Assembly (NCBI GenBank): GCA_958295905.1
Contig: OY282382.1
Location: 3,186,001-3,250,000, forward strand
DNA from: an uncultured Vicinamibacterales bacterium
Lineage (GTDB): Bacteria; Acidobacteriota; Vicinamibacteria; Vicinamibacterales; UBA8438
Direction: 5' to 3'
Length of the DNA stretch: 64,000 nt
Part shown: piece after piece, positions 1 to 64,000 of the stretch
Layout of the letters: each line of letters starts with the position of its first letter
Position numbering within the stretch: the first letter of the stretch is position 1
The notes under the pieces: model-generated
What the model was told of the DNA's origin: nothing
Database searches by the model: none
What the model saw: the letters and a program-made list of their open reading frames with translations, nothing else
Program-made: the position numbers and the translations under genes

Positions 1-287
1 AGTCGCTCTCGGAGGTTGTCGTTTCCGCCCAGTCGATGGCTCGAACCGGTTTCACCCTGCCTCCCGTGCCGGCGTCTCCCGCGTCAGGGCGGTCGGCGCG
101 CCGCTCACGCGCCGGAGCTGTGCCTTTGGACGACCATCGTAGCGCATCGCGGGCGTCCGGCGGTTCGGAACACCGGCCGCGGCCTCGGAGCGCGGATTCT
201 CGATGGGCTCTCCAGTTATAGTTGGATGCCGTTCGGCGCGGAAAGTTCCGGGCGGGGGCGTGACGCGGTGTCGAGGCGTTTCCGCAA

Positions 288-460
288 CAGGAGCATCCCA
301 CGCTGACGGCGCGTGACGGCCCGCCCCCGATTCGAGGGGTCGCCACCGTCTTGCCGACCGGCCGGCGCTGCGTGAGACCCACGATTCCGCCCGTCCGGAG
401 CCCCAGGACCCGCCACGATTCCGCCTGCGCACGGCGGTGGCGGAGCGTGGGACGGCCCTG
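288..460 (-). mobile_element. MITE-like element, copy A
   Basis: About 173 bp bounded by inverted ends that read CAGGAGCATCCCACGCT on the left and the complement of CAGGGCCGTCCCACGCT on the right. A perfect 10-bp direct repeat GTTTCCGCAA flanks it at 278-287 and 461-470, as expected of a target-site duplication. Six further copies occur in the window. It carries no gene. The DNA to its left (1-277) shows no gene or repeat that I recognise; the reading frames there look like chance GC-rich frames. Confidence 0.8.
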
Positions 461-479
461 GTTTCCGCAAGGCGCATCG

Positions 480-508
480 TTGAACCGCCGGCCGGGGCGG
501 GGTAGGAT
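480..508 (+). promoter_or_regulatory. Candidate sigma70-type promoter
   Basis: TTGAAC (480-485), a 17-bp spacer, then TAGGAT (503-508), about 80 bp upstream of the secreted protein gene at 586. It lies just downstream of MITE copy A, so the element stands next to this promoter. Seen by eye only. Confidence 0.4.
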
Positions 509-585
509 ACACGGATCGAACGGGGCAATCAGGCCCCGCGGCCCCGGGGTGATTTCGGGGCCGGTGAAGTAGACGGGGGGCGGAC

Positions 586-1581
586 ATGCTCAATCATAGT
601 CGCGTGACGGCCGGCATCGCCGGCGTAGCGGTGGCGCTCATTGCCGCGCCGGTTGCGGCGCAATCCGGGGCGGCGGCGCAACGGACGCCGCACGGCGATC
701 CGGATATCTCGGGGATTTTCACGTTCCGGACCATCACGCCGTTGGAGCGGCCGGAGGCGCTGGCCGACAAGGCGAACCTGACCGCGGAGGAGGCCGCCGC
801 CTTCGAGGCGTCGGAGCGCACGCGGCTGAACCGCGATCTGTTCGACCCGGAGACGGGCGCGCCGAACGCCGGCTATCAGTCGCGGGCGGAAGGCGGGGTG
901 TTGTCCTACAACGAGTTCTGGTACGAGCGCGGCATCGAGTTGACCGCCGACAAGCGGACCTCGCTGATCGTCGATCCGCCGGACGGCCGGCTGCCCTGGC
1001 GCGAGGAGAGCCGCAGGGCGCGCGCCCTGAACCGGCTGAACCTGCGCAACGGCTTCGCCGACCACTATACCGACCGCAGCTTGTCTGACCGCTGCATCAT
1101 GGGGTTCAACTCGGGACCGCCGATGACCTCCGGGGCGTACAACAACAACGTGCTCATCCTGCAGATCCCCGGCTATGTCGTGATCCAGAACGAGATGGTA
1201 CACAACGCCCGCGTCATTCCGCTCGACGGGCGCCCCCACGGCGGGGTTCGACAGTGGGCCGGCGACTCCCGCGGGCACTGGGAGGGCGACACGCTGGTCG
1301 TCGAGACCACCAACTTCCTGCGCGAGACCGCCGCCCGCGGGTCGAGCCGGGACACGCAACTGGTCGAACGGTTCCGGCGCGTCGATCCGGATACGGTGCT
1401 GTACGAGTTCACCTTCGAGGACACCAACCACTTCACCCGCCCCTGGACCGCGGCCATGCCGTTGCGCCGGACGGACGGGCCGCTGTTCGAGTACGCCTGC
1501 CACGAAGGCAACATCGGCATGCACGGCATCATGGCCGGCGCCCGCGAGCTCGACACGCAGCCGGTCGAGGGAACCCGCTAG
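586..1581 (+). CDS. Secreted protein of unknown function (paralogue 1 of 3)
   Basis: A 331-residue protein with a signal peptide (about residues 1-26, hydrophobic AGIAGVAVALIAAPVAA, then AQS). The mature part begins with a HGDPDISGIF motif and carries TPLERPEAL, KRTSLIVDPPDGRLP, DRCIMG, AYNNNV, WEGDTLVVETTNF and FEYACHEGN. Paralogues lie at 50610-51617 (very close over long stretches) and 39218-40234 (more distant), so the family is expanded locally. I do not recognise a characterised catalytic domain. Conserved Asp, Asn, His and Glu residues would fit an enzyme or carbohydrate- or metal-binding role, but that is speculation. It stands alone, preceded by a candidate promoter and followed by a large palindrome. 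Confidence 0.85.
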   Translation: MLNHSRVTAGIAGVAVALIAAPVAAQSGAAAQRTPHGDPDISGIFTFRTITPLERPEALADKANLTAEEAAAFEASERTRLNRDLFDPETGAPNAGYQSRAEGGVLSYNEFWYERGIELTADKRTSLIVDPPDGRLPWREESRRARALNRLNLRNGFADHYTDRSLSDRCIMGFNSGPPMTSGAYNNNVLILQIPGYVVIQNEMVHNARVIPLDGRPHGGVRQWAGDSRGHWEGDTLVVETTNFLRETAARGSSRDTQLVERFRRVDPDTVLYEFTFEDTNHFTRPWTAAMPLRRTDGPLFEYACHEGNIGMHGIMAGARELDTQPVEGTR

Positions 1582-1670
1582 CGCCTGCTCCGGCATGGGG
1601 GACTCTCCCGGGTTCGAGGAGAGGTGACGAACCGCGTCCCGTCCCGCGGGTCGAAGGCGGCGGGGCTTTC

Positions 1671-1698
1671 GCCGCGGGGCCCGGCCGGGCCCCGCGGC
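1671..1698. terminator. 28-bp perfect palindrome, possible terminator
   Basis: A 14-bp arm GCCGCGGGGCCCGG is followed directly by its reverse complement, 90 bp after the stop of the gene at 586. There is no T-tract, so if it ends transcription it does so as a GC-rich hairpin or with a protein partner. Confidence 0.35.
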
Positions 1699-1760
1699 AC
1701 CGGGAGCAGGACGGATTGACTGGTCAGAGGATCGCGGGCGGCCAGGCAGTCCGGTAATCC

Positions 1761-2933
1761 ATGGACTGGACGGCGCTCTCGGACGTTCTCCGGTTCCGCG
1801 CGGAGGAGCTGCTGCGGACCGAGCTCGACCAGATCCGGTTCACCGACATCGGTCTCACCTACTGGTTGTCGGTGGCCGTGGTCCTGGTCGGGGTCGCGAC
1901 CCTGGCCCGCCTGTGGGGGATCGCCCGCATCCACCATCGACAGCATTCCGGACATCGCATCGACCGGCGCTTCCGGCGCGGGGCGCTGGGCCGCACCCTG
2001 TACCACCTGCCGAAGGCCGTCCTCGGTCTCGCCCTCGCGATTCTCCTGGTGGCGATGGCCGACCCCTACCTCACGTCGACCGAGGAGACGGCCGGCGAGA
2101 TGGAATCGCGCATCCGCATCGACCTCGTCGACACGTCCCTGTCGATGTCGTGGGAGCTGCCGGGCACGGGGAGGTCGCGGGCCGAGGTCGCGCGCGCGGC
2201 GCATCTAGAGTTCCTCGAGATGCGCCGCGCCAAGAACGACCGCGTGGCGTTGTGGCTGTTCTCGTCGTTCCCCTACATGGTCGACGACTTCGTCATCGAC
2301 GACGAGCTGTACTACTTCCAGGTCATGGATGCGCCGTACGCCATCGTGCGCATCCTCGCCGCCCAATCGGGCACGCCGATCGATCAGATGTACGTGCCGC
2401 CCGACAAGGTGCGCATCGTCGACCGGGAGGGCAACACCAACATCGTGCGCGCGTTGCAGTCGGTGCTGCGCCATTTCGACCGCGACGTCGCCCTCCTGGG
2501 GCGGGGCGCCACGCCCCACCGGGCGGTGCTCATCGTCACCGACGCCGACGTCGACGAGATTCCCGAGGCGGAGTTCGTGGCCCTGAGCCAGCGGAACATC
2601 GTTCCCTACATGATCTTCATCAACGCCGCCGATTCCCGGCGCGCCGCCCGCACCGGCCGGAGCGCCGCGCCGCGCCGGCCGGCCAGCAACACCCAGGGGC
2701 TCATCGACATGATCCGGGCCTTCGGCGGGGACTACTTCGACGTCACCGACGCCGACGGGCTGGTCCGCGCCTACGAGGCGATCGACAACGCGGAGACGGT
2801 GCCCGTCGAGCTGTCGCACCGCGCCGTCAAGGTGCCCATCTACGCGCGGTTCCTGCTGATCGCCATGGCCCTGTTCGTGGTGGGCATTCCCGCCGGGTTC
2901 CTCGCCGAGCTGGTTTGGGGCACGAATCCGTAG
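1761..2933 (+). CDS. VWA-domain membrane protein
   Basis: A 390-residue protein. A membrane segment lies near residues 33-53 (WLSVAVVLVGVATLARLWG) and another near 80-98 (VLGLALAILLVAMA). A von Willebrand A domain follows with a DTSLSMSW metal-site motif (a variant of DxSxS) near residue 123 and a later TDADVDEIPE segment. A C-terminal hydrophobic helix (about 365-385) would re-enter the membrane. The layout resembles BatA/MxaC-type membrane VWA proteins that help assemble or activate periplasmic complexes, but no MoxR ATPase or DUF58 partner is beside it. No strong ribosome site precedes the ATG, so the start is the least certain part. Confidence 0.75.
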   Translation: MDWTALSDVLRFRAEELLRTELDQIRFTDIGLTYWLSVAVVLVGVATLARLWGIARIHHRQHSGHRIDRRFRRGALGRTLYHLPKAVLGLALAILLVAMADPYLTSTEETAGEMESRIRIDLVDTSLSMSWELPGTGRSRAEVARAAHLEFLEMRRAKNDRVALWLFSSFPYMVDDFVIDDELYYFQVMDAPYAIVRILAAQSGTPIDQMYVPPDKVRIVDREGNTNIVRALQSVLRHFDRDVALLGRGATPHRAVLIVTDADVDEIPEAEFVALSQRNIVPYMIFINAADSRRAARTGRSAAPRRPASNTQGLIDMIRAFGGDYFDVTDADGLVRAYEAIDNAETVPVELSHRAVKVPIYARFLLIAMALFVVGIPAGFLAELVWGTNP

Positions 2934-2965
2934 ACTCCTTTGAGTCGCCGAGATCTTTACGGTTT

Positions 2966-3076
2966 GAATCAAGTTCAGCTTCTGATCGTTTTCGCCGCCG
3001 CCACGTCTCCGGCGGCCATTGGGCGCGCGGCGGCAATCACGTTCGACCCGCATGTCTCGTCGGTCTGAGGCGGGCT
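2966..3076 (+). repeat. Dispersed repeat, copy 1 (partner at 35374)
   Basis: About 110 bp starting GTTCAGCTTCTGATCGTTTTC and running through a GC-rich hairpin to GTCTGAGGCGGGCTTCG. A clearly related stretch lies at 35374-35485. Both are intergenic. The interval 2934-3345 otherwise holds only the candidate promoter at 3193. Confidence 0.55.
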
Positions 3077-3192
3077 TCGAGGGAGTCTGGGAATCCGCGG
3101 CGAGCCGGAAGCGGTGCGGGTTCTGGGGAAGGATGACCATCGTGTCGAGCCAGGACCGGCCCGGCCTGATGGCGGGAGGGCGGACCGAGTTC

Positions 3193-3221
3193 TTGACGGG
3201 AGTGTGTTTTCGTGTTATTTT
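3193..3221 (+). promoter_or_regulatory. Candidate promoter of the restriction gene
   Basis: TTGACG (3193-3198), exactly 17 bp, then TATTTT (3216-3221), in a locally AT-richer stretch. A start near 3228 would give a leader of about 118 nt before the ATG at 3346. Confidence 0.5.
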
Positions 3222-3345
3222 CGCCTTCCGGGTGGTCGTGGCTGCTTGAGCCGGGTGCCTGACGGTCAGCGGTCGGCAGCGGTGCCCATATTCCATCCAG
3301 CTTGCCCACCCGACGTGCCAGCGTGGTCGAGAGACGAGCGGAAAG

Positions 3346-5535
3346 ATGACCAAAGCGAGAGGTCGCCGGACGGGGAGCAGAGCGTCCGATGGGCGCCGCG
3401 ATGCCGCCGGAGAGTTTCTCACGGACTTCATCAGCGGTGAACAGGTTCGCGCTACTCCGGAGGAGGTGCAGGCAGTCCAGGTCTTCGCCCGTCGCCTCGT
3501 CGAAGACTATGGATACGGCAGGAATCGAATCCGGACCCGTCCCCAATATCGGGTCCGCCGGAGGCCGTCGGACGAGGGCGGCTCCTACCCGGTGGACATC
3601 GCGGTGTTCCATGGAGCCGAACATACAGAGAGTCAGCTTGCCATGATCGTCGAATGCAAGAAGAACGATCGTCACGACGGCGAGCATCAACTGCGGCTGT
3701 ACTTGGACATGTCGGCGGCCAAAGTCGGCGTCTGGTTCAACGGCAGGGATCACGTCTATCTTCGCAAGGTCACGCGGAAGGACGGTCATCGAACCTTCGA
3801 GCATCTGCCGAACATTCCACGCAGCGGCGAGCGCATCGAGGACATCGGACTTCATTTGCGCAAGGACCTCGTGCGGCCGTCGAATCTGAAGGCGGTGTTC
3901 CGCGACATCCGCAACCACTTGGCCGGCATGACCACCGGCATCACCCGCGACGAGGCGCTGGCGCAGGAGATCATCAACATCCTGTTCTGCAAGCTGCTGG
4001 ACGAGCAGGAGACCGCTCCCGACGACGTGCTCACGTTTCGCGCCGGCGTCGGAGAATCCCCCCGAGGACGTCCAGCAGCGCGTTCGCGGCCTCTTCGAGC
4101 GGGTCAAGGAGACCGTTTTCGGTGACGTCTTCGAGGCGACGGATCGCATCAACCTCGATCCGCCGAGCTTGACGTACGTCGTCGGAGAGCTTCAGCCGTA
4201 CGCCGTCGTCGACGCCGATCGTGACGCGATAGGTGATGCGTTCGAAGTGTTCATCGGTCCGGCGCTGCGCGGCGCGGAGGGACAGTTCTTCACGCCCCGG
4301 AACGTCATAGAAATGATGGTGAAGATGGTCGATCCCCGTCCCGGAGAGAAGGTGATCGATCCGGCGTGCGGGTCCGGCGGCTTTCTCATCGCCGCGCTCT
4401 CCCACGTCTGGGAGCGCCTCCGGAAGGAGGCGCGGCGGAAGCAGTGGAGGGAGCGCGAGCTTGCGAGACGCGAGCTGGAGCTCGCGACGAATTGCTTTCG
4501 CGGAATCGACAAGGACGCCTTTCTTTCGCGTGTATGCAAGGCCTACATGGCTCTGATCGGTGACGGCCGCGGCGGCGTCTTCTGTCAGAATGCTCTCGAG
4601 CCGGTGGAAGACTGGTCTCCACAGATGCGACGGGAGATCGAACCCGGAACCTTCGACGTCGTCCTGACGAATCCGCCGTTCGGCAAGAAAATCGTCGTCC
4701 GGGGCGAACGCATCATCTCGCAGTTCGAGCTCGGCTCGAAGTGGAAGTACGACCGGGGTGCGGAAGCCTGGGAGAGGTCGGCGGTTCAGCGGGACAAGCT
4801 GCCGCCGCAGATTCCTTTTCTCGAGCGTTGCATCCAGCTTCTGAAACCCGGCGGCCGGCTTGGAATCGTGCTTCCGGAGAGCATTTTCGGCAATCCGACT
4901 CACGGCTACGTCGTCCAATGGCTCCAGGCGCGTCTGAGCGTTACCGCCGTGGTCAGCATGCCCGAACCGTTGTTCAAGACGAGCGGAAAGGGTGGAGGTG
5001 GGCAAGATGGCGTATGGGACCGGGAGAATCCCGTTCATCCGCACGTCGGACATCTCCAATTGGGAAATCAAGTCAGACTTCAAGCACGGCGTCAGCGACG
5101 AGATCTACCGGGAGTTGCAGCCAAAGGCTGACGTCCGGGCCGGCGACATCTTTATGGTGAAGGACGGTACGTATCTGATCGGCACTTCCGCGGTGGTCAC
5201 GAAATTCGATCTCCCGATGCTGTTCCAGAGCCACCTGTACCGGATTCGCGTCGGCGAACCCGGGATCATCGATCCGTGGTTGCTGTTCGCCCTTCTCAAC
5301 ACACGTGTCGTCGAACTGCAGGTCCGCGCGAAGCAGTTCACGCAGGACATCATCGACACCATCGGGAAGCGGGTCTTCGAGGTCGTGATCCCGGTGCCCC
5401 GTTCAGAGAAACGCGCGCGCGAAATCGCCGGTAAATGCAGGCGCATTAATTGAGACGCGGGTTCGACTTCGCGAAGAGGCGCGCGCGCTGGTCAACGGGA
5501 TCGGTTCCGCGGTTCTCGAAGAGCACGACGCCTGA
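3346..5535 (+). pseudogene. Broken restriction-modification gene (HSDR_N nuclease, N6-adenine methylase, specificity domain)
   Basis: Three reading frames together spell one restriction-modification polypeptide. 3346 to about 4060: PD-(D/E)xK-type HSDR_N domain (VDIAVF ... IVECKK). About 4060 to 4985: N6-adenine methylase with motif I DPACGSGGF and motif IV NPPFGKK, plus SMPEPLFKTSGKGG. 4992 to 5535: a target-recognition segment (AYGTGRIPFIRTSDISNW) and a C-terminal helix (ETRVRLREEARALVNG). Frame changes: a run of six C at 4058-4063 (five would restore GESPEDVQQRV); near 4985-4995, where roughly 100 residues expected between methylase and recognition domain are also missing; and near 5445-5452, where removing one A restores the frame to the stop at 5533. 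Three lesions plus an internal loss argue for real decay. G+C is visibly lower than in the neighbours, which fits transfer. Confidence 0.8.
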
Positions 5536-5752
5536 AGGGCGGCGCCCACGATGTCAGGAGGCCTGCGGGAGTAGACGCGGGGCGGCGCCGAGCCGGGACG
5601 GGGGCGGTCGGGGACGGGGGGTTCCCGCGGACTTGCCGCGGGCTGGCTGCCGCGACGCCGGCTTCAGCGTCGAATCCGGCCGATTTCCCGAGGGCGGTAG
5701 GCAGGCGGCGGCAGGCGGGACGCCCGGCGGACGCCCCGCTTGGTCGTGCCGC

Positions 5753-6475
5753 TCAGTCGTTCGTCGACTCGTACTGCGCCTCGTTCGCCATCAGGGCCGC
5801 CTTGATGGTCGAGGCCCAGATGCGCGTGCCCTTCTCGTTCAGGTGCAGGCCGTCGTCGATGAAGATGTCGTCCATGACCGTCCCGTCCGCCTGCAGGAAC
5901 GGGGTGGCGACGTCGATGTAGTGCACGCGCTCGTCGGCCGCGGCGACCGCCCGGTACAGGGCGTTGGCCTCCTGCGCCTTGTCCCAGACCGCCGCGCGGG
6001 CCAGGCTCGGCTTCACCGACATCACGTAGACGCGGGTCTCGGGCAGCTCGGCGTGAACCGCCGCGACGATCTGCTCCAGCTCGGCCGCGATCGTGGCCGG
6101 AGGCACCATGAACCGCCCGGTGTCGTTGTCGCCCTCGTAGATGACGACCGCCCGCGGCTCGTACGCGATCACGACGCGATGGACGAAGTGCAGCACATCG
6201 GCCATAGCGCTGCCGCCGAAGCCGCGGGGGATGACCGTGAGGGGGGCGAGGTCCGCGGGCATCGCGTCGTTCCACCGGGCGATGCTGGAGCTGCCGGTGA
6301 CGACGATCGCGCCCGGCGGAGGCATGTTCTCCCGGTCCGCCGCCTCGAACGCCTGTATCGCGCCCTCGTAGCGGGACGGGTCGATGGGCTGCGCCTGCGC
6401 CGCCGCCATGGTCGCGACGCCCGCCGCGAGGAGGGCCGCCGTCGCCGCCACCGATCTCAACCGCATCATCTTCAT
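5753..6475 (-). CDS. Secreted SGNH/GDSL-type hydrolase
   Basis: About 240 residues. The ATG at 6475 follows GGAGG with good spacing, so I prefer it to the in-frame TTG two codons earlier. A signal peptide (SVAATAALLAAGVATMAAAQA) precedes the SGNH blocks: GSSS (nucleophile Ser), GFGGS (oxyanion Gly), EGDND (block III Asn) and DDGLHLN near the C-terminus (Asp and His of the triad). This family cleaves esters or acyl groups; the substrate cannot be read here. The gene stands alone, followed on its upstream side by two tandem hairpin repeats. A gutted relative with the same DGLHL block lies at 42481-42660. Confidence 0.85.
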   Translation of the reverse strand: MKMMRLRSVAATAALLAAGVATMAAAQAQPIDPSRYEGAIQAFEAADRENMPPPGAIVVTGSSSIARWNDAMPADLAPLTVIPRGFGGSAMADVLHFVHRVVIAYEPRAVVIYEGDNDTGRFMVPPATIAAELEQIVAAVHAELPETRVYVMSVKPSLARAAVWDKAQEANALYRAVAAADERVHYIDVATPFLQADGTVMDDIFIDDGLHLNEKGTRIWASTIKAALMANEAQYESTND

Positions 6476-6505
6476 CTGCAACCTCCCGGTTCCCTTCGCG
6501 TCCTG

Positions 6506-6672
6506 GCCCGCCCATCGTCGCCTGACGGCTCCGCTTGGCGCCCAACCAACCCTCCAGGAGTCCGCGCGGTTCTACGGCGCAGACTCCCGGCCCGCCCATC
6601 GTCGCCTGACGGCTCCGCTTGGCGCCCAACCAACCCGCAGGAGTCCGCGCGGTTCTACGGCGCAGACTCCTG
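6506..6672 (-). repeat. Two tandem 84-bp hairpin repeats
   Basis: Two near-identical units, about 6506-6588 and 6589-6672. Each has a CGTCGCCTGACGGCT segment, a GCGCCCAACCAACC segment and a hairpin whose arms are CAGGAGTC and GACTCCTG around GCGC/GCGC and a 9-nt loop. The same unit recurs at 7166, 32562, 33288, 40271, 45755, 50478 and 56688. Confidence 0.8.
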
Positions 6673-6797
6673 CGGTTCAATGCCGTCGATTATAGCCGCC
6701 GTCGGGTCGGCTTCGCCGCTCCGGGCGGTGTTCCGGCGGGGGCGGCGGTTTCGTCGATGCGGATCGGCTGCGCGGACCGCCCTGCGCGGGCCGGTGG

Positions 6798-7145
6798 TCA
6801 CGGTGCTTCCGGCACGTAGATGATCTCGCCGCTCTCGAGCTGGTAAGCGATGCCTACCCGCCGGCCGCGGCGCCCCGCGGCATCGTCCACGTCTTCGGCC
6901 CGATAGCGGGTGATCTCGCCCGCCTCCTGGGTGATGATCTCCATCTCCGCCGTGCCCGGGTTCTTGACCATCGTGAAGTCCTCCTGCGTGAGGAACTCCG
7001 TCAACTGCCAGCGGCTGACCATCGCGACCATGAGCGCCACCGCGAAGACCATCGCGACGTCGAACAGGTTCGCGATGGCGCCGAGCGGGTCGCTGTCGTC
7101 GTGAAGCGAAGCGCCGATTCTACGCCGCCGTTTCCTTCCGGCCAT
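6798..7145 (-). CDS. DUF2149-type membrane protein (HmuV-like)
   Basis: A 115-residue protein. An in-frame extension upstream is only hairpin repeat, and GGAGG sits before the ATG at 7145, which fixes the start. It has a basic N-terminus (MAGRKRRRR), one membrane helix (about residues 27-47, AMVFAVALMVAMVS) and a short soluble part containing the YQLESGEIIYVPE tail. The length and layout match DUF2149 proteins, which sit at the end of hmu-type clusters after an ExbB/TolQ-like channel, as here. The likely role is an ExbD-like partner of the channel, which is an inference from topology and position. Two hairpin repeats separate it from the upstream gene. Confidence 0.7.
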   Translation of the reverse strand: MAGRKRRRRIGASLHDDSDPLGAIANLFDVAMVFAVALMVAMVSRWQLTEFLTQEDFTMVKNPGTAEMEIITQEAGEITRYRAEDVDDAAGRRGRRVGIAYQLESGEIIYVPEAP

Positions 7146-7165
7146 CCGGTCCTCCTTCCGCGGGA

Positions 7166-7333
7166 GCCCGCCAACCGTCGCCTGACGGCTGCGCTTGGCG
7201 CCCAACCAACCCTCCAGGAGTCCGCGCGGTTCTACGGCGCATACTCCTGGCTCGCCAATCGTCGCCTGACGGCTGCGCTTGGCGCCAACCAACCCTCCAG
7301 GAGTCCGCGCGGTTCTACGGCGCAGACTCCTGG
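7166..7333 (-). repeat. Two tandem hairpin repeats that overlap a gene end
   Basis: Units at about 7166-7249 and 7250-7333, the same family as at 6506. The right unit overlaps the last 19 bp of the ExbB-like gene: its hairpin strand CAGGAGTCTGCGCCGTAG is read in frame as Q-E-S-A-P-stop. Confidence 0.8.
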
Positions 7334-7926
7334 CCCGCCCGCTCGCCGACGAGTCCGCTCACGAACTCCAGATCGTTGAGCGCCTCGGTGTGCCAACGCT
7401 GTTTCGCCTGCTGGACGGCGAAGCCGATGCCGCCGACGAAGAGCCCCACGACCGTGGTCGAGAAGGCCACCTGCAGGTTCTCCGCCATCGCCGCGATGTC
7501 GCCGGCGGCCAGTCCGACGAGGGCCGGCCCCATCGGGATGAGGGTGCCCATCAGGCCGAGCATCGGGCCCAGCCGCGCCATGGTCCGCGCCGCCGCGAGA
7601 TCGGTCTCGCAGGCCGCCTCGAAGTCGGCGAGGACCTTCTCGCGGTGCGCGGCCGAGCCGCCGTGGTCGAGCAGGTGCGCGACCGCCGGCGTCCAGTGCG
7701 CCTCGGGTGGCAGGTCGGCGTCGCGGAGCAGCGCCTCCACGTTGCCGCGGTCGAGCCGGTCGAGCAGGGGCCGTAGCGCGGTTCGGAACCGGAGCCGCGA
7801 CAGCCACGCCCCGTAGGTGCGGCCGACGAGGAGCAGCGACCGACCGAAGAGGATGAGCAGCAGGACGATGACCGGCACGAGGAGGCCGGTCGAGAGCAGG
7901 TACAGGGTGCGTGTCAACAATTCCAT
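7315..7926 (-). CDS. MotA/TolQ/ExbB-type proton channel (HmuU-like)
   Basis: A 203-residue inner-membrane protein. It has an N-terminal helix (YLLSTGLLVPVIVLLLILFG), a cytoplasmic part, then the family hallmark GLMGTLIPMGPALVGLAAGD and a last pair of helices (STTVVGLFVGGIGFAVQ). In TonB and Tol systems such proteins form a proton channel with an ExbD/TolR partner. Here the partner may be the DUF2149 protein just downstream. The ATG at 7926 lies inside the end of the upstream gene (13-bp overlap), which suggests coupled translation. The last five codons and the stop (QESAP) come from a hairpin repeat, so the natural C-terminus has probably been replaced. Confidence 0.82.
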   Translation of the reverse strand: MELLTRTLYLLSTGLLVPVIVLLLILFGRSLLLVGRTYGAWLSRLRFRTALRPLLDRLDRGNVEALLRDADLPPEAHWTPAVAHLLDHGGSAAHREKVLADFEAACETDLAAARTMARLGPMLGLMGTLIPMGPALVGLAAGDIAAMAENLQVAFSTTVVGLFVGGIGFAVQQAKQRWHTEALNDLEFVSGLVGERAGQESAP

Positions 7927-8657
7927 AAGCTCAGCCGGGAGTCTGCGCCTCGGGACGTGGACGCGGATGACGCTCGGCCCGCGAGGCGGCGCTGGCGCCG
8001 GCGATGGCTCCAGTAGCCGATGAGGACGCCGAGGGCGGCGGCGCCGGCGACGACGGCGAGGGGGCCGGCCTCGACCGCCGCCCCGGCGCTCCGCCCTCCC
8101 CCCTGCAGCGCGAACGCGGTCAGTCCGGCCGCGAGCACCACCTGCCCGACGTGCACGAGCAGGCGCAGCTCGGCCCGGAGATCCCGGTCCGGAAGCAGCC
8201 GCCGAATCGCCTCGCTTCCCCCCATGCCCGCGGCGACCACGGCGAGGCACAGCGCCAGCGCGGTGGTCGAGAAGTTCCATCCCGACGCCGCGTGGAACGC
8301 CTTCACCTCCACGTAGAACAGAGCCGGCGCGGGGAGGATCCCGACGTGGCGGGCCGCCAGCCGCTCGAACCAGCGCAACCGCCGGCCGTGCCGGGCGCCG
8401 AGCAGCAGGGCGACCCCGCCGCAGCCGAGGGCGCCGTCGAACGCGAGCAGCGCCGCCAGCGTCTGGAGGCCGGCGCCGTCCAGCCCGCCGACGAACGCGG
8501 ACAGGCTCTGTCGCACGGCGATCGGGTGCAGGGCGTAGACGGCGGCGGCGACCGCCGCCACGGCCAGCCCCCGCGCCCACCGCCGGTCGACGGCCGCCGC
8601 CGCCAGCAGGAGCAGGACGACGCCGGTTCCCGCGACGACGTCGAGTACCGCCTCCAT
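7914..8657 (-). CDS. Integral membrane protein (HmuT-like)
   Basis: A 247-residue protein with about six hydrophobic helices, for example GVVLLLLAAAAV, LAVAAVAAAVYALHP, LALCLAVVAAGMGG and PLAVVAGAAALGVLIGYW. The central segment LFYVEVKAFHAASGWNFSTTAL sits between helices and may form a conserved loop. It lies between the CobN-like gene (12 bp gap) and the ExbB-like gene (13-bp overlap), so the four genes are one transcription unit. The same position in Bacteroidota hmu operons is held by a multi-spanning membrane protein. The function is unknown; the order of genes is the main evidence. Confidence 0.7.
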   Translation of the reverse strand: MEAVLDVVAGTGVVLLLLAAAAVDRRWARGLAVAAVAAAVYALHPIAVRQSLSAFVGGLDGAGLQTLAALLAFDGALGCGGVALLLGARHGRRLRWFERLAARHVGILPAPALFYVEVKAFHAASGWNFSTTALALCLAVVAAGMGGSEAIRRLLPDRDLRAELRLLVHVGQVVLAAGLTAFALQGGGRSAGAAVEAGPLAVVAGAAALGVLIGYWSHRRRQRRLAGRASSASTSRGADSRLSLWNC

Positions 8658-8669
8658 GGCTCCCCCGCG

Positions 8670-11600
8670 TCAGGTCGTGCTCCGCCGCCAGCGCAGGACG
8701 AGCAGCGCGAGCACGAAGAGGCTCGTCGCGAGGGCCGCCCCCAGCCACGCCAGGCGCGCCGGCATCGGCGGGGCCGCCGCCGCGTCCGCCGGCCGCGGCT
8801 CCGCGTCCTGCTCGGCCAGGACCACGCTCGCCTCCGTCAGCTCCACGCTCGTCGTCAGGGCCTGCTGCAGCTCGCGCCGGTAGCTCGCCGCGAGGTCCGC
8901 CGGCGCCTGCTCGGCGATGAACGACGCCAGGGCCGCATTGTCGCAGACGAAGCCGCTGCAGCCCGCCTCGAACTCCTCCACCAGCCGGGTGTGCAGCTCC
9001 GCGAGCACCGCCACCTGCTGCGCCGTGGCGTCCCACAGGCCCTTGCGCACCGTCTCCAGCATCACCGCCGTCATCTCCTGCAGGGCATAGGGGTTCTCCC
9101 GCCGGAAGAAGTCCTCGACCCCGAGATCGTGGCGGTCGTCGACGTACACCTCGTACAGCTCGTTCCAGAGCGTGTCGTCGATGGCGGCCGGCTTCATCAC
9201 GTTCCACCCGTAGGTGTTGCGGAACGTCTCGGCGAAGTGCTCGGCCGACGAGGCCCCGCCCTCCTGCATCTCGCCGATGTAGGCGGGGTTCAGCAGCGTC
9301 GACCGCGCCTCGGTCCAGATCGTCTCCTCGAGGTCCGTCACCCGCGGCCGGTTCATGTTGCGGAAGTCGTTGAAGTAGGCGTCGGCGTCGCGTCCCGTGA
9401 CGTGGCGGACGGCCGCGCTCAGCCCGCCCATGAACTCGTAGACGTGGTCGAGGCTCAGCGCGCCCCAGGTGTGGCTCTGGAGCGGCTGCACGACGACCTC
9501 GGTGCCGGCGAGGGCCGCCTCGAAGACGCCCTCGGCGTAGAAGCTCCAGAGCTCGCCCTCGTCGTAGACGGCGCCCATGTTGCGCAGGTACTGGCCGGCG
9601 ACCTCGGCGTCCTCTTCCCAGCGGTCGCCGCGCTCGACCATCTCCATGATGGCGGTGCCGTAGTTGCCGTTCACGCCGCCGAAGACGCGCAGGGTCGAGT
9701 AGCGCCGCGCGTCGGCGGGGGAGAGGCCCCTGGCCATCATCACCTCCTCGGCGCGCACGCGCCCCTCCTGGACGAAGTTGGCGTGGGCCTCGGCGTCGCG
9801 CGCCTCGGCCGCCATGGCGACGGCGCGGTTGATGAGGGCGAGGCGCGAGGCGGCGAGGTCGCGGAGCTGGCCGGCGGTCTGGACGACGACATCGATGCGG
9901 GGCCGGCCGAGGTCGGCCGACGGCATCAGGCGCAGGTCGCCGACCCGCCCGCGCGGGTCCCAGACCGGCTCGACCCCGAGCAGGTAGAAGATCTGGCCGA
10001 TGGTGGCGCCCTCGGTGCCGATGAAGTCGGTCGGCCAGAGGGTGAAAGCGACCTTCCGGGGCCAGGCGTCGTGGCGCCGCCGGTGCTCGTCCAGGAGAGA
10101 CTCGGCCAGCCTGCGCCCCACCGTCCACGCCTCCCGGGACGGCGTTTGCTCGGCGTCGATCGAGAAGAGGTTGCGCCCGGTGGGGACGGCGTCGGGATTG
10201 ACGATGGGGTCGCCCCCGGGCGTGGGCTCGACATAGCCGCCGGCGAGGCCCCGCACCACGCTTTCAAGCTCGATCTCCGAGCTGTCGCGCAGGCCCTTCC
10301 GGTGCCGGTCTACGCCGGCGACGCCGGCCTTCAGCACGAGAAGCGGCGCCGCGAGCTTCGATTCCCCGTGAGCCTGCTCGAGGTCGGCCGGGGAGACGAG
10401 GTCGGACAGCACTGCCTCGACGCTCTCTCCGCCCGCCCGCCGCGCGTAGGTGCGCCGCGCGGGCTGCCGGTAGCGACGCTCGAAGAGCGCGGCGTCGTCG
10501 AGGACGTCGCTCTTCACCACCCCCTTGGCGATGTCGATGCCGGCGAGGCCGTAGGCGATCGGGTCGATCGCCATCAGCTCCGCCGTCCCGTGGATCTCCC
10601 CGTCGGAGAACGCCTTGCCCAGCGTGTAGAAGCCCTGCACGACCTTCGCCCCGTCGATCGTCTCGACGTGGTTGCTCAGGCGGAAGAAGTCGTCGTCCGA
10701 CCATGCCGCCTCGGGGTCGAGGCCGAGGTCCACGTGCAGGCCCATGTCCACGGCGAGGCGCCGTATGGTCCTGGCGTGCTCCGCCCTCACCGGGCCGTCG
10801 GCCGCGTTGCGGTAGCGGTCGAGCCGGTCGCGCAGCGGGCGCAGCCCCTCGTAGAGGCCGCCCTCCATGAAGGGCGGCGTGAGGTGGGTGACGGTGGCCG
10901 CGTAGGCGCGCCGCTTGGCGATGATGCCCTCGCCGACGTTGCTCATGATGTAGAGGTAGACGTGCGGGATCCCGCCGATGAGCGCGTCCGACCAGTCGAA
11001 CGACGAGAGCGCAATCTGCTTCCAGGGCCTGAACTCGAGGCTCCCGTGGGTGCCGAAGTGCATCACGGCGTCGGCCTCGAACGCGCGCCGGGTCCACAGG
11101 TACGACGCCACGTAGGGGTGCGGCGGCGCCTCCAGCGTCCCGTGCACGAGGCGGAACGTATCGTCGCCCACCCCCGGCAGCGGCTGCGGGAGGACGACCA
11201 CGTTGCCGAACTGGACGCGGGCGACCGCGATGGCGGCGTCGTCGCCGCCGCCGACCGTCATGTACTCCCCGGGGGCGGGCCCGTACGCCGCGGCCACCGC
11301 CTCCCGCATCGCCGGCTCGAGGTGCTCTTCGGTCCATTCCGCGTACCGGGCGGCGGGCACCAGGGCCGGGTCCCCCTCGGCCACGTACTCCTCGAACGCC
11401 CCGCGCGCGTACGGCCCGAGCACGGGCCCCCTCGCCTGGATGAGCTCCCAGAACTCGTCCTCGGTCTCGGGCAGGCCCTCGACCGTGTAGCCGGCGTCGC
11501 GCATGGTGCGCAACAGGTTCAAAAGGCTCGGCACCACCTCCATGTTGCTCGCGGTCATCGCGTTCTTGCCGGGGCCCTTGTAGTAGTAGATGGCCACCCG

Positions 11601-12740
11601 CTTGTCGCGGTTGGGGGTGGCCTTCAGGGCCAGCCAGCGTTCGACGAGGTCGCAGAAGGTCTCGAGCCGCTCCGGCATCACGTCGAAGATCTCGTAGCCG
11701 TGCTCGTCCTCGAACTCCGCCGCCACCGCGTAGGGGGCCACCCCGCCGTCGAGCTCGGGCAGCACGACGCTGAGGGTCAGCAGGCCGCCGGCCATCCCCT
11801 GCTGGTCGGCGATCCACTCGTCGTGGTCCTGGAAGACGGACAGGGCCGTCAACAGGGGGATGTTCCGTTCCCGGAGCCACGCGATGGCCTCGCGCGAGCG
11901 TCCCCGGGAGAGGCGGCCGTGGGGCATCAGCACCACGAGATCCGGCTCGATTGCCTGCAGGAGCTCGAGCCGCTTGTCGTTGCCCGCGATCGGGAAGACG
12001 TTCCACCGCCGCGCTTCGAGGGCCCGGATGACGGCGTCGACGTGGTCGCGGTTCGCGTTGAAGGGGCCGGGCACGCTGGTGAGGAGTGCGATGGTCGGGG
12101 CGTCCGGCTTGGCCAGGCCCTGCTCGGCGTAGTAGGCGCGGAAGGCGGCGACCGTCTCGAACGTGAGGCGGTCGTCGAGATGGAAGAGGACGTCCATCGC
12201 CCGCTCGGCGGGGGGCTGCACCGGGTCCGACCGGAACGCCTTGCCGTCGAGCTCGGCGCGGGAGAAGTTCAGCAGCCGGGCGTAGTTCTCCGTGCCCCCG
12301 AAACGGAAGTAGCCGCCGACGTGCTCGAGCTGCCGGCCTTCGAGGTTGGTGACGTCGTGCTCGGGGTTCGTCGCGCCGCGAACGAACAGGCGCGCGCCGC
12401 GCCGACCCGCCTCGCGAAGCTGCTCGATGTGCGTCTCCTGCAGCTCCAGGCCGCGCCCGTGCACGTACACGACCGGGTAGGACCCCGCGCGATGGAGGGC
12501 GTCGAGGGCGAGCGGCTCGATGCGGAGCGCCTGGTCTCCGCGCGCCCTCTCCAGGCGGGCGAGCTGGACGCCCCGGAAGTTGACGAACGCGATCCGGGTC
12601 GGCGCGAGGTAGTGCCGGTAGATTCCGGCCGCGGCTCCGAGCGCGGCCAGCGCGAGGGCGGCCAGGAGAATCGTCCTGCGGCGTGCCTCGGGCCCGAAGA
12701 GACGCAGTAGCGTGCCCGTCCGTCTCGTCGCTTCTATCAT
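8670..12740 (-). CDS. hmuS-like: Membrane-anchored CobN-like chelatase (HmuS-like)
   Basis: About 1356 residues, related to the large CobN/ChlH chelatase subunit. An N-terminal helix (TILLAALALAALGAAAGIY) and a C-terminal helix (WLGAALATSLFVLALLVL) would anchor both ends in the membrane. Family hallmarks are VAIYYYKGPGKNAM, VMHFGTHGSLEF (a conserved His motif), NVGEGIIAKRR, FVQEGRVRAEEVMM and GVNGNYGTAIMEM. Aerobic cobaltochelatase partners CobS/CobT are absent, whereas TonB receptor, membrane protein, ExbB-like and DUF2149 genes adjoin it as in hmu operons, whose HmuS has been linked to heme demetallation. It lacks about 250 residues found in the paralogue at 18385-24582, just before the GVDRHRKGL motif. 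The start codon is ATG at 12740, with GAGGAG upstream. Confidence 0.85.
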   Translation of the reverse strand: MIEATRRTGTLLRLFGPEARRRTILLAALALAALGAAAGIYRHYLAPTRIAFVNFRGVQLARLERARGDQALRIEPLALDALHRAGSYPVVYVHGRGLELQETHIEQLREAGRRGARLFVRGATNPEHDVTNLEGRQLEHVGGYFRFGGTENYARLLNFSRAELDGKAFRSDPVQPPAERAMDVLFHLDDRLTFETVAAFRAYYAEQGLAKPDAPTIALLTSVPGPFNANRDHVDAVIRALEARRWNVFPIAGNDKRLELLQAIEPDLVVLMPHGRLSRGRSREAIAWLRERNIPLLTALSVFQDHDEWIADQQGMAGGLLTLSVVLPELDGGVAPYAVAAEFEDEHGYEIFDVMPERLETFCDLVERWLALKATPNRDKRVAIYYYKGPGKNAMTASNMEVVPSLLNLLRTMRDAGYTVEGLPETEDEFWELIQARGPVLGPYARGAFEEYVAEGDPALVPAARYAEWTEEHLEPAMREAVAAAYGPAPGEYMTVGGGDDAAIAVARVQFGNVVVLPQPLPGVGDDTFRLVHGTLEAPPHPYVASYLWTRRAFEADAVMHFGTHGSLEFRPWKQIALSSFDWSDALIGGIPHVYLYIMSNVGEGIIAKRRAYAATVTHLTPPFMEGGLYEGLRPLRDRLDRYRNAADGPVRAEHARTIRRLAVDMGLHVDLGLDPEAAWSDDDFFRLSNHVETIDGAKVVQGFYTLGKAFSDGEIHGTAELMAIDPIAYGLAGIDIAKGVVKSDVLDDAALFERRYRQPARRTYARRAGGESVEAVLSDLVSPADLEQAHGESKLAAPLLVLKAGVAGVDRHRKGLRDSSEIELESVVRGLAGGYVEPTPGGDPIVNPDAVPTGRNLFSIDAEQTPSREAWTVGRRLAESLLDEHRRRHDAWPRKVAFTLWPTDFIGTEGATIGQIFYLLGVEPVWDPRGRVGDLRLMPSADLGRPRIDVVVQTAGQLRDLAASRLALINRAVAMAAEARDAEAHANFVQEGRVRAEEVMMARGLSPADARRYSTLRVFGGVNGNYGTAIMEMVERGDRWEEDAEVAGQYLRNMGAVYDEGELWSFYAEGVFEAALAGTEVVVQPLQSHTWGALSLDHVYEFMGGLSAAVRHVTGRDADAYFNDFRNMNRPRVTDLEETIWTEARSTLLNPAYIGEMQEGGASSAEHFAETFRNTYGWNVMKPAAIDDTLWNELYEVYVDDRHDLGVEDFFRRENPYALQEMTAVMLETVRKGLWDATAQQVAVLAELHTRLVEEFEAGCSGFVCDNAALASFIAEQAPADLAASYRRELQQALTTSVELTEASVVLAEQDAEPRPADAAAAPPMPARLAWLGAALATSLFVLALLVLRWRRSTT

Positions 12741-12902
12741 CACCCTGCTCCTCTACCGTTGCGCCCCGTCCGCCTGCCCCGCCGTCGTCGCCGCACGCCT
12801 TGCGGTCGCGTTGTGACGTTCGCCGGTCCGCGAATCCTGGCGCGGGGAACGCCGCTGCCCGGCCAGACCACCGGGGCCCGCGTCGTTCCTCCCGTTGTCT
12901 CC

Positions 12903-15404
12903 CTAGAACGGCGTCACCGCCAGGCTCACCGAGTACATCCGGGCCGCCGTCGGGCTTCCCAGCGACTCCTCGTAGTAGGCGTCCATCAGGTTCAGCACCT
13001 GAACGCCCACGCGCAGGTCGTCGTTCGGACGGAGGTAGAGTCCGAAATCGGTGCGGACGTACTCCTCGAGCCACACCGGCCGGCCGCGCGACGTCTGGAA
13101 GCGGTCGTCGACCCACCGCTGATCGACGGATCCGGTCAGGCGCCACGAGCCCAGCCAGGCGCCGACCTGGAGGCCCAGGTTGACCTTGTGCCGCGGCACG
13201 CGGGCCAGCAGGTTCCCGGTCGCCAAGTCCTCGCTGTCCGTGTACGTGTAGTTGGCGTAGTAGTCGAGCCAGTCGGCGGCCTGCCCGTTCGCCACCAGCT
13301 CGACGCCGGTCGAGCGGGCCTCGGCGACGTTGACCCAGTCGAAGTGACTGCGGTCGGCCGAGACGACGAGCTGGACGAGGTCCGTCATGTCGTTGTGGAA
13401 GACGTTCATCTCCGTCCGGAACGCGCGGCTCACCTCGTGCTGGATGCCCCCGTCGAACGAGGTGATGTACTCGGGCCTGAGGTCGGGGTTCGGGAAGCCG
13501 GGCGTGGTGCCGTGGAAGACGACGTTCCCGAACAGCTCCGACAGGCTCGGCGCCCGGAACGCGCGGCCGGCGGACGTGCGGAGGCGCGTCGTCGGCGTGA
13601 TGGAGTACAGCATCGCGACCTTCGGGGAGGCGACGGTGCCGAACCGGGAGTGATAGTCGAACCGCAGGCCGGGGACGAGCCGCACTCTCTCCGCCACGTC
13701 CCACTCGTCCTGCACGTAGGCGGCCGCGACGTTGAACCGTTCCCGGGATCCGTCCGACAGGGGAAAGACGTCGCCGAGCGGCGGGTCGCGGACGATGCTG
13801 ACGGACGGGTTGACGGCGCCGGCAGCGAGGAGGTGGGCCTGCAGGCCCAGGGCCTCCGCCGCGAGGTCGGCGTCCGAGCCGAGGAGGTTGGTGCGGTCGG
13901 CGATGAGGCTGTCGCCGAAGTTGCCGCGGTCGAGGACGTAGGTGGCCCCGAAGACGACGGAGTGGCTGAGGCTCGGCGTCCAGGTGAGCTGCGGCTCGAC
14001 GAGCAGGCTCTGGATGGCCGTGTCGCGCCGGGTGAGGGCGGCGAAGGGGTGGGCGCCGCGCTCGACGGACTCGCTGAGGCCCGATCCGGGGAGCCCGACG
14101 ACGGTCGTCTGCCGGGTCGGCGTGCGCGTGTAGTTCTCCTGGAAGATGTGTGAACGCAGGTCGCGCTGGCTGAACTTGAGCTGCGCCGCCAGCGGGCCGG
14201 CGCCCCGGTGGCGAAGGATGCCGCCGAGGTTCACCGATGTGCCGGTCCGGTGCTCGTCGACGGCCACCGGCAGCCGCCCCGTGACGTCGAGTCCGGAGGT
14301 GTATCGCGAGATCCGCGGCAACAGCGTCGCCGTCCACCCGTCGGCGGGGGCGAAGTCCAGCCGCCCGCTCAGACGCACGTCTTCGTAGCCGACGTTCTGC
14401 AGCGGGACCGCCGTCGAGCCGCTCATGCGCGTCCCGCGGTTGTAGACGTTGTCGATCCGGCGGCGGTCGGCTGTGAACGAATAGCCGACGGGTCCCGACT
14501 CTCCGCGGGTCGACCCGCCGAACTGGTAGTAGCCGGAGTTGCCGCCGCTCGCGAAGAAGTCGGCGGTCGGCGGCCCCGCCCCCTGTCGGGTGATGGCGTT
14601 GATGGCGCCGGCGAAGGCGTTCGCTCCGTAGAGGCTGGAGAAGGGTCCGCGAACGACCTCGACCTGCTCGACCGACTGCACCTGCACCAGGTTCAGCTCG
14701 GCCAGGGTGCCGGTGCCGAGGTCGTTGGCGGGGAGCCCGTCGACGAGGAAGAGCGCCCGCTTCGTGCCCGGGACGCCCCGCACGACGAGCATCGAGTTGG
14801 CCCGGGCCGCCATCCCCGATCGCTCCACGAAGTCGATGCCCGGCGTTCGGCGCAGGAGGTCCTGCAGGTTGCGGGCCGGGGACGCCTCGATGGTCTCCGC
14901 GTCGAGAACGGTGACGCTGGCCGCGACCTCGGTGAGCGCGCGTTCGGTCTGGGTCGCGGTCACCACCACGCTCTCCTCGAACTCCAGTACCGGGAGCTCG
15001 AGGTCGATCCGCACGAGCTGTCCCGCCGCCACCGTCACCGGCGACGTGAGCGTCGCGAAGGCCTCCCGCGTGACGGTCAACCGATACGTGCCGGGGGAAA
15101 CGCCGTCGATGACGAACGTGCCGTCCGGCCCCGTGGTGGCCGACATCCCCGCGCCGTCCAGGACCACGAGAGCGGCCGGCAGGGGCGCGCCGCCGTCTTC
15201 GGCGACGACGACTCCCTGAATGGAGCCGGCCTGCCCGAGTCCGAATGCAGTGCCTGCTCCGAGCAGTCCGGCCGCCACGAGCACGGCCGCGGTGAGAGGA
15301 TGGGCCGGTCGACTACGTACATGCCTCTCTGCATGTGCTTCAGGTCGTCCGGCGCCCGGTGAAGCGAAGGGAAGGGCTATTCGACTACTTGCACGCTTTC
15401 TCAC
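12903..15404 (-). CDS. TonB-dependent receptor (HmuR-like)
   Basis: An 833-residue outer-membrane receptor with a GTG start at 15404 preceded by GGAGGT. Order of parts: signal peptide (about residues 36-58), a carboxypeptidase-regulatory-like beta-sandwich (SIQGVVVAEDGGAPLPAAL), a TonB-box-like VVVTATQTER, a plug domain (LQDLLRRTPGIDF, VRGPFSSLYGANAFAGAIN) and a barrel ending MYSVSLAVTPF with a terminal Phe. It is next to the CobN-like chelatase, so the ligand is probably a tetrapyrrole or metal complex. Outer-membrane import energised through TonB is family knowledge; the ligand is inferred. The remnant at 24666-24880 aligns with its last 70 or so residues. Confidence 0.88.
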   Translation of the reverse strand: MRKRASSRIALPFASPGAGRPEAHAERHVRSRPAHPLTAAVLVAAGLLGAGTAFGLGQAGSIQGVVVAEDGGAPLPAALVVLDGAGMSATTGPDGTFVIDGVSPGTYRLTVTREAFATLTSPVTVAAGQLVRIDLELPVLEFEESVVVTATQTERALTEVAASVTVLDAETIEASPARNLQDLLRRTPGIDFVERSGMAARANSMLVVRGVPGTKRALFLVDGLPANDLGTGTLAELNLVQVQSVEQVEVVRGPFSSLYGANAFAGAINAITRQGAGPPTADFFASGGNSGYYQFGGSTRGESGPVGYSFTADRRRIDNVYNRGTRMSGSTAVPLQNVGYEDVRLSGRLDFAPADGWTATLLPRISRYTSGLDVTGRLPVAVDEHRTGTSVNLGGILRHRGAGPLAAQLKFSQRDLRSHIFQENYTRTPTRQTTVVGLPGSGLSESVERGAHPFAALTRRDTAIQSLLVEPQLTWTPSLSHSVVFGATYVLDRGNFGDSLIADRTNLLGSDADLAAEALGLQAHLLAAGAVNPSVSIVRDPPLGDVFPLSDGSRERFNVAAAYVQDEWDVAERVRLVPGLRFDYHSRFGTVASPKVAMLYSITPTTRLRTSAGRAFRAPSLSELFGNVVFHGTTPGFPNPDLRPEYITSFDGGIQHEVSRAFRTEMNVFHNDMTDLVQLVVSADRSHFDWVNVAEARSTGVELVANGQAADWLDYYANYTYTDSEDLATGNLLARVPRHKVNLGLQVGAWLGSWRLTGSVDQRWVDDRFQTSRGRPVWLEEYVRTDFGLYLRPNDDLRVGVQVLNLMDAYYEESLGSPTAARMYSVSLAVTPF

Positions 15405-15533
15405 GTCACACCTCCGCGGCGGTCGCGCGCCAGGCCAGCCCGGCCGGCGAGCTTCCGCCGATTCCCACGGTTCGATAGGCCGACACGCGGGCGCCCTGCC
15501 GAGGGCAGCCGGGTCGACGCGCGACAGGAGGTG

Positions 15534-15815
15534 TTACGCGGGGGGGCCGCGGGTGGAGCGTGGGTCGGGCGCGGTCCGGAAGCCGCGCCGGCGCCTGGTC
15601 GACGCGGCGACGAGCGCCGGCGGGACCGGCGCCGCCGGCGCGGGGACCGCCGCCGTCGCCACCGTGGAATGGTCGCGGAGACAGCAGACGGTGCAGTGGT
15701 GATCGTGGCCGCCGAAGTCCCCGTCGTCGTGCCCGTGAGAGAAGAAGCCGGCCGGCAGCAGGACGCACGCCGACACCAGCACCGCGGATGCGATGGGCCG
15801 GCTCGGCTTCGTCAT
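15534..15815 (-). CDS. Small secreted His/Cys-rich peptide 1 (TRGPPA tail)
   Basis: A 93-residue protein with a signal peptide (ASAVLVSACVLLPAGFF), then a His/Asp cluster (HGHDD ... GHDHH), the cysteine motif CTVCCLRDH, an Ala/Pro-rich linker and the C-terminal tail STRGPPA. Three relatives in this window (24927, 26347 and 27684) keep the signal, the His residues and the CxxC or CxxCH motif. It lies between the propeller gene and the TonB receptor of the hmu-like cluster. The layout recalls small metal-binding periplasmic proteins (DUF2946-like), but I cannot assign a family by sequence. A metal- or heme-handling role is an inference from residues and neighbours. Confidence 0.7.
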   Translation of the reverse strand: MTKPSRPIASAVLVSACVLLPAGFFSHGHDDGDFGGHDHHCTVCCLRDHSTVATAAVPAPAAPVPPALVAASTRRRRGFRTAPDPRSTRGPPA

Positions 15816-15854
15816 GGCTCTGCTTGCACGTGGCTGGAAACGGATTGGCCCGGT

Positions 15855-18152
15855 TCAGTGCCCGGCCGCCCTGCCGCGCCCGATGCGGATCAGCTCCCGG
15901 CCCGTCCTGACGAAGAATGCGCCGTCGACGGCGGCGACCCCGTACAGCCGATCGGCTACGGTCAGCGTGTTCCTGGCCAGCTCGATCGGCTCGGTCGCGT
16001 CCGCGGCGAAGACCGAGGCCGCGCCGTCGATCCCGAACAGGTAGACGCGGTTCCCGTTGACGATCGCCGTCGCCCACGCGGGCGACGGCAGGCGGACCGC
16101 CCATCGCGACCGGCCGGAGTCCAGCTCCAGGGAGCGGACGACGCCCCGCGAGTTGGTGAACCAGACCGACCCGCCGGTCACCACCGGCGACGACATCGAC
16201 GCCGCCGCGCTCCGACCGCGCCAGATCACCTGCTCGTTCCGCACGCGCCCGCGGTGGTCGATCGGCAGCGCGAGATTCGACCCCGAGTCCATCGAGGGGA
16301 CGACGATGCGCTCTCCGGCGATGACCGGTGACGGAAGCCGGTTGCCGGAGAGGCCGTCGATCCACCAGACCCGTTCGCCGCTCCCCGTGTCGTACGCCTC
16401 GACCGCGCCGTCGACGCTGACCACGACGAGCTCGCCGCCGCTCCTCGGCACGATCGTCGGCGTCGTCCAGGACGACGTCGGGGGACGGTCCGCCTTCCAC
16501 CGCGTCTCGCCGGTGGCGGGGTCGACGGCGAGCAGGTACGACGGTCCGTCGTGGGCGGCGAGGACGAACAGCGCCTCGTCGTTGCCGGCGAGCGAGCTGC
16601 CCAGCCCGTAGCCCTCGATGGCGCCGTAGTCCGCCTTGAGCGACCGGGACCAGACGGGCTCGCCGTCGTGGCTCAGGGCGCCGAGGTCGCCGCTCTCGAA
16701 GAGGTAGTAGACGCGCTCGGCGTCGACCCGGGGCGTCGGCGCGCCCTTCGCCACGAAGTTCGTCACCTCGACGGGCCGGCTCGACGCCAGGGTGTGGCGC
16801 CACCGCAGCACGCCCGTCTCGGCGTCGACCGCCTCCACGATCTGCGTCTCGCGAAGCGGGCCGTCGATGGCGGTGACGAACACGACGCCGTCCCAGACCA
16901 CGGGGCTCGACTGGCCGTAGCCCCCGAGCGCGTGCCGCCATGCGACGCCTTCCTCGTCCGACCAGGTCAGCGGGAGGTCGCGGGCCTGGCTGTGGCCGAA
17001 CGCCGGTCCCCGGAAACCGGGCCAGCGCCGGGCGCCGGCCAGGGGAGGCCCGTCGCCTGCCGCGCTCTCCGCGCGCCGCGGTGCGTCGGCGACGTCGCTC
17101 GGCCGGAGCGAGGCCGTCTCGACCCGGTCGACGACGGCATGGGTCCGGCCGTGTGCAGCCCCCCCCACGATGTGCAGCACGCCCGGTCCGCCCACCAGCG
17201 CGTGGTTGGCGCGTTCCGGCTCGATCTCGTAGGCGAGCGCCTGCCAGGCGCGCCCGTCGGCGTCGAGGCGGAACAACTGGTTCAGCTCGCTCGCGTACAG
17301 GCTTCCGCCCGCGGACGCCAGACCCAGGCCGACGCCCCGGGCGCGGCCGCGCACCGGCGGGGCGGGCGCCGGCGCCAGGGTGCGGGTCCGCGGGTCCAGC
17401 CGATGCACCTCGAGCCCCGGCCCGCGGGGCGTCATGCCGCCGGCGACCCAGATGGCGTCGGTGTGGACGGCCGCGTCGAGCGAATGGAGGCGCAGCGAGG
17501 CCGTCTCGACCACGGTCCAGGCCACGGGGTCGGCGTCGAGATCGGCGACGAGCACATCGTCGCGCCAGTCGCCGGCGGGCACGGGGGGCGGCCGGCGCCC
17601 TCGGCCGGACCCCTCGGCTCCGGCCGAGGGCGCCCATCCGCCGATCACCCAAAGCTCGCGTCCGACTACGACCGCCGCGTGGTCCGTCCTGCCCGACGGC
17701 ATCGGCGTTAGGCCGACCCACCGTTGGCCCGCGGGGTCCCAGCGCTCCAGATCGGGACGGATCCGGCGCGCGCCCGAGACCTCGGCGCCGCCCACCCGGT
17801 AGAGGTCGTCGCCGTCGCTGACGAGCACGGCGCCGCGCAACGGAGCGCCGGTCCACACCGTCGTCCAGGACGCGTCCGCCAGGGAGAGGAGGTAGAGAGC
17901 CGCGCTCGCCGCGCCCGCGCCGCCGCGGGAGGCGGGCGGCCGATCACCCGCATGAACGTAGAGCACGTCGTCGATCCACGCCCCGGACGCGTCCGACGAA
18001 GCGTGCGGGACGGGCGGCGCGGTCTCGGGCGGCGCCGCCGGCGCCAGGGGGGACTGAGAGGGGAGCTGCGCGTGCAGCGTCACGCCGGCGCCGGGGCCCG
18101 CCCCTGCCGCCAGGACGACTGTCAGGGCGCCTGCCGTCGAGATGCGTCGCAT
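15855..18152 (-). CDS. Secreted kelch plus PQQ-like double beta-propeller protein
   Basis: About 765 residues from the ATG at 18152 (MRRISTAG), with GGAG upstream; an in-frame start 11 codons earlier looks less likely. After a signal peptide, residues about 45-340 form kelch-type repeats (VGGAEVSGARR, VIGGWAPS, VAGGMTPRG, IVGGAAHG). Residues about 380-755 form PQQ-like WD-type repeats (FRGPAFGHSQ, VDAETGVLRWRH, VDPATGETRWKA). It is the first gene of the - strand cluster that continues into the small peptide and TonB receptor. Such propellers often bind partners or carry PQQ; no catalytic site is obvious. Its 5' end lies in a stretch that is repeated three times. Confidence 0.75.
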   Translation of the reverse strand: MRRISTAGALTVVLAAGAGPGAGVTLHAQLPSQSPLAPAAPPETAPPVPHASSDASGAWIDDVLYVHAGDRPPASRGGAGAASAALYLLSLADASWTTVWTGAPLRGAVLVSDGDDLYRVGGAEVSGARRIRPDLERWDPAGQRWVGLTPMPSGRTDHAAVVVGRELWVIGGWAPSAGAEGSGRGRRPPPVPAGDWRDDVLVADLDADPVAWTVVETASLRLHSLDAAVHTDAIWVAGGMTPRGPGLEVHRLDPRTRTLAPAPAPPVRGRARGVGLGLASAGGSLYASELNQLFRLDADGRAWQALAYEIEPERANHALVGGPGVLHIVGGAAHGRTHAVVDRVETASLRPSDVADAPRRAESAAGDGPPLAGARRWPGFRGPAFGHSQARDLPLTWSDEEGVAWRHALGGYGQSSPVVWDGVVFVTAIDGPLRETQIVEAVDAETGVLRWRHTLASSRPVEVTNFVAKGAPTPRVDAERVYYLFESGDLGALSHDGEPVWSRSLKADYGAIEGYGLGSSLAGNDEALFVLAAHDGPSYLLAVDPATGETRWKADRPPTSSWTTPTIVPRSGGELVVVSVDGAVEAYDTGSGERVWWIDGLSGNRLPSPVIAGERIVVPSMDSGSNLALPIDHRGRVRNEQVIWRGRSAAASMSSPVVTGGSVWFTNSRGVVRSLELDSGRSRWAVRLPSPAWATAIVNGNRVYLFGIDGAASVFAADATEPIELARNTLTVADRLYGVAAVDGAFFVRTGRELIRIGRGRAAGH

Positions 18153-18349
18153 GATCGTCTCCAACTTCCGAATGGCTCGAGTCACGCCGGCGGTGGGGGC
18201 CCGCTCCCGCCGCCACGACGACTGTCAGCGGGGCGCCTGCCGTTGAGATGCGACGCATGAGCGTCTCCAACTTCCGAACGGCTCGCGGCCGCAGCGGGGC
18301 GCCTGCCGTCGAGATGCGACGCAGGAGCGTCGCCGACTTCCCACGGCTC
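18115..18349 (-). repeat. Three direct repeats over the 5' end of the propeller gene
   Basis: About 65-bp units at 18115-18179, 18218-18286 and 18289-18349 share GCGCCTGCCGT, GAGATGCG and GCGTC(T/G)CC. The first contains the start codon and signal-peptide codons (MRRISTAG) of the propeller gene. The other two are upstream duplicates that preserve the same codons. Confidence 0.75.
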
Positions 18350-19442
18350 GCGGCCGGGCCGCGCCGAGGTCCGGCACGCCCCGGTCAGGTCGTTCTCCGC
18401 CTCCGCAGGACGAACAGCGCGAGCACGAACAGGCCCGCGACCACGATCGCGCCCAGCCGCGCGAGGCGCAACGGGGTCGGCCGGTTCGCCGCCGCGTCCG
18501 CCGGTTGCGTCTCCGCCTCCTGCTCGGCCAGGACCACGCTCGCCTCCGTCAGCTCCACGCTCGTCGTCAGGTTGCGTTGCAGCTCGCTGCGATAGGCGGC
18601 CGCGAGGTCCGCCGGGGCCTGCTCGGCGATGAACGACGCCAGGGCCGCGTTGTCGCAGACGAACCCGCTGCAGCCCGCTTCGAACTCCTCCACCAGCCGG
18701 GTGTGCAGCTCCGCGAGCACCGCCACCTGTCGCGCCGTGGCGTCCCAGAGGCCCTTGCGCACCGTCTCCAGCATCACCGCCGTCATCTCCTGGAGCGCAT
18801 ACGGGTTCTCCCGCCGGAAGAAGTCGTGGACCCCGAGGTCGTGGCGGTCGTCGACGTACACCTCGTACAGCTCGTTCCAGAGCGTGTCGTCGACGGCGGC
18901 CGGCTTCATCACGTTCCAGCCGTAGGTGTTGCGGAACGTCTCGGCGAAGTGCTCGGCCGACGAGGCCCCGCCCGCCTGCATCTCGCCGATGTAGGCGGGG
19001 TTCAGCAGCGTCGACCGCGCCTCGGTCCAGACCGTCTCGGTGAGGTCCGTCACCCGCGGCCGCTGGGCGTTGCGGAAGTCGTTGAAGTAGGCGTCGGCGT
19101 CGCGTCCCGTGACGTGGCGGACGGCCATGCTCAACCCGCCCATGAACTCGTAGACGTGGTCGAGGCTGAGGGCGCCCCAGGTGTGACTCTCCCGCGGCTG
19201 CACGACGATCTCGGTGCCGGCGAGCGCCGCCTCGAAGATGCCGTCGGCGTAGAAGCTCCAGAGCTCGCCCTCGTCGTAGACGGCGCCCATGTTGCGCAGG
19301 TACTGGTCCGCGACCTCGGCGTCCTCCTCCCAGCGGTCGCCGCGCTCGACCATCTCCATGATGGCGGTGCCGTAGTTGCCGTTCACGCCGCCGAAGACGC
19401 GCAGGGTCGAGTAGCGCCGCGCGTCGGCGGGGGAGAGGCCCC

Positions 19443-20836
19443 ATAGGCGCTAACTTGTTCAGATCTGGTCCTCCGGCAGCTCAGTACCAGCCGAAATACG
19501 CAGACAGTTGCGACTGTCGGCGACGTGGCGGCTCTGCCAGATCGCCGGAGATCGTTCGCCAGTCCCTGATCATGTGCGCCAGCGGGAGCGGCGGCTCAAT
19601 GGTGTGCGTGACTTGGTTGAGCACGAACTTGAAGTCACGCCACGCGCTGCGGGGGAGCCGGCGTCGGCACGTCGTAGCCCCAGGGGGAAATCGCGCGAGC
19701 ATGGTGGACCAGCTTCTCCACCAGCAGGGCCACCAACAGCTTGCCGTAGAGCCAAGCCTTGGCGCTGTCGTCGTCGTACTTCGGCACGTGTCCCAACTGG
19801 GCCAGCGACTTGAAGCGCTTGAACACCAATTCGACCTGCCAGCGCAGGCGATACCACTCCAGCACGTCCGCGGCGGAAAAGGGCGGCTCGGGGAAGGTCG
19901 TGAAGACGATCACGTACTCGGCGAACCGCAGGGTCGCCGGTTGCACCCGGTTGCCCTTGCGGGCGGCGTCCCGACGGACTTTCCGGTGCGCCAAGCGGAT
20001 GGCTTCCGCCGACTTGCGGAGCACGCAGACCCGGCCCGGAACGTTGCCCGCCGGGCGGCCGTCGTCACCCGGCGCCGCGACCGTGGTCGCCCAGGACCGG
20101 ACGGCGCCCGGACGCGTGACCGACCCCACCGCGGCCAGCAGGTCGAACGGCCGCCCGGACGCCGTGTACAGCGGCAGCGACCCCGTATTGACACGCACAA
20201 TCAGCCGACCGCCCGCGTCCACGACGTGGCGGATGCCCCGGGCCGTCGAATAGCCGCGGTCGGCCAGGACATGGTCGCCGGCACGGATCGGGAACTGCGC
20301 CAACGACTCTCCCGCGCCCGGCCCCTCGGTTCCCGTCAGCTTGAAGAAGTCGCACGTCAGCGACGGCAGACCCACGCTGTAGTGCAGGCGCCACAGCGAC
20401 CCGCTCGGTCCCGGTTCCTTCACCGTCGTCGCATCCACCGCCCGCACCTGGAACGCGCCCCCGGGGACGACCGCGAGGCCCTGCTCCTCGAACAGACGCA
20501 CGCACAGCGCGTGCAACCAGCCCTTGGATTTCTTCAGCCGCTTCAACAGCGCCACGTCGGACAGGTCCGCCAGATGCGCCTGTCGGGCGCGAACCACCGT
20601 TTCCCGCAACGAGTGGCCGCAGCCCAGGTGCAGCAGGAGCGTCCGCAGCAGGTTGTCGACCGTCTTGTCCTTGCGCAGCCCCTTCAGCGCCCCGGTGTTC
20701 TGCGCCAACTCGCGCCAGTCCCGGGGGAGGAACGACAACAGCACCTCCCAGTCCTCGTCCACTGTGCCGGTCTCCGTGTCATGCATCCGCATGCCAGGAT
20801 ACGCCGGCCACGTCGCGAAAACAAGTTAGCGCCTAT
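19443..20836 (-). mobile_element. IS4-family insertion sequence
   Basis: A 1394-bp element with perfect 17-bp inverted ends ATAGGCGCTAACTTGTT (19443-19459 and, inverted, 20820-20836). It is flanked by a perfect 13-bp target duplication GGGGAGAGGCCCC (19430-19442 and 20837-20849). Duplications of 11-13 bp are typical of the IS4 family. It contains one transposase gene on the - strand and is inserted in the second CobN-like gene. Confidence 0.92.
19635..20792 (-). CDS. IS4-family DDE transposase
   Basis: A 385-residue transposase that appears intact. The catalytic triad is visible as D in VRAVDATTVKE, D in VLADRGYS and E in the YRLRWQVELVFKRFKS signature, a YREK-type motif of IS4 transposases. 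The N-terminal part (LRKDKTVDNLLRTLLLHLG, LLKRLKKSKGWL) is the usual DNA-binding region. It fills most of the element, with about 190 bp between its stop and the left inverted end. The clean frame and perfect ends suggest that the element is, or recently was, active. Confidence 0.92.
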   Translation of the reverse strand: MRMHDTETGTVDEDWEVLLSFLPRDWRELAQNTGALKGLRKDKTVDNLLRTLLLHLGCGHSLRETVVRARQAHLADLSDVALLKRLKKSKGWLHALCVRLFEEQGLAVVPGGAFQVRAVDATTVKEPGPSGSLWRLHYSVGLPSLTCDFFKLTGTEGPGAGESLAQFPIRAGDHVLADRGYSTARGIRHVVDAGGRLIVRVNTGSLPLYTASGRPFDLLAAVGSVTRPGAVRSWATTVAAPGDDGRPAGNVPGRVCVLRKSAEAIRLAHRKVRRDAARKGNRVQPATLRFAEYVIVFTTFPEPPFSAADVLEWYRLRWQVELVFKRFKSLAQLGHVPKYDDDSAKAWLYGKLLVALLVEKLVHHARAISPWGYDVPTPAPPQRVA

Positions 20837-23800
20837 GGGGAGAGGCCCCTGGCCATCATCACCTCCTCGGCGCGCAGCCGGCCCTCCTGGACGAAGTTGG
20901 CGTGGGCCTCGGCGTCGCGCGCCTCGGCCGCCATGGCGACGGCGCGGTTGATGAGGGCGAGGCGCGAGGCGGCGAGGTCGCGGAGCTGGCCGGCGGTCTG
21001 GACGACGACATCGATGCGGGGCCGGCCGAGGTCGGCCGTCGGCATCAGCCGCAGGTCGGCGACCCGGCCGAACGGGTCCCAGACCGGTTCGACCCCGAGC
21101 AGGTAGAAGATCTGGCCGATGGTGGCGCCCTCGGTGCCGATGAAGTCGCTGGGCCAGAGGGTGAACGCGACCTTCCGGGGCCAGGCGTCGTGGCGCCGCC
21201 GGTGCTCGTCGAGGAGCGCTTCCGCCAGACCGCGCCCCACCGTCCACGCCTCCGGCGACGGTGTCTTCTCGGCGTCGATCGAGAAGAGGTTGCGCCCGGT
21301 GGGAACGGCGTCGGGGTTGACGATGGGGTCGCCCCCGGGCGTGGGCTCGACGTAGCCGCCGGCGAGGCCCCGCGCCACGCTCTCGAGCTCGAGGTCGGAG
21401 CTGTCGCGCAGGCCCTTCCGGTGCCGGTCGATGCCGCTCACGCTCGTCTCCAGCGTCAGGACCGCCCGGGCCAGCTCCGCGTCGCGGGCCGCGCGCGCCT
21501 CCAGCTCGACGCCGGCGGCGTCGACGGCGGCGGCGAGGCGCGGGTCGAACGCCGGGTGGTCCAGGATCTTCCGCAGGCGGTCCGCGGCCGGCGCGTCGAC
21601 GTCGTGAAGCTGGTCCCGGAGCGTCGTGCGGTGTTCCCGGTAGAAGGCCACCGCCGAGAGCGCCCCCTCGATGTCCTCGCTGGCGGCGGTCAACAGCTCG
21701 TCCGCCGACTCGTGTCCCCACGCCCGCCCGAGGGCCTCGACCTGCGGCGCGTCGAGGGCGAAGGCCAGCCGCTCCGACGCCAGCCGACGCTTCTCGTCCT
21801 CGACGCGGTCGACGAGCCCGGGATCCTCCAGCAGCGCGAACGTCCGCTCGCGGAGGGCGGCGTCCTGCATCGCCTCGAGCAGGGCGAACACGTCCGGGTC
21901 CTCGGCGATCTCCACCGCCTCGGCCATCGGCGGGATGACGGCGGCGATGGTCTTGGCGCGCTCGCGCTGCACCGGATCGAGCAGTTGCGACGTGCGCGCG
22001 AACTCCTGCTCCGACTGCAGCCGCTCGACGAACTCCACCTTTCGCGGGTGCGGCAGGATGCGCGCCACCAAGTCCTCCAGCTCGCCCGCGCGGGCTTCCG
22101 GCACGGCGGCGTCCGGCCGGCTCCGCGTGCCCGCCCCCATCGAGATGAAGCCCCGGATGATGTCGTCGTCCGACGGCCGCCGCGACGCCTCGCGCCAGGC
22201 GTGGGCGTGCTGCAGGTCTGCGTCCGTCACCAGGTCGGAGAGCACCGCCCCGGCGTTCGCGCCCGCGACCCGCCGCGCGTAGGCGTCGCGCGCGCGCCGG
22301 CGGTAGCGGCGCTCGAAGTACACCTCGTCCTCGAGATCCGCGGCCTCGACCGCGCCCTTGACGGTGTCGATGCGGGCGAGGGCGTAGGCGATGGGATCGA
22401 TGGCCATCAGCTCCGCCGTCGAGTCGACCTCGGCCGCCGTGAAGGCGTTCCCGAGGGTGTAGAGCCCCTGCGTGACCTTCTCCCCGTCGATGGTCTCGAC
22501 GTGGTTGCTCAGGCGGAACATCTCGTCCGCCGACCACGCGGCGTCGGGGTCGAGGCCGAGGTCCACGTGCAGGTTCATCTCTGTCGCGAGACGCCGGATC
22601 GTGCGCGCATGCTCGGCCCGCACCGGACCGTCGGCCGCGTTGCGGAAGCTGTCGAGCCGGTCGCGCAGCGGGCGCAGCCCGTCGTACAGCCCGCCCTCCA
22701 TGAACGGCGGCGTCAGGTGGGTCACCGTCGCCGCGTAGGAGCGGCGCTTGGCGATGATGCCCTCGCCGACGTTGCTCATGACGTAGACGTAGACGTGCGG
22801 GAGCCCCCCGACGAGCGCGTCCGCCCAGTCGAAGGCCGACAGGGCAATCTGCTTCCACGGCGTGAACTCCAGGCTGCCGTGGGTGCCGAAGTGCATCACG
22901 GCGTCGGCCTGGAATGCGTTCCGGGTCCACAGGTACGAGGCGACATAGGGGTGCGGCGGCGCCTTGCGCGTGCCGTGCACGAGCCGGAACGTGTCGTCGC
23001 CGGCGCCCGGCAGGGGCTGCGGCAGGATGACGACGTTGCCGAACTGCACGCGGGCGACGGCCAGCGCGGTCTCGTCGCCCTCGCCGACCGTCATGTACTC
23101 GCCGGGGGCGGGGCCGTACTGCTCGACGACGGCGTCGCGCATGCCCGGTTCGAGATCCGCTTCCACCCACGCCGCGTACTCGCCGGCCGGCACCAGCGCC
23201 GGATCGCCGGTGGCCACGTACTCCTCGAACGCGCCGCGCGCATAGGGCCCGAGCACCGGCCCCTTCGCCTGGACCAGTTCCCAGAACTCGTCGTCGGTCT
23301 CGGGCAGCCCCTCGACCGCGTAGCCGGCGTCCCGCAGCGAGCGCAGCAGGTTCAGCAGGCTCGGCGCCACCTCCAGGCTGCCCGCGTTCATGGCGTTCTT
23401 GCCCGGTCCCTTGTAGTAGTAGATGGCCACCCGCTTGTCGCGATTGGGCTTGGCCTTCAAGGTCAGCCAGCCCTCGACGAGGTCGCAGAAGGTGTCGAGG
23501 CGCCCGGGCAACGCGTCGAAGATCTCGTAGCCGTCGGCGTCGGTGAACTGCGCGGCCACCGCGTAGGGCGCCACCCCGCCGTCGAGCTCGGGCAGGACGA
23601 CGCTCATCGTGAGCATGGACCCGGCCATGCCCTGCTGGTCGGTCACCCAGTCGTCGTGGTTCTGGAACACCGACACCGGCGTTAGCATCGGGATGTCGCG
23701 CTCGCGCAGCCAGGCGATGGCGTCGTCGGCGCGCCCCAGGGTGAGCCGCCCGTGCGGCATCAGCACCACGAGGTCGGGGTCGATGCGCTTGAGGAAGTCG

Positions 23801-24665
23801 AGGCGCTTCTCGGCGCTGGCCATGGGGTAGACGTTCCACGCGCGGCCTTCGAGGGCGCGGATGAACGCGTCGACGTGATCCCGGTTGGCATTGAAGGGGC
23901 CGGGCACGCTCGTGATCAGGGCGATTTTCGGGGCGCCCGGCTTGGCGAGCCCCTGCGTGCCGTAGTAGGCGTCGAAGGCGTCGACCGACTCGAACGTCAG
24001 GTCGTCGTCGAGGTGGAACAGCACGTCCATGGAACGCTCGACCGGGGGCTCGACCGGGTCCGCGCGGAACGACTTGCCGTCGAGCTCCACGCGCGAGAAC
24101 TCGAGCAGCCGGGCGTAGTTCTCGGCCCCCCCGAACTCGAGGTAGCCGTTGGCGGCGTCGAGCCGCGCGCCGCGCAGGTTGGTGACGTCGATGGCCGGGT
24201 TCGTGGCCCCCTGCACGAACAGGCGCGCGCCGCGGCGGCCGGCCTCGCGAAGGTGCTCGAGCTGCGTCTCGTCGAGCTGCAGGCCGCGTCCGAAGATATA
24301 GACGACCGGATAGTCGGCGGCGCGGTCCAGCGACGCCAGGTCCAGCGACTCCACGCGCACCGCCCCGCTCCGGCGCGCGCGCTCGAGGCGCGCGAGCTGG
24401 AAGCCGGGGAAGTTGACGAAGGCGACCCGCGTCACCGCGAGATGGCGCTGATAGGCGGCGAAGCCGCCCCAGAGCACCGCCGCCGCGAGCAGGGCGGCCG
24501 CGATCCGCCTGCGGTGGGACCACAGGTCGGCCAGCCGCGTCCGCACCGTCCGCACGTGTGTCGGTTCTGTCCTCGGAGTCATCGGGTCTCTCCCTCCGGC
24601 TGCCGCCGCGCCGTTGGCTTCAGCACTTCCGCACCGTCGGCTTCCGCACTTCTGCAACGCGGACT

Positions 24666-24880
24666 TCCAGAAAGGCGTCACCGTCAAATCAAGTAGCGAG
24701 ACGGCCGAGCGTCTGGTTCGACGCGGTTCCCGGCAGTCGGCGTCCATCACTTCAAGCACCCGGCGCGCCCGCGCGGGTCGGTCGTTCGGATGCAGGCAAA
24801 CCGCAAGCTCGGTGCGCGCCTACTCGTCGAGCAGGACCGGGGGCCCTGCGGGCTCTGCGTGCGCGCGCTGGCCCGGCTCT
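24666..24880 (-). pseudogene. Relic of a TonB-dependent receptor C-terminus
   Basis: Read on the - strand, the codons spell GPPVLLDE-stop-ARTELAVCLHPND ... VLEVMDAD ... SLLDLTVTPFW. This aligns with the last part of the receptor at 12903 (GRPVWLEEYVRTDFGLYLRPND ... VLNLMDAY ... SVSLAVTPF). There is an in-frame stop, the natural stop is lost, and the rest of the gene is gone. The position, between a small His/Cys peptide and a CobN-like gene, is the same as in the intact cluster, so a receptor once stood here. Confidence 0.75.
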
Positions 24881-24926
24881 GATCCCGGGGGTTAGCGGCC
24901 GGGCCGTCGATGGGATGGGGAAGGCG

Positions 24927-25208
24927 TTACGCGGGCGGCCCGCGCGTCGGGTGGGTGGCGGGCGTCGAAGCGTAGCGGCTCTGCCGGCAGCTCGGTGCGG
25001 CGGGGTGGGCCGCCAGGTCCGGCACGGGGGGCGCGGGCACCGTCGTCGTGGTGACGGGGGAGTGGTGCCGGAGGCAGCAGATTACGCAGTGGTGATCGTC
25101 GCCACCGGCGTGCCCGTCATCATGGGCGTGAGAGACGAAACCGGCCGCCAGCAGGGCGCACGCCAGCAGCAGCGCCACGAGAGCGGTGGGCCGGCTCGGC
25201 TTCGTCAT
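24927..25208 (-). CDS. Small secreted His/Cys-rich peptide 2 (TRGPPA tail)
   Basis: A 93-residue protein, the closest relative of the peptide at 15534: the same MTKPSRP start, a signal peptide (ALVALLLACALLAAGFV), a cluster SHAHDDGHAGGDDHH, the motif CVICCLRHH and the tail HPTRGPPA. The middle linker is diverged, so conservation is concentrated in the His/Cys block and the tail. It lies upstream of the TonB relic and the second CobN-like gene, mirroring the first cluster. The function is unknown; metal or heme binding is inferred from the residues. Confidence 0.72.
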   Translation of the reverse strand: MTKPSRPTALVALLLACALLAAGFVSHAHDDGHAGGDDHHCVICCLRHHSPVTTTTVPAPPVPDLAAHPAAPSCRQSRYASTPATHPTRGPPA

Positions 25209-25260
25209 GGTTCAGGCGTGTCGATGGTTGCCGTCTCGAGACAGGCGTTCGCGGACCTGG

Positions 25261-26211
25261 TCAGTCGAGATCGACGATGGTGATGGCGTTCCAGTTGTTC
25301 ATCGGGATGAGCAGCCGGTTCCGTTTCGAGTCGTAGGCCATCGAGGCGGCGCTCGGGATGCCGGACGCCACCACCTCGGCCGCCTCTCCCGGTCGGATGC
25401 GCGAGACGGTGCCGATCCTGACGCTGGAGACGTACTTCGTGCCGTCGTCGAGGACCACCAGGCCGTCGTTCCCGCCGTCCACCGCGTGCTCGGTCCCGAC
25501 GAGCTCGCCCTCGGGCGAGAACGTGAGCACCGCGTTGTCGTTGACGTTCACGACGACGATGTTGCCGTCCGGGTCGAAGGCGATGCCGTTGGGCCGGGCG
25601 AGCGGCGCGCCCTCGACGACGACCGACGCCTCGCCGTCCGGCCCGATCCGGTACACGCGCCAGGTCCCGCTCTCCTCGGTCCCGGTCTGCGTGGCCCAGA
25701 TCGTCCCGTCCTCGGCGACCTCGATGTCGTTGAAGCGCTGTGCGTCCTCGACGGCGACGCTGCCTCGCGGCTCGCCGCTCGCCATGTCGAACCAGCGCAC
25801 GACGTTGATGTCGGCCACGTACAGCAGGCCGTTGACGATGTCGCTGCCGAGCGGGTGGTTCAGGGTCAGGCCGTTCCGGTCGACGCCGATCCACTTCAGC
25901 GTGTGCGCGCTGCCGTCGGGGTTGATCAGCGAGATGTAGCCATCGTTCGGGATGACGTCCTGTGCGATCCCGGCGTTGACCGCGACGTACAGGTCGCGAG
26001 CCTCGTCGTAGGCCATGCTCTCGGCGAAACGAAAGCCGCCATAGGTCCGCGCATTCGACGACAGGTCGAGCGGCGCGCCCGCCATGAAGGGCTGATCGGC
26101 CGCTTCCTGGGCCTGCGCCCGGGTGGCCGTCGTGCCGGCGGTGAACCCGGCGAGCAGGGCGGCGACCGCCATCGATCGAGAAACGAGTCGTTCTCCGCGA
26201 AGACGTGGCAT
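25261..26211 (-). CDS. Secreted NHL/SMP-30-like beta-propeller protein
   Basis: About 316 residues from the ATG at 26211, which has GGAGG 10 nt upstream; a longer in-frame start looks wrong because it would bury the signal peptide (SMAVAALLAGFTAGTTATRA). The repeated blades (DEARDLYVAVNAG, NGLLYVADINVV, DIEVAEDGTIWATQTG, NGIAFDPDGNIVVVNVN) fit six-bladed NHL or SMP-30/gluconolactonase-like propellers. No catalytic metal site is clear. It sits between two small His/Cys peptide genes on the same strand, about 50 and 135 bp from them, so all three may be co-transcribed. Confidence 0.75.
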   Translation of the reverse strand: MPRLRGERLVSRSMAVAALLAGFTAGTTATRAQAQEAADQPFMAGAPLDLSSNARTYGGFRFAESMAYDEARDLYVAVNAGIAQDVIPNDGYISLINPDGSAHTLKWIGVDRNGLTLNHPLGSDIVNGLLYVADINVVRWFDMASGEPRGSVAVEDAQRFNDIEVAEDGTIWATQTGTEESGTWRVYRIGPDGEASVVVEGAPLARPNGIAFDPDGNIVVVNVNDNAVLTFSPEGELVGTEHAVDGGNDGLVVLDDGTKYVSSVRIGTVSRIRPGEAAEVVASGIPSAASMAYDSKRNRLLIPMNNWNAITIVDLD

Positions 26212-26346
26212 AGAACTCTCCTCCGAATTCGGGACTCTGGATCCGAGGCAGCGGCGAGTCCCGGTGCTCGCGCATGCGCCGACTCCGACCCGGACAACCG
26301 GCAAGACGTAGATGCGTGAACGTCGCAGGTGGATGCGACGAGGCGG

Positions 26347-26631
26347 CTACGCGGGCGGGCCGCGCGTGGGGCGGATGCCGAGGGCGGCGGACCGTTCGCC
26401 GTCCGGGCGGGCGGTCACGACGCCGCGAGCGGCGACATCCGCCACGAACGGCGCGGGCGCGCCGTCGTTCTCGACCCCCGACAGGTGCCGGAAGTGACAG
26501 GCGTCGCAGTCGGCGTAGCCAGCGGCCTGCGCGTCGACGTCGTGCTCGTGGACCGCAACGCCCAACGGCGCCAGCGCGAGCACGACGAGCAGCGCGGCGG
26601 CCATGACGACCATCCGCTTCAGCGATACCAT
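26347..26631 (-). CDS. Small secreted His/Cys-rich peptide 3 (TRGPPA tail, CxxCH)
   Basis: A 94-residue protein from the internal ATG at 26631; the longer frame reads through non-coding sequence. It has a signal peptide (VVMAAALLVVLALAPLGVAV), HEHD, then CDACHFRH (a CxxCH motif as in c-type heme attachment) and the tail IRPTRGPPA. The rest is little conserved with the other three. It is the first gene of a possible unit with the NHL propeller and peptide 2. A TTGACT box lies about 38 bp upstream, but no good -10 box accompanies it. CxxCH could bind heme covalently or a metal; the sequence alone does not decide. Confidence 0.65.
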   Translation of the reverse strand: MVSLKRMVVMAAALLVVLALAPLGVAVHEHDVDAQAAGYADCDACHFRHLSGVENDGAPAPFVADVAARGVVTARPDGERSAALGIRPTRGPPA

Positions 26632-26874
26632 CCGCCTATTGAGGCTCAAAAGGCGCGCCGAAGTCAAGCGCGTCCCTCTGAGGCTGCGCGCCTCGGGCGC
26701 GTGCGATCGGATCGTCCGCCGCGAGCGGAGGAGCGAGATGGCAGGGGCGGTATCGTCGACGCTGACCGACGCCCGCATGCCCAGGCCGAAGAAGCCCGGG
26801 GCGAAGGTGGGGGCGAAGTAGCGGCCGGGGAGGGAGCCGCCGCGGAGGACGCGGAGGGTGGTGTGGCCCCATAG

Positions 26875-26894
26875 TAGAGTAGAGTAGAGTTGAG
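26875..26894 (+). repeat. Short TAGAG tandem repeat
   Basis: Three perfect TAGAG units followed by a degenerate TTGAG, about 30 bp before the gene at 26922. Such a microsatellite could vary in length; no function is visible. Confidence 0.7.
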
Positions 26895-26921
26895 TTAGCG
26901 CCTTTTCGGAGGGGGGGGACG

Positions 26922-27260
26922 ATGGCAGAAGCGACGGCAGCAGCCGAAGCCGAGAGTGGTGTCGATGACGGGCGGGCTGCGCTGGCCGAGGCCATCGCGC
27001 AAGGTGCGTCAGTCCCGGACCAGTTGGCTGCTTTGCTCGGTCGCCAGGACGCCGCGGAGACGGTGCTCATGGTGATAGCGGCTTCGCACCCGAAACTCGA
27101 CTCGCTCGTCAACCTCCTGGCCTCGATTCGCAAGGTGGCGGCGGAAGCCGACCCGTCGGGACGTGAGGTCGTCAAGGCCTACGACTCGTATCTCTCCACG
27201 CTCAGGATGATGCAGGACGCACGCCGCAGGGCGCAGGACTCGCACCGCAAGGCGCCATGA
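26922..27260 (+). CDS. Hypothetical soluble protein, first gene of a two-gene operon
   Basis: A 112-residue protein with a strong GGAGGGG site before its ATG. It looks fully helical (ALAEAIAQGASVPDQLAALLG, LVNLLASIRKVAAEA, YLSTLRMMQDARRRA) with no signal peptide or membrane segment. Its stop overlaps the next start (ATGA at 27257-27260), so the two are translationally coupled. I recognise no family. A small soluble protein coupled to a small membrane protein may work as a regulator and effector pair, but no domain supports that. Confidence 0.7.
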   Translation: MAEATAAAEAESGVDDGRAALAEAIAQGASVPDQLAALLGRQDAAETVLMVIAASHPKLDSLVNLLASIRKVAAEADPSGREVVKAYDSYLSTLRMMQDARRRAQDSHRKAP

Positions 27261-27541
27261 ATGAGACCGAGCGGGAGACGCTGGTCCGCCTGCTCGCCGA
27301 GGAAAGCAGTCCCGACGGGCCTCCGGCTTCGCTGGATGTCGGCTTGGCGGGGCGTCTGTTCGGAGCCCGCTACGCCAACACCAACATCACGGGCATCGTG
27401 ATCCTCGCGGCGCTGTTGCTGTTGCTCGTGGACAGGTTCATGCCAGAACATCCGGGGTCGCGTGAGCTGATCACCGGAGCCTTCAGCATCATCAGCCTCG
27501 CGTTGGGCTATCTGTTCGGCTCCTCCAGACCGCGGGCGTAG
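27257..27541 (+). CDS. Hypothetical small membrane protein, second gene of the operon
   Basis: A 94-residue protein with two hydrophobic helices (TGIVILAALLLLLVDRF at about residues 45-61 and ITGAFSIISLALGYLFG at about 71-87) and a soluble N-terminus of about 40 residues. It starts inside the stop of the gene at 26922. Two-helix proteins of this shape occur as holin-like, toxin-like or structural membrane proteins; nothing here decides among them. Confidence 0.7.
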   Translation: MNETERETLVRLLAEESSPDGPPASLDVGLAGRLFGARYANTNITGIVILAALLLLLVDRFMPEHPGSRELITGAFSIISLALGYLFGSSRPRA

Positions 27542-27647
27542 CGCCCCGACTCGGACGCCCCCCCCGAGACCTCCGAAGGCGGCAACCGCGCCGATCACGT
27601 CGGTCAGGACTGAGCTGTTCTCGGGGCTCGGGGTTCCGCGCCCACCC

Positions 27648-27676
27648 TTGACGCGGTTGCGCAAACGCGCTACAAC
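27648..27676 (+). promoter_or_regulatory. Candidate promoter giving a leaderless message
   Basis: TTGACG (27648-27653), exactly 17 bp, then TACAAC (27671-27676). The ATG at 27684 begins 7 nt after the -10 box, so transcription may start at or next to the start codon. Confidence 0.5.
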
Positions 27677-27683
27677 GGTGCCC

Positions 27684-27953
27684 ATGAGGCGAAGCCGGTC
27701 GACGCTGTTGCGGTGGGGCGCGGTCGTCGCGCTCGCGCTGCTGGCCGTCGCCGCGACGCCTCACTTCCACGACGAGGCCGAGGGACGCGGCGACACGTGC
27801 GTCCTCTGCCACGCCCAGGGTTCGCCGCTCGTGGCGTCCAGCGTCCGCGAGCACCCCGATCCGGCGGTCGGCGACAGCGCCCGTTCGCATGCGCAGGGTC
27901 ATGCCCGCGCCGCCGAGACCGAGGGGCACGGCTCCCGGGCGCCTCCCGCCTGA
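27684..27953 (+). CDS. Small secreted His/Cys-rich peptide 4 (CxxCH)
   Basis: An 89-residue protein starting at the ATG placed just after a good promoter. A TTG start 12 codons earlier is the -35 box itself and is unlikely. Signal peptide LLRWGAVVALALLAVAA, then TPHFHDEAEGRGDTCVLCHAQG (His residues and a CxxCH motif), a His-rich linker (HEGS-type, HAQGH, EGHG) and the tail SRAPPA, a variant of the TRGPPA tail of the other three. It lies upstream of and on the same strand as the ABC exporter operon that starts at 28084, so the two may act together. Confidence 0.65.
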   Translation: MRRSRSTLLRWGAVVALALLAVAATPHFHDEAEGRGDTCVLCHAQGSPLVASSVREHPDPAVGDSARSHAQGHARAAETEGHGSRAPPA

Positions 27954-28083
27954 CGACTCGCACCCGTCACTCCCAGGTTCCGTAGTTGCGTCGACGCGCC
28001 GTCGGCGCGTCGACGGCGGTTCCGTTCTTCTTCAACTGGAGGGGGAGTCCCGGTGATCCGTTCCGGGATCCTGAGCGAGATCC

Positions 28084-28848
28084 ATGAGCGAAGTCATGAC
28101 GATGGATGCGCCGTCGGCGTCCGCGGTCGCTGCGTCGGCGCCGGTTCTCGAAGCACGCGGGCTGTCCAAGCGGTATGGCGACGTCGAGGCCGTCTCCAGC
28201 CTGGATCTCCGCGTCGGGCCATCGGAGATCTACTGCCTGCTGGGTCCGAACGGCGCCGGCAAGACGACCACCATTCACCTGTTCCTGGGGTTTCTCGAGC
28301 CGACGGCGGGGAGCGTGCGCGTGATGGGCCTCGACGTCGCGGCCGAGCCTCTGGAGTCGAAACGGCGCCTGGCCTACGTCCCCGAGCAGGTCATGCTGTA
28401 CCGCAACCTCAGCGGCCTCGAGAACCTGGAGTACTTCGCCGCCTTGGGCGGCAGGGGGTCGCTGGCCCCCGACCGACTCACCGACATCCTCGTCGGCGCG
28501 GGCCTGCCCCCCGACGCGGTCGGTCAGCGCGTGTCCGAGTACTCCAAGGGCATGCGGCAGAAGGTCGGCATCGCCATCGCCATCGCCAAGGAGGCCGGCG
28601 CGCTGCTGCTCGACGAGCCCACGTCGGGCCTCGACCCCAAGGCCTCAAACGAGTTCTCCGAGCTGCTCGAGCGGCTCAGGGGCCGCGGCGTCGCGGTGCT
28701 GATGGCGACCCACGATCTGTTTCGCGCGAAGGAGACCGGCACCCGCGTCGGCATCATGCGGCACGGCCGCCTGGTCAACGAGATGAGCACGGACGAGATC
28801 GGCCACGCCGATCTCGAACGCATCTACCTGGAGCACATGCACGAGTAG
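28084..28848 (+). CDS. ABC transporter ATPase (ABC-2 type)
   Basis: A 254-residue nucleotide-binding subunit: Walker A GPNGAGKTT, Q-loop PEQVMLYRNL, signature YSKGMRQKV (an ABC-2/drug-type variant of LSGGQ), Walker B LLLDEPTSGLDP and switch His in MATHD. It is the first of three genes, with two membrane partners downstream on the same strand. Related NosF/CcmA-type ATPases power exporters for metals, lipids or drugs. The substrate is unknown. The flanking His/Cys peptide and TonB/PepSY stubs hint at metal or siderophore handling, which is an inference. Confidence 0.9.
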   Translation: MSEVMTMDAPSASAVAASAPVLEARGLSKRYGDVEAVSSLDLRVGPSEIYCLLGPNGAGKTTTIHLFLGFLEPTAGSVRVMGLDVAAEPLESKRRLAYVPEQVMLYRNLSGLENLEYFAALGGRGSLAPDRLTDILVGAGLPPDAVGQRVSEYSKGMRQKVGIAIAIAKEAGALLLDEPTSGLDPKASNEFSELLERLRGRGVAVLMATHDLFRAKETGTRVGIMRHGRLVNEMSTDEIGHADLERIYLEHMHE

Positions 28849-28855
28849 CAGCCCG

Positions 28856-29045
28856 TCGCGAAACCCCGCGTTGCGCGGTAGAGCGGCGAGGCGCCCGTGA
28901 GCTGAAGAGCGCCCGGGCAAGGAACGCCCGCCTGACACGGCGTGAGGAGGGCGATTGGGCATCTGCCAGCGACGACCGACGGAGTCAGGCGGGCGCCTCG
29001 CGCTCGAATGCAGCGGGGCTTTCGCCACGGGCCGGCAAGGCGGCA
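28856..29045 (+). repeat. Degenerate dispersed repeat (partner at 56785)
   Basis: This stretch shares AACCCCGCGTTGCG, GCTGAAGAGCGCCCG, GGGCAAGGAACGCCCG, TTGGGCATC and CTCGAATGCAGCGGGG, in the same order, with 56785-57050. It fills the gap between the ATPase and the first permease gene. Shorter traces of the family lie at 42700, 43960 and 47395. Confidence 0.6.
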
Positions 29046-29109
29046 ATCGGCGGCCGCAGCGCGAGCCTTGCGGTCGCGCGGCGGCGATTGCCGGGCAAAG
29101 GAGCCACCG

Positions 29110-30519
29110 ATGATCAAGCACATCGTCCGGAAGGAGTTCACCGACATGGTCCGGGACGGCCGCTTCCGCTGGTGCGCGGCGCTGGTGGGGGCGCTGCTCC
29201 TGGTCTCGCTGGGACACGGCTGGATCCAGGCGCGCCAGGCGCAGGAGGAGCTCGCGGCGGCCCAGGCCACCGCCCGCGACCACTGGGAGTCGCAGGGCGA
29301 GAAGAACCCCCATTCGGCCGCCCACTACGGCATCTACGCGTTCAAGCCCCGCCTCGCGCTGTCCTTCGTCGACGAGGGCGTGGACCCCTACACGGGCACG
29401 TCGGTGTGGCTGGAGGCCCACCGGCAGAACGAGTTCCTCATGCGCCCGGCCCAGGACGCGACGGCCGCCCAGCGCGTCGGGGCCCTGACCGCGGCGCAGG
29501 TCCTGCAGAACCTGGTGCCGCTGCTCGTCATCCTGCTGACGTTCGGCGCGCTCGCCGGCGAGCGGGAGCAGGGCACGCTGCGCCAGCTGCTGGCCACCGG
29601 CATCGGCCGGCGCGAGCTGGCCGTGGGCAAGGCCATGGGCGTGGCCGGCGCGCTCGCGCTGCTGCTGGTGCCGGCGGCGGTGGTTGGCGCGGCCGCTCTC
29701 GTCATCGGCAGCTCGGGTCCGGCCGCCTCCTCGCTGGCCCGGGGCGCGGTCCTGGCCGGCGTCTACCTCGCCTACTTCGCCGCGTTCGTGGGGCTGGGGC
29801 TGGCCGTGTCGGCGTGGGCTCGCTCGGCGCGCACCGCGCTGGTCGTCCTCGTGGGGGTGTGGGTGGTGAACGGGCTCGTGGCCCCGCGGGCCGCCGTCGA
29901 CCTGTCGAAGTGGATCCATCCCACGCCGTCCGCGGTCGAGTTCGCGCAGACCCTTGAGCGCGAGATGGCCGCGGGGGTCGAGGGCATCTCGCGCCCGGAC
30001 CGGGCCGCCTTCGGCCAGCGCCTCCTCGCGGAGTTCGGCGTGGAGCGGGCCGAGGACCTGCCGGTCAACGAGGTGGGGCTCTACCTGCAGGAGAGCGAGG
30101 AGTTCGGGAACCGCATCTTCGACCGCAACTACGGCGCCTTGTGGGACACGTTCGAGCGGCAGGGCCTCGTGCACGAGGCGCTCGCGGTGGCGGCGCCGCT
30201 GCTCGCGGTGCGCACGCTCTCGATGGGGCTGGCCGGCACCGACGTCGAGCAGCACCGGCACTTCGCGACCGCGGCCGAGACGTACCGCCGCGACCTGATG
30301 CGGCAGATGAACGGCGACCTCGCCGAGAACTCCCGCACCGGCGAGCTGTACACGGCGGGGCCCGAGCTCTGGGCGGAGGTGCCGCCCCTGCAGTACGACG
30401 CCCCGACGCTGGGCTGGGTCCTCGAGAACCGGCTGCTGTCGCTCCTCGTGCTGGGGCTGTGGCTGGTAGGCGCGGTCCTGCTCGCGGCGAGGCGCGTCCG
30501 CCTCGCGGAGGTGGCGTAG
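29110..30519 (+). CDS. ABC-2 type permease 1 (DUF3526-like)
   Basis: A 469-residue permease. After a first helix (WCAALVGALLLVSLGHGW) comes a large periplasmic loop, then LVPLLVILLTFGALAGEREQGTLRQLL, the conserved ABC-2 segment, and several helices (ALALLLVPAAVVGAAALV, LAYFAAFVGLGLAVSAW, ALVVLVGVWVVNGLV). A second extracytoplasmic region and a last helix (LLVLGLWLVGAVLLAAR) follow. The permease pair with long loops and the EREQGTL motif is typical of ABC-2 exporters with DUF3526. Its stop is 2 bp from the next start, so the two permeases are one operon. Confidence 0.82.
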   Translation: MIKHIVRKEFTDMVRDGRFRWCAALVGALLLVSLGHGWIQARQAQEELAAAQATARDHWESQGEKNPHSAAHYGIYAFKPRLALSFVDEGVDPYTGTSVWLEAHRQNEFLMRPAQDATAAQRVGALTAAQVLQNLVPLLVILLTFGALAGEREQGTLRQLLATGIGRRELAVGKAMGVAGALALLLVPAAVVGAAALVIGSSGPAASSLARGAVLAGVYLAYFAAFVGLGLAVSAWARSARTALVVLVGVWVVNGLVAPRAAVDLSKWIHPTPSAVEFAQTLEREMAAGVEGISRPDRAAFGQRLLAEFGVERAEDLPVNEVGLYLQESEEFGNRIFDRNYGALWDTFERQGLVHEALAVAAPLLAVRTLSMGLAGTDVEQHRHFATAAETYRRDLMRQMNGDLAENSRTGELYTAGPELWAEVPPLQYDAPTLGWVLENRLLSLLVLGLWLVGAVLLAARRVRLAEVA

Positions 30520-30521
30520 CC

Positions 30522-31952
30522 ATGACCCTGCGCACCGTCCTCCTGAACGAGTGGCGCCTTCTCGCGGCCGACCGGGCGCTGCGCGTCGTGCTCGGGGTCT
30601 TCGCCGTCCTCTTCGTCTACGCGCTGGCCAACGGCATGGCCTGGGCGCGTTTCCAGGAACGGACGGTGGAGGCGGCGCGGACCGGCAACGCGGAGCGCGT
30701 CCAGGCCCTGGAGCAGGAGCTGGCCGACATCGCCAACGGGGGGCGGCCGTCGTCGCCCTTCCGCGATCCCCGTGCCCCCAACGTCCTCGGCGGGGCCCGG
30801 GGCGCCCGCACCGCGGTGCTCGAGCCGGGGCCCCTGACCGCGCTGGCGGTGGGGCAGAGCGACCTCCTGCCGTACTACTACGACGTCAGCATTTACACCA
30901 ACGAGGCGTCCTTCCAGCAGAACGGGGAGGTCGAGAACCCCCTCAACCTGATGGTGGGGCGCTTCGACCTCGCCTTCGTGGCGGTCTACCTGCTGCCGCT
31001 GCTCGTTCTCGCCCTCAGCTACAACGTCCTCTCGGAGGAGCGCGAGCAGGGGACGCTGGCCCTGACCCTCTCGCAGCCCGTGTCGGCGCGCGACGTGGTG
31101 CTCGCGAAGCTGGCGTTCCGGGCGGTCCTCGTGGTGGGGCTGGCCGCCGCGGTGTCGCTGCTCGGCATGCTCGCCACCGGGGGCTTGGCCGCGCCCGACC
31201 GGGTGCTCCTCTGGTGCGCGACGGTGACCGTGTACGCGCTGTTCTGGTTCGCGCTCGCGGCGTGGGTCAACGGCCTGCGGCGGTCCTCGGCCTGGAACGC
31301 CACGGCCCTCGTGGGGGCTTGGCTCGTCCTCGTGGTGGTGCTGCCGGCCGCCGTCAACATCGCGGCGGGGCTGCTGCATCCGCTGCCGTCCCGCGTGGAG
31401 ATGATCACGGCCCAGCGCGAGGCCTCGAACGACGCCGTCAACCGCCGCAGCGAGCTGCTCGCCCGTTATCTGGAGGACCACCCGGAGATGGCGGGCGGGG
31501 TGGTAGCCGAGGAGCCCGGCTTGGGCGCCCTCGCCTGGGCCGCCACCGACGCCGTGAACAGCCGCCTCGAGGAGGTGACGGCGGTGCACGACGCGCGCCG
31601 CGCCGACCAGCTCGCGGTGGTGCGCCGCTATCGCTTCCTCTCGCCGGCGCTTCTGGCCCAGGAGGTGCTCGTCGACGCGGCGGGGACGGGCGACGCGCGC
31701 TTCGCCCGCTTCCAGTCGCAGGTGCGCGGGTTCGCCGACGAGTGGCGGCAGTTCTTCGTGCCGGCGATCCTCGCCAGCGAGCGAATGGACGCCGACGTGC
31801 TTCCCGACGTGCCGGGCTTCCGGTTCGTGGACGAGGAAGCGGCCGACGTCGCCCGCCGCGCGGCGGTTCCGCTCCTGGTCCTGGGCGGACTGGTGGTGCT
31901 GGTGATCGCCGGCGCCGCGGTCCGGCTGGGGCGGGTGCGGGGAACGGACTGA
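30522..31952 (+). CDS. ABC-2 type permease 2
   Basis: A 476-residue permease of the same architecture as its neighbour: first helix (VVLGVFAVLFVYALANG), a large periplasmic loop, YLLPLLVLALSYNVLSEEREQGTLAL, helices AVLVVGLAAAVSLLGML, ATVTVYALFWFALAAWV, and WLVLVVVLPAAVNIAAG, a second loop, and a C-terminal helix (LLVLGGLVVLVIAGAAV). It probably forms a heterodimer with the permease at 29110, energised by the ATPase at 28084. A strong hairpin follows 11 bp after its stop and may end the operon. Confidence 0.82.
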   Translation: MTLRTVLLNEWRLLAADRALRVVLGVFAVLFVYALANGMAWARFQERTVEAARTGNAERVQALEQELADIANGGRPSSPFRDPRAPNVLGGARGARTAVLEPGPLTALAVGQSDLLPYYYDVSIYTNEASFQQNGEVENPLNLMVGRFDLAFVAVYLLPLLVLALSYNVLSEEREQGTLALTLSQPVSARDVVLAKLAFRAVLVVGLAAAVSLLGMLATGGLAAPDRVLLWCATVTVYALFWFALAAWVNGLRRSSAWNATALVGAWLVLVVVLPAAVNIAAGLLHPLPSRVEMITAQREASNDAVNRRSELLARYLEDHPEMAGGVVAEEPGLGALAWAATDAVNSRLEEVTAVHDARRADQLAVVRRYRFLSPALLAQEVLVDAAGTGDARFARFQSQVRGFADEWRQFFVPAILASERMDADVLPDVPGFRFVDEEAADVARRAAVPLLVLGGLVVLVIAGAAVRLGRVRGTD

Positions 31953-31963
31953 CCTCGACCAGC

Positions 31964-32002
31964 ACGCCGTGCCGGCCCGCCGACGCCGGGCCGGCACGGC
32001 GT
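31964..32002 (+). terminator. Strong hairpin after the ABC operon
   Basis: Perfect 16-bp arms, ACGCCGTGCCGGCCCG at 31964-31979 and its complement at 31987-32002, around a 7-nt loop. It starts 11 bp past the stop of the last permease gene. There is no T-tract. Confidence 0.5.
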
Positions 32003-32166
32003 CGGCGGCGCGAACCCCTCTTCGGCCAGGCCCCGGGTCCGCTCGCAAGCAGAAGCGTGCCGACCGGACTCGTTTCGTGCGGTCGAGTCGGGGCTTCAGG
32101 ATTGCGTCAGGAAACTTACGAGAATCTTCAGTTGCCGGGCGCTCCACGCCGTCACAGACTCGAACG

Positions 32167-32562
32167 TCAGTGACCTTCGCACCCTCTGCCAACTTCGTGC
32201 AGTTCGCCGGGAACACCCCGCCGAACGTGCCGACGGTCCTCACCAACCTCTGGGGTAGCTACCGCAACATCGGCGGGGGGCCGATGGAGATCGGCGGCGC
32301 GGTGCGGGTGGTCGGCGACCGTCAGGCCAACAACGCCAACACGATCGTCCTGAACGGCTACACGCGGGCCGACGCGTGGGTGGCGTGGGAGCGCGACCGC
32401 GTCCGGGTGACGTTGAACGTCGACAACCTGACCGACACCGCGTACGCTTCGTGGTCCGACGTGTTCTACCTGGGGCACACCGATCCGTCGTTCTTCTACG
32501 CCAACACGCTGATGCTCGGCGCCCCGAGGACGTACTCGATCATGCTCCAGACGCGGTTCTAG
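32167..32562 (+). pseudogene. C-terminal stub of a TonB-dependent receptor
   Basis: About 131 codons of barrel: TFAPSANFVQFAGNTPPNVP, LWGSYRNIGG, GAVRVVGDRQANNAN, TLNVDNLTDTAYASW and the end MLQTRF with a terminal Phe, as in siderophore receptors. The plug and the rest of the barrel are missing upstream, so it cannot form a receptor. The stop lies at the edge of the hairpin repeats. Together with the PepSY stub that follows, it is what remains of an iron-complex uptake pair. Confidence 0.8.
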
Positions 32563-32722
32563 GAGTCTGCGCAGCGCCGCGGACTCCTGTAGGGTTGCTT
32601 GGGTGCCAAGCAGGCCGAAGACGACGATTGGCGGGACAGGAGTCTGCGGCGTGGAGCGGCGCAGACTCCTGGAGGGTCGGTCGGGCGCCCACGGAGCCGA
32701 ACGCGACGATTGGCGGGCTGGA
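32562..32722 (+). repeat. Two hairpin repeats in inverted orientation
   Basis: Units at about 32562-32637 and 32638-32722, in the opposite orientation to those at 6506. Each has AGGAGTCTGCG ... GACTCCTG and GACGATTGGCGGG. They lie between the TonB stub and the PepSY stub. Confidence 0.75.
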
Positions 32723-32730
32723 TCACGGTC

Positions 32731-33262
32731 ATGGGGTCGCGGGGAGGGACGGCGGCGCGCATCGCGTCCCGCGCGCGGCGCTGGCTGATCTGGACCCACC
32801 GCTACGTCGGGATTCCCCTCAGCCCGCTGTTCGTGCTCTGGTTCGTCTCCGGCGTCGTGATGATGTACACCGGCGGCATGCCGGAACTGACGCCGGAGGA
32901 GCGGCTCGAGCGGCGGCCCCCTCTCGACCTTTCCCGGGTGCGTCTGACGCCGGCCGCGGCCGCCTCCACCGGCGGTGTCCGGGCGCCGCAGGCGGAGGCG
33001 GAGGCGAGGCTGCTCTCGGTCCTGGGGCGGCCGGCTTACCGCTTCGACGACGTCACCGTCTTCGCCGACGACGGCGCGCGACTCTCGCCGATCGGGCCCG
33101 ACGAGGCGCGTGAGGTCGTGCGGCGGTTCACCGGGGCGCCGGCATCGGCGATAGCCTACGAGGGCCTGGTCGAGCAGCCGGACCGTGGATGCTCATCGCG
33201 CAGCAGTTCCTTCCCGCCCACAAGCTGTGGGTGTCGGACGGCGCCGGCACCCAGGTGTGCCC
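32731..33262 (+). pseudogene. N-terminal stub of a PepSY-associated membrane protein
   Basis: From the ATG at 32731: a basic N-terminus, WLIWTHRYVGIPLSPLFVLW and SGVVMMYTGG (first membrane helix), then a PepSY-like stretch (EARLLSVLGRPAYRFDDVTV, REVVRRFTGAP). Near 33185 the frame shifts; the following frame continues WMLIAQQFLPAHKLWVSDGAGTQV, which is the expected sequence. After about 33262 the gene is cut off by unrelated DNA and a hairpin repeat. Full-length relatives are iron-uptake-associated membrane proteins with four helices. Confidence 0.75.
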
Positions 33263-33287
33263 GGAGCAGGAGCTGGCCTCACCAGCG

Positions 33288-33348
33288 GGGCCGGTTGGGG
33301 CCGCAATCGGAGCCGCAGGCGACGATTTCCGGGCCAGGAGTCTGCGCC
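33288..33348 (+). repeat. Partial hairpin repeat
   Basis: GGGGCCGCAATCGGAGCCGC, GACGATTTCCGGGCC and AGGAGTCTGCGCC match the inverted hairpin-repeat unit. It sits at the broken end of the PepSY stub and just past the stop of the amidohydrolase. Confidence 0.6.
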
Positions 33349-33383
33349 TGCGTAGGCGTCCGCGCTGTCCGGGGCCCGGACGC

Positions 33384-35084
33384 CTACGCCGCGTGCACCG
33401 TCCGTCCGCCGACCACCGTGCGCACGACGCCGATGTTCTTGATGTCGTCGGGGTCCGCGTCGTGCGGGTCGCGCTCGAGGACGACGAAGTCGGCGAGCTT
33501 GCCCGGGGTGATCGAGCCCTTGTCGCGCTCCTCGTAGGACGCCCGCGCCCCGTGGAGGGTGCCGATGCGCAACGCCTCGTCCACCGTCACCCGCTGGTTG
33601 GCCCCCCACACCCGGCCGTCGAAGTCGCGGCGGGTCACCATGCTCTGGATGGCCATGAGGGGCTCGAACGGCCCCGGCGTGTAGTCGGATGCCCCGGCCA
33701 CGGGGATGCCGTAGTCGAGGAACGAGCGGTGCGCGAACATCCACTCCATCTTCGCGGCGCCGTACTCGCGCCACTTCTCGCCGTGGAAGTGGACGTAGGT
33801 CCAGAACGGGGTCGGGATCGAGCCGGTGTCGCGGATGCGCCGCAGGAGGTCGGGGTTCACCAGCGAGCAGTGCTCGATGCGGTGGCGGCGGTCGGGGTGC
33901 GGCCAGCGGGCGAGGACCCGCTCGTAGGCGTTCAGCACCATGTCGATGGTGACGTCGCCGTTGGCGTGGATGCCCACCTGCCAGTTGCTGCGGTGCGCCT
34001 CCTCGACGGCCTCGTGAATCTCGTCCTGCGACATCGTCAGGATGCCGTAGTCGTCGGGCCGGCCCTCGAACGGCGTGCTCATCCGCATGGTGCGCTCCGA
34101 GGCGGAGCCGTCGGCGCCGTACTTCACCCCGCCGATGCGCACCCACTCGTCGCCGAGGCCGGTGTGGACGCCCGCGTTGCGCAGGTCGCGGTACGGCCCG
34201 CGGACCATGGCGTAGACGCGGTGCCGCAGCTCGCCCGATTCGCGGGCGTCCTGATAGGCGACGAGCCGGCCGCGGCCCGCCCCCGCGTCGTGGACGGTGG
34301 TGAGGCCGGCCGCGGTCATCAGCCGCGAGATGTGGGCCATCCCCTCGCGGGCGCGGGCGCGCCGCTCGTCCTCGGTGAGCTCCTCCCGTTCACCCACGGC
34401 GGCGAAGACGTCCCGCGCGTGCTCGGCCACCATGCCCGAGAGCCCGCCGTCGGGGCCGCGCGCGAACCGGCCGTCGGGGGGGTCGGGGGTGTCGCGGGTG
34501 ATGCCGGCCAGCGCGAACGCGGTGCTGTTGAACCAGTTGGTGTGCCCGCCGCGGTGCGCCACGTCGACGGGATGGTCGGGCGCCGCTTCGTCGAGGTGGG
34601 TCCGGTGCAGCGGGCCGTCGACCACCTTCGTATCGTCGAACATGAAGCCCCGCACCCACCGGCCGGGCGGGGTGTCGAGGGCCTTGGCCCGCAGCGCCCG
34701 CTGGATTTCGGCGATCGTTCTCAGATTGGTGTTGACCCCGTAGAGCTCGTTCACGCCGCTGGGGTGGGCGTGGGTGTCGATGAACCCCGGGGTGACGGTC
34801 ATGCCCCCGGCGTCGATCACCTCCGTGGCCGGGCCGGCGAGGTTGCGCACCTCATCGGTGCTGCCCACGGCGAGGAACCGGCCTCTCCGTACCGCGAACG
34901 CCTCGGCGCGGGGCAGCGCGTCGTCGACGGTGTGGACCCGGGCGTTGACGACCGCCAGGTCCGGTTGTCGACCCTCCCCCCGGTCGGCCTCCTGCGCGGC
35001 CGCGACCGGCAGGGCGCCCGCGCCGGCCCCGCCGGCCAGCACGGCGCCGAGGCCCAGAAACTCCTTGCGTGTATAGGTTGCCAT
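33384..35084 (-). CDS. Exported amidohydrolase (YtcJ-like)
   Basis: About 566 residues. ATG at 35084 with GGAGG upstream. An N-terminal TRKEFLGLGAVLAGGAGAGAL segment resembles a weak Tat signal with RK in place of RR. The amidohydrolase metal ligands are visible: GFIDTHAHPSG (HxH), IHANGD and RIEHCSLV (His), and SDYTPGPFEP (Asp). VDEALRIGT and ITPGKLADFVVL close the barrel and the small composite domain. Relatives hydrolyse amide-like bonds in varied small molecules; the substrate is unknown. It stands alone on the - strand. Confidence 0.85.
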   Translation of the reverse strand: MATYTRKEFLGLGAVLAGGAGAGALPVAAAQEADRGEGRQPDLAVVNARVHTVDDALPRAEAFAVRRGRFLAVGSTDEVRNLAGPATEVIDAGGMTVTPGFIDTHAHPSGVNELYGVNTNLRTIAEIQRALRAKALDTPPGRWVRGFMFDDTKVVDGPLHRTHLDEAAPDHPVDVAHRGGHTNWFNSTAFALAGITRDTPDPPDGRFARGPDGGLSGMVAEHARDVFAAVGEREELTEDERRARAREGMAHISRLMTAAGLTTVHDAGAGRGRLVAYQDARESGELRHRVYAMVRGPYRDLRNAGVHTGLGDEWVRIGGVKYGADGSASERTMRMSTPFEGRPDDYGILTMSQDEIHEAVEEAHRSNWQVGIHANGDVTIDMVLNAYERVLARWPHPDRRHRIEHCSLVNPDLLRRIRDTGSIPTPFWTYVHFHGEKWREYGAAKMEWMFAHRSFLDYGIPVAGASDYTPGPFEPLMAIQSMVTRRDFDGRVWGANQRVTVDEALRIGTLHGARASYEERDKGSITPGKLADFVVLERDPHDADPDDIKNIGVVRTVVGGRTVHAA

Positions 35085-35373
35085 CGGCACGTCCTCCGGC
35101 AGCCCGCGGCGGAAGGCGCCGCATTCGACCGGCGATCCTCCTGCCTGGGACTGCGTTGTTCCGCCGAGCTGCGCCGCTCCGCGGTCATCCTTGCCTCGAC
35201 CCGGTTTCCTCCCTCGTCACGCCTTTGCCGCACCGGCGTCCTGCAGCCCGTTGGGCGCCCCCGCCGATCTCGGCGCGGCGCGGGGTTCCGCCGCCGGCTG
35301 CCCGCGGTTGCCGGAATGCTGGTCCGCACCCCTGGACGCCGGGAACGGACATGGCCCAGACGGTCGACTCAAA

Positions 35374-35485
35374 GTTCAGGTTCTGAGCGTTTTCTTTGCC
35401 GCCGTCGCATCCGCAATATCCGGAGGCGGCGCGGCGGCGATCGCGCTCGACCTGCACGGCAGGTCCCGCCGGTCCGAGGCGAAGC
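35374..35485 (+). repeat. Dispersed repeat, copy 2 (partner at 2966)
   Basis: GTTCAGGTTCTGAGCGTTTTC, a GC-rich hairpin and CGGTCCGAGGCGAAGCCTCG align with 2966-3076 over about 110 bp. The gap 35085-35496 holds only this repeat; I see no gene in it. Confidence 0.55.
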
Positions 35486-35496
35486 CTCGTTGGTGG

Positions 35497-36939
35497 TCAG
35501 TAGTCGCCCGCGTCCAGCGACACGCGGATGATCTCCTCGTCGTTCCGCACCAGGACGTGGCGGTTGGCGAACGCCGGATGCGCCCACGCCACGAGCCGGT
35601 CGCTCCGGCCGTGGCGGAAGCGTGACCGCGACCCCGCGCGGCTGCCGCCGTAGCCGGACCGCGACGTGGGGGCGATCAGGGGCGTGCGGTCGAGTTCGAC
35701 GTAGCCGTCCGGATTGAACCGGGCGATGATGAGGTCGCCGTTCTCGTTGTAGACGAAGTAGCGGTCCTCGTGCTCGACGAAGTAGGCCGAGCCCCAGCGG
35801 TTGCGGTTGGTCAGTCCCTCGGCTTCCCAGACCCGCTCGCCGGTGGCGGCGAGGAGACCGCGCACCTGCCCGTGGCTGCCGATGCCGTAGATGTAGTCGC
35901 CGACCACCAGCGGGGTGGTCATCACCGAGTGCAGGCCGGTGGCTTCCGCCACCTCGATGCCGTTGTCGAGCACGCGGCTGCTGCCGTCCTTCCACAGGGC
36001 GGTGGCGCCGGGCCGGTCGAGGTCGAGCCGCATCATCATCGAGCCGCTGTAGAAGCCCGAGATGAACAGATAGGACCCTGCGTGGACGGCGTCCGCCACC
36101 GTCATGTTGGCCCGTCCCTCGAACGGCTCCTCCCAGTACACCCCGCCGGTCTCGGGGTCGAGCGAGGAGAGGCCGCGGGGATGCCAGACGATCAGTTGCC
36201 GGACCCCGCCCGCCTCGATGATCAGCGGCTGGTTGTAGCCCATCTCCGTCCGGCTCTCGATCGCCCGCCACACCTCGGCGCCGGTATGCTTGTCGAACGC
36301 CATCACCAGGGCGTCCGGCTCGCCCCCCACCAAGAAGATCGCACGGTCGCCGTCGATGATCGGCGCGCTCGACGTGCCCCAGATCGGGATGCTCGTGCCG
36401 TACTCCGCTACCGTGTCCTTCTCCCAGACGACCGCCCCCGTCGCCGTCTCCAGGCACAGGATGCGCCCGGTCGACCCGGTCACGTAGACCCGGTCGCCGT
36501 CGACGGTGGGGGTGGCGCGGGGGCCGGTGGCGTAGGTGAACATCAGCATCCGGTAGGTGGTGGTCCACTCGTGCGCCCAGAGCACCGTCCCGGTCTCTTC
36601 GTCGAGCGCGAGCAGGCGCTCGACGCCGTCCATGGTGCGCGGCTCGGTCTCGACGTAGTCGAGCACGAAGACCCGGCCGTCCGCCACGGCCGGACCGGAG
36701 TACCCGCCGTTGACCGGGGTCCGCCACTTCACGGTGAGTGGGGCGTCGGGAAACTGTTCGAGAATGCCGGTCTCGGTCCAGACGCCGCGGCGCTCGGCGC
36801 CCCGCCACTGCGGCCAGTCCTTGGCCGACAGGCCGGCTACCGCGGTCAGGGCGAGCAGGCCGGCGAGGACGGAAACGAGGGGCGCGGGCGGGCGTGCGCG
36901 CCTCCGATGGGGGGCGCGTTGGAACGTGGATGGCTGCAT
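35497..36939 (-). CDS. Secreted PQQ-like beta-propeller protein
   Basis: A 480-residue protein with a signal peptide (LVSVLAGLLALTAVAGLSA) and GAGGAGG before its ATG. It starts the propeller with DWPQWRGAERRGVW and repeats blades such as LALDEETGTVLWAHEW, CLETATGAVVWEKD and LDPETGGVYWEEP, each with the A-x-D-x-x-T-G-x-x-x-W pattern of PQQ-like (WD-type) propellers. It has no clear quinoprotein dehydrogenase active site, so it is better called a PQQ-like repeat protein than an enzyme. Its neighbours are an amidohydrolase and a cupin, each with its own spacing, so no operon is evident. Confidence 0.82.
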   Translation of the reverse strand: MQPSTFQRAPHRRRARPPAPLVSVLAGLLALTAVAGLSAKDWPQWRGAERRGVWTETGILEQFPDAPLTVKWRTPVNGGYSGPAVADGRVFVLDYVETEPRTMDGVERLLALDEETGTVLWAHEWTTTYRMLMFTYATGPRATPTVDGDRVYVTGSTGRILCLETATGAVVWEKDTVAEYGTSIPIWGTSSAPIIDGDRAIFLVGGEPDALVMAFDKHTGAEVWRAIESRTEMGYNQPLIIEAGGVRQLIVWHPRGLSSLDPETGGVYWEEPFEGRANMTVADAVHAGSYLFISGFYSGSMMMRLDLDRPGATALWKDGSSRVLDNGIEVAEATGLHSVMTTPLVVGDYIYGIGSHGQVRGLLAATGERVWEAEGLTNRNRWGSAYFVEHEDRYFVYNENGDLIIARFNPDGYVELDRTPLIAPTSRSGYGGSRAGSRSRFRHGRSDRLVAWAHPAFANRHVLVRNDEEIIRVSLDAGDY

Positions 36940-37086
36940 GACGACGCCTCCTCATGTAGGAGCCCGTGATGGGGCCCCGCGCTGCGCCGCCGGTCGAATG
37001 CGGCGGGTTCCCCGCCGCGGATCCCGGCGGGGTGCGCTGCCGGGCCGCGGCGACATCAGACGGCGGCCCGGCGGTCGGACACGCGG

Positions 37087-37524
37087 CTACCGCCCCAGAT
37101 AGTCCTCGTCGCTCACCGGCCCGAGCCACTCTGTCGGGCCCTCGCCGCCGACCACGGTGAGCTGCACCATGTGCTCGTCCGGCGCCGCGCCGTGCCAGTG
37201 GACGACTCCGGAGCCCGCGTAGTAGGGCACGCCGGGCAGCATTTCCTGCAGCGCCTCGCCGCGCACCTGGGTGCGCCCGCGCCCCTCCTCCGCCATGATC
37301 ACCTGGAACCCGCCGTGGCTGTGCCAGTTCGACCGCGCGCCCGCCTCGAACCGGAGCCGCAGGGCGCGGATGTCGGAGGCGTCCGGCCGCGACGGGTCGC
37401 CGCCGACGAAGTTGCTCTGGGCCGCGGTGATCGCGGTCGAGCCCTGTCCCAGCATCCACGCCCCCAGCGCCGCGAGCACCAGGGCCGGCATCAGACCGAG
37501 CCGCGTGTCAATCCGTCCCGCCAT
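37087..37524 (-). CDS. Membrane-anchored or secreted cupin-domain protein
   Basis: A 145-residue protein with an N-terminal hydrophobic segment (LMPALVLAALGAWMLGQG) that is a signal peptide or anchor, preceded by AGGGAGG. The cupin motif 1 is SNWHSHGGFQVIMAEEGRGR and motif 2 is PGVPYYAGSGVVHWHGA, giving the usual His/Glu metal ligands. Single-domain cupins of this type bind a metal and can act as isomerases, dioxygenases or sensors; the specific role is not readable. Confidence 0.8.
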   Translation of the reverse strand: MAGRIDTRLGLMPALVLAALGAWMLGQGSTAITAAQSNFVGGDPSRPDASDIRALRLRFEAGARSNWHSHGGFQVIMAEEGRGRTQVRGEALQEMLPGVPYYAGSGVVHWHGAAPDEHMVQLTVVGGEGPTEWLGPVSDEDYLGR

Positions 37525-37620
37525 GTCGTTCCCTCCTTGTTATAGGCCGCTTCGCGTAACCGTATCACGGCCCGGGGGCGGGCATGCCGGGTTTCGTCGG
37601 CCCCGGCCCGCCGCCGCGTC

Positions 37621-38748
37621 TCAGACGATTTCCGGAATGTACTTTTCGCGGGCCAGGTGCCAGAGCGAGGCGAGAAACGCGGTCAAGGGGATGGCCAGGA
37701 TCAACCCGAGGATGCCGCCCAGCGCCGTGCCCCAGAAGAAGATCGCGACGATGATCGCCATGAAGTGCAGTCCGGTGCGTTGCCCCATGATCTTCGGGGT
37801 CAGGAACCAGCCTTCGATCTGCTGCACCACGAGGACCACCGCGAGCACCAGCAGGCAGGTCAGCCAGCCGCCGTCCGCCTGGAAGAAGGCGATGGGGATG
37901 GCGATGGCGAGACCGATCATGTTCCCGAGATACGGGATCACGTTGAGAAGCCCGAGGGCGAGGCCGATGACGAATCCGTAGCGCAGGCCGGCGACGCTGA
38001 ACCCGGCCGCGAACAGCACGCCCTGCAGCAGCGCGATGATCAACTGGCCGCGGAAGAACGCCACCGTGATGTCGACGAACTCGTGCAGCAGATAGGTCAC
38101 GTCCCCGCGGGTGCCGGGCTTGAGGAACGGCAGCACGCGGTCGGTGTCGAGCCGGAAGCCGGCGGTGAGGAACCAGGCGAAGTAGACCGGGGTGATGATC
38201 CAGGACAGCAGGGCGCCGAGCCCGCGCGCGAGCCCGAAGCCGGCGGTGACCGCCTGCACGCCGACGGTTCGGAGCCACTCGGCGATGGCGACCTGTTGGG
38301 CGATCACGAGCTCCCGCAGGCGATCGTTCAGGCCCGACGAGTCGAGCATCCCGCTGACGCGCGGGAGCTCGGTTTCGAACAGCGCGCGGGCGTTGTCCCA
38401 CCACTCGGGCGCCTGCGCGGCGAGGCCGACGAGCTGGCCGATGGCCAGACGCCCGAAGAACGCGACGAAGACGCCCAGCGGCACGAGCGCGGACAGGAAG
38501 ACCGCGGCGACCGCCGCCGCCACCGGCAGGCGCCCCCGGTTGCGCAGCCAGTCGTAGTAGGGCCGGAACACGAGGGCGGCGACCGCGCCCACCGCGAGCG
38601 GCAGGAACACGCCGGAGAAGGTCTGGAGGAAAAGGGCCGCGAGCCATCCCAGCAGACCCACCGCCACCAGGATGATCAGGGCCGAGACGGTGGTGATTGC
38701 GGCCGCGATGGTGGCGGCCTGCCGGGGGGTGAGCTCGATCGCCATCAT
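37621..38748 (-). CDS. AI-2E family transporter (permease)
   Basis: A 375-residue multi-spanning protein of the AI-2E/PerM-like family (PF01594): two N-terminal helices (ITTVSALIILVAVGLLGWLA, GVFLPLAVGAVAALVFRPYY), a pair in the middle, a long periplasmic region, and a C-terminal helix cluster (YGFVIGLALGLLNVIPYLGN with the conserved PYxGN-type motif, EGWFLTPKIMG, MAIIVAIFFWG). Members include autoinducer-2 exporters and Na+/H+ antiporters, so the substrate is uncertain. Confidence 0.87.
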   Translation of the reverse strand: MMAIELTPRQAATIAAAITTVSALIILVAVGLLGWLAALFLQTFSGVFLPLAVGAVAALVFRPYYDWLRNRGRLPVAAAVAAVFLSALVPLGVFVAFFGRLAIGQLVGLAAQAPEWWDNARALFETELPRVSGMLDSSGLNDRLRELVIAQQVAIAEWLRTVGVQAVTAGFGLARGLGALLSWIITPVYFAWFLTAGFRLDTDRVLPFLKPGTRGDVTYLLHEFVDITVAFFRGQLIIALLQGVLFAAGFSVAGLRYGFVIGLALGLLNVIPYLGNMIGLAIAIPIAFFQADGGWLTCLLVLAVVLVVQQIEGWFLTPKIMGQRTGLHFMAIIVAIFFWGTALGGILGLILAIPLTAFLASLWHLAREKYIPEIV

Positions 38749-38948
38749 GCGGTCTTACGGGGACTGTCCGCATGGTACACGACCCGGCCGGTTCGCCGCG
38801 GGCCGCGCCCGAGCCGGCCCCCCGCGTCCACGGCCGGAAACGCCGGCCGCGCTGATCCGGCGCCGCGCGCCTCCCGCGGCGCCGCGGTTCGCCGCGGGCC
38901 GCGCTTGCGCCCCGCGGCGCTCGAACGCTTGGACCGTCGGCCCGCCGC

Positions 38949-39120
38949 CAGGACCATCCCACGCTCCGCCACCGCCGTGCGCAGGCCGAATCGTGGCGGG
39001 TCCTGGGGCTCCGGACGTGCGGAATCGTGGGTTCCCGCGGCGCCGGCCGGTCGGCAAGACGGTGGCGACCCCTCGAATCGGGGGCGGGCCGTTACGCGCC
39101 GTCAGCGTGGGATGCTCCTC
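38949..39120 (+). mobile_element. MITE-like element, copy B
   Basis: A 172-bp copy with inverted ends CAGGACCATCCCACGCT and, inverted, AGGAGCATCCCACGCT, flanked by a perfect 9-bp direct repeat GCCCGCCGC (38940-38948 and 39121-39129). This is the cleanest copy for defining the ends. Confidence 0.85.
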
Positions 39121-39166
39121 GCCCGCCGCGGGCCGCGCTTGCGCCGGACCGGGTTCGGGGCGATCA

Positions 39167-39195
39167 TTGACACGCCGAAACGGGTCGAGACGAAT
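39167..39195 (+). promoter_or_regulatory. Candidate promoter
   Basis: TTGACA (39167-39172), 17 bp, then ACGAAT (39190-39195), just before the gene at 39218. The -10 box is weak. Confidence 0.35.
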
Positions 39196-39217
39196 CCCGT
39201 ATCGAGAGGAGTATGAG

Positions 39218-40234
39218 ATGAGCCGTCTGTCTCTCGCCGGCGTGTCCGTGGCGCTCGCCGTGATGCTGGCGCCGGCCGCGGCCCCGGGCCAGTCGACCGG
39301 GGCGCCGTCCCCGCTCCGCACGCCCTGGGGCGACCCGGACCTGCAGGGCATCTGGAACAACGCCACCCTGACCCCGTTGCAGCGTCCCGTGGACCTGGCG
39401 GACCGGGCGTTTCTGACGGCGGAGGAGGCGGCCGGCCTCGCGCAGCAGACGGTGGAGCGGAACGCCGAGCTGCTGAGCGCCCCCGCCCGGCGCACCGAGG
39501 CGGGCGGCAACGTGGGGGCCTACAACAACTTCTGGATGGAACGGGGAACGTCGGTGGTGCCGACCATGCGGACTTCGATCATCGTCGATCCGGAGGACGG
39601 CCGGCTGCCGCCGCTGACCCCGGAGGCCGACCGGCGGATCAACTCGCCGGAAGCGCGCCGGCTCGCGGAGATGCGCGGCGGGCGGCGGCCGGTCGAGACG
39701 TGGGAGCAGCTCGATCTGGGAGACCGTTGCCTGTGGTACCGCGGCATTCCGTCGTTCCCGACCGGCTACAACAACAACTACCACATCGTGCAGACCCCCG
39801 GCATGGTGGCGATCCTGCAGGAGCACATCCACGACGTGCGCTTCGTTTCGCTGGACGGGCGCCCGCACGTGACGCAGAAGATCCGCCAGTACGCGGGAAG
39901 CTCGCGCGGCCGTTGGGAGGGGGACACCCTCGTGGTGGAGACGACCAACTTCAACGAGCACGCGTTTATCCGCAACTTCAACGGCAACCTCAGCACCGAC
40001 CTCCACGTCGTCGAGCGCTTCACCCGGCTCGGTCCCGACACCCTCGGCTACGAGTTCACGGTGAACGATCCGAACACCTGGACCCGTCCGTGGCGCGGCT
40101 CGCTGCCGATGTCGCGCATCGACGGGCCGATGTTCGAGTACGCCTGCCACGAGGGGAACTACGGCCTGACGAACATTCTCGCCGGGTCGCGCGCGGAGGA
40201 GATCGCGGCGGCGCGGCAGGAGTCCGCGCGATAG
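39218..40234 (+). CDS. Secreted protein of unknown function (paralogue 2 of 3)
   Basis: A 338-residue protein with a signal peptide (GVSVALAVMLAPAAAPGQS) and AGAGGAG before the ATG. It shares the family landmarks: WGDPDLQGIWNNATLTPLQR, MRTSIIVDPEDGRLPP, LGDRCLWYR, TGYNNNYHIVQ, VAILQEHIHDVRFVSLDGRP, WEGDTLVVETTNF and MFEYACHEGNYG. It is the most diverged of the three paralogues in this window. Its last codons (RQESAR-stop) look derived from a hairpin repeat, like the end of the ExbB-like gene. The enzymatic role is unknown. Confidence 0.83.
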   Translation: MSRLSLAGVSVALAVMLAPAAAPGQSTGAPSPLRTPWGDPDLQGIWNNATLTPLQRPVDLADRAFLTAEEAAGLAQQTVERNAELLSAPARRTEAGGNVGAYNNFWMERGTSVVPTMRTSIIVDPEDGRLPPLTPEADRRINSPEARRLAEMRGGRRPVETWEQLDLGDRCLWYRGIPSFPTGYNNNYHIVQTPGMVAILQEHIHDVRFVSLDGRPHVTQKIRQYAGSSRGRWEGDTLVVETTNFNEHAFIRNFNGNLSTDLHVVERFTRLGPDTLGYEFTVNDPNTWTRPWRGSLPMSRIDGPMFEYACHEGNYGLTNILAGSRAEEIAAARQESAR

Positions 40235-40270
40235 AGGAGATCGCGGCGGCGCGGGGGGGGCCGCGCGACA

Positions 40271-40488
40271 GCCCGGAAATCGTCGCCTGGCGGCTCCGAT
40301 TGCCGCCCGACCAACCGTCCCGGGGTCCGCGCCGTTCTACGGTGCAGACGCTTGGCCCGGAAATCGTCGCCTGGCGGCTCCGATTGCCGCCCGACCAACC
40401 GTCCCGGGGTCCGCGCCGTTCTACGGCGCAGACGCTTGGCCCGGAAATCGTCGCCCGACGGTGCCGATCGCCGCCCGCCCGACCGTTC
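40271..40488 (+). repeat. Tandem hairpin repeats, 84-bp period
   Basis: Two near-identical units (40271-40354 and 40355-40438) and a third, diverged one (from 40439) with the shared GCCCGGAAATCGTCGCC start and the GTTCTACGG(T/C)GCAGACGCTTGG end. They fill the gap between the genes at 39218 and 40585. Confidence 0.85.
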
Positions 40489-40529
40489 CCCGGCGTCGGC
40501 GCCTCCCGCGGGGAGGCGCCGACGCCGGG
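40489..40529 (+). promoter_or_regulatory. Perfect 19-bp hairpin upstream of a hydrolase gene
   Basis: Arms 40489-40507 (CCCGGCGTCGGCGCCTCCC) and 40511-40529 are exact reverse complements around a 3-nt loop GCG. It ends 55 bp before the ATG at 40585. It could block transcription from upstream or shape the leader of the hydrolase mRNA. There is no T-tract. Confidence 0.55.
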
Positions 40530-40584
40530 ACCGCGCGATCGAGACAAGACACCGTTCCACACCATCGAAGGGATACCCATCGCC

Positions 40585-42246
40585 ATGAAGCCGACGTACC
40601 GTTTCCTCGCCGTCGTTCTGACCCTTGCCGCGCCCGCGCCGCCCGCGGTGTGGGCCGACGTGTCCTCGGTGGAGATCACCGAACGCGGTCCCATCGAGGA
40701 CGGACGCGCGTTCGGCGCCGCCGGCCCCTACGAGCTGATCGCGGGCCGGGTCACGTTCGCGTTCGACCCCGCCGACCCCCGCAATCAGGTCGTCGTGAAC
40801 TTGGACCGCGCGCCCACCAACGCGGACGGGATGGTGGAGGCGACCGCCGACCTGCGGATTCTCGTCCCCGCCGATCCGCGGCGCGGGAACGGCGTGGCGC
40901 TGGTGGACATCGCGAACCGGGGGCGCCTGAGCGCGCTCGGGTTCAATCGCGGCGGCAGCGGGCCGTACGGCGACGGGTTCCTGATGGAGGCGGGGTACAC
41001 CGTCGTGTGGGTCGGCTGGGAGTTCGACGTCCCCGAGGGCCGGCCCATCCGCTTCACCGTGCCGTCGGTGGACGGGCATCCGGTCGGCGGGCTCGGCTTC
41101 GCCGCCGTCCGCGACACCGCGTCGTGGATCAAGCACGACCCCGACGCCACGGTGACGGCCGGGCACGCGCTCTCGTTCGGTTCGTCGCAGAGCGGCCGCT
41201 TCCTCCGCACCTTCCTCTATCTGGGCTTCAACACCGACACCGCCGGGCGGCGGGTCTTCGACGGGATGATCCCGCACATCGCGGGCGCGTCGCGGCTCGA
41301 CCTCAACCAGCCCGGGGCGACGCCGATCTCGCTGGGCATGTTCGACGCCACCTCGTTTCCGTTCGCCGACGCCGCCCTGCCCGACCCGGTGGCGGGGGCC
41401 GTCGACGGCACGCTGGGGAACGACCGGAGCCGGGGGAACCAGCCCCGTATCTTCTACACCAACACCGGGGTCGAGTATTGGGGCGGCGGTCGGGTGGCCA
41501 CCCTCGTGCACGCGACGCCGGACGGCGCGGCCGACATCGACCTGCAGGAGAACGTGCGGTTCTACCTGCTGGCGGGCACCCAGCACGGCCCCGGCGCGTT
41601 CCCCCCGCCCGACCCCGGCAACCGGCAGGAGATGGGCAATCCGACCGACTACTGGTGGAACATGCGCGCGTTGTTGACGGCGTTGAAGGACTGGGTCGTC
41701 GACGGGGTCGAACCGCCCCCCAGCCGCCATCCCCGGTTCGCCGCCGGCAACCTCGTGGCGCCGCGCGACCTCGGGTTCCCGGCGATTCCCGGCGTGCGGC
41801 CGCCGCACGACCGCACCGGCGGCGCGCGCGTGCGGAACCCGTGGCTGGCCGGGGCCGACGACGCCGGGGTGCCGCTGCCGATGCTCGTGCCCGCGGTCGA
41901 CGCCGACGGCAACGAAACCTCCGGCATCCGGCATCCGGAGGTGGCGGTGCCCCTGGCCACCTACACGGGCTGGAACTTCACCCACCCGGACGCCGGCGAC
42001 CCCGATACGCTGGTGGCCCTCGCGGGGTCCTACGTGCCGTTCGCGGCCACGCGGGCCGAACGCGAGGCGGCGGGGGACCCGCGTCCGTCGATCGAGGAGC
42101 GCTATGCGTCCCGCAAGGCGTTCCTGGAAAGGGTCGAGGCGGTGGGGCACGCGTTGATCGCCGACCGCTACCTGCTGGCCGACGACTTGCCGGCCATTCT
42201 CGACCGGGCCGGGCGGCACTGGGACCTGGTGACCGGCAAGCCCTGA
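40585..42246 (+). CDS. Secreted alpha/beta-hydrolase-domain protein
   Basis: A 553-residue protein with a signal peptide (FLAVVLTLAAPAPPAVWA). The start VEITERGPIEDGRAFGAAGP, LVDIANRGR, GYTVVWVGWEFDVP and AVRDTASW are typical of the large secreted alpha/beta-hydrolase_10 type proteins found in Acidobacteriota and Proteobacteria. The nucleophile elbow is GSSQSGRF. Candidate acid and His residues lie further on (VDADGNETSGIRHPEVAVP, GWNFTHPDAGDP). Substrate unknown. Its leader contains hairpin repeats and a 19-bp hairpin. Confidence 0.78.
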   Translation: MKPTYRFLAVVLTLAAPAPPAVWADVSSVEITERGPIEDGRAFGAAGPYELIAGRVTFAFDPADPRNQVVVNLDRAPTNADGMVEATADLRILVPADPRRGNGVALVDIANRGRLSALGFNRGGSGPYGDGFLMEAGYTVVWVGWEFDVPEGRPIRFTVPSVDGHPVGGLGFAAVRDTASWIKHDPDATVTAGHALSFGSSQSGRFLRTFLYLGFNTDTAGRRVFDGMIPHIAGASRLDLNQPGATPISLGMFDATSFPFADAALPDPVAGAVDGTLGNDRSRGNQPRIFYTNTGVEYWGGGRVATLVHATPDGAADIDLQENVRFYLLAGTQHGPGAFPPPDPGNRQEMGNPTDYWWNMRALLTALKDWVVDGVEPPPSRHPRFAAGNLVAPRDLGFPAIPGVRPPHDRTGGARVRNPWLAGADDAGVPLPMLVPAVDADGNETSGIRHPEVAVPLATYTGWNFTHPDAGDPDTLVALAGSYVPFAATRAEREAAGDPRPSIEERYASRKAFLERVEAVGHALIADRYLLADDLPAILDRAGRHWDLVTGKP

Positions 42247-42375
42247 TGCCGCCACGCCGCGGGCGCGGTTCGTGGACGGTTCCGGCGCGGGGCGTCCGAG
42301 GCGAAACCGCGCGCGGCGCCGAGACCGGCGGGATGCGCTCCGGGCGGGGCGCGGCGAGGGCGCCGGCAACCCGCG

Positions 42376-42489
42376 GGCTGCTCGGTTCGGCGGTGCCGCG
42401 CCGCCCGCGCGGCCGGCGCCGGGGCGGTTTCGGCGGCTTTCTCCGAAGGCTGCTCGGTTCGGCGGCGCCGCGCCGCCCGCGCGGCCTGC
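42376..42489 (+). repeat. 42-bp direct repeat
   Basis: GGCTGCTCGGTTCGGCGG starts two 42-bp units at 42376-42417 and 42448-42489, 72 bp apart, that differ at two positions. The second runs into the SGNH relic, so the duplication lies at its 5' end. Confidence 0.75.
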
Positions 42490-42660
42490 ATCGCCGGTCT
42501 CGTGGCGCTGTTCCTGGCCGGATGCGGAGACGGCGCCAATCCGGTGGCGCCGTCTCCGCGCCCCGACCTGCTGCACGCCGACGGTCTGCACCTGTCGGCG
42601 GCCGGCTACGCCCTGTGGACGCGGATCGTGACGCCGCGGCTGCCGCCGACCCCGCCGTGA
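42481..42660 (+). pseudogene. Gutted SGNH hydrolase lipoprotein
   Basis: One frame reads CIAGLVALFLAGCGDGANP (a lipoprotein-type signal peptide with a lipobox Cys) and runs directly into PDLLHADGLHLSAAGYALW and a stop at 42658. DGLHL with the following GY is the C-terminal Asp/His block of SGNH hydrolases, so both ends of a gene of about 200 codons survive and the middle is missing. There is no start codon nearby. The intact relative is at 5753. Confidence 0.65.
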
Positions 42661-42784
42661 TCGGTTCTCGCCGTCTGTGAAAGCGGTCGCGGTCGGCCCG
42701 TGGTGGAACCCCGTGCGGCGCCGAGAGCGGCGGGGGCGTCAGCGGTCGGTAATCCCGGCTCATGCCATCCGGCGGGCTCCTCCC

Positions 42785-43780
42785 TCAATCCGGGTCATCA
42801 AGCGAGTCGTAGAACTTGATGATGTCGCCCCGGTCCTCCGACTCGTTGAAGGCCATCCCCGCCCGCGGGTGCTGGTTCAGCACCCCGGTCATCATGTACG
42901 GATAGTCGAAGCCCCACTTCAGGGCGGCGCGCAACGGCTCAATGTGGTGCTGAATGCAGTGCAGCACCGGGCGCAGCCGGAACTTCGGGTTGTGCAGGAA
43001 GCTGAGCAGCAGCTCCATCGGGCAGTTGCCGGCGCCCCGGCCCAGTCCCGCCATGCTCGCGTCGAGGCGGTTGGCGCCCTTGATGGTCGCCTGGATCGTG
43101 TTGGCGAACGCGAGCTGCCGATTGTTGTGGGCGTGCATGCCCACGGACTTCCCGGCCGGCCCCGCGTAGCCGAGGAACGTGTCCATGTAGCTGTCGATCT
43201 GCTCGGCGTACAGCGCCCCGAAGCTGTCGACGATGCAGATCGTGTCGGCCTCCGACTTCGCCACCAGGGCCAGCGCCTCGTTCAGCTCGCGGTCCGGCAC
43301 CGTCGACAGCGCCATCAGGTTGAGGCTCGTCTCGTAGCCCTGGTCGTGGGCATGCCTGATCATGTCGAGGGCCAGCGGAATCTGGTGGATGTAGGTGGCC
43401 ACCCGGATCATGTCCAGCACGCTCTCGGACTTGGGCAGGATGTCTTCCCGGTAGTCGCTCTTCTCGGCGTCGGCCATCCCCGACAGCTTCAGGCCGGTGT
43501 CGTTGTCGCCGACGATGCGGCGGAGGTCGCTCTCGACGCAGTGCTTCCAGGGGCCGAACGGCCCGGGCGGAAACTGCCGGCGCGAGTTGACGTAGCCGAT
43601 CTCCATGTAGTCGATGCCGCTCTCGACGCACGCCTGATACACCGCCTGCACCGTCTCGTCGCCGAACCGGTGGTCGTTCATCAGGCCGCCGTCCCGAATG
43701 GTGCAGTCCATCACCTTGATCTCGGGGCGGTACGACACCCAATCGCTCGCAGGGCTCGCCTGCGGCTCTTGCTCGCTCAT
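42785..43780 (-). CDS. DRE-TIM metallolyase (aldolase-like)
   Basis: About 331 residues from the ATG at 43780, which has AAGGAG upstream; an earlier in-frame start would add 16 residues of no clear value. The N-terminal VMDCTIRDGGLMNDHRF is the DRE-TIM metallolyase signature (as in 4-hydroxy-2-oxovalerate aldolase and HMG-CoA lyase). MHAHNNRQLAFAN is the metal-binding HxH strand, and DASMAGLGRGAGNCPMELLL is the conserved G-rich loop. Such enzymes bind a divalent metal and cleave or form C-C bonds. The second half (VLHCIQHHIEPLRAALKWGF) fits the aldolase subgroup, but the substrate is not decided. Confidence 0.82.
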   Translation of the reverse strand: MSEQEPQASPASDWVSYRPEIKVMDCTIRDGGLMNDHRFGDETVQAVYQACVESGIDYMEIGYVNSRRQFPPGPFGPWKHCVESDLRRIVGDNDTGLKLSGMADAEKSDYREDILPKSESVLDMIRVATYIHQIPLALDMIRHAHDQGYETSLNLMALSTVPDRELNEALALVAKSEADTICIVDSFGALYAEQIDSYMDTFLGYAGPAGKSVGMHAHNNRQLAFANTIQATIKGANRLDASMAGLGRGAGNCPMELLLSFLHNPKFRLRPVLHCIQHHIEPLRAALKWGFDYPYMMTGVLNQHPRAGMAFNESEDRGDIIKFYDSLDDPD

Positions 43781-43870
43781 CACGCGGTTTCTCCTTTCGG
43801 GGCGATGGCCGGGAGCCCCGCCCCACAAGCGGCAACGTCTCTCTCCGAGGCGCGCGCCCTTGTGGACAAC

Positions 43871-43889
43871 TGATGATCCTAGATCATCA
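43871..43889. promoter_or_regulatory. Perfect 8-bp inverted repeat, possible operator
   Basis: TGATGATC (43871-43878), CTA, GATCATCA (43882-43889), upstream of the aldolase-like gene on the - strand. It is AT-rich for this region and stands out. No regulator is beside it. Confidence 0.35.
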
Positions 43890-44029
43890 CGTGCCTGGCC
43901 GGAACGCTCCGAAACGCTCCGGCCGAACCCGGGCCGGCCGCAGCGAAGCCCTCCGCGGGCGCCCGCGCCGCTCTCGGGGCGACGCGGGGTTCGCCGCGGG
44001 CTGCCGGGCCGGTCGGGAGGTGGCGGCGG

Positions 44030-44710
44030 TCAGAAGTCCCGGCGGCGGGAGTAGAGGATGACGTGCATCGAGAGCACATCCTTCCGCGCCACGACGCGGG
44101 CCGGATACATGTGATTGTACGATTCGAGCACGTAGCCGCCCCGCGTCTTCCGTACGAGGCGAATCAGCCGCTCGTCCGGAGCCAGCTGCACGTAGGCCTC
44201 GTCGCCGTCCTGCACGCGGCGGCCCGGGGCGACGATCGCGATCGTGTGCGGCGGGTACGCCGGAGCCATGGAGTCGCCGCGGACCCGGACCGCGTAGGCG
44301 TTCTCGTCGGCCACGTCGCGGGGGCGCGGCACCCACCCTTCGACGTCGCCGGGCGGCGGAGCGCCTTCCTCCCAGGCGATTCCCGCGGGCGTGGCGGCGC
44401 CCTCCGCCACCACCGGGATCCTGCCGATCTCGTCGGTCCCGTAGTCGATCCGCCGCGGCTCGACGTCGATGGCCTCCCGCGCCTCGCGAACCTGATCGTA
44501 GTCCGGGTCGACCCCGTCCAGGAGCTCGTCTATGGAGCATCGCAGGACCTTGGCCAGCTTCATCAGCGTTTGCGTCTCGAGGGTGCCGTAGCGGTCGTTC
44601 TCCCAGTCGGACACCTGCGGCTGCGGCACGTGCAGCCGATCCGCCAACGCTCGCTGGGTCGAGAGGCCGGCCGCAATACGCAGTCGTTTGATGTTCTGTC
44701 CGAGCGACAC
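44030..44710 (-). CDS. CI-like repressor: XRE HTH plus S24 peptidase-like domain
   Basis: About 226 residues from the GTG at 44710 (VSLGQNIKRLRIAAG). Residues about 1-60 form an XRE helix-turn-helix (LSTQRALADRLHVPQPQVSDWEN). A linker leads to an S24/LexA-type C-terminal domain with VRGDSMAPAYPPHTIAI, where Ser of GDSM is the nucleophile. The usual catalytic Lys position (LexA VKRL) reads LIRLVRK here, so self-cleavage is doubtful. A small Cro-like HTH gene is divergently arranged 124 bp away with palindromes between them. No phage structural gene is near. Confidence 0.8.
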   Translation of the reverse strand: MSLGQNIKRLRIAAGLSTQRALADRLHVPQPQVSDWENDRYGTLETQTLMKLAKVLRCSIDELLDGVDPDYDQVREAREAIDVEPRRIDYGTDEIGRIPVVAEGAATPAGIAWEEGAPPPGDVEGWVPRPRDVADENAYAVRVRGDSMAPAYPPHTIAIVAPGRRVQDGDEAYVQLAPDERLIRLVRKTRGGYVLESYNHMYPARVVARKDVLSMHVILYSRRRDF

Positions 44711-44725
44711 GTCGCTCAGGGTACC

Positions 44726-44752
44726 GTATGGACCATACACGTGTAAACACGT
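44726..44752. promoter_or_regulatory. Two adjacent palindromes, candidate operators
   Basis: GTATGG-A-CCATAC (44726-44738) and ACGTGT-AA-ACACGT (44739-44752) abut each other. They lie between the divergent regulator genes, over the likely -35/-10 region of the repressor gene (TTGAAC ... TATGGT on the - strand). They are good candidates for binding by the repressor itself or by the Cro-like protein. Confidence 0.55.
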
Positions 44753-44794
44753 AGTTCAATGGAATCAATGTGTTAGCGTTAGCACGAATAACGA

Positions 44795-44824
44795 TTGCAC
44801 GTCCAACGCTTTATAACGTATATT
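44795..44824 (+). promoter_or_regulatory. Candidate promoter of the Cro-like gene
   Basis: TTGCAC (44795-44800), 18 bp, then TATATT (44819-44824). The ATG at 44834 lies 9 nt after the -10 box, so the message may be leaderless or nearly so. Confidence 0.5.
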
Positions 44825-44833
44825 CTTTACACG

Positions 44834-45085
44834 ATGCTGACGGCGAAACAGCTCGCGGCCCTGCGCGCGGAGCCGGGCACCAACCGCGTCGCGAAGGCGA
44901 TTGCCCTGGCCGGCGTGACGCAGGGGACGGTGGCGGGGGCGCTGGGGTTTCCCCAGCCCTACATCAGCGACGTCGCCCGCCGCCGGTATCAGACCATCAC
45001 CGTCGAGAACGCGAGAAAGTTCGCGCACTACTTCGGCTGCTCTATCGAGGACCTGTTTCCCGCGCCCCGGCAGGCGGCGCCCTGA
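44834..45085 (+). CDS. Cro-like XRE helix-turn-helix protein
   Basis: An 83-residue DNA-binding protein: a helical start (AKQLAALRAEPGTNRVAKAI), then the HTH ALAGVTQGTVAGALGFPQPY with ISDVARRRYQTITVENARKF, and a short tail (FAHYFGCSIEDLFPA). It consists of the HTH alone, like Cro. It is divergent from the CI-like gene at 44710, giving a lambda-like layout of two repressors around shared operators. An earlier in-frame ATG (44795) overlaps the promoter and is unlikely. Confidence 0.72.
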   Translation: MLTAKQLAALRAEPGTNRVAKAIALAGVTQGTVAGALGFPQPYISDVARRRYQTITVENARKFAHYFGCSIEDLFPAPRQAAP

Positions 45086-45592
45086 CGCTCGTGCGGGCGG
45101 CCCGCCCGGGCGACGCACGCCTTTGGGCGTTTGACGGGGCGGCGGTCGCCGTCAGGGACACGCAGGAGCGCCTCCTGAACCCTCGACCGGCGGGGGCCTC
45201 CGACTTCTCCGCACGGAATCGGTGAATCGTCCACGCCGCACGCCCCGGCTTGTCCCGTCCATTCGGTTGGCGGTGCCGGCGGTCCCCGCCGACCGGTGAT
45301 GCGGCCTCCCAGCGTGGCGCGGCGTCGATCCACGCCGGCGAGGTGGTCGATTCGGTGGTTGACCTGGGTCGAGGCGGCCGTTCGTCCGGCGCCGGAGGAG
45401 ATGACGATGGCGGGGGAGCCCACTGCGCCAAGTTCACGCGCGTCTACGCCGGCACGTTCTGAAACCCGTACAAGAGCGTGTCCGGGGTGGTAACCTGTCG
45501 GCGGGGAGTCTGCGCCGTGGAACGATTTAGGCGCGATTAGACCCCTGTATATAGTAGTTGTAGACCCCTTCAACCACACTATATGTGGGGGC

Positions 45593-45738
45593 CAAGACCA
45601 TCCCACGCTCCGCCACCGCCGTGCAACAGGCGGAATCGTGGCGGGTCCTGGGGCTCCGGACGGGCGGAATCGTGGGTCTCACGCGGCGCCGGCCGGTCGG
45701 CAAGACGGTGGCGACCCCTCGAATCGGGGGCGGGCCGT
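45593..45738 (+). mobile_element. MITE-like element, copy C, right end missing
   Basis: The left end AAGACCATCCCACGCT and the body match the family, but the last 30 or so bp with the right inverted end are absent. Even so, the remaining copy is flanked by a 9-bp direct repeat TGTGGGGGC (45584-45592 and 45739-45747). Apart from this element and the hairpin repeat after it, the interval 45086-45876 has no gene that I can support. Confidence 0.65.
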
Positions 45739-45754
45739 TGTGGGGGCTGATTTC

Positions 45755-45857
45755 CTGCGGCGCAGACTCCCGGCCCGGAAATCGTCGCCTGCGGCTCCGA
45801 TGGCCGCCCAACCAACCCTCCGGGAATCCGCGCTGTCTACGGCGCAGACTCCTGGAC
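45755..45857 (+). repeat. Hairpin repeat, one partial and one full unit
   Basis: CTGCGGCGCAGACTCCCGG (45755 on) is the end of one unit, and CCCGGAAATCGTCGCCTGCGG ... GGCGCAGACTCCTGG (about 45772-45857) is a complete unit. They end 20 bp before the methyltransferase start. Confidence 0.75.
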
Positions 45858-45876
45858 CCGTTTGCTGGCCGATTCC

Positions 45877-46554
45877 ATGTCCACCCACTCCGTGAGGCGT
45901 CACCTGCGGATCGAGACCGCGGCTTACGACGCCATGATCCGCCGGTTCATTCCGGGCTACGAGACGATGATCGAGCTCGTCGCCTCAACCCTCGCCGCTT
46001 CCGGTCCGGATTGGGTGATCGATATCGGGGCGGGAACGGGCGCGCTGTCCGAGGCGATCCTCGCGCATGAAGGCGCGCAGACGGTGGAGCTGATCGACGT
46101 GGACCCGGAGATGCTCGAGCAGGCCCGCCGGCGGCTCGAGCGGTTCGAGGGGCGCGTCCGTGTCCGCGAGATGTCGTTCCTGGCCGCGCTGCCGCGGTGC
46201 GACGGGGCCGCGGCTTCGCTGTCGCTGCATCACGTTCCGGGGATGGACGAGAAACGCGCCATGTACGGGCGGATTCGCGCGGCGATCCGGCCGGGCGGCA
46301 TCTTCGTGAACGGCGATGCGACGATGCCGGCGGACCCGGCGGGGCGGGAGGCCGCCCGCCGCCTCTGGGTCGAGCACATGATGGCGTGCGGGATCGACGA
46401 GGCGCGGGCGTTCGAACACATCGAGGAGTGGGCGGAAGAGGATACGTACTTCCCCCTCGACGAGGAGCTGGCGGCGATGCGGGACGCGGGCTTCGACGCG
46501 GAGTGCATCTGGCGCGAGGCGACGATCGCCGTCATGGTCGGTCGGACGGGATGA
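45877..46554 (+). CDS. Class I SAM-dependent methyltransferase
   Basis: A 225-residue protein. The SAM-binding core is clear: motif I WVIDIGAGTGALSEAILAHE, acidic end of the second strand VELIDVDPEM, and AAASLSLHHVPGMDEKRAMY (motif II/III region). C-terminal helices (ARAFEHIEEWAEEDTYFPL) are common in small-molecule methyltransferases. The substrate is unknown. The start MSTHSVRRHL at 45877 is preferred; a CTG/TTG-type start five codons earlier is possible. Confidence 0.8.
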   Translation: MSTHSVRRHLRIETAAYDAMIRRFIPGYETMIELVASTLAASGPDWVIDIGAGTGALSEAILAHEGAQTVELIDVDPEMLEQARRRLERFEGRVRVREMSFLAALPRCDGAAASLSLHHVPGMDEKRAMYGRIRAAIRPGGIFVNGDATMPADPAGREAARRLWVEHMMACGIDEARAFEHIEEWAEEDTYFPLDEELAAMRDAGFDAECIWREATIAVMVGRTG

Positions 46555-46685
46555 GCGCGCCGCCCCGAACGGCGCGCCCGCGCCGGTCACGGGGTTCGCG
46601 TCGGCGGGACGCGGGGCGGAGCCCGTGGTGAGATGGTGAGACGGCGGGCTTTTGCCGCGGGCTCACAGAGGGTAGGATCTGCGGC

Positions 46686-47150
46686 ATGATGAAACTGATG
46701 ACGCCAAACCTGTTGATTGCCGCCGTCGCCTTCGGAACCTGCTCGTTGGCCTTCGCCGCCGGCGCCGGCGCCCAGGTGACGATACCCGCGCCGGCCGACG
46801 TCGCGGCCGCCCCGGCCGACGCCGAGACCACCGCCTCGGGGCTCACCTCGAGGGTGTTGCAGGCGGGGACCGGCGCCGCGAACCCGGGGCCGGCCAGCAA
46901 CGTGACGGTGCACTACACGGGTTGGACCACCGACGGCCGCATGTTCGACAGCTCGGTCGCCCGCGGCGCCCCCTCGACGTTCCCCCTCAATCGGGTCATC
47001 CGCGGCTGGACCGAAGGGCTGCAGTTGATGGTGGTCGGCGAGAAGCGTCGGTTCTGGATCCCCGCCAACCTCGCCTACGGCAACAACCCCGGCGGCGGCC
47101 GGCCGGGAGGTCTGCTGGTGTTCGACGTCGAGCTGCTGGACATCCGCTAG
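46686..47150 (+). CDS. Secreted FKBP-type peptidyl-prolyl isomerase
   Basis: A 154-residue protein with a signal peptide (LIAAVAFGTCSLAFAAGAGA). Residues about 60-154 are an FKBP domain: VTVHYTGWTTDGRMFDSSV, FPLNRVIRGWTEGLQLM, GEKRRFWIPANLAYG and LLVFDVELLDI. The key active-site residues of the family (Tyr, Asp, Trp and a later Tyr) are present. It probably speeds proline isomerisation in exported proteins. Short Ala/Pro-rich linker after the signal. No partner gene is adjacent. Confidence 0.9.
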   Translation: MMKLMTPNLLIAAVAFGTCSLAFAAGAGAQVTIPAPADVAAAPADAETTASGLTSRVLQAGTGAANPGPASNVTVHYTGWTTDGRMFDSSVARGAPSTFPLNRVIRGWTEGLQLMVVGEKRRFWIPANLAYGNNPGGGRPGGLLVFDVELLDIR

Positions 47151-47569
47151 TGGCCGTCACGTCATAAATTTAGGACGGACAGACTTGGGTCGAACGACGT
47201 ATTTCTTCTGCATAGGACTCTTGCGGTTCGCGGTGAGTGCCCCGTCGACCCCATTTTTAATCATGCCAATGCACTGGTGGGGTGGGGTCCCTGCAATAGC
47301 AACACCATCAGGTGCTGCCGTGGGCCGATTCGAACGCGCCATCGCGGTCCGGACTAGCGGCTGTATTCTGTATCGAACTTGAGGGACACCACCGGCAGCC
47401 CGTGGTGGAACCCCGCGTTGCGCCGAGCGCGCCGGCGCGGCGTTCGACGCCCGCCCGACGAGGCGTGAGAGGAGGGCGCTCCCGCTCCGCTTGCCGCCCG
47501 ACCAACCCCTGCCGGGATCCCGCGCAGCTTCCGCCGCGCCGGGTCCCGGGTTCCCTGAAGAGAGGCTCC
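47151..47569. other. Gene-free interval with an AT-richer block and repeat debris
   Basis: 47157-47395 is visibly less GC-rich than its surroundings (for example CATAAATTTAGGAC, CCATTTTTAATCATG). It holds a 61-codon frame on the - strand without recognisable features. 47396-47569 contains debris of the AACCCCGCGTTGCG dispersed family and a worn hairpin repeat (CCGCTCCGCTTGCCGCCCG, about 47495-47545). I see no inverted ends or promoter. Confidence 0.5.
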
Positions 47570-49276
47570 ATGGTCCGTCGACACACGTTCGCTTCCGCCC
47601 TGATCGCCGTCGCGCTCTCCGCCCCGCCCGTGTCCGCGCAGGTCGAGAGCTACACGCCGGTGACCGACGCGATGCTCCAGAACCCGGACCCGTCCGACTG
47701 GCTGAGCTGGCGGCGCACCCTCGATGGTCAGGCGCACAGCCCCCTCGATCAGATCGACGCCGGCAACGTCGGCGAGCTGCGGCTGGTCTGGAGCTGGGCG
47801 TTGCGCCCGGGGCCGCAGCAGACGACGCCTCTCGTGCACGAGGGGGTGCTGTACATCGCGAACCCCGGCGAGATCGTGCACGCGCTCGACGCCGCCACCG
47901 GCGACCTTATCTGGGAGTACGAGCGGGGCGCCGAGGCCCCCGGCAACAGCTTCGGGGGGCCGCCCCCCGGCCGCATGCATCGCAACATCGCGATGTACGA
48001 CGACAAGATCTACCTGAACACGGCCGACGCGCACATCGTCGCCATCGACGCCCGCACCGGCGAAGAGGTCTGGGACACGGACATCGACCAGGGGGTCGGC
48101 TATCAGTTCTCGAGCGGGTCGATCATCGCCGACGGCAAGGTGGTGTCGGGGCTGACCGGATGCGGCCGCTACCGCGAGGAAAGCTGCTACATCGTCGGCC
48201 TCGACGCCGACACCGGGGAAGAGCGGTGGCGCACCTCGACCGTCGCCCTGCCGGGGCAGCGGGGCGGCGACACCTGGGGCGACCTGCCCCCGATGTTCCG
48301 CGCCGGCAGCGATTCGTGGATCCCGGGCAGCTACGACCCGGTGACCCGGACGCTGTTCCACGGGACCTCGCAGGCCAAGCCGTGGGCCCGCGCCGTGCGC
48401 GGCACCGATGGGGACGCCCTCTACACCAACTCCACGCTGGCCCTCGACCCCGACACGGGGGAGATGAAGTGGTACTTCCAGCACCTGCCGGGCGAGACGC
48501 TCGACATGGACGAGGTGTTCGAGCGCATCCTCGTCGACTACGACGGCCGGCGCTCGGTGTTCACCATGGGGAAGATCGGCGTCCTCTGGGAGCTGGCCCT
48601 CGAGACCGGACGGTTCCGCAGCGCCCACGATCTCGGGTACCAGACGGTGGCGGACATCGATCCGGCGACCGGGCGGGTGACCTACCGCGACGGCACCATT
48701 CCCGTGATCGGCGAGGAGATCTACTGGTGCCCCAGCACGTCGGGGTTCAAGAGCTGGCGCGCCATGGCCTACCATCCCGATCTCGAGGCGTTCTTCATCC
48801 CCATCAACCTGAACTGCGAGACGGCGGTCTTCGGACCGGTGGACCGGGTGGCCGGGGGCGGCGGAACCGGGCCGGTGCGCCGCACCAACCACCACCACCC
48901 GGACAGCGGCGAGCAGCTCGGCGAGTTCCTGGCGATGAGCATGCGCACCGGCGAGGTCATGTGGCGGCGCCGCTTCCGCACCCCCATCAACAGCGCCGCC
49001 CTCACCACCGCCGGCGGTCTCGCGATCGCCGGGGGCTGGGACCGCCAAGTGTTCGCGTTCGACGCGCGCAGCGGCGAGACGCGGTGGGAGACCCGGCTGC
49101 CGACGTCGATCCAGGGGTTCCCGATCACCTACGCGGTCGACGGCCGGCAGTACCTGGCGATACCGACGGGGACCGGCGGGGCGAGCTGGGGCGGCATGCT
49201 CCCGGCGCAGTTAACGCCGGAAGTCAGACGGCCCGTGGGCGGCAACAGCCTCTTCGTATTCGCGCTGCCTGAATAA
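47570..49276 (+). CDS. PQQ-dependent dehydrogenase-like secreted quinoprotein
   Basis: A 568-residue protein with a signal peptide (FASALIAVALSAPPVSAQ). The start NPDPSDWLSWRRTLDGQAHS and PLDQIDAGNVGELRLVWSW matches methanol-dehydrogenase-like propellers, and it has the usual W-type blades (ALDAATGDLIWEYERG, AIDARTGEEVWDTD). GGDTWGD and TLFHGTSQAKPW match the conserved central region. The catalytic Asp of the PHDxWDxD motif appears as PGETLDMDE, so Asp is replaced by Glu at that position. It may therefore have altered or no dehydrogenase activity. No cytochrome gene is next to it; the nearest c-type cytochrome is at 55816. Confidence 0.8.
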   Translation: MVRRHTFASALIAVALSAPPVSAQVESYTPVTDAMLQNPDPSDWLSWRRTLDGQAHSPLDQIDAGNVGELRLVWSWALRPGPQQTTPLVHEGVLYIANPGEIVHALDAATGDLIWEYERGAEAPGNSFGGPPPGRMHRNIAMYDDKIYLNTADAHIVAIDARTGEEVWDTDIDQGVGYQFSSGSIIADGKVVSGLTGCGRYREESCYIVGLDADTGEERWRTSTVALPGQRGGDTWGDLPPMFRAGSDSWIPGSYDPVTRTLFHGTSQAKPWARAVRGTDGDALYTNSTLALDPDTGEMKWYFQHLPGETLDMDEVFERILVDYDGRRSVFTMGKIGVLWELALETGRFRSAHDLGYQTVADIDPATGRVTYRDGTIPVIGEEIYWCPSTSGFKSWRAMAYHPDLEAFFIPINLNCETAVFGPVDRVAGGGGTGPVRRTNHHHPDSGEQLGEFLAMSMRTGEVMWRRRFRTPINSAALTTAGGLAIAGGWDRQVFAFDARSGETRWETRLPTSIQGFPITYAVDGRQYLAIPTGTGGASWGGMLPAQLTPEVRRPVGGNSLFVFALPE

Positions 49277-49362
49277 CCTCGGTTCTTCAGAGAGAGCTCC
49301 GCCCTCGGCGGCAGAGTGAAACTTGATCCGAACCGGCCCGATACTTGCCGGACCTACGAGTT

Positions 49363-50574
49363 CTACTGCAGCGGCGGGTTCGGCCTCGGCATCAACTCGG
49401 TGAACGACGCCCCTTCCATCCGGTCGAACCGCTGGGTGAGCCCCCGCACGTTGTCGGCGCCGTACCAGGCGCCGTTCGAATCGACCGAGAACTGGTGCAG
49501 CTCGCGGAACGTGCCCGGACCCTCGCCTTCGAGGCTGAACGTGAAGAGCCGGTTGCCGTTCACGTCCAGCTTGACCATCTTGGGCGGCATGTTGTCGGCC
49601 ACCCAGACGTCGTACCCGCTGACGTAGATGTCGTTCGGGAAGTCGAAGTCGGGCCACGTGCCGATGGGCGAGATGTTCGGGTGGTACCACACCGACCGGG
49701 TCGTCTGGTTGAACACCTGCACCCGGTCGTTGTTCCGGTCGGCGACGTAGATGTTGCCGCGGACGTCGGTGGCGACCGCGTGCACGCCGTCGAACTGCCC
49801 CCGGCCGCTCCCGTTCACGCCCCAGTGGGTCACGTAGTCGCCGTCGGCGTCGAGCTTCACGATGCGCGAGTTGTCGAGGCCGTCGGCGACGAACATCGTG
49901 CCGTCGGCCAGGAACGCGATGTCCTGCGGGCGTCCGAAGTGCGTCTCGTCGTCGCCGCCCACGCCTTCCTCGCCCAGCGTCATCAGCAGCTCGGCGCCGT
50001 CGTTCGAGAAGGCGTAGATGACGTGCTTCGTCTCGTTGACCACCCACACCCGCCGTTCCGGGTCGTAGGGGCTGATGCGGATCTTGTGGGGGCCGTTGGT
50101 GCCCTCGAAGAGCGGGTCCCACCGGGTCCAGGATTCGGTCATGTTGCCGTCGCCGTCGACGACGAAGATGCTGTTGCGCCAGACCCGCTGGCCTTCCTCG
50201 GGCCGCAGGGCGCTCAGGCCGATGGAGCCGACGAAGCCGGCGAAGCCGGCCGGCACCGGGTCGGGCAGCCGGAACTCGCCCCGCTGGGTGATGAAGATGC
50301 GGTCCGGCGACTCGGCGAACACGCCGGAGTGCGAGCCCCAGGCGAAGCCGGCCTCGGCGAAGGGCTTCATCCACCCGTCGACGACGTTGTACGGGCTCTC
50401 GCCGACGACGAGACGCTCCTGCAGCGACGCGGGGCCGGCGAGGAGGCCGGCCCCGGCCACGACGGCCAGGACGAGGAGTCCGGGCCGTAGAACGGCGCGG
50501 GCTCCCGGAGGGTTCGTCGGGCGGCAAGGGGAGCCGCAGGGCGGGGGTTGCCGGGTCAGGACAGACGTGCGCAT
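49363..50574 (-). CDS. Secreted NHL-repeat protein with a repeat-derived signal region
   Basis: About 403 residues from the ATG at 50574 (AAGGA upstream). It has NHL-type blades: IDRIFITQRG-like, WRNSIFVVDGDGNMTESWTR, GRPQDIAFLADGTMFVADG, HAVATDVRGNIYVADRNNDR and PNDIYVSGYDVWVADNMP. Peptidyl-amidating lyase-like or gluconolactonase-like activity is possible, but no catalytic set is evident. Residues about 9-33 (PPPCGSPCRPTNPPGARAVL) are encoded by a hairpin repeat, so the signal region before LLVLAVVAGAGLLAG was partly built from it. Confidence 0.75.
   Translation of the reverse strand: MRTSVLTRQPPPCGSPCRPTNPPGARAVLRPGLLVLAVVAGAGLLAGPASLQERLVVGESPYNVVDGWMKPFAEAGFAWGSHSGVFAESPDRIFITQRGEFRLPDPVPAGFAGFVGSIGLSALRPEEGQRVWRNSIFVVDGDGNMTESWTRWDPLFEGTNGPHKIRISPYDPERRVWVVNETKHVIYAFSNDGAELLMTLGEEGVGGDDETHFGRPQDIAFLADGTMFVADGLDNSRIVKLDADGDYVTHWGVNGSGRGQFDGVHAVATDVRGNIYVADRNNDRVQVFNQTTRSVWYHPNISPIGTWPDFDFPNDIYVSGYDVWVADNMPPKMVKLDVNGNRLFTFSLEGEGPGTFRELHQFSVDSNGAWYGADNVRGLTQRFDRMEGASFTELMPRPNPPLQ
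50478..50548 (-). repeat. Hairpin repeat inside a coding region
   Basis: AGTCCGGGCCGTAGAACGGC, GGAGGGTTCGTCGGGCGGCA and AGGGGAGCCGCAGG match the repeat unit. It lies inside the N-terminal codons of the NHL protein at 50574 and is read through in frame. Confidence 0.65.
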
Positions 50575-50609
50575 GGTGATCCTTCCTTCCTCCGCTGTCT
50601 CCCGGTTCT

Positions 50610-51617
50610 CTACTTCGGCTGCCGCGCGCCCTCGACCGCCTGCGTGTTCAGACGCCGGGCGCCGGCCATGATGCCGTGCAGCCCGTAGTTGCCCTCGTGG
50701 CAGGCGTATTCGAAGATCGGACCGTCGGTGCGCCGGAACGGAATCGCCACCGTCCACGGCCGGGTGTAGTTGTTGGGGTCGTCGATGGTGAACTCGTACA
50801 GCACCGTGTCGGGGTCGAGGCGCGTGAAGCGCTCGACGAGCTCGGTGTCCTTGGACGAGCCGCTGAAGTTCGTCGCCTGCCGGAAGTTCCGGGTCTCGAT
50901 GATCAGCGAGTCGCCCTCGTAGCGCCCGCGCGAGTCGCCGACCCACTGGGGGATGTCGCCGTGCTCGGGGTCACCGACGGGGATGATGCGGGTGTTGTGG
51001 ATGTGCTCGTTGAGAATCGTGACGTACCCCGGCGTCTGCAGGATCATCACGTTGTTGTTGTACGACCCGGGCCGCATCGGGGGGCCGGAGTTCGAGCCCA
51101 TCAGGCAGCGGTCGCCGAGGCTGCGGTCGGTGTAGTGGTCGGCGAACCCGTTGCGCAGGTTCAGGCGCCGGATGCGGTTCGCCTCGGCGAACGCCGCGGT
51201 GTAGGGAATGCGTCCGCTGGGTGGATCGACGACGAGGGACGTCCGCTTGTCGCTCGTCAGCTCGATGCCGCGCTCGTACCAGAACTCGTTGTACGACAGC
51301 ACCCCGCCCTCGGCCCGCGACTGGTAGCCGGCGCTCGGCGCGCCGGTCTCGGGGTCGAAGAGGTCGCGGTTGAGCCGCGTCCGCTCCGACGCCTCGAAGG
51401 CCGCCGCCGCCTCGGGATCGAGCGTCGCCCGGTCGGCCAGCGCGTCGGGGCGCTGAAGCGGGGTGAGGGTGCGGAACGTGAACACGCCCGAGACGTCGGG
51501 GTACTCGTCGGGCAGGGCGGTCGCCTTCGGGCCGTCCGGGGCCTGGGCCGGCGCGGGGAGCGGCGAAAGCAGGAGCGCGAGGATCGCGAACGTTCCCGCC
51601 AGGAGTCTTGTCGTCAT
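50610..51617 (-). CDS. Secreted protein of unknown function (paralogue 3 of 3)
   Basis: A 335-residue protein with a signal peptide (TFAILALLLSPLPAPAQAP). It is strikingly close to the protein at 586: both carry TRLNRDLFDPETGAP, AGYQSRAEGGVLSYNEF, GIELT(A/S)DKRTSL, GFADHYTDRSL and MFEYACHEGN-type ends. It begins with YPDVSGVF in place of the GDPD motif. The gene lies 36 bp from the NHL gene on the same strand, so the two may be one unit. Function unknown. Confidence 0.83.
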   Translation of the reverse strand: MTTRLLAGTFAILALLLSPLPAPAQAPDGPKATALPDEYPDVSGVFTFRTLTPLQRPDALADRATLDPEAAAAFEASERTRLNRDLFDPETGAPSAGYQSRAEGGVLSYNEFWYERGIELTSDKRTSLVVDPPSGRIPYTAAFAEANRIRRLNLRNGFADHYTDRSLGDRCLMGSNSGPPMRPGSYNNNVMILQTPGYVTILNEHIHNTRIIPVGDPEHGDIPQWVGDSRGRYEGDSLIIETRNFRQATNFSGSSKDTELVERFTRLDPDTVLYEFTIDDPNNYTRPWTVAIPFRRTDGPIFEYACHEGNYGLHGIMAGARRLNTQAVEGARQPK

Positions 51618-51762
51618 GGTGATCTCCGATGGTTGCCTTGGATACTTCGCGCAAGGCCGCCGAGGTACCGGTCGGTTCCCCGGCGGCGCGTTCGAATCCG
51701 GTCTTCCGGTGCCGATCCTATCGCCGGACGCCCCGGCGTTTCAACGCTTCCGGCCCGGTGAG

Positions 51763-51933
51763 CAGGACCACCCCACGCTCCACCACCGCCGTGCGCAGGC
51801 CGAATCGTGGCGGGTCCTGGGGCTCCGGACGGGCGGCGTCGTGGGTCTCACGCGGTGCCGGCGGCGGCAAGACGGTGGCGACCCCTCGAATCGGGAGCAA
51901 GTCGTCACGCGCAGTCAGCGTGGGATGGCCCTG
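51763..51933 (+). mobile_element. MITE-like element, copy D (tandem with E)
   Basis: A copy with ends CAGGACCACCCCACGCT and, inverted, CAGGGCCATCCCACGCT. Flanks are CCCGGTGAG on the left and CCCGGTGCG on the right, a 9-bp duplication with one mismatch. The right flank is also the left flank of copy E. Confidence 0.8.
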
Positions 51934-51942
51934 CCCGGTGCG

Positions 51943-52113
51943 CAGGACCATCCCATGCTCCACCACCGCCGTGCGCAGGCCGAATCGTGGCGGGTCCTGG
52001 GGCTCCGACGGGCGGCGTCGTGGGTCTCACGCGGTGCCGGCGGGTCGGCAAGACGGTGGCGACCCCTCGAATCGGGAGCAAGTCGTCACGCGCAGTCAGC
52101 GTGGGATGCTCCT
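51943..52113 (+). mobile_element. MITE-like element, copy E (tandem with D)
   Basis: The second of two direct copies, almost identical to copy D (shared GGGAGCAAGTCGTCACGCGCAGTCAGCG-type right half). The left flank CCCGGTGCG is shared with D; the right flank CCCGGGTTA has only partial similarity. The pair probably arose by duplication of one inserted copy. Confidence 0.8.
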
Positions 52114-52125
52114 GCCCGGGTTAAG

Positions 52126-52475
52126 GGTGCGTCAAGAAAGTGGTGCGCCGCCGCTGGAAGTAGCCGGCGTGGCCGGTTCCAGGGGCGCCTCTGTTACGCC
52201 GCCGGGTACAGCCCGGAAATCGCTGACCTGACCGTGCCAGGGGCAGTCATTTCACAAGTCTGCCGTGCGTCCGGCCGGGGATCGGCGCGCGGTGCGCGTC
52301 AAGAAAGTGGGGTGCCGCCGCTGGAACTGGTCCCCGATGGATACCAGGCGCCGAAGCCCCAAGAAAAGCCCGTTCGGGGGGGCTCGGTGCCGGGCACGGC
52401 CCGGAATCGCCGATCTGACGATGCCAGGGGCAGTCATTTTCACAAGTCTGCCGTGCGCCCGGCCGGGATCGGCGC
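52126..52475 (+). repeat. Two tandem units of about 160-190 bp
   Basis: Unit 1 (about 52126-52285) and unit 2 (about 52286-52475) both start GCGTCAAGAAAGTGG, share CCGCCGCTGGAA, CAGGGGCAGTCATTT and TCACAAGTCTGCCGTGCG, and end GGATCGGCGCG. The ISKra4-family element is inserted at the end of unit 2 (GATCGGCGC is its target duplication). The repeated CAAGTCTGCCGTGCG resembles the element's own end sequence. Confidence 0.7.
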
Positions 52476-52489
52476 GGGTGCACGTCAGA

Positions 52490-53017
52490 TTTGCTGTGAA
52501 ACGCTCCCATGGCCCGGGCACACGACGGGCGTGACCGCGGATCGATGATCGAGCGGCCTTCAGACCGGAGACGTGAGGTTCCCGGATTTCGTGGGCGGTG
52601 CGGGGCAGCCCCGATCTATGGCCCGACACGGCGCCCCGGGTCCGGGGGCGCCGTGTTCAGGGGCGGGCGGCTGCCTGCAACCGTGTCGCTGTTCATCAGG
52701 TATCCTCCTTGGAGGCGGAAGCGGGAGGGCGCGCCCGGTGCAGGAAACACCCGCCTCAGCGGCGGGGTTCGATTTGCTGCTCGTCCACGGCCCGCCGGGC
52801 CGGGTACGATTCGGGGCTCGATGCCGGGCGCGCGGCGTCAGTTTGTTAACGGGGACGGGATGATTCCCTCCACCGAAAAATGCTGCGACGACTGTTCCGC
52901 TTCCGCCCCTTGAGGATGGCACGATCCGCCGCCGCCGGCTGGAGGTCCAACGGCTCCGCGGACAGAAACCGCCCGCGTTTCATGCGGTCGGGGTGAGGGG
53001 CACGCCCCTCATGAGGG
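52490..53017. mobile_element. IS110-like relic unit 1 (gene almost fully deleted)
   Basis: A 528-bp unit that begins at TTTG and ends before the next TTTG (53018). It is the same as unit 2 except for a 275-bp gap between 52679 and 52680, where unit 2 has the transposase fragment (53208-53482). What is left is the two flanking non-coding parts, about 190 bp and 340 bp. Confidence 0.7.
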
Positions 53018-53820
53018 TTTGCTGTGAAACGCTCCCATGGCCCGGGCACACGACGGGCGTGACCGCGGATCGATGATCGAGCGGCCTTCAGACCGGAGAC
53101 GTGAGGTTCCCGGATTTCGTGGGCGGTGCGGGGCAGCCCCGATCTATGGCCCGACACGGCGCCCCGGGTCCGGGGGCGCCGTGTTCAGGGGCGGGCGGCT
53201 GCCTGCACCTCGTTGATGAATCCGTACTGCCCGAGCATGCGGAGCCAACGCGGTGCGTTGCGCTCGACGAGGAGCCGTCGGTAGTCGATGCCGGGGTCGG
53301 TGTAGGGCCGGGTCCGCAGACCGTCCGGCAGCGCGCTGAACTCCCGCACGGCGGTACGGGCCGGCCCGCCGCCGGCCTCGCAGAGGCGCACCGCGGCGGT
53401 GACGTGCATCTTGTGCACATCGAGTCCGGCCGCCCGCGGGTGCGCCACGTGCATGTCGTCGATGCGCAACATGTCGGCATCAACCGTGTCGCTGTTCATC
53501 AGGTATCCTCCTTGGAGGCGGAAGCGGGAGGGCGCGCCCGGTGCAGGAAACACCCGCCTCAGCGGCGGGGTTCGATTTGCTGCTCGTCCACGGCCCGCCG
53601 GGCCGGGTACGATTCGGGGCTCGATGCCGGGCGCGCGGCGTCAGTTTGTTAACGGGGACGGGATGATTCCCTCCACCGAAAAATGCTGCGACGACTGTTC
53701 CGCTTCCGCCCCTTGAGGATGGCACGATCCGCCGCCGCCGGCTGGAGGTCCAACGGCTCCGCGGACAGAAACCGCCCGCGTTTCATGCGGTCGGGGTGAG
53801 GGGCACGCCCCTCATGAGGG
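53018..53820. mobile_element. IS110-like relic unit 2
   Basis: An 803-bp direct repeat of unit 1 with an additional 275 bp. Its left, middle and right junctions each show TTTG (52490, 53018, 53821), so each unit is TTTG plus body. A short shared core at each junction is what site-specific IS110-type insertion would leave. The non-coding part to the right of the start codon (53500-53820) is well conserved between units and rich in hairpins. Confidence 0.65.
53185..53499 (-). pseudogene. Internally deleted IS110-family transposase
   Basis: About 104 codons from the ATG at 53499. AAGLDVHKMHVTAAVRLCEA is the N-terminal catalytic (DEDD-type) start of IS110 transposases. It then jumps to DYRRLLVERNAPRWLRMLGQ, which looks like the C-terminal part, so some 250 codons are missing. 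A ribosome site (AAGGAGGAT on the - strand) precedes the start. It is not functional as a recombinase. Confidence 0.7.
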
Positions 53821-53917
53821 TTTGTTGGTTAGGGAATGTCGTTGGGGATGTAGAGCAAGGCGTGATCGGCCGATGCTATCAGTATGGAGGCTGTTTTGAG
53901 CCTGGAGGAGCCCGATC

Positions 53918-55653
53918 ATGTCCGATGCGCAGATTGCCGCCCTGGAGCGGCGCCACGCCCACCTTCGGAGTCAGTTGGCCGCGGTCGGCGAAATGCGTTC
54001 GGGGACGCTGACGGAGCGGTGCCGCCGCTGCGGCAGGGCATCCTGTGGTTGCGCCGACCGGGGCGCCTCGGGACGCGGCCCGGTCCTGTCGCTGACGCGC
54101 AAGCAGGACGGCAAGACGGTGACGCGGCTGATTCCGGCGGAAGCGGGCGCGGAAGTCCAGGCGCAGAACGCGGAGTACCGGCGCTTCCGGGAGTTGTCGA
54201 AAGCGTTGATCGAGGTCAGCGATGCGCTGAGTGAAGCCCGGCTGGCGGCCGGGCGCCCGCGCCCCGCCGCTCCGCCGCCGCCCCCCGCCGCGGCGGAAAA
54301 AAAGGGGGCCCGGCGGAAGCGTTCGCGGCCGGGATCAACCTCAAGATTGCAACCGGGATCGCCGAACTCGTCGGACCGGGGGCGTCCGGGCAGGACTTCG
54401 AGGCCTTCGAACAAGCCGTCCGCCGCGGGGTGCTCGACGCCGCCGCGGGGGAGGTAGAGCACCAACTGAACGCGGACGTCACCGACTCCTGCGGCCCGAC
54501 GGTGGTGTGCGCCTGCGGACAGACGGCGCGCTACGCCGGCCGCCGCCCGAAAACGTTCGGCACCGTACTGGGGCCGGTGACGCTGGAACGCGCCTACTAC
54601 TACTGCGCCGCCTGCCGCGCGGGCGTGTGCCCGCGGGACCAAGCGTTGGGCCTGCACGGCACCGCGCTGTCCCCCGCCCTCACGCGGATGGTGGGACTGG
54701 TGGCGGCGGATGGGAGCTTCGCCGACGCGAGCGGGTTGTTGAGCGATTTGACCGGGATGCGCATCGGGGCCAAGCAGGTCGAGCGTACCGCCGAAGCGCT
54801 GGGATGCGCGGTCGCGGCCGACGAACGCGGGGTGGTCGAACCCGCCCCCGCCGCGGCGCCGACGATGTACCTCGGGTTGGACGGCACCGGGGTGCCGGTG
54901 CGCAAGTCCGAGACGGCCGGGCGGCGCGGCAAGCAGCCCGACGGTTCGGCCAAGACCCGCGAGGTCAAGCTGGTCACGGTGTGGACGGCGGAAACGCGCG
55001 ACGGGAACGGCCTGCCCGTCCGGGACCGCGGTTCGGTCAGCTACAGCGCTGCGGTCGAGAGCGCGGCCGGCCGCGACGCCGACCCGCAGCCGTCCCCGTT
55101 CGCGCAACGGGCGTACCGCGAAGCACGGCGGCGCGGCTTCGACACCGCGTCGCGCCGCGTCGTCATCGGCGACGGGGCCGAGTGGATCTGGAATCTGTCC
55201 GTCGAACAGTTCCCCGGCGCCATCGAAATCGTCGACCTCTACCACGCCAAGGGGCATCTGTGCGACGTGGCCAAGGCCGTCTACGGCGCCGGCACGGACC
55301 TCGCCGCCCGGTGGGGCAAGGACCGGCGGGACGAGTTGGACGCGGGGCGGATCGGGGCGGTCCTGACCGCCCTGCGCCCCCACCGCCAGACCTGCGATGA
55401 AGCCCGCAAGTGTATCGACTACCTGACCCGCAACCGCCACCGGATGCGCTATGCGGAGTTCCGCGCGTGGGGTCTTTGCGTGTCGTCGGGCGTCGTCGAG
55501 GCCGGATGCAAGCACGCCATCGGCGCCCGGCTCAAGCGTGCCGGCATGCACTGGACGGTGGCCGGCGCCAACGCCATCATCGCCCTGCGGTGCTGCAAGC
55601 TCAGCGGCCGCTTCGAGGATTTCTGGGAACGACGAGCCGCAAAGGCCGCTTGA
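53918..55653 (+). CDS. ISKra4-family transposase, made by -1 frameshifting
   Basis: The first frame starts at 53918 (MSDAQIAALERRHAHLRSQL, then CRRCGRASCGC) and the second continues to 55653. The frames meet at A_AAA_AAG (54298-54304), a slippery heptamer that lets the ribosome move back one base from EKKG to GGPAEAFAAGINLK. The large part carries ARYAGRRPKTFGTVLGPVTL, YYCAACRAGVCPRDQALGL, LGLDGTGVPVRKSE (first Asp), VVIGDGAEWIWNL (second Asp) and SGVVEAGCKHAIGARLKRAG (Glu), a full DDE set. The second frame alone could start at 54430 but lacks the N-terminus. It looks complete and able to act. Confidence 0.88.
54298..54304 (+). other. Slippery site for -1 ribosomal frameshifting
   Basis: A_AAA_AAG in the frame of the upstream open frame (codons GAA AAA AAG). 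A -1 shift here enters the frame of the main transposase part. This is the classical signal used by many insertion sequences. Confidence 0.75.
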
Positions 55654-55815
55654 GGGGCATCTCACAAATCTGACGTGCACCCGATCGGCGCGCGGTGGTT
55701 GCGCCCGGTCCGTACCGTGGGCGATCATGCTGGTGCGCCGCGGGTCTTCCGGACGGCGGGGCCTGCCTTCGGGGCGGGCGGCGGACGGGGCGCTTCGCGG
55801 AGGAGGGTTCGCGCA

Positions 55816-56337
55816 ATGAAGAGGCATGGTATCGCGCGGCGGTGGCTCGTCCCGGTCGCGGCGGTCGCGGGCGTCGCCTGGATCGGGCCGGCGGCAGCGC
55901 TCGCCCAGCCGAGCGACAGGAACATCGCGGCCGGCCGCCGGCTGTATCACCAGAAGGCGGACTGCCAAGCGTGTCACGGGTGGTCGGGCGACGGCATGAA
56001 GATGGACAACCAGTCGCCGGACGGGGCGAACCTGCGGGAGAGCAGCCTCGGCCGCGAGCAGCTCGTCTTCGTCATCAAGTGCGGACTGCCGGGGCGCGAG
56101 ATGCCTGCGTTCGACCGGCTCGCCTACACCGACGGCCGCTGCCTCGGCCGAACCCGGCGGGACCTCGACCGCATGGGCTTGAGGCTGCCGGAGCCGGGAG
56201 CGACGCTGCAGAACCGGGAGGTCGAGCGGCTGGTGGACTTCCTGCTCGCCAAGGTCGTCGGTCAGGGCGAGATGAACCGCGCGCGCTGCGTCGACTTCTG
56301 GGGTGAGGAGGTCGACGTGTGCAACGCGTTACCGTGA
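55816..56337 (+). CDS. Periplasmic c-type cytochrome
   Basis: A 173-residue protein with GGAGGAGG upstream, a signal peptide (WLVPVAAVAGVAWIGPAAALA), one heme site CQACHGWSGDG (CxxCH) and a likely axial Met near GLPGREMPAF, as in class I cytochromes c. Additional cysteines (VIKCGL, GRCLGR, ARCVDFW, VCNALP) may form disulfides. It could pass electrons for a quinoprotein or other periplasmic oxidoreductase, but none is adjacent. The gene starts 125 bp after the end of the ISKra4-family element. Confidence 0.85.
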   Translation: MKRHGIARRWLVPVAAVAGVAWIGPAAALAQPSDRNIAAGRRLYHQKADCQACHGWSGDGMKMDNQSPDGANLRESSLGREQLVFVIKCGLPGREMPAFDRLAYTDGRCLGRTRRDLDRMGLRLPEPGATLQNREVERLVDFLLAKVVGQGEMNRARCVDFWGEEVDVCNALP

Positions 56338-56399
56338 GTCGAGCGGCGGAGACGCACGGACGCCCTCGCCGGGCCCGCCGCGCGGGCGTCTTGCCGCCC

Positions 56400-56573
56400 C
56401 AAGACCATCCCGCGCTCCGCCACCGCCGTGGGCAGGCGGAATCGTGGCGGGTCCTGGGGCTCCGGATGTGCGGAATCGTGGGTCCCGCGCGGCGCCGGCC
56501 GGTCGGCAAGACGGTGGCGACCCCTCGAATCGGGGGCGAGCCGTCACGCGCAGTCAGCGTGGGATGCCCCTGC
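56400..56573 (+). mobile_element. MITE-like element, copy F
   Basis: Ends CAAGACCATCCCGCGCT and, inverted, CAGGGGCATCCCACGCT, flanked by TTGCCGCCC on both sides (56391-56399 and 56575-56583), with two extra bases between the right end and the right repeat. Confidence 0.78.
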
Positions 56574-56687
56574 CTTGCCGCCCGCCGGCCCCTTGGACAG
56601 CCCGCCGGCGACGCCGCCCGGGATCGGTTTCGCCTCGAGCTCCTGCGGACGGTGGACACACGGCCCGGCGCGGGTTCCGGGTCCCGG

Positions 56688-56750
56688 GAGTCTGCGGCGT
56701 GGAACGGCGCAGAACTTCTGGCAGGGTTGGTTGGGCGGCAACCGGACGCC
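56688..56750 (+). repeat. Hairpin repeat, worn
   Basis: GGGAGTCTGCGGCGTGGAAC, GGCGCAGAACTTCTGG and GGGTTGGTTGGGCGGCA match the inverted orientation of the 84-bp unit. The interval 56338-57080 holds only repeats and MITE copy F. Confidence 0.6.
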
Positions 56751-56784
56751 CCCACGCGATCTTGCGGTCGCGTGGGGGGGCGCT

Positions 56785-57050
56785 GGCGCGAACCCCGCGT
56801 CGCCCCGAGAGCGGCGAGGGCGCCAGCGGGCTGAAGAGCGCCCGCGGGCAAGGAACGCCCGTGCCTGACGAGGCGTGAGGGGGGCGCCTGTTGCTGCGAA
56901 ACATGTTCCGGCGTTTCGTGGCGTCGGGGTGATCGGCGTCCCCGATCATGACGGTTGGGCATCGGCAACCGACGAACGACGCAGCCGGGCGGGATGCATC
57001 GCCGCTCGAATGCAGCGGGGACTTTCGCCGCGGGCTGCTGCGGCGACGAT
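56785..57050 (+). repeat. Dispersed repeat (partner at 28856)
   Basis: GCGAACCCCGCGTCGCCCCG, GGGCTGAAGAGCGCCCGCGG, AAGGAACGCCCG, GTTGGGCATCGGCAACCGAC and GCTCGAATGCAGCGGGGAC follow the same order as at 28856-29045, with a 60-bp insertion in the middle. Its end is about 30 bp before the gene at 57081. Confidence 0.6.
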
Positions 57051-57080
57051 TCCAGGGCTATCGCGACGAAGAGAGTCGAC

Positions 57081-57665
57081 ATGAGTGACGTCATCGAAGG
57101 GCTGGTGCGGCGGTTCGAGAGCGGCGGGATGACCCGCCGGGAGCTGGTGGTGGCGTTGTCCGCCGTGGTGATGGCCCGCTCGGCGCCTGCGGCCGCCCCC
57201 GCCGCCCAGGCCAACGCGGCGCCGATCCCGGTCACCACCCTGAACCACGTGACCCTGACCGTGTCCGACGTGCAGCGTTCGGTCGAGTTCTATCAGCGGG
57301 TGCTCGGCCTGCCCCTGGTGACCACCCAGGGGACCGAGGCGGACTGGTCGGCGCCCACCGTGCCGGTGCTGGGCATCGGGGACGGCCCGCAGTTCATCGC
57401 CTTCGGGCGGGGCTCGACGCCGTCCATCAATCACTACTGCCTGGGCGTGGAGGGGTTCGACGCCGCCGACGCGGTCGAGCGGCTCGCCGCCCACGGCATC
57501 ACCGCGCGCATCCGGCGGCGCGCCGACTCCGATCCCCCGGCCGAGGAGCTGATGTTCAACGACCCCGACGGCATCGCCGTCCAGCTCCAGGACGTGAGCT
57601 ACTGCGGCGGGTCGGGGGCGCTCGGTGACCTGTGCGACCCCGATGACCGCCCGCGGGACCGTTGA
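57081..57665 (+). CDS. Exported VOC-family (glyoxalase-like) protein
   Basis: A 194-residue protein with a probable Tat signal (GGMTRRELVVALSAVVMARS, RR followed by a hydrophobic stretch and an Ala-rich cleavage region). Residues about 53-175 form two beta-alpha-beta-beta-beta units: NHVTLTVSDVQRSVEFYQRV, LGLPLVTTQG, INHYCLGVEGFDAADAVERL and LMFNDPDGIAVQLQDVSY. His in NHVTL, His in INHYC and Glu/Gln later are placed as in vicinal-oxygen-chelate enzymes. The reaction is unknown. Tat export suggests that it is folded, perhaps with metal, before export. Confidence 0.78.
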   Translation: MSDVIEGLVRRFESGGMTRRELVVALSAVVMARSAPAAAPAAQANAAPIPVTTLNHVTLTVSDVQRSVEFYQRVLGLPLVTTQGTEADWSAPTVPVLGIGDGPQFIAFGRGSTPSINHYCLGVEGFDAADAVERLAAHGITARIRRRADSDPPAEELMFNDPDGIAVQLQDVSYCGGSGALGDLCDPDDRPRDR

Positions 57666-57797
57666 CGGCGGCGCCGATCGGGGTGGCGGTGCGCCGGCGG
57701 GACGGGAGCGAAGGGCCGCTGCGGTCGGATGCGCGGCCGGCCGGATGGTGGACAGGGCCCGGGCGACGGCCGGCGAGCTTGCGGCGGGAGGCCAGTG

Positions 57798-58205
57798 ATG
57801 GGGCGTCGAATCGGCGCGGTGGTCGCGGGGTTGTTCGGCAGCGTCGTTCTGATCATGGCGGTGCAGGCGGTGGGCACATGGTTGTACCCGCCGCCGCCCG
57901 GCACCGACTTCACGGACCCCGAGGCGGTCGCGGCGCTGATGGCGCAGATACCGCTGGGGGCGCTGCTGATGGTCGAGGCGTCCTACGCCGTGGGTAGCTT
58001 GGCCGGCGGAGCGATCGTGTGGCTGGTGAGTCCGGATCGCGCCACCCGGTTGGCCGTCGTCTTGGGCGGGCTGCTCACCCTCGCCGGTTTCGCCAATCTC
58101 GCGGCCATCCCGCATCCACTGTGGTTCGGCGTCCTGTCGACCGCAACCTACGTGCCGTGCGCCGTGCTCGGCGCCGCCGCGGGCGCCCGCCTCCGCGCGG
58201 GGTGA
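57798..58205 (+). CDS. Small four-helix membrane protein
   Basis: A 135-residue protein of unknown family. Four hydrophobic segments: VVAGLFGSVVLIMAVQAVGTW, LGALLMVEASYAVGSLAGGAI, LAVVLGGLLTLAGFANLAAI and GVLSTATYVPCAVLGAAAG. Its ATG overlaps a GTGATG after GGGAGG. It lies 130 bp after the VOC gene and may be co-transcribed with it. No active-site motif is visible. Confidence 0.7.
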   Translation: MGRRIGAVVAGLFGSVVLIMAVQAVGTWLYPPPPGTDFTDPEAVAALMAQIPLGALLMVEASYAVGSLAGGAIVWLVSPDRATRLAVVLGGLLTLAGFANLAAIPHPLWFGVLSTATYVPCAVLGAAAGARLRAG

Positions 58206-58275
58206 CCGCGGGGACGAGCCTCGGCGCCGGTCGCCTGCGCGGCGATTGGCGGTGAGGGAGGACAGGGGCGACGCA

Positions 58276-58476
58276 TTACGTCGTCTCGAACTGCAGGGCC
58301 GAGAGGTTCAGGCGTCGGGAGCGTTTCGACAGCCGGAGCATCTCTACCCCCACGGCTTCGTTCGCGGCGTTGTAGTCCAGCACGACGCCGGGCGAGACCT
58401 CCTCGGATTCGACGATGTTCGACTCGTCGAGACGCCGGTAGAGGGCGTCGGCGTCCTTGGCGACATGCAGTTTCAT
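58276..58476 (-). CDS. DUF2283 family protein
   Basis: A 66-residue protein starting MKLHVAKDADALYRRLDESN (start 58476; an upstream in-frame ATG overlaps the opposing gene relic). IVESEEVSPGVVLDYNAANE and VGVEMLRLSKR match the DUF2283/YuzE pattern of small proteins often found beside a DUF4258 gene or a toxin-like gene. No such partner is visible here. It is divergent from the hsdM fragment that begins at 58475. Confidence 0.8.
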   Translation of the reverse strand: MKLHVAKDADALYRRLDESNIVESEEVSPGVVLDYNAANEAVGVEMLRLSKRSRRLNLSALQFETT

Positions 58477-58802
58477 GGCTCTTGCCAGCCTGCTCTTCCT
58501 GAAGAAGAAGCCGGTCGAGGTCATCCATCGCGAAGCCATCGGCGGATCGGCGGACTACCCCATCTTCATGGCGGTGGCCGAGAAGGTCGGCTTCGACCGG
58601 CGCGGGAACACGCTCTACAAACGCTCGCCCGAGGGCGAGGAGCTCACCCGGGAGGTCGAAGAAGTCGAGACCGTCACCCTGAACGGGCGCAAAGGTGGCG
58701 CGCACGCTGCGGCGCAAGGAGAAGATCGTGGACGACGACCTGCCGAAGATCGCACGGCGCTACCGCGCCTTCCGGCAGGAGCACCCGGAGCCGGGGGCAT
58801 GA
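58475..58802 (+). pseudogene. 3' fragment of a restriction methylase gene (hsdM-like)
   Basis: The frame reads ALASLLFLKKKPVEVIHREA, GGSADYPIFMAVAEKVGFDR, RGNTLYKRSPEGEELTREVE, then shifts by one base near 58690 to KVARTLRRKEKIVDDDLPKI, ARRYRAFRQEHPEPGA and a stop at 58800-58802. This is the C-terminal part of N6-adenine methylases of the hsdM type, where AVAEKVG(Y/F)DRRGN follows the SGKGGTHTKASLLFL block. The N-terminal two thirds are missing, and a frameshift is present. It is the piece expected, and absent, in the broken gene at 3346-5535. Confidence 0.72.
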
Positions 58803-58964
58803 ACGGCGAGATCGACGGGCGGGGCGGCCGGCGACGGTCGGGAGGCAGAGCGGGTCCCGGGTAGAATGGTCCGTGCTACGATGACGAATGGGCCCGGCGG
58901 GAGCGGGTGCCAGTTTGATTGCGCGCGGTCGAGCCGGTGTCGATCCGACGAGGAGGACATGACG

Positions 58965-59183
58965 ATGACCCGACGACCCGACGAAGCGAAGACCTCCGAA
59001 CGGACGCGAGCGCACGCCGCCCTGCTTGAGGAGGCTCTCAAGCGCCCGGGGATCCCCGAGATCATGCGCGTGTACGGCGGCTGGCGCACCGCCGATCACG
59101 GACTCGATCCCTACCGCGCGGCGACCAAGAAGCCGTCGCACGCCACGACGACCGACCATGCGAACGTCCGGCCGAGCTCCTGA
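58965..59183 (+). CDS. Small hypothetical protein
   Basis: A 72-residue protein. AGGAGG (58951-58956) is 8 nt before the ATG at 58965, so I prefer this start to the ATG six bases earlier. It is hydrophilic and helical: TSERTRAHAALLEEALKRPG, IPEIMRVYGGWRTADHGLDP, YRAATKKPSHATTTDHANVR. The stop is 8 bp before the protease gene, so both are probably one operon. No family is recognised. Confidence 0.6.
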   Translation: MTRRPDEAKTSERTRAHAALLEEALKRPGIPEIMRVYGGWRTADHGLDPYRAATKKPSHATTTDHANVRPSS

Positions 59184-59191
59184 CGCATCAC

Positions 59192-60169
59192 ATGCCCCTC
59201 TGGAGCGACATCCTTGCCGAATTGAGCCAGTCGGCGGCGCAAGGCTCGCCCCCTGACTTCGACGGCGTTCGACGCCGGTATCTCGCTGGCCTTCACCGCC
59301 ACACCGATCGCAACGTCGTCTTGTACGCCTCCGGATGGCTGCAGCGGGACGACGCGCCGCCGACGAGCACTTCCATCACCGACGAGGACATTCAGGCCCT
59401 CATGGAGGTCACTTCGGGCTTGCGGGGTCCGAATCTCGATCTGATCCTCCATAGTCCGGGCGGTTCCCCTGAAGCCGCCGCGGGCATCGTGGCCTATCTT
59501 CGTTCCCGATTCTCCCGCATTCGCGTCATCGTGCCGCAGCTCGCCATGTCCGCGGCCACCATGATCTCGTGCGCCGCCGACGAAATCATGATGGGGAAGC
59601 ACTCGTTTCTCGGCCCGACCGACCCGCAGGTGCTGCTGGCGACGCCGCTGGGAACGCGCTACATCCCAGCACAGGCGGTACTGGATCAATTCGACAAGGC
59701 ACAACGGGAGTGCTCGGATCCCACCAAGCTGTCCGCGTGGCTCCCGATGCTGAGCCAGTACGGCCCGGCTCTGCTTGTGCAATGCGAAACAGCCCTCGAG
59801 TTGTCCAGGGAGCTGGTGAGCACTTGGCTTGAAGCGTATATGTTCAGGGACAGGGATGACCGTGCGAAATTCGCTCGCTCCGTCTCGGACTGGCTGTCGG
59901 ATCACAAGCGGTTCAAGAGTCACAGCCGGCACCTGTCCCGGTCCGATCTGTCCGAGCAAGGGCTCTCGGTCCTTTCGCTGGAAGACGACGAAAAACTCCA
60001 GGATCTCGGTCTCTCGGTGTTCCACGCGACCACGCACGCGTTCGCGGCCACGCCAGTCGTCAAGATCGTCGAGAACCATACCGGTCACGCCTTCATAAAA
60101 CACCATATCCCGAACCCGCCGGCGCAAGCGGTCCAGATCGCGCTCGGCCCGAATCCGCCGGCGTGCTGA
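59192..60169 (+). CDS. Serine dehydrogenase-type protease (ClpP/SppA fold)
   Basis: A 325-residue protein of the SDH_sah type (PF01972). The ClpP-like core has DLILHSPGGSPEAAAGIVAY (oxyanion region), VIVPQLAMSAATMISCAADE (nucleophile Ser in MSAATM) and IMMGKHSFLGPTDPQ. These are cytosolic, ClpP-like peptidases. The C-terminal part (LSEQGLSVLSLEDDEKLQDL) is family-specific. The gene follows a small ORF and lies beside restriction-gene debris, a setting common for accessory or defence genes. No membrane helix or signal is present. Confidence 0.82.
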   Translation: MPLWSDILAELSQSAAQGSPPDFDGVRRRYLAGLHRHTDRNVVLYASGWLQRDDAPPTSTSITDEDIQALMEVTSGLRGPNLDLILHSPGGSPEAAAGIVAYLRSRFSRIRVIVPQLAMSAATMISCAADEIMMGKHSFLGPTDPQVLLATPLGTRYIPAQAVLDQFDKAQRECSDPTKLSAWLPMLSQYGPALLVQCETALELSRELVSTWLEAYMFRDRDDRAKFARSVSDWLSDHKRFKSHSRHLSRSDLSEQGLSVLSLEDDEKLQDLGLSVFHATTHAFAATPVVKIVENHTGHAFIKHHIPNPPAQAVQIALGPNPPAC

Positions 60170-60591
60170 TCATCCCGGAGCCGCAGTGGTCCCCGATTGT
60201 GACGATCGCCGCTGCGGACCCGGTTCGCACCGGTACCCCCCGGGCACGGCTTGTCCGGCCCGGGGCAGCGTCAGACCGCCGACAGACGAGCCGACGGCGA
60301 GGGCGGCCGGCAATGGTCGGGAGGATTCCGAGGTGACGGTGGCGACGAGGTCGGCCCGGGCTCCCGTACACTGAACGCGTGGCGATGGACCGAGGATGGA
60401 GCGATCCGAATGCCCAGGTCATCGGTTGGAGTGAGCACGGGCGACCCGTACCGGCGCTTCTGCCCGCCGGAGCCACATTGGCTCGCGGACGCCTTGGCGG
60501 CGCTGATGGAGATCAACAACCCTCAGGGCCCGCTTCCCGCGGGCTGTCAATGGATCGCAACCCGCTGCGGCCCGGAACGTCGCCGAGCCGC
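60170..60591. other. Interval without a supportable gene
   Basis: About 420 bp between convergent genes. A frame starting near 60410 reads MPRSSVGVSTGDPYRRFCPP and LAALMEINNPQGPLPAGCQW, which is protein-like in places, but it runs into the opposing aminotransferase gene and has no relative I know. I leave it as unassigned. Confidence 0.4.
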
Positions 60592-61881
60592 TCAGAGTCC
60601 GGCGCGCAGGCGCTCGACGGCGGCTTCCAGCGTCTCGGACGATCGGCAGAACGCGAATCTGAGATAACGGTTCCCGTCGTCACCGGTGGTGTAGAAGTTG
60701 TCGCCGGGCACCGTCGCGACGCCGACTTGCTTCACGAGATGCATCGCGGCGTCGACCGGCGGCATTTCCGCCAGCGCCGGCACGGTGCGGTAGTCCGCGA
60801 AGAGGTAGTAGGCGCCCTCGGGAGGGGTCACCGTGAAGCCGACCGCCCGCAGGCCGGCGACGAGCAGATCGCGTTTCCGTCGATAGTCGCCCGCGATGCC
60901 GTCGAAGAACGTCCGCTCCTGGCGCAGCAGCGCCACCGCGCCCTTCTGCAGCGGCGTCGGGGCCTGCACCACGAGGTTGTCGTGCACAGCGCGCAGCCGC
61001 CGGGTGTACCGCGGCGGGGTCAGGACCCAGCCGATGCGCCAGCCCGTGGCGCGGCCGGTCTTCGAGATCGAGTTCACCACGAGGGTGCGTTCGGCCATGC
61101 CGTCGAAGCTCGGCAGGAACAGATGGCGGTGCCCGTCGAAGGTGATGTGCTCGTAGATCTCGTCCGTGATCGCGAGAAGATCGCGGGTCCGGCACAGCTC
61201 CGCGATGAACGACAGCTCTTCGCGGTTCAGCACCTTGCCGGTGGGGTTCTGCGGCGTGTTCACGATGAACGCCTTGACCGATGGATCGGAGGCGACGGCG
61301 CGCACCTCGTCGCGGTCGAGCCGCCAGGTGCCGGCGCCGCGGTTCTCGCGCAACGTCACGAACGCCGGCACGAGCCCGAAGATCGCGGCCTGCGACGGAT
61401 AGAGCTCGTGGCAGGGCTGCATCACCACGACGCCGTCGCCCGGTTCGAAGAGCGCGCAGAACGCCGCCGCCATGCCTTCGCTCGCCCCCAGCACGACGGT
61501 GATCTCCTCCTCGGGATCCGGCCGGCGCCCGTAGAGCCGGTCGGTGTAGTCGGCGATCGCGCGCCGCAGCTCGGGCAGCCCGAACGGAAACGAGTACTGA
61601 TTGAACTGGTCGCGCGGATTCCGCACGCCGGCCAGCAGCTCCTTCAAGGTGAGATCGAGCGCCGCCCCGCCCCCGGCGCCGCGCGCGGCCGGCAGGTCGC
61701 GCACGGTCATCGATTCGATCCGCGCGAGCCGTTCTTCCGTCCCGCCGAGCATCGCCGCCACCCCGCCCCACACCATGTCGTACACCGGCGCCTCGTCAGT
61801 GAATCCCTGCGAGAGGTTCACGGCGCCGTGCTCGATGGCCAGCCGGGTCATCCGGCGAATCAGGGTCTCCTCAAGGTCCAC
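60592..61881 (-). CDS. PLP-dependent aminotransferase (class I/II)
   Basis: A 429-residue enzyme with a GTG start at 61881 (GGAGGG upstream). Fold-type I features: NLSQGFTDEAPVYDMV, GLPELRRAIADYTDRLYGRR, VVLGASEGMAAAF, NTPQNPTGKVL (binds the substrate carboxylate), ITDEIYEHITFDG (Asp and Tyr at the cofactor) and SISKTGRATGWRIGW, where K of SISKT is the Schiff-base lysine. The C-terminal EGAYYLFADYR and YLRFAFC complete the small domain. It resembles kynurenine/glutamine or aspartate-type aminotransferases; the amino acid is not fixed by sequence. Confidence 0.9.
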   Translation of the reverse strand: MDLEETLIRRMTRLAIEHGAVNLSQGFTDEAPVYDMVWGGVAAMLGGTEERLARIESMTVRDLPAARGAGGGAALDLTLKELLAGVRNPRDQFNQYSFPFGLPELRRAIADYTDRLYGRRPDPEEEITVVLGASEGMAAAFCALFEPGDGVVVMQPCHELYPSQAAIFGLVPAFVTLRENRGAGTWRLDRDEVRAVASDPSVKAFIVNTPQNPTGKVLNREELSFIAELCRTRDLLAITDEIYEHITFDGHRHLFLPSFDGMAERTLVVNSISKTGRATGWRIGWVLTPPRYTRRLRAVHDNLVVQAPTPLQKGAVALLRQERTFFDGIAGDYRRKRDLLVAGLRAVGFTVTPPEGAYYLFADYRTVPALAEMPPVDAAMHLVKQVGVATVPGDNFYTTGDDGNRYLRFAFCRSSETLEAAVERLRAGL

Positions 61882-61898
61882 GCATGCTCCCTCCGCGC

Positions 61899-61923
61899 CG
61901 TCGCGGCCGATTCGGCCGCGACG
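61899..61923 (-). promoter_or_regulatory. Hairpin in the leader of the aminotransferase gene
   Basis: Arms CGTCGCGGCC and GGCCGCGACG (10 bp, perfect) with a 5-nt loop, just upstream of the ribosome site of the gene at 61881. It could be an operator or a leader structure. Confidence 0.35.
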
Positions 61924-62047
61924 GTCCCATCGTAACCGGAAGCGTGCGCAGCGGCGTCCCCGCCGCCGCCCGCCGGCCGGAACGGGCGGCGCCTCGAGCG
62001 GATTCCTGCGGCGATCTCCCGGCCAAGTCACCACGTCACCCCGCCGC

Positions 62048-62292
62048 AGGACCATCCCACGCTCCGCCACCGCCGTGCGCAGGCGGCATCGTGGCGGGTC
62101 CTGAGGCTCCGACCGTGCGGAAATCGTGGGTCTCACGCGGCGCCGGGCGGTCGGCAAGACGGTGGCGACCCGCGCCCGGGGCGCGGACGCTGCCGTCGCG
62201 GGTGAGCGCACGCGGTGCCGGCCGGTCGGCAAGACGGTGGCGACCCCTCGAACCGGGGGCGGGCCGTCACGCGCCGTCAGCGTGGGATGCCC
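62048..62292 (+). mobile_element. MITE-like element, copy G, internally expanded
   Basis: Ends CAGGACCATCCCACGCT and, inverted, CAGGGGCATCCCACGCT. Flanked by CCCCGCCG on both sides. It is about 75 bp longer than the other copies because the segment CCGG(G/C)CGGTCGGCAAGACG and its surroundings are present twice (about 62140-62170 and 62215-62246). Confidence 0.75.
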
Positions 62293-62313
62293 CTGCCCCC
62301 GCCGGCGGGGTGG

Positions 62314-62342
62314 TTGACATCGGTGGGGTCCGACAGTAGCTT
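62314..62342 (+). promoter_or_regulatory. Candidate promoter
   Basis: TTGACA (62314-62319), 17 bp, then TAGCTT (62337-62342), about 40 bp before the ATG at 62383. It starts about 20 bp beyond the right end of MITE copy G. Confidence 0.5.
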
Positions 62343-62382
62343 GGCGAGAGTCGACAACGGCTCGGTTGAGGAGGGGACGCAC

Positions 62383-63162
62383 ATGCACGTGGATCGACGA
62401 AAGTTCTTCGCATCGGTGGGCGGGGCGGCGGCGGTGGCGGCCATGGGGCACGAGGACCGGGCCGAGGCCCTGGAACACTACATGACGGATCGGCTCGATC
62501 GTCGCGTCGGGCTTGCGGAAACCGCCCAGGCGTCGGCCGAGCTCCGGGTGCCGCGCGGAACCGGCAACCTCTACAGACCGACCGCCGGCGGCTTCGAGCC
62601 GATGCCCGACAAGCCCACGCTGGTCGACTTCTTCGAGCGCCGGTTCGCCCCGGCCCGCCACGTCCTGCAGAGCGCGAACCGGGCCGTCGAGACGGGTCAG
62701 CCGGAGCGCACGGTGTTCGCGTGTCTCCTGCACGACGTGACCCAGAACCTGATCAAGGCGGACCACGGCTACTGGGGTGCGCAGCTTTTCGCCCCCTACG
62801 TGGACGAGCGCGTGGCCTGGGGGATCAAGTATCACCAGGCCCTGCGGTTCTACCCGGACGACGCCGTCGGCTACGAGTATCCCGACATGTACAACCGCAT
62901 CTTCGGCGAGGACTACGAGCCGGACGAGTACATCCGGAAGGACTACGAGTTCGCGCGGAACCACCGGCACTACATGGAGGCGCGGCTGATTACGGTCAAC
63001 GATCAGTACGCGTTCGACGAGAACCAGCGCCGGATCGGGATCGAAGAGTTCACCGACGTCATCGGCCGGCAGTTCAAGCAACCGAGAGAAGGGTTGGGGT
63101 ACGACAACAGTCCGGTCGCGCACATGTGGCGGTCGATCATCGATCCGAACCGGCCGTTGTAG
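62383..63162 (+). CDS. Tat-exported HD-domain-like protein
   Basis: A 259-residue protein with GAGGAGGGG before the ATG. The N-terminus HVDRRKFFASVGGAAAVAAM is a twin-arginine signal. The body has TVFACLLHDVTQNLIKADHG and WGIKYHQALRFYPDD, where paired His and HD look like the metal ligands of HD-type phosphohydrolases or mixed-function di-iron oxygenases (MIOX/PhnZ-like). Later ARNHRHYMEARLITVNDQYA supplies further His. Export through Tat fits a metal-loaded, folded enzyme. The substrate is unknown. The HD assignment rests on motifs only. Confidence 0.65.
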   Translation: MHVDRRKFFASVGGAAAVAAMGHEDRAEALEHYMTDRLDRRVGLAETAQASAELRVPRGTGNLYRPTAGGFEPMPDKPTLVDFFERRFAPARHVLQSANRAVETGQPERTVFACLLHDVTQNLIKADHGYWGAQLFAPYVDERVAWGIKYHQALRFYPDDAVGYEYPDMYNRIFGEDYEPDEYIRKDYEFARNHRHYMEARLITVNDQYAFDENQRRIGIEEFTDVIGRQFKQPREGLGYDNSPVAHMWRSIIDPNRPL

Positions 63163-63414
63163 CCGCGGACGGAGGGTGCGCGTGGAAGCCGGCTCCGGCC
63201 GACCCCGCGGCGCGGGCGGTAGATCGGCGGACAGGCTGGGGGGGGGCGGCCGTCTCGGCGCCGTCTGGCTGTTTGCCGTACCGTCGGAAAGTAGCTACGA
63301 GGCCCAAGAAGACGGGGCACGGGGACGGCGGCAGACCTCGATCGTTGCGCGGTCCGTACGGGCGGCTCGACGGGGACCGACAGCCCGTCGTGGCCCGCAT
63401 CGCGCCGTAATGCG

Positions 63415-64000
63415 CTACCGATAGGCCGCCGCCTGGATTTCGTACAGCTCGGCGTAGTGTCCCGCCGCCGCCACGAGCTCCTCGTGGCTGCCGGCCTCCA
63501 CCACCCGGGCGCCGTCGAGGACCACGATCAGGTCCGCCATGCGCACCGTGCTGAACCGGTGCGAGACGAGCAGGGTGATGCGCCCGCCGGCCGCTCCGCC
63601 GCCGTTGCCGCGGGCGGCGCTCGCATAGCGCTCGAACAGCGCGTGCTCGGTCTCGGCGTCGAGGGCCGCGGTGGGCTCGTCGAGCGCCAGCAGCAGCGGC
63701 TCGTCGCGCATGAAGCCGCGCGCCAACGACAGCTTCTGCCACTGCCCGAAGCTGACGTCGACGCCGTTCGGCCACGTCGGGCCGAGCTGGGTGTCGAGGC
63801 CGTCGGTCAGCGTCCGCACCACGTCCCCGGCGCCGGCCCGCCCCACCGCGGTCTCGATCGCCGGGCGCTCGTCGAGACGCGGCACATCGCCTATCCCCAC
63901 GGTCCGCTGCGCCTGCAGCTCGAAGCGGAAGAAGTCCTGGAACGCGCCGGCGAGGCTGGCGCGCCACCCGGCCGCCGGCATCCGCGCGAGGTCCTCGCCG
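63415..64000 (-). CDS. ABC exporter ATPase region (partial, runs off the window)
   Basis: The C-terminal nucleotide-binding half of an ABC exporter; the upstream part lies outside the window. It shows the region before the signature (GLDTQLGPTWPNGVDVSFGQ), a signature written VSFGQWQKLSLAR in place of LSGGQ, Walker B LLLALDEPTAALD, and the H-loop LLVSHRFSTVRMADLIVVLD. The end HEELVAAAGHYAELYEIQAA is typical of exporters with fused membrane and ATPase parts. Walker A is not within the window. Function unknown. Confidence 0.85.
   Translation of the reverse strand, partial: GEDLARMPAAGWRASLAGAFQDFFRFELQAQRTVGIGDVPRLDERPAIETAVGRAGAGDVVRTLTDGLDTQLGPTWPNGVDVSFGQWQKLSLARGFMRDEPLLLALDEPTAALDAETEHALFERYASAARGNGGGAAGGRITLLVSHRFSTVRMADLIVVLDGARVVEAGSHEELVAAAGHYAELYEIQAAAYR

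Follow-up and report, generated by a model that had tools for sequence, protein, structure and literature searches.

An abundant MITE family, probably orphaned and of ISAs1 type, and 36-bp duplications likely left by spacer integration in a Vicinamibacterales genome

Bacterial MITEs typically reach 10–20 copies per genome (PMC4596501), and in Anabaena sp. 90 132 of 147 MITEs are intergenic (PMC3542288). For the ISAs1 family of insertion sequences (IS), inverted repeats of 14–22 bp that start with CAGGG and a 10-bp repeat observed on insertion have been described (PMC11946415). Work on CRISPR adaptation describes spacer integration outside arrays as a result of Cas1-Cas2 overexpression (PMC11788318), a higher efficiency of off-array integration near IHF-like motifs (PMC9456107) and, for DNA that lacks a CRISPR locus, an in vitro preference of Cas1-Cas2 for cruciform-capable inverted repeats (Nunez et al. 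2015, cited in PMC9180970). The off-target integration of spacers has thus far been documented in overexpression and in vitro experiments. Non-canonical spacer integration outside CRISPR arrays was reportedly described by Nivala, Shipman and Church in 2018. Single-spacer 'arrays' are usually discarded by CRISPR finders. The literature surveyed names no ISAs1-derived MITE and reports no natural genome with many off-array spacer integrations. The MITE family described in this work is very probably of the ISAs1 type and is probably orphaned; several of its copies appear to have been hit by an integrase with a 36-bp duplication, most likely Cas1-Cas2.

The window, i.e. the whole 64-kb stretch of DNA analysed, contains seven MITE copies with inverted ends CAGG...CCTG and a typical length of about 173 bp. 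All seven had been listed in the original prediction, the last one with a start at 62048 instead of 62047. The copy at 288–460 (minus strand, 173 bp) is flanked by the target duplication GTTTCCGCAA at 278–287 and 461–470, and the copy at 38949–39120 (plus strand, as are those that follow; 172 bp) by GCCCGCCGC on either side. The copies at 51763–51933 and 51943–52114 are the first and second half of a head-to-tail dimer with the target duplication CCCGGTG(A/C)G, one copy of which separates the halves. In the copy at 56400–56572 (173 bp) the flanking repeat CTTGCCGCCC lies one base off the right end. The copy at 62047–62295 extends over 249 bp and carries an internal duplication with an insert. 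The copy at 45593–45739 is right-truncated (MITE positions 1–145 only) and flanked by TGTGGGGGC; it lacks the right inverted end, yet has a perfect 9-bp repeat on both sides, so that it represents either a one-ended insertion or a deletion that stopped exactly at the target repeat. It is the one copy that does not end at the inverted repeats, an observation which the original prediction had named as speaking against it. The predicted flanking direct repeats of 8–10 bp were found again at the copies (GTTTCCGCAA, GCCCGCCGC, TGTGGGGGC, CCCGGTG(A/C)G, (C)TTGCCGCCC and CCCCGCCG). With up to three mismatches, the window contains 13 ends compared to 0.57 expected from shuffled sequence, and none of 100 shuffles reached 13.

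Other repeats are present in the window. A second intergenic family with a period of 82–84 bp occupies 6506–6672, 7166–7332, 32573–32717, 40271–40521, 45792–45836 and 47482–47526. As its GGCGCAGACTCC motif is similar to the terminal sequence (AGGAGTCTGCGCCGCAG) of a 1.6-kb multicopy IS of the same genome, it may be another MITE family. Positions 53821–55682 hold a multicopy, IS-like repeat of 1.86 kb whose ends are unlike those of the MITE. Finally, large stretches are duplicated (8663–9730 and 18379–19442; 9718–10317 and 20837–21436), possibly reflecting duplicated large genes.

Copy number was determined in the genome (6,297,210 bp; 6.30 Mb) and in a systematic sample of 2,054,000 bp made up of 99 20-kb stretches at intervals of about 60 kb, the non-overlapping half of one more, and the window. 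One stretch (L123) that shares 10 kb with the window was cut for copy counts and the direct-repeat scan and retained in the end-pair counts. A genome search for the 17-bp ends (CAGGRSCATCCCACGCT), proposed earlier as a check, gave 356 exact matches, and the reversed-pattern control gave none. The sample contained 92 full copies and 32 further matches (124 full or partial), which extrapolates to about 282 full copies and about 380 in all. Hundreds of genomic copies had been predicted on the basis of one copy per about 9 kb; the hundreds are borne out, but the genome average is one full copy per 22 kb, the density in the window being above that average. Among the 91 end pairs in the sample, 83 were spaced 161–177 bp apart (mode 173); other spacings were 72 bp (one pair), 245–249 bp (four) and 326 bp (one), and two pairs separated by 6.3 and 11.4 kb are probably neighbouring partial copies. 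A perfect target duplication was present in 63 of 114 full copies, with a length of 9 bp (29 copies), 10 bp (27) or 8 bp (7), far above the frequency in shuffled flanks (220 of 22,800 pairs; 1%), which upholds the claim that the element is mobile; its non-autonomous nature is likewise borne out. Full copies diverged from the consensus by 4.5% on average (range 1.2–9.4%). The family thus shows terminal inverted repeats, target duplications, short length (mode 173 bp), lack of a transposase gene and high copy number, as MITEs do; ends common to an autonomous element were found in a genome of the same family, not in its own.

Insertion sites were scored for ORF overlap after deletion of the element and one copy of the target duplication. 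None of 112 sites lay inside a coding ORF as compared to 868 of 1500 random positions. Divergent gaps made up 37 of the 77 MITE-bearing gaps compared to 25% of intergenic bases (p 1.5e-5), and the distance to predicted gene starts was shorter for copies than for random points in intergenic DNA (p 0.0014). Because genes were predicted by a simple home-made caller based on codon usage, the contrast in ORF avoidance is firm and that in divergent gaps tentative. Orientation relative to neighbouring codirectional genes was equal (18 and 18). As RNA, one copy has a good predicted fold (z -3.0). Compensatory changes were at the level of shuffled controls (double-change cells: 3 versus 2.1 on the top strand, 2 versus 1.9 on the bottom strand), and no Rfam family was found in the window; an RNA function of the MITE was rejected as covariation was absent.

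Fourteen head-to-tail pairs of full copies were listed, and nearly all of them have as spacer one unit of the target repeat that flanks the pair. Three of the 14 represent one dimer copied within a 5-kb repeat, which leaves 12 independent dimers. The halves were more alike than 95% of random pairs in 12 of the 14 listed and 10 of the 12 independent dimers; pairs 1656149 and 2658850 showed no such likeness. An origin by independent insertions was rejected, the halves being too alike in the 10 independent dimers, and the simplest account is that dimers would mostly arise by local duplication through the target repeats. A repeat of 5.15 kb with a MITE dimer beside an IS occurs at L091:10100-15250 and L127:4497-9647 (99.98% identity over 5,151 bp), and its dimer is found again, together with the flanks, at L028, L030 and L170/L172.

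Among 100 genomes searched, its own included, the MITE had full-length matches in its own genome alone; ten of the 100 gave short matches only, of at most about 60 bp. Exact ends were found in two of 162 genomes of the order, i.e. its own and G012, the metagenome-assembled genome Acidobacteria bacterium CO36386bin_12 of the same family. The two genomes of the same genus, whose best syntenic matches are 83–91% identical, had no exact ends, and at two mismatches about as many as the control. Absence of the MITE from these two genomes implies that its spread is recent and most likely postdates the split. Empty sites in relatives had been suggested as a further check. Neither relative has the window dimer at the corresponding site, but the missing stretch is longer than the dimer, and at 45593 and 56400 the MITE is absent within diverged intergenic DNA. 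A clean empty site with a single copy of the target repeat was not obtained among the window sites compared, because intergenic DNA is too diverged. Plasmids gave no match to the MITE. Exact-end matches in viral contigs (six stretches) were taken as chance, there being no paired ends within three mismatches; the one viral stretch whose ORFs were inspected (L200) carries phage-like genes and no recognisable transposase.

As predicted, the driver of the MITE lies elsewhere. No element of 0.5–5 kb with MITE ends was found in the 2.05 Mb sampled from its own genome, and no ISAs1 transposase was detected there with model NF033564; a single 27-residue relic of ISAs1 type is located at C1:4722710, with no MITE ends nearby. 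An apparent 1.75-kb element with MITE ends (L055) turned out to be an unrelated IS inserted into a MITE. The larger element with the same ends and a transposase that had been proposed as a search target is thus lacking in the sampled part of its own genome, but a driver-like multicopy element with these ends exists in G012. In G012, four contigs break off about 50 nt into one end (CAGGGCCATCCCACGCT), and the other end (CAGGACTATCCCACGCT) is present on five, a pattern typical of repeats that an assembly fails to span. In three of the four left-end contigs, left- and right-end contigs can be paired via 9, 10 and 9 shared bp at the junction, while random 9-mers from G012 flanks agreed 4 times in 200,000. 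One right-end contig extends 420 nt inwards and encodes a 70-residue protein tail on the opposite strand. This tail matches three Streptomyces proteins annotated as ISAs1 family transposase (tblastn, E about 6e-6); its match to NF033564 is weak (E 0.013; 14.7 bits, under the cut-off of 70), the query being a contig-broken fragment. The assignment of the G012 element to an ISAs1-type family therefore rests on 70 residues of a transposase broken by contig ends. Its ends fit the ISAs1 rule (14–22 bp, CAGGG start), with CAGGACTATCCCACGCT deviating at the fifth base. Target repeats of ISAs1 elements range from 8 to 10 bp. Past the 17-bp ends, no obvious likeness between the MITE body and the G012 element was seen by eye (about 50 nt per end). 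ISAs1 hits in four of the 162 genomes of the order were discarded as the parent because MITE ends are absent from them; one full ISAs1 element (L234) has CAGGGCGACCGCATGTA ends.

We infer that an ISAs1-type transposase acted on the MITE and that the parent was lost. A transposase from an ISAs1-family IS with the same ends would cut and join the MITE ends, and the MITE would have reached its roughly 280 full copies after the species split from its sequenced genus-mates. The parent would have disappeared from the sequenced genome or never have been part of it, with the fragment of an ISAs1-type transposase gene remaining; the MITE family is probably orphaned now. Alternatively, a DDE transposase of another family, still encoded in the same genome by an element with diverged ends, might drive the MITE. 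Room for such a driver exists among the 68 DDE_Tnp_1 hits of the genome, of which 30 were inspected for ends. It is nevertheless improbable, as none of these 30 was bounded by MITE ends, the lone apparent case being the IS inside a MITE mentioned above, and as the ends of the multicopy repeats listed from the sample are different, whereas the G012 element agrees with the MITE in both ends and length of target duplication. More improbable still is the view that the family is a regulatory or structural repeat (RNA element, terminator or REP-like palindrome) that spread by other means and was kept for a function in promoter regions. The location of all 112 testable copies outside coding ORFs, their excess in divergent gaps and near gene starts, and the single well-folding copy would suit this view; the target duplications, compensatory changes at shuffle level on both strands, lack of an Rfam family in the window and balanced codirectional orientation argue against it. 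The statement that the flanking repeats prove mobility rather than a regulatory repeat was too strong as an either/or, since effects of copies on genes are possible, although mobility itself is demonstrated. An ISAs1-type transposase hence is the preferred driver.

The 249-bp copy at 62047 had been listed correctly as a family member, but its duplication of about 36 bp with an unrelated insert had been overlooked. Here, 36–38 bp of the MITE body are duplicated (62134–62171 and 62209–62246, plus strand; the 36-bp core corresponds to MITE positions 87–122) around a unique, spacer-like insert of 37 bp (62172–62208). Including this one, nine MITE copies were found in which a stretch of about 36 bp is duplicated around a differing insert of 34–39 bp. 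The duplicated stretch covers MITE positions 87–122 in five copies (window 62134, L101, L135, L150 and, to within two bases, L189), positions 136–171 in three (L075, L089 and L105), and positions 148–173 plus flank in one (L195). L189 and L195 are loci fetched for their ends and are outside the sample counts. The nine inserts differ by eye, and those derived from the sample are mutually dissimilar by BLAST.

Similar events occur outside MITEs. In the window, a 39-bp stretch (42376–42414) is repeated at 42448–42486 with a 33-bp insert in between, a second spacer-like event. A scan of 2.054 Mb for solitary pairs of direct repeats, whatever their sequence, from which clustered (354 of 483 in all) and low-complexity pairs had been dropped, returned 125 pairs. 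Periods of 69–78 accounted for 74 of them compared to about 9.5 expected (two flanking ranges of 19 periods each gave 18), i.e. an excess of about 65 sites in 2.05 Mb, most of them intergenic. Seventy-one of the 74 pairs lie outside predicted genes, and the remaining three have a period divisible by three. The class with a duplication of 34–41 bp and an insert of 30–44 bp comprises 42 pairs, or about 129 per genome by extrapolation. For periods of 69–78, duplications of 36 to 42 bp were observed 16, 9, 4, 4, 1, 0 and 1 times; a fixed length of 36 bp plus chance extension predicts 17.6, 10.2, 4.5, 1.7, 0.6, 0.2 and 0.1, and the observed lengths fit such a ruler. High-GC Streptomyces plasmids used as control (four 50-kb stretches, 200 kb) had one solitary pair and none in the class. 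Two pairs in the class were found in 236 kb of G001 and G002, and genus-mates may thus show such duplications at a lower rate. MITEs received 7 of the 42 events while making up 3.5% of intergenic sequence (p 0.0006; p 0.015 for all 74).

The GC content of the inserts is genome-like (0.707 versus 0.702). At L128:17908-18060, an ectopic site outside arrays, three copies of a 36–37 bp sequence enclose two different inserts as if the site had been used twice, possibly forming a new mini-CRISPR. Inverted repeats were not enriched at non-MITE sites (mean longest stem 4.4 versus 4.7 in flanking windows), and the duplicated ends of these sites did not resemble array repeats, so that neither shared inverted repeats nor array-like ends serve as a signature of these sites; GTC/GTT near an end (13 of 32 versus 20% inside) was a weak signal. 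One insert searched against phages, and a 24-nt piece of another against viral contigs, gave no source, and no PAM was found for the two inserts tried. Self origin was discarded as a general source: the one real dispersed match in its own genome concerned the insert in the L105 MITE, and an insert match between L115 and L161 reflects a paralogous locus.

The genome has three cas1 loci. From C1:5,238,006 onwards lies a CRISPR array with 27 or more 36-bp repeats and with spacers of 34–41 bp, and its periods do not differ from those of the 74 sites (p 0.56). About 10 kb from this array, a Cas4g/Cas1g fusion is encoded (C1:5,250,080; 815 bits versus a cut-off of 560), adjoined by Cas2. A second cas1-cas4 locus (C1:3997636) has a type I-G-like neighbour and, beside it, at least 12 repeats of another 36-bp sequence. 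The third (C1:4983744) has repeats of 28–30 bp and does not fit. A type I-B-like system was rejected as the insert source, as its period is 64–70 and its repeats measure 28–30 bp, not 36. A target of repeat length, matching a 36-bp ruler, is duplicated around array-like inserts of spacer length, and adaptation genes are present (the three cas1 loci, among them the Cas4g/Cas1g fusion with Cas2). The best candidate for the integrase is the type I-G Cas4/Cas1-Cas2 machinery with 36-bp repeats.

In several MITE copies, an integrase, most likely Cas1-Cas2, would have added an insert of about 36 bp and duplicated 36 bp around it. Judged from the sequences, CRISPR adaptation has likely placed spacers at considerably more than a hundred non-CRISPR positions in the bacterium's own chromosome, with MITEs as preferred and recurrent landing sites. 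The sites would be single-spacer pseudo-arrays, MITE positions 87–122 having been used five times and 136–171 three times with different spacers. The competing explanation dispenses with a CRISPR integrase and invokes DNA slippage, template switching or a small, hitherto undescribed element whose target duplication measures 36 bp. It gains from the failure to find a PAM or phage source for the inserts (two inserts tried) and from non-MITE sites whose duplicated ends are unlike array repeats and which show no inverted-repeat enrichment, but it sits poorly with the fixed 36-bp ruler, with mutually unrelated inserts, with periods distributed as in the CRISPR array of this genome (p 0.56) and with one MITE site used five times with five inserts. 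The genome-like GC content of the inserts and the dispersed match of one of them in its own genome also speak against the CRISPR reading. We regard it as rather unlikely and favour spacer integration by Cas1-Cas2.

If spacer integration is correct, the repeated MITE provides a replicated natural assay of off-target integrase specificity, and specificity, insert origin and fitness cost would be readable from sequence. Further, new CRISPR loci could arise where a mobile element brings such sites along, and single-spacer 'arrays' can be real integration events.

On its own, the MITE is an unusually abundant new MITE of a known class, with a likely parent that can be named though it is missing from the sequenced genome. 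Inverted ends of CAGG type and the length of the target repeat are as in ISAs1 elements (PMC11946415). Like the MITEs of Anabaena sp. 90, it is short, non-coding, present in many copies and mostly intergenic (PMC3542288). In contrast to typical bacterial MITEs with 10–20 copies per genome (PMC4596501), about 280 full copies are present here and the parent is absent from the sequenced genome. As to integration, the in vitro preference for inverted repeats (Nunez et al. 2015, cited in PMC9180970) is paralleled by the inverted MITE ends and by one hot spot at the right end of the MITE; it differs in that non-MITE sites show no inverted-repeat excess and the main MITE hot spot (87–122) is internal. 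The putative events would share their nature with those studied by Nivala et al. (2018), spacer integration off arrays in both cases. Here, more than a hundred such events would have accumulated naturally in one genome, a transposable element would have been hit repeatedly, and the host has a type I-G Cas4/Cas1.

What the first reader, a model, noticed from the sequence alone, without database searches (positions are those of the whole stretch)
7166..7333. Hairpin repeats that write gene ends: Q-E-S-A-P-stop
The 84-bp hairpin repeat overlaps the 3' end of the ExbB-like gene and supplies its last codons and stop (CAGGAGTCTGCGCCGTAG). The paralogue gene at 39218 ends RQESAR-stop with a similar string, and the TonB stub at 32562 ends at the repeat edge. 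The repeats seem to insert at or near stop codons and recode the C-terminus, a tolerated form of gene editing by repeats.
Basis: partly seen in the sequence, partly recalled or inferred. Interest (0 to 1): 0.65.

Follow-up and report, generated by a model that had tools for sequence, protein, structure and literature searches.

The report
Hairpin repeats sitting on stop codons
A short hairpin repeat, scattered through the genomes of these uncultured Acidobacteria, sits exactly on the stop codons of many genes and often replaces them with a spare stop five codons further on, so that unrelated proteins end in nearly the same five amino acids.

Summary
A 35-bp palindrome inside an 84-bp unit occurs 155 times in this genome. 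In 61 own stretches (143 hairpins), gene stops fall exactly on the hairpin's left edge (TAG|GAGTC, 10), in its loop 15 nt on (…ESAP-TAG, 16) or on the far linker edge (3); shifted controls average 0.1-0.2. Eighty loci from nine other MAGs repeat this: 33, 10 and 12 among 107 hairpins. The exbB-like gene is one of the 16.

Of 17 genes with repeat-coded tails, 14 have a hairpin-free orthologue; in 11 these stop within two codons of the hairpin start. So the usual effect is a short added tail, not a truncation. The exbB-like gene is an exception: it once overlapped its neighbour.

Best explanation: a MITE-like palindromic element inserts at CTAG. CTAG is about 13-fold depleted here, and 37-44% of the sites outside coding interiors are gene stops. 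The element's end regenerates TAG, and its loop carries an in-frame spare stop. The mobilising enzyme is unknown; no REP-type (Y1) transposase was found. The closest precedent in print is GTAG REPs supplying TAG stops (PMC3733652).

The parts
7315..7926 (-). exbB-like gene (MotA/TolQ/ExbB family), 203 aa, ends ...GERAG|QESAP-TAG
   Evidence: PF01618, E 4.5e-11
7315..7332 (-). repeat-supplied codons CAG GAG TCT GCG CCG TAG (QESAP-stop); TAG at 7317-7315 is in the hairpin loop
7298..7332 (-). 35-bp hairpin, first unit (R orientation relative to the gene)
7215..7249 (-). 35-bp hairpin, second unit of the same array
7166..7332 (-). array of two 84-bp units (hairpin plus linker) between the exbB-like and DUF2149 genes
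6798..7145 (-). DUF2149 gene downstream; in six homologous loci of related genera with both genes read, the exbB-like gene overlaps its start by 47 nt
   Evidence: PF09919, E 3.4e-30
6506..6672 (-). second two-unit array of the same family (hairpins 6555-6589 and 6638-6672)
31969..32562 (+). TonB-dependent receptor C-terminal fragment; its stop TAG 32560-32562 is the left edge of a shortened hairpin
   Evidence: TIGR01783, E 2.4e-15, under its curated cut-off
32560..32589 (+). shortened hairpin TAGGAGTCTGCGCAGCGCCGCGGACTCCTG
   Evidence: sequence
32637..32671 (+). 35-bp hairpin of the family downstream of the TonB fragment
40217..40234 (+). QESAR-TAG end of gene 39218-40234; resembles left arm and loop of a decayed hairpin
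   Evidence: inference
40271..40438 (-). two-unit array downstream of 40234

Best explanation
The repeat is a small non-autonomous palindromic mobile element that inserts at CTAG (or the TA within it). Its outer bases complete CTAG again at both ends, so an insertion into a stop codon NNC-TAG leaves TAG in place. CTAG is strongly depleted in these GC-rich genomes and much of what remains is at stop codons. Insertions that survive are therefore found on stop codons without any special recognition of gene ends. In the favoured orientation a second TAG lies in the hairpin loop, 15 nt on and in the same frame, while the other reading frames and the other orientation run open through the unit. When the edge TAG mutates (CAG, CGG), the loop TAG catches the ribosome and the protein gains (Q/R)ESAP. 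Shown: positions, frames, orientation bias, orthologue ends, CTAG bookkeeping. Inferred: the mutation order TAG to CAG, movement by a DDE/IS630-type enzyme acting in trans, and selection against frames without a near stop.
For: Stops at R edge, R loop and F linker edge: 10, 16 and 3 among 143 own hairpins, 33, 10 and 12 among 107 hairpins in 80 loci of nine other MAGs; 2000 shifted controls average 0.07-0.23. Of genes reading past the hairpin start, 16 of 21 (own) and 10 of 20 (others) stop at the loop in one phase and orientation. Orthologues: 11 of 14 hairpin-free cases stop within two codons of the hairpin start. Right end of the element is ..CCGGG|CTAG in 17 of 81, CTGG 14, CCAG 8, CCGG 7; the left 4-mer at gene stops is CTAG in 27 of 43, but where no gene ends at the hairpin mostly CCAG/CCGG. 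CTAG: 247 seen, 3265 expected; 37% (own) and 44% (others) of those outside coding interiors are gene stops. Filled against empty site with CTAG relics on both sides: L062 against L127. Longer relatives with the same GGAGTCTGCGCCG ends sit between CTAGs. Three IS630-family copies are in the genome; in the copy compared at both ends CTAG flanks it, and it is bracketed by two such relatives.
Against: No transposase with the hairpin's own ends was found; the IS630 copies end in TGGTCCGTCA, not GGAGTCTGCGCCG. The palindrome is not repeated at the far end of the 84-bp unit, so the unit is not a plain terminal-inverted-repeat MITE. A G precedes TAG at 12 of 43 gene edges, so CTAG is not absolute. A 1:1 orientation is expected from a palindromic target, yet R exceeds F 69 to 15 at exact stops and 43 to 15 with the edge stop intact; only selection or an unknown bias explains that. 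Most intergenic flanks are too diverged to show the target duplication cleanly. The exbB-like junction itself shows no CTAG relic.
Confidence: 0.72

Rival explanations
1. The repeats are REP elements of the GTAG type, moved by a RAYT (Y1 tyrosine transposase) whose target tetranucleotide brings the TAG.
For: 35-bp palindrome, high copy, TAG at one foot, mostly near gene 3' ends; GTAG REP termini are reported to provide TAG stops often (PMC3733652, section 15).
Against: No PF01797 match in the eight hairpin-bearing genomes that were searched (G000-G003, G010, G012, G014, G017); family members that have one (G005, G006, G009, G015, G016) have no hairpins. The foot is CTAG more often than GTAG (27 against 12 of 43), and CTAG lies on both sides.
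Confidence: 0.12
2. The hairpin has been kept as a functional 3'-end module (RNA protection, ribosome pausing or insulation), and its place on the stop codon with a spare stop is selected.
For: Strong bias towards one orientation at stops (69 to 15); stems kept through substitutions, and one linker pair is G-C in 87 and C-G in 55 of 169 units; one or both congeners keep diverged hairpins at the same stops in L053, L059_17430, L070, L071, L086. REPs within 15 nt of a stop stall ribosomes in E. coli according to work cited in PMC12306157 (passages read).
Against: Most sites are empty in one or both congeners; the copies not on stops decay at their edges; no expression data.
Confidence: 0.2
3. 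Random insertion near gene ends followed only by selection: truncating insertions survive only when orientation and frame give an immediate stop.
For: Only one of six orientation-frame combinations ends translation at once; loop-stop genes are nearly all in it. It fits the exbB-like gene and L049, where the old tail was lost.
Against: Random insertion would truncate by varying lengths. Instead 11 of 14 hairpin-free orthologues end within two codons of the hairpin start, and edge stops coincide to the base.
Confidence: 0.1
4. Chance or gene-calling artefact.
For: Genes were called with a home-made codon model, not a standard gene finder.
Against: Shifted controls give 0.07-0.23; the genes include rpoA, dnaA, dapF and recJ-like genes; replicated in 80 loci of other MAGs.
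Confidence: 0.01

Closest known systems
GTAG REP elements (Di Nocera et al. 2013, PMC3733652; passages and section 15 read)
   Same: Short high-copy palindromes near gene 3' ends whose termini often give TAG stops to flanking ORFs; some lie at ORF ends and add residues.
   Different: Foot is mostly CTAG on both sides of an 84-bp unit; no RAYT found; second in-frame TAG in the loop giving a repeated ESAP tail; exact one-codon registration tested here against orthologues.
IS630/Tc1-mariner MITEs such as RUP (PMC2229807 passages; ISY100 in PMC2170065 passages)
   Same: Small element with inverted-repeat ends and a TA-containing target; IS630 copies with CTAG junctions are in this genome.
   Different: The IS630 found here has other ends, so no autonomous partner is shown; the hairpin is at one end of the unit only.
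RU-1 in enterobacteria (Delihas 2007, PMC2759123; passages)
   Same: Single cases in which a mobile repeat removes the normal stop of a gene and extends the protein.
   Different: There the repeat codes for longer tails in a few genes; here a five-residue tail recurs in many genes because of a spare stop.
MIRUs of mycobacteria (recalled only; no paper read)
   Same: Small repeats inserted at overlapping stop/start junctions of operons, as at the exbB-like/DUF2149 junction.
   Different: Recalled target is DTGA, not CTAG; not tested here.

Membership tests
GTAG REP (RAYT-associated) | 20-40 bp palindrome in high copy | tested here: met
   35 bp; 155 per strand in own genome, 0 for the reversed control
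GTAG REP (RAYT-associated) | GTAG tetranucleotide at one end | tested here: not met
   At gene-stop left edges: CTAG 27, GTAG 12, other 4 of 43; elsewhere mostly CCAG/CCGG
GTAG REP (RAYT-associated) | RAYT (Y1 transposase) in the genome | tested here: not met
   PF01797: 0 matches in G000, G001, G002 and five more hairpin-bearing genomes
GTAG REP (RAYT-associated) | termini supply TAG stops to flanking ORFs | tested here: met
   10 of 143 and 33 of 107 hairpins
MITE of IS630/Tc1 type | short, non-coding, inverted-repeat ends | tested here: inconclusive
   The hairpin is an inverted repeat and longer relatives have GGAGTCTGCGCCG at both ends; the 84-bp unit as a whole does not
MITE of IS630/Tc1 type | TA (CTAG) target with duplication | tested here: inconclusive
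   CTAG-like 4-mers on both sides; one clear filled/empty pair, L062 against L127
MITE of IS630/Tc1 type | autonomous partner with the same ends | tested here: not met
   Three IS630 copies found; the ends compared are TGGTCCGTCA; other DDE transposase families not searched
Known RNA family | Rfam match | tested here: not met
   0 matches at gathering scores in the window
MIRU | DTGA insertion sites in operons | not tested
   recalled; no paper read

The most novel reading that the evidence does not exclude
A mobile element family whose design makes insertion into stop codons nearly harmless: both ends rebuild TAG, the favoured orientation carries an in-frame spare stop, and its target word is concentrated at stop codons. 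It has thereby become a common C-terminus maker, tagging unrelated housekeeping proteins (RpoA, DnaA, DapF, RecJ-like) with a shared five-residue tail that may be kept for a function.
Probability: 0.25. Interest if true: 0.75.

Novelty: new variant of a known kind. Interest (0 to 1): 0.55.

Why it matters
It shows how a mobile element can live in a gene-dense genome by landing on a word, CTAG, that is rare and largely at stop codons, and by carrying a spare stop. It also gives a clean natural test of what short C-terminal tails, stop-codon change and 3' hairpins do: the same tail sits on many unrelated genes, with tail-free orthologues in close relatives. The same junction can also uncouple overlapping genes, as at the exbB-like/DUF2149 pair.

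Tried and rejected
REP/RAYT origin: tested with PF01797 and not supported. IS630 copies as the direct parent: the ends compared differ, so only the shared target is claimed. The pair of AT-rich relatives at 1425-1427 kb looked like the two ends of an autonomous copy; the ORFs listed between them did not read to me as a transposase, and no family search was run on them. Rfam gave no match. The orthologue search for the TonB fragment found nothing in the two congeners, so its end could not be compared. Target duplications could not be read in most orthologue pairs because intergenic sequence is too diverged. Integron attC sites were considered from memory (hairpins after stop codons) and put aside without a test, because the elements stand singly between unrelated housekeeping genes.

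Limits. The 60 own stretches were chosen around listed copies, not at random, and do not cover every listed copy. Genes were called by a home-made codon-usage model. The 80 loci may include genomes close to or the same as G001/G002. Orientation was first assigned by the loop and later by the linker; counts differ by a few, and the report uses. Tail pieces of 29 genes were available; 27 were searched (L093_8320 and the exbB-like gene left out; the latter had been searched); for L057 no usable piece was made, and L073 gave no orthologue.

Literature: searches. Read as passages: PMC2759123, PMC2170065, PMC3189936, PMC2229807, PMC12306157, PMC1590033. PMC3733652: passages and section 15. The rest only as listings. 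The MIRU work is recalled.

Full report
What was checked. The window lies at 3186001-3250000 of contig C1 of a 6.3-Mb genome. The exbB-like gene on the minus strand (7926-7315) ends …GERAG-QESAP-TAG. The last six codons are the left arm and loop of a 35-bp palindrome, 7298-7332, the first hairpin of a two-unit array 7166-7332. The downstream gene is a DUF2149 gene.

The repeat is a large family. The palindrome pattern matches 155 times per strand in the genome with 0 matches for the reversed control. It occurs in 13 of 60 relatives searched, the own genome included, all in one family (genera g1, g2, g6, g9), with 0 in the 32 genomes of other families. A scan of named genomes hit MAGs titled Acidobacteria, Vicinamibacteria or Vicinamibacteraceae, and one Gemmatimonadetes contig. 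The consensus unit is a 35-bp hairpin plus a G-rich linker of about 48 bp.

Position relative to genes. I took 60 stretches around listed copies plus the window (1.2 Mb), called genes by codon usage and found 143 hairpins with at most six mismatches; the reversed control gave 0. Orientation R means the hairpin reads CAGGAGTCTGCGCCGTAGAAC… along the gene. Stops fall at the left edge in R (TAG|GAGTC) in 10, in the loop in R (offset 15) in 16, and at the far linker edge in the other orientation in 3; the means over 2000 shifted controls are 0.14, 0.12 and 0.23. Edge and loop are in the same frame. Of genes that read past the hairpin start, 16 of 21 end at the loop in that one frame and orientation.

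Replication. In 80 loci from nine MAGs (572 kb, 107 hairpins) the counts are 33, 10 and 12 against 0.07, 0.12 and 0.16. This sample was conditioned on the loop form T-N-G, but not on the edge.

The 16 loop-ended own genes include dnaA, dapF, a recJ-like gene, a prolyl oligopeptidase-like gene and a formyltransferase-like gene; rpoA ends 18 nt beyond the loop stop position, at the far edge of the hairpin. Seventeen genes thus have repeat-coded tails. Fourteen have at least one congener orthologue without a hairpin there. In eleven (L041, L042, dnaA, L048, L051, L055, L059, L071, L078, L083, rpoA) that orthologue stops within two codons of the hairpin start, in eight of them (L041, L042, L055, L059, L071, L078, L083, rpoA) exactly there in at least one congener. 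For dnaA the offset is +1 by length, from an indel upstream as I read it, and its orthologues are only 55-57% identical, so it is absent from the table. Three run longer: L039 (+6, EASPAP*, perhaps a relic), L049 (+16) and the exbB-like gene (+5 to +22). In L049 and the exbB-like gene the ancestral tail overlapped the next gene. Three more (L070, L082, L086_8622) have relics of the hairpin in both congeners, as read from the sequences. Of the eleven edge-ended genes (the ten above plus L062, offset 1), ten have orthologues, which end at offset 0 or +1 except one of the three for L035 at +7.

The exbB junction. In six loci of genera g2, g4, g6 and g9 with both genes read, the exbB-like gene overlaps the DUF2149 start by 47 nt; a seventh with the same tail lacks the neighbour match. 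In two genomes of g2 a 67-68-nt spacer is present. In the two congeners a different tandem array of about 78 bp stands at the same junction and gives another end (…SARA*). In this genome the hairpin array stands there and gives QESAP*. The junction was thus broken up in more than one way.

Ends and target. The right end of the unit reads CCGGG|CTAG (17 of 81), CTGG (14), CCAG (8) or CCGG (7). The left 4-mer is CTAG in 27 of 43 gene-edge cases and GTAG in 12; where no gene ends there it is mostly CCAG or CCGG. I read this as a CTAG target that decays by transitions unless a gene needs the TAG. CTAG is depleted, 247 seen against 3265 expected, and of the CTAGs outside coding interiors and away from hairpins 56 of 151 (own) and 29 of 66 (others) are gene stops. 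That is the size of the observed concentration, so no special recognition of stop codons is needed. The excess of orientation R at exact stops (69 to 15; 43 to 15 with the edge stop intact) is not explained by the target and fits selection for the spare stop, or an unknown bias.

Mobility. No Y1 transposase was found in the eight hairpin-bearing genomes that were searched. Three IS630-family copies are present in the own genome; in the copy compared at both ends CTAG flanks it, and it is bracketed by two AT-rich relatives of the hairpin with GGAGTCTGCGCCG ends. The IS ends differ from the hairpin ends, so IS630 is a lead, not a result. That IS630-type elements duplicate TA is from PMC2170065 (passages).

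What is known. [quoted passage not shown] PMC2759123 describes a repeat that removed a normal stop and extended a protein. I found no paper that reports this family, the spare in-frame loop stop, or the recurring ESAP tail; the library lacks most subscription journals.

Verdict. It is best filed as a new variant of a known kind.

Noticed in passing
window 39218-40234: Member of a very large protein family: 113 and 114 matches in the two congener genomes, yet no Pfam (E 0.001) or NCBIfam (E 0.01) match.
   Followed up: partly
window 288-461, 38936-39119, 45581-45738, 51750-52114, 56387-56572, 62034-62295: Another interspersed repeat family (D1/D3). In L092 about 9240-9570 it lies inside a longer element with the same GGAGTCTGCGCCG ends.
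   Followed up: partly
L047 about 9383-9500: AT-rich element of about 120 bp with GGAGTCTGCGCCG inverted ends between CTAGs; 309 first-look candidates in the genome, 45 matches listed.
   Followed up: partly
L263, L264, L265 (C1 about 1746.9, 1752.7 and 1880.2 kb): Three near-identical IS630-family copies; the one at 1746.9 kb is bracketed by two hairpin-family relatives that share its CTAG junctions.
   Followed up: partly
L002 and L003, exbB-like/DUF2149 junction: Congeners carry a different tandem array of about 78 bp at this junction, whose unit seems to include a copy of the exbB-like gene's tail.
   Followed up: no
linker of every unit, e.g. window 7250-7297: G-rich stretch GGAGGGTTGGTTGGGCGG (minus strand) next to a small stem; one stem pair is G-C in 87 and C-G in 55 of 169 units. 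Could form a G-quadruplex; not tested.
   Followed up: no
window 52490-53780: Perfect direct repeats of 300 and 190 nt, spaced 803 and 528 nt (D4, D12).
   Followed up: no
whole sampled genome: CTAG is about 13-fold under-represented (247 against 3265 expected); cause not examined.
   Followed up: no

What the first reader, a model, noticed from the sequence alone, without database searches (positions are those of the whole stretch)
52476..53824. Tandem IS110-like relics inside the end of an ISKra4 element, with conserved non-coding parts
Two direct units (528 and 803 bp) sit just inside the 18-bp left end of the ISKra4-family element, each junction marked by TTTG. Unit 2 keeps a gutted IS110-family gene (GLDVHK start joined to a C-terminal part); unit 1 has lost nearly all of it. 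The flanking non-coding parts are preserved far better than the gene. In IS110 elements such non-coding ends can encode the bridge RNA that selects the target. Here the target seems to be the inverted end of another element. The units may be gene-less passengers moved by a recombinase supplied elsewhere.
Basis: partly seen in the sequence, partly recalled or inferred. Interest (0 to 1): 0.8.

Follow-up and report, generated by a model that had tools for sequence, protein, structure and literature searches.

The report
Gene-less IS110 elements keeping bridge RNA
Two jumping-gene fragments in an acidobacterial-type genome have lost their enzyme gene but kept the RNA that tells that enzyme where to insert, and that RNA matches the end of the other mobile element they sit in; intact copies of the parent elsewhere in the genome could still move them.

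Summary
Units of 528 and 803 bp sit in tandem just inside the left end of an ISKra4-family element with a perfect 9-bp target duplication. Both are internal-deletion derivatives of an IS110-family element, "A". Two full-length copies of A with an intact 426-aa recombinase lie elsewhere in the genome; the 803-bp form recurs at three loci. The minus strand encodes a bridge RNA. It is conserved in relatives, has compensatory stem changes, and its guides match the flanking DNA: left guide versus left target 0/100,000 permutations in 12 elements, and 1/20,000 in 8 more distant ones. Unlike IS621, the right guide precedes the left guide, the order reported for IS1111, although this RNA lies upstream of the gene. 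A second IS110, "B", carries a guide matching A's right end and sits there three times. The units are therefore gene-less, bridge-RNA-bearing IS110 derivatives, possible satellites of A. That the 803-bp form moved in trans is likely but unproven, because ISKra4 could have carried it. The 528-bp unit shares two private bases with its neighbour, so it is probably a local product. No experiment shows activity.

The parts
52467..52475 (.). 9-bp target duplication of the ISKra4-family element, left (GATCGGCGC)
   Evidence: sequence; identical copy at 55683-55691
52476..52493 (+). left inverted repeat of the ISKra4-family element, rebuilt across the insertion because unit 1 begins with TTTG
   Evidence: 18 of 18 match to 55665-55682; empty copies read CAGA-TTTG-TTGG
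52490..53017 (-). unit 1 (A528): right end plus left end of IS110 element A; gene removed almost exactly (about 7 codons left at each end)
53018..53820 (-). unit 2 (A803): element A with an internal deletion, 4 copies at 3 loci in the genome
53185..53499 (-). remnant of the IS110 recombinase gene (104 codons from ATG): N-terminus with first D (GLDVHK) fused in frame to the C-terminus; lacks the E, D, D and Ser region
53500..53820 (-). left end (LE) of A803: non-coding, upstream of the gene, contains the bridge RNA
   Evidence: folds with z = -5.0; homologues aligned
53569..53697 (-). bridge-RNA core of unit 2 (covariance model hit, E 3.5e-24; unit 2 is one of the sequences the model was built from)
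52766..52894 (-). bridge-RNA core of unit 1 (covariance model hit, E 3.5e-24)
53679..53686 (-). right target guide (5' side of target loop), GCAUUUUU; pairs only AAAT of the right target AAATCTGACG
53645..53652 (-). left target guide (3' side of target loop), UUAACAAA; matches AACAAA of the ISKra4 end (6 nt here, 7 nt in the TTAGGG variant at other loci)
53576..53584 (-). left donor guide AGCAGCAAA; matches the right end of A (CACAGC-AA)
53548..53555 (-). putative right donor guide GGGUGUUU, pairs discontiguously with the left end AA-ACCC
   Evidence: inspection; weaker than the other three guides
53018..53184 (-). right end (RE) non-coding part of A803, ends GCGTTTCACAGC-AA; its GCGTTTCA is an 8-bp subterminal inverted repeat of LE TGAAACGC
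   Evidence: no significant fold for the 190-bp right part (z = -1.0)
53821..55682 (+). body of the ISKra4-family element: DUF6788 ORF (53918-54457) and UPF0236-like transposase ORF (54430-55653)
55683..55691 (.). 9-bp target duplication, right

Best explanation
The two units are gene-less derivatives of an IS110-family element (A). A makes a bridge RNA upstream of its recombinase gene. One loop of this RNA recognises the target (right guide first, then left guide), and the other recognises the element's own joined ends. The derivatives keep this RNA and both ends but no working recombinase, so the recombinase of a full-length copy would have to act in trans. The guides direct A into the terminal inverted repeat of a resident ISKra4-family element at a core inside TTTG/CAAA. 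Because TTTG is present at both junctions, the host repeat is rebuilt and the ISKra4 element is probably not harmed. Shown here: the anatomy, deletions, full-length partners, bridge RNA with covariation, guide-target matches and exact empty sites. Inferred: expression of the RNA, action in trans, and survival of ISKra4 mobility. The 528-bp unit most likely arose locally from the 803-bp unit by duplication and a second deletion.
For: Full-length A with the same ends at C1:2012740-2014508 and 884845-886616, ORF intact, no stops. Recombinase is IS110 family (NF033542, E 1.7e-75; Pfam DEDD_Tnp_IS110 and Transposase_20; IS621 structure 8wt6, E 4e-11). A803 has one identical deletion at the window, 106-kb and 886/887-kb loci. 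LE folds with z -5.0; relatives align; 9 of 33 consensus pairs have two-sided changes. Left guide versus left target: 0/100,000 permutations (12 elements); 1/20,000 in 8 distant IS110s chosen by a fixed rule. Right guide versus right target: 528/100,000. Left donor guide 23/24 bases. The opposite (IS621) order is at chance. Eight bridge-RNA loci in this genome, five in units without a recombinase gene. Published precedent that mini-IS with ends move when recombinase and RNA are supplied in trans: PMC11187229; bridge RNA supplied in trans: PMC11208160.
Against: No transcript, circle or transposition was observed. All A803 copies lie in ISKra4 left ends, and the window and 106-kb copies have their own ISKra4 target duplications, so ISKra4 transposition with A803 aboard could explain the spread. 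The right guide pairs only 4 nt (AAAT) with the ISKra4 target, and the left guide only 6 nt at the window site. The right-guide test rests mainly on two elements (L082, L127). The right donor guide is weak. L083 (near set) and L128 (distant set) do not fit. No gene-less copies were found outside this genome. No consensus promoter in the region, although a sigma-70 consensus may not apply in this phylum.
Confidence: 0.72

Rival explanations
1. Passive cargo: A803 arose once inside one ISKra4 copy and has since been copied only by ISKra4 transposition and homologous recombination; the recombinase of A played no part after the deletion.
For: Every A803 lies in an ISKra4 left end; the window and 106-kb copies have separate ISKra4 target duplications GATCGGCGC and GGGTTCTCG; window and 106-kb ISKra4 bodies share 8 alleles in their right part; the inverted repeat stays intact after insertion.
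Against: Next to the insertion the window ISKra4 is of the uninserted lineage (TTTGTTGGTTAGGG...TTGGGGATG) while the 106-kb and 886-kb ones carry a different sequence (TTTGTTAGGG...TTGAGGGGGTG), about 7 differences in 30 bp; one transposition history with no later exchange does not give this.
Confidence: 0.33
2. Dead relics: the units are decaying IS110 remains with no RNA made and no movement possible; their intactness only reflects youth.
For: No promoter consensus; gene-less forms seen only in this genome; the 528-bp unit is a local product.
Against: Both ends, the guide segments and the RNA scaffold are intact in all five gene-less copies, and two intact recombinase genes are present.
Confidence: 0.2
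3. The tandem arrangement was made by bridge-RNA-guided insertion of one unit at the end of the other.
For: Exact RE-core-LE junction CACAGC-AA-ACCC in the window and at 886 kb; the left donor guide matches CAGC-AA.
Against: A's own left target guide (TTAAC-AA) does not match the end CACAGC-AA; the two window units share private alleles 660G and 752T, so duplication by homologous recombination with a circle, or unequal crossing-over, explains the tandem more simply.
Confidence: 0.25
4. Assembly artefact: the tandem repeats are a mis-assembly.
For: Near-identical repeats in tandem in what may be a metagenome-derived genome.
Against: 6.1-Mb contig, so long reads are likely; the same 803-bp form occurs in three contexts with unique flanks; unit 1 and unit 2 have different internal structures.
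Confidence: 0.04

Closest known systems
IS621 / IS110-group elements with bridge RNA (PMC11208160, PMC11208158)
   Same: DEDD recombinase of the IS110 family; bridge RNA in the non-coding left end upstream of the gene; separate target and donor guide segments; dinucleotide core; left donor guide before right donor guide.
   Different: Target loop order reversed (right guide 5', left guide 3'); RNA of about 195 nt with outer stem; a subterminal inverted repeat of 6-8 bp placed about 33 nt inside the left core; core AA.
IS1111-group elements with seekRNA (PMC11187229)
   Same: Top-strand match precedes bottom-strand match; subterminal inverted repeats; [quoted passage not shown]
   Different: RNA is upstream, not downstream, of the gene; the subterminal repeats are shorter and not 7 and 3 bp from the ends.
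Artificial mini-IS mobilised in trans (PMC11187229, Fig. 5)
   Same: IS ends with no recombinase gene; recombinase supplied separately.
   Different: Those were built in the laboratory, given cargo, and the RNA came from another plasmid; the units here are natural and carry their own bridge RNA.
MITEs and other non-autonomous IS derivatives (review PMC10969869)
   Same: Internal-deletion derivatives dependent on a parent's transposase.
   Different: MITEs are defined by terminal inverted repeats and target duplications, which these lack; the review's text has no mention of IS110.

Membership tests
IS110 family (parent element A) | DEDD recombinase with N-terminal RuvC-like and C-terminal Transposase_20 domain | tested here: met
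   NCBIfam NF033542 above cut-off, Pfam PF01548 and PF02371 above cut-off; alignment to IS621 covers the E and D-D region
IS110 family (parent element A) | No target duplication beyond a short shared core; exact empty sites | tested here: met
   ISKra4 empty copies versus window insertion, shared TTTG only
IS110 group: bridge RNA | Structured RNA from the long left end, upstream of the gene | tested here: met
   about 320-nt LE versus 167-nt RE; z -5.0 versus -1.0; conserved scaffold. Transcription not tested
IS110 group: bridge RNA | Target loop with left guide on the 5' side and right guide on the 3' side | tested here: not met
   order reversed: 3' side versus left target 0/100,000; 5' side versus left target 47,610/100,000
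IS110 group: bridge RNA | Donor loop matching the element's own ends | tested here: met
   left donor guide 23/24 bases in 6 elements (permutation 1694/100,000); right donor guide only by inspection
IS1111 group | Non-coding RNA region downstream of the gene | tested here: not met
   the upstream LE carries the RNA
IS1111 group | Subterminal inverted repeats of about 11-13 bp, 7 and 3 bp from the ends | tested here: not met
   6-8 bp GAAAC/GTTTC repeat, about 33 nt and 3-4 nt from the core
Non-autonomous (satellite) element | Lost transposase, kept cis sequences, several copies with the same deletion, autonomous partner in the same genome | tested here: met
   A803. A528 is a single copy, so the copy-number criterion is not met for it
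Non-autonomous (satellite) element | Moved by the partner's enzyme | not testable with these tools
   needs an in vivo assay; ISKra4 hitchhiking not excluded
MITE | Terminal inverted repeats and target-site duplication | tested here: not met
   unit ends are not inverted repeats
ISKra4 family (host element) | UPF0236/DUF6788-type transposase, inverted repeats, target duplication | tested here: inconclusive

The most novel reading that the evidence does not exclude
A natural satellite system on bridge RNAs: gene-less IS110 elements that carry their own guide RNA and borrow a recombinase, living in a chain of RNA-guided parasites (A guided into ISKra4 ends, B guided into A's right end). Single-base guide changes (left guide TTCACAAA versus TTAACAAA) would shift the preferred site between the two ends of the host element. 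They belong to an IS110 clade whose left-end bridge RNA uses the IS1111 guide order.
Probability: 0.4. Interest if true: 0.8.

Novelty: new variant of a known kind. Interest (0 to 1): 0.64.

Why it matters
Bridge RNAs are under study as programmable recombination tools. A natural gene-less element that keeps its own bridge RNA would show that RNA and recombinase can separate in nature, as they do in laboratory mini-IS. The 528-bp unit is a natural near-minimum of ends plus RNA that can be tested. A clade with the RNA upstream of the gene but the guides in IS1111 order bears on how the two IS110 groups are related and on how guides must be designed. The nested guides (A to ISKra4, B to A) make RNA-guided parasitism between insertion sequences directly testable.

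Tried and rejected
Rfam found nothing in the region. The right end (53018-53207) as RNA source: fold not better than shuffles, rejected. IS621-type guide order: tested and at chance, rejected. Full-length A at 2012740 beside an IS4-like end as a second natural target: not used as evidence, because only 5 nt of left target (ACAAA) remain and the IS4-like element probably inserted there later. L083 and L128: their left guides do not fit the flank; kept as negatives. L121 was read at a wrong motif by the fixed rule and left in as a failure. Enrichment of substitutions in guides among the seven copies: 2 of 7 variable sites, P = 0.055, not claimed. Search for gene-less copies in 28 family and 396 phylum genomes: none outside this genome. 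Literature searches for IS110 with MITE, non-autonomous or miniature found no IS110-derived satellite in the open library; subscription papers and ISfinder could not be searched. Structure prediction was not run, since family membership was already clear.

Full report
What is there. Window 52490-53017 and 53018-53820 are two direct units of 528 and 803 bp. They share 190 bp at one end and 340 bp at the other at 100% identity; unit 1 equals unit 2 minus 275 bp. They lie inside an ISKra4-family element (DUF6788 and UPF0236-like ORFs) with 18-bp inverted repeats and a perfect 9-bp duplication GATCGGCGC. Ten copies of the same element elsewhere in this genome carry no insertion and read CAGA-TTTG-TTGG, so the insertion is exact with TTTG as the shared stretch. 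The window is C1:3186001-3250000 of a 6.3-Mb, 3-contig genome. The nearest named relatives of the element are in Acidobacteria MAGs, so the phylum is an inference.

The parent. Searching the genome with unit 2 gave two full-length elements, about 1.77 kb, at C1:2012740-2014508 and 884845-886616. Both have an intact ORF (426 aa from the ATG behind AAGGAGG) on the strand that corresponds to the window's minus strand. It is an IS110-family recombinase by NCBIfam, Pfam and similarity to IS621. The 803-bp form has one internal deletion, flanked in the parent by the direct repeat GCGATGACC, and is found four times at three loci. The remnant ORF keeps the first catalytic D but lacks the E, D, D and Ser segments.

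Copies and history. Seven copies were aligned. The two window units share private alleles (660G, 752T), so unit 1 is most simply a local duplicate of unit 2 that suffered a second deletion. The 803-bp copies sit in ISKra4 copies at separate sites (duplications GATCGGCGC in the window and GGGTTCTCG at 106 kb). Beside the insertion the window ISKra4 has the sequence of the uninserted lineage, whereas the 106-kb and 886-kb copies carry a variant with about 7 differences in 30 bp. This favours at least two insertions of the 803-bp form. But the right parts of the window and 106-kb ISKra4 bodies share alleles, so recombination or hitchhiking on ISKra4 stays open.

The RNA. The left end of about 320 nt, read on the window's minus strand, folds far better than shuffles (z = -5.0); the right end does not. 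Nine sequences (A and eight relatives with recombinases from about 55% identity upward) share a scaffold. The consensus fold has an outer stem that closes just before the ribosome-binding site, a target loop and a donor segment; 9 of 33 pairs show changes on both sides. A covariance model finds eight such RNAs in this genome, five of them in units without a recombinase gene, and one in each of five related genomes, each next to a gene. Most of those sequences were used to build the model, so the E-values are not independent evidence. None appeared in a sample of 396 genomes of the phylum outside this one, searched with stricter filters.

The guides. The 3' side of the target loop has the same sequence as the left flank of each element: TAACAAAC for A at the TTAGGG-type ISKra4 end, and in others TTTCCAAAC, GCAAAAGC, GCAAAAAAC, ATCCAAAC, GTGCCCAA and TACACGAAC. 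The summed longest match is 100 against a permutation mean of 52.7; 0 of 100,000 permutations reach it. The 5' side is antisense to the right flank (CAAGTAATT, 9 nt, and AGTGGTGG, 8 nt, in two relatives; only AAAT in A), 528 of 100,000. The order known for IS621 gives chance values in the same test. The windows in that test were picked by hand around the core, so a fixed rule was applied to more distant IS110s (recombinase about 35-40% identical). It gave 61 against 40.4, with 1 of 20,000 permutations reaching it; two of these eight (L123, L127) were also in the first set. The donor segment carries AGCAGCAAA, matching the right end CACAGC-AA, and CGGC where relatives end in CGGC (small sample). 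The right donor guide is weak and by eye.

How it probably works. By analogy with bridge-RNA recombination (PMC11208160, PMC11187229), the recombinase of a full-length A, with RNA from any copy, would join the ends of a unit and insert it at the ISKra4 end. Because TTTG is present at both junctions, the ISKra4 repeat is rebuilt. In laboratory constructs, ends without a gene move when enzyme and RNA are supplied in trans. None of this has been tested for A.

Relation to known groups. Published IS110-group RNAs lie upstream of the gene with left guide then right guide; IS1111 RNAs lie downstream with the order reversed. A and its relatives combine the upstream position with the reversed target-loop order, and have a 6-8 bp subterminal repeat (GAAAC/GTTTC, or GAAAG/CTTTC in B). 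I did not see this combination described. However, figures and supplements of those papers were not readable, and one of their six drawn examples may belong to this clade. Non-autonomous derivatives of IS110 were not found in the open library.

A chain of parasites. A second IS110 element, B (recombinase 44% identical to A), adjoins A's right end at three loci, and at two of them it lies between the ISKra4 repeat and A. Its left guide GCACAGCAAC matches A's right end CACAGC-AA over 8 nt, or 11 nt with the first bases of B. B thus appears to be aimed at A's end; the three loci may not be three separate insertions.

Verdict. The step from intact RNA and ends to actual movement in trans is inference.

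Noticed in passing
window 53918-55653 (slip site near 54297): The ISKra4-family transposase is split into two overlapping frames at a run of seven A (GGCGGAAAAAAAGGGGG) in all 12 further copies checked, suggesting programmed frameshifting rather than a mutation.
   Followed up: partly
L070 (C1:886617-888294): A803 plus the first 72 bp of ISKra4 is duplicated in tandem; the odd junction joins A's right end to an internal TTTTG of ISKra4 (GGCTGT-TTTG), as if recombined at a core without a matching guide.
   Followed up: partly
L069, L070, L071: IS110 element B sits at A's right end three times and its left target guide (CACAGCAA) matches that end.
   Followed up: partly
genome-wide: About 38 sites carry CACAAATCTGACGTGC, more than the ISKra4 right ends account for, so other elements with the same terminus exist. 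The guide variant TTCACAAA of one full-length A would fit these ends better.
   Followed up: no
L012 (C1:5395012-5395126) and L077 (C1:4781792-4781950): Shorter A-like remnants: L012 keeps the left end with part of the target loop (guide GTTTCCAAA, flank GTTTCCAGA); L077 looks like B-type and A-type ends fused within about 130 bp.
   Followed up: no
window 51763-52119 and 56400-56499: A GC-rich repeat of about 100 bp (CAGGACCA..CCACCACCGCCGTG) recurs on both sides of the ISKra4 insertion; nature not examined.
   Followed up: no
L071 (C1:2014513 on): An IS4-like element with end CACTAGTG abuts full-length A, leaving only ACAAA of the left target; it has 11 or more copies in the genome.
   Followed up: partly
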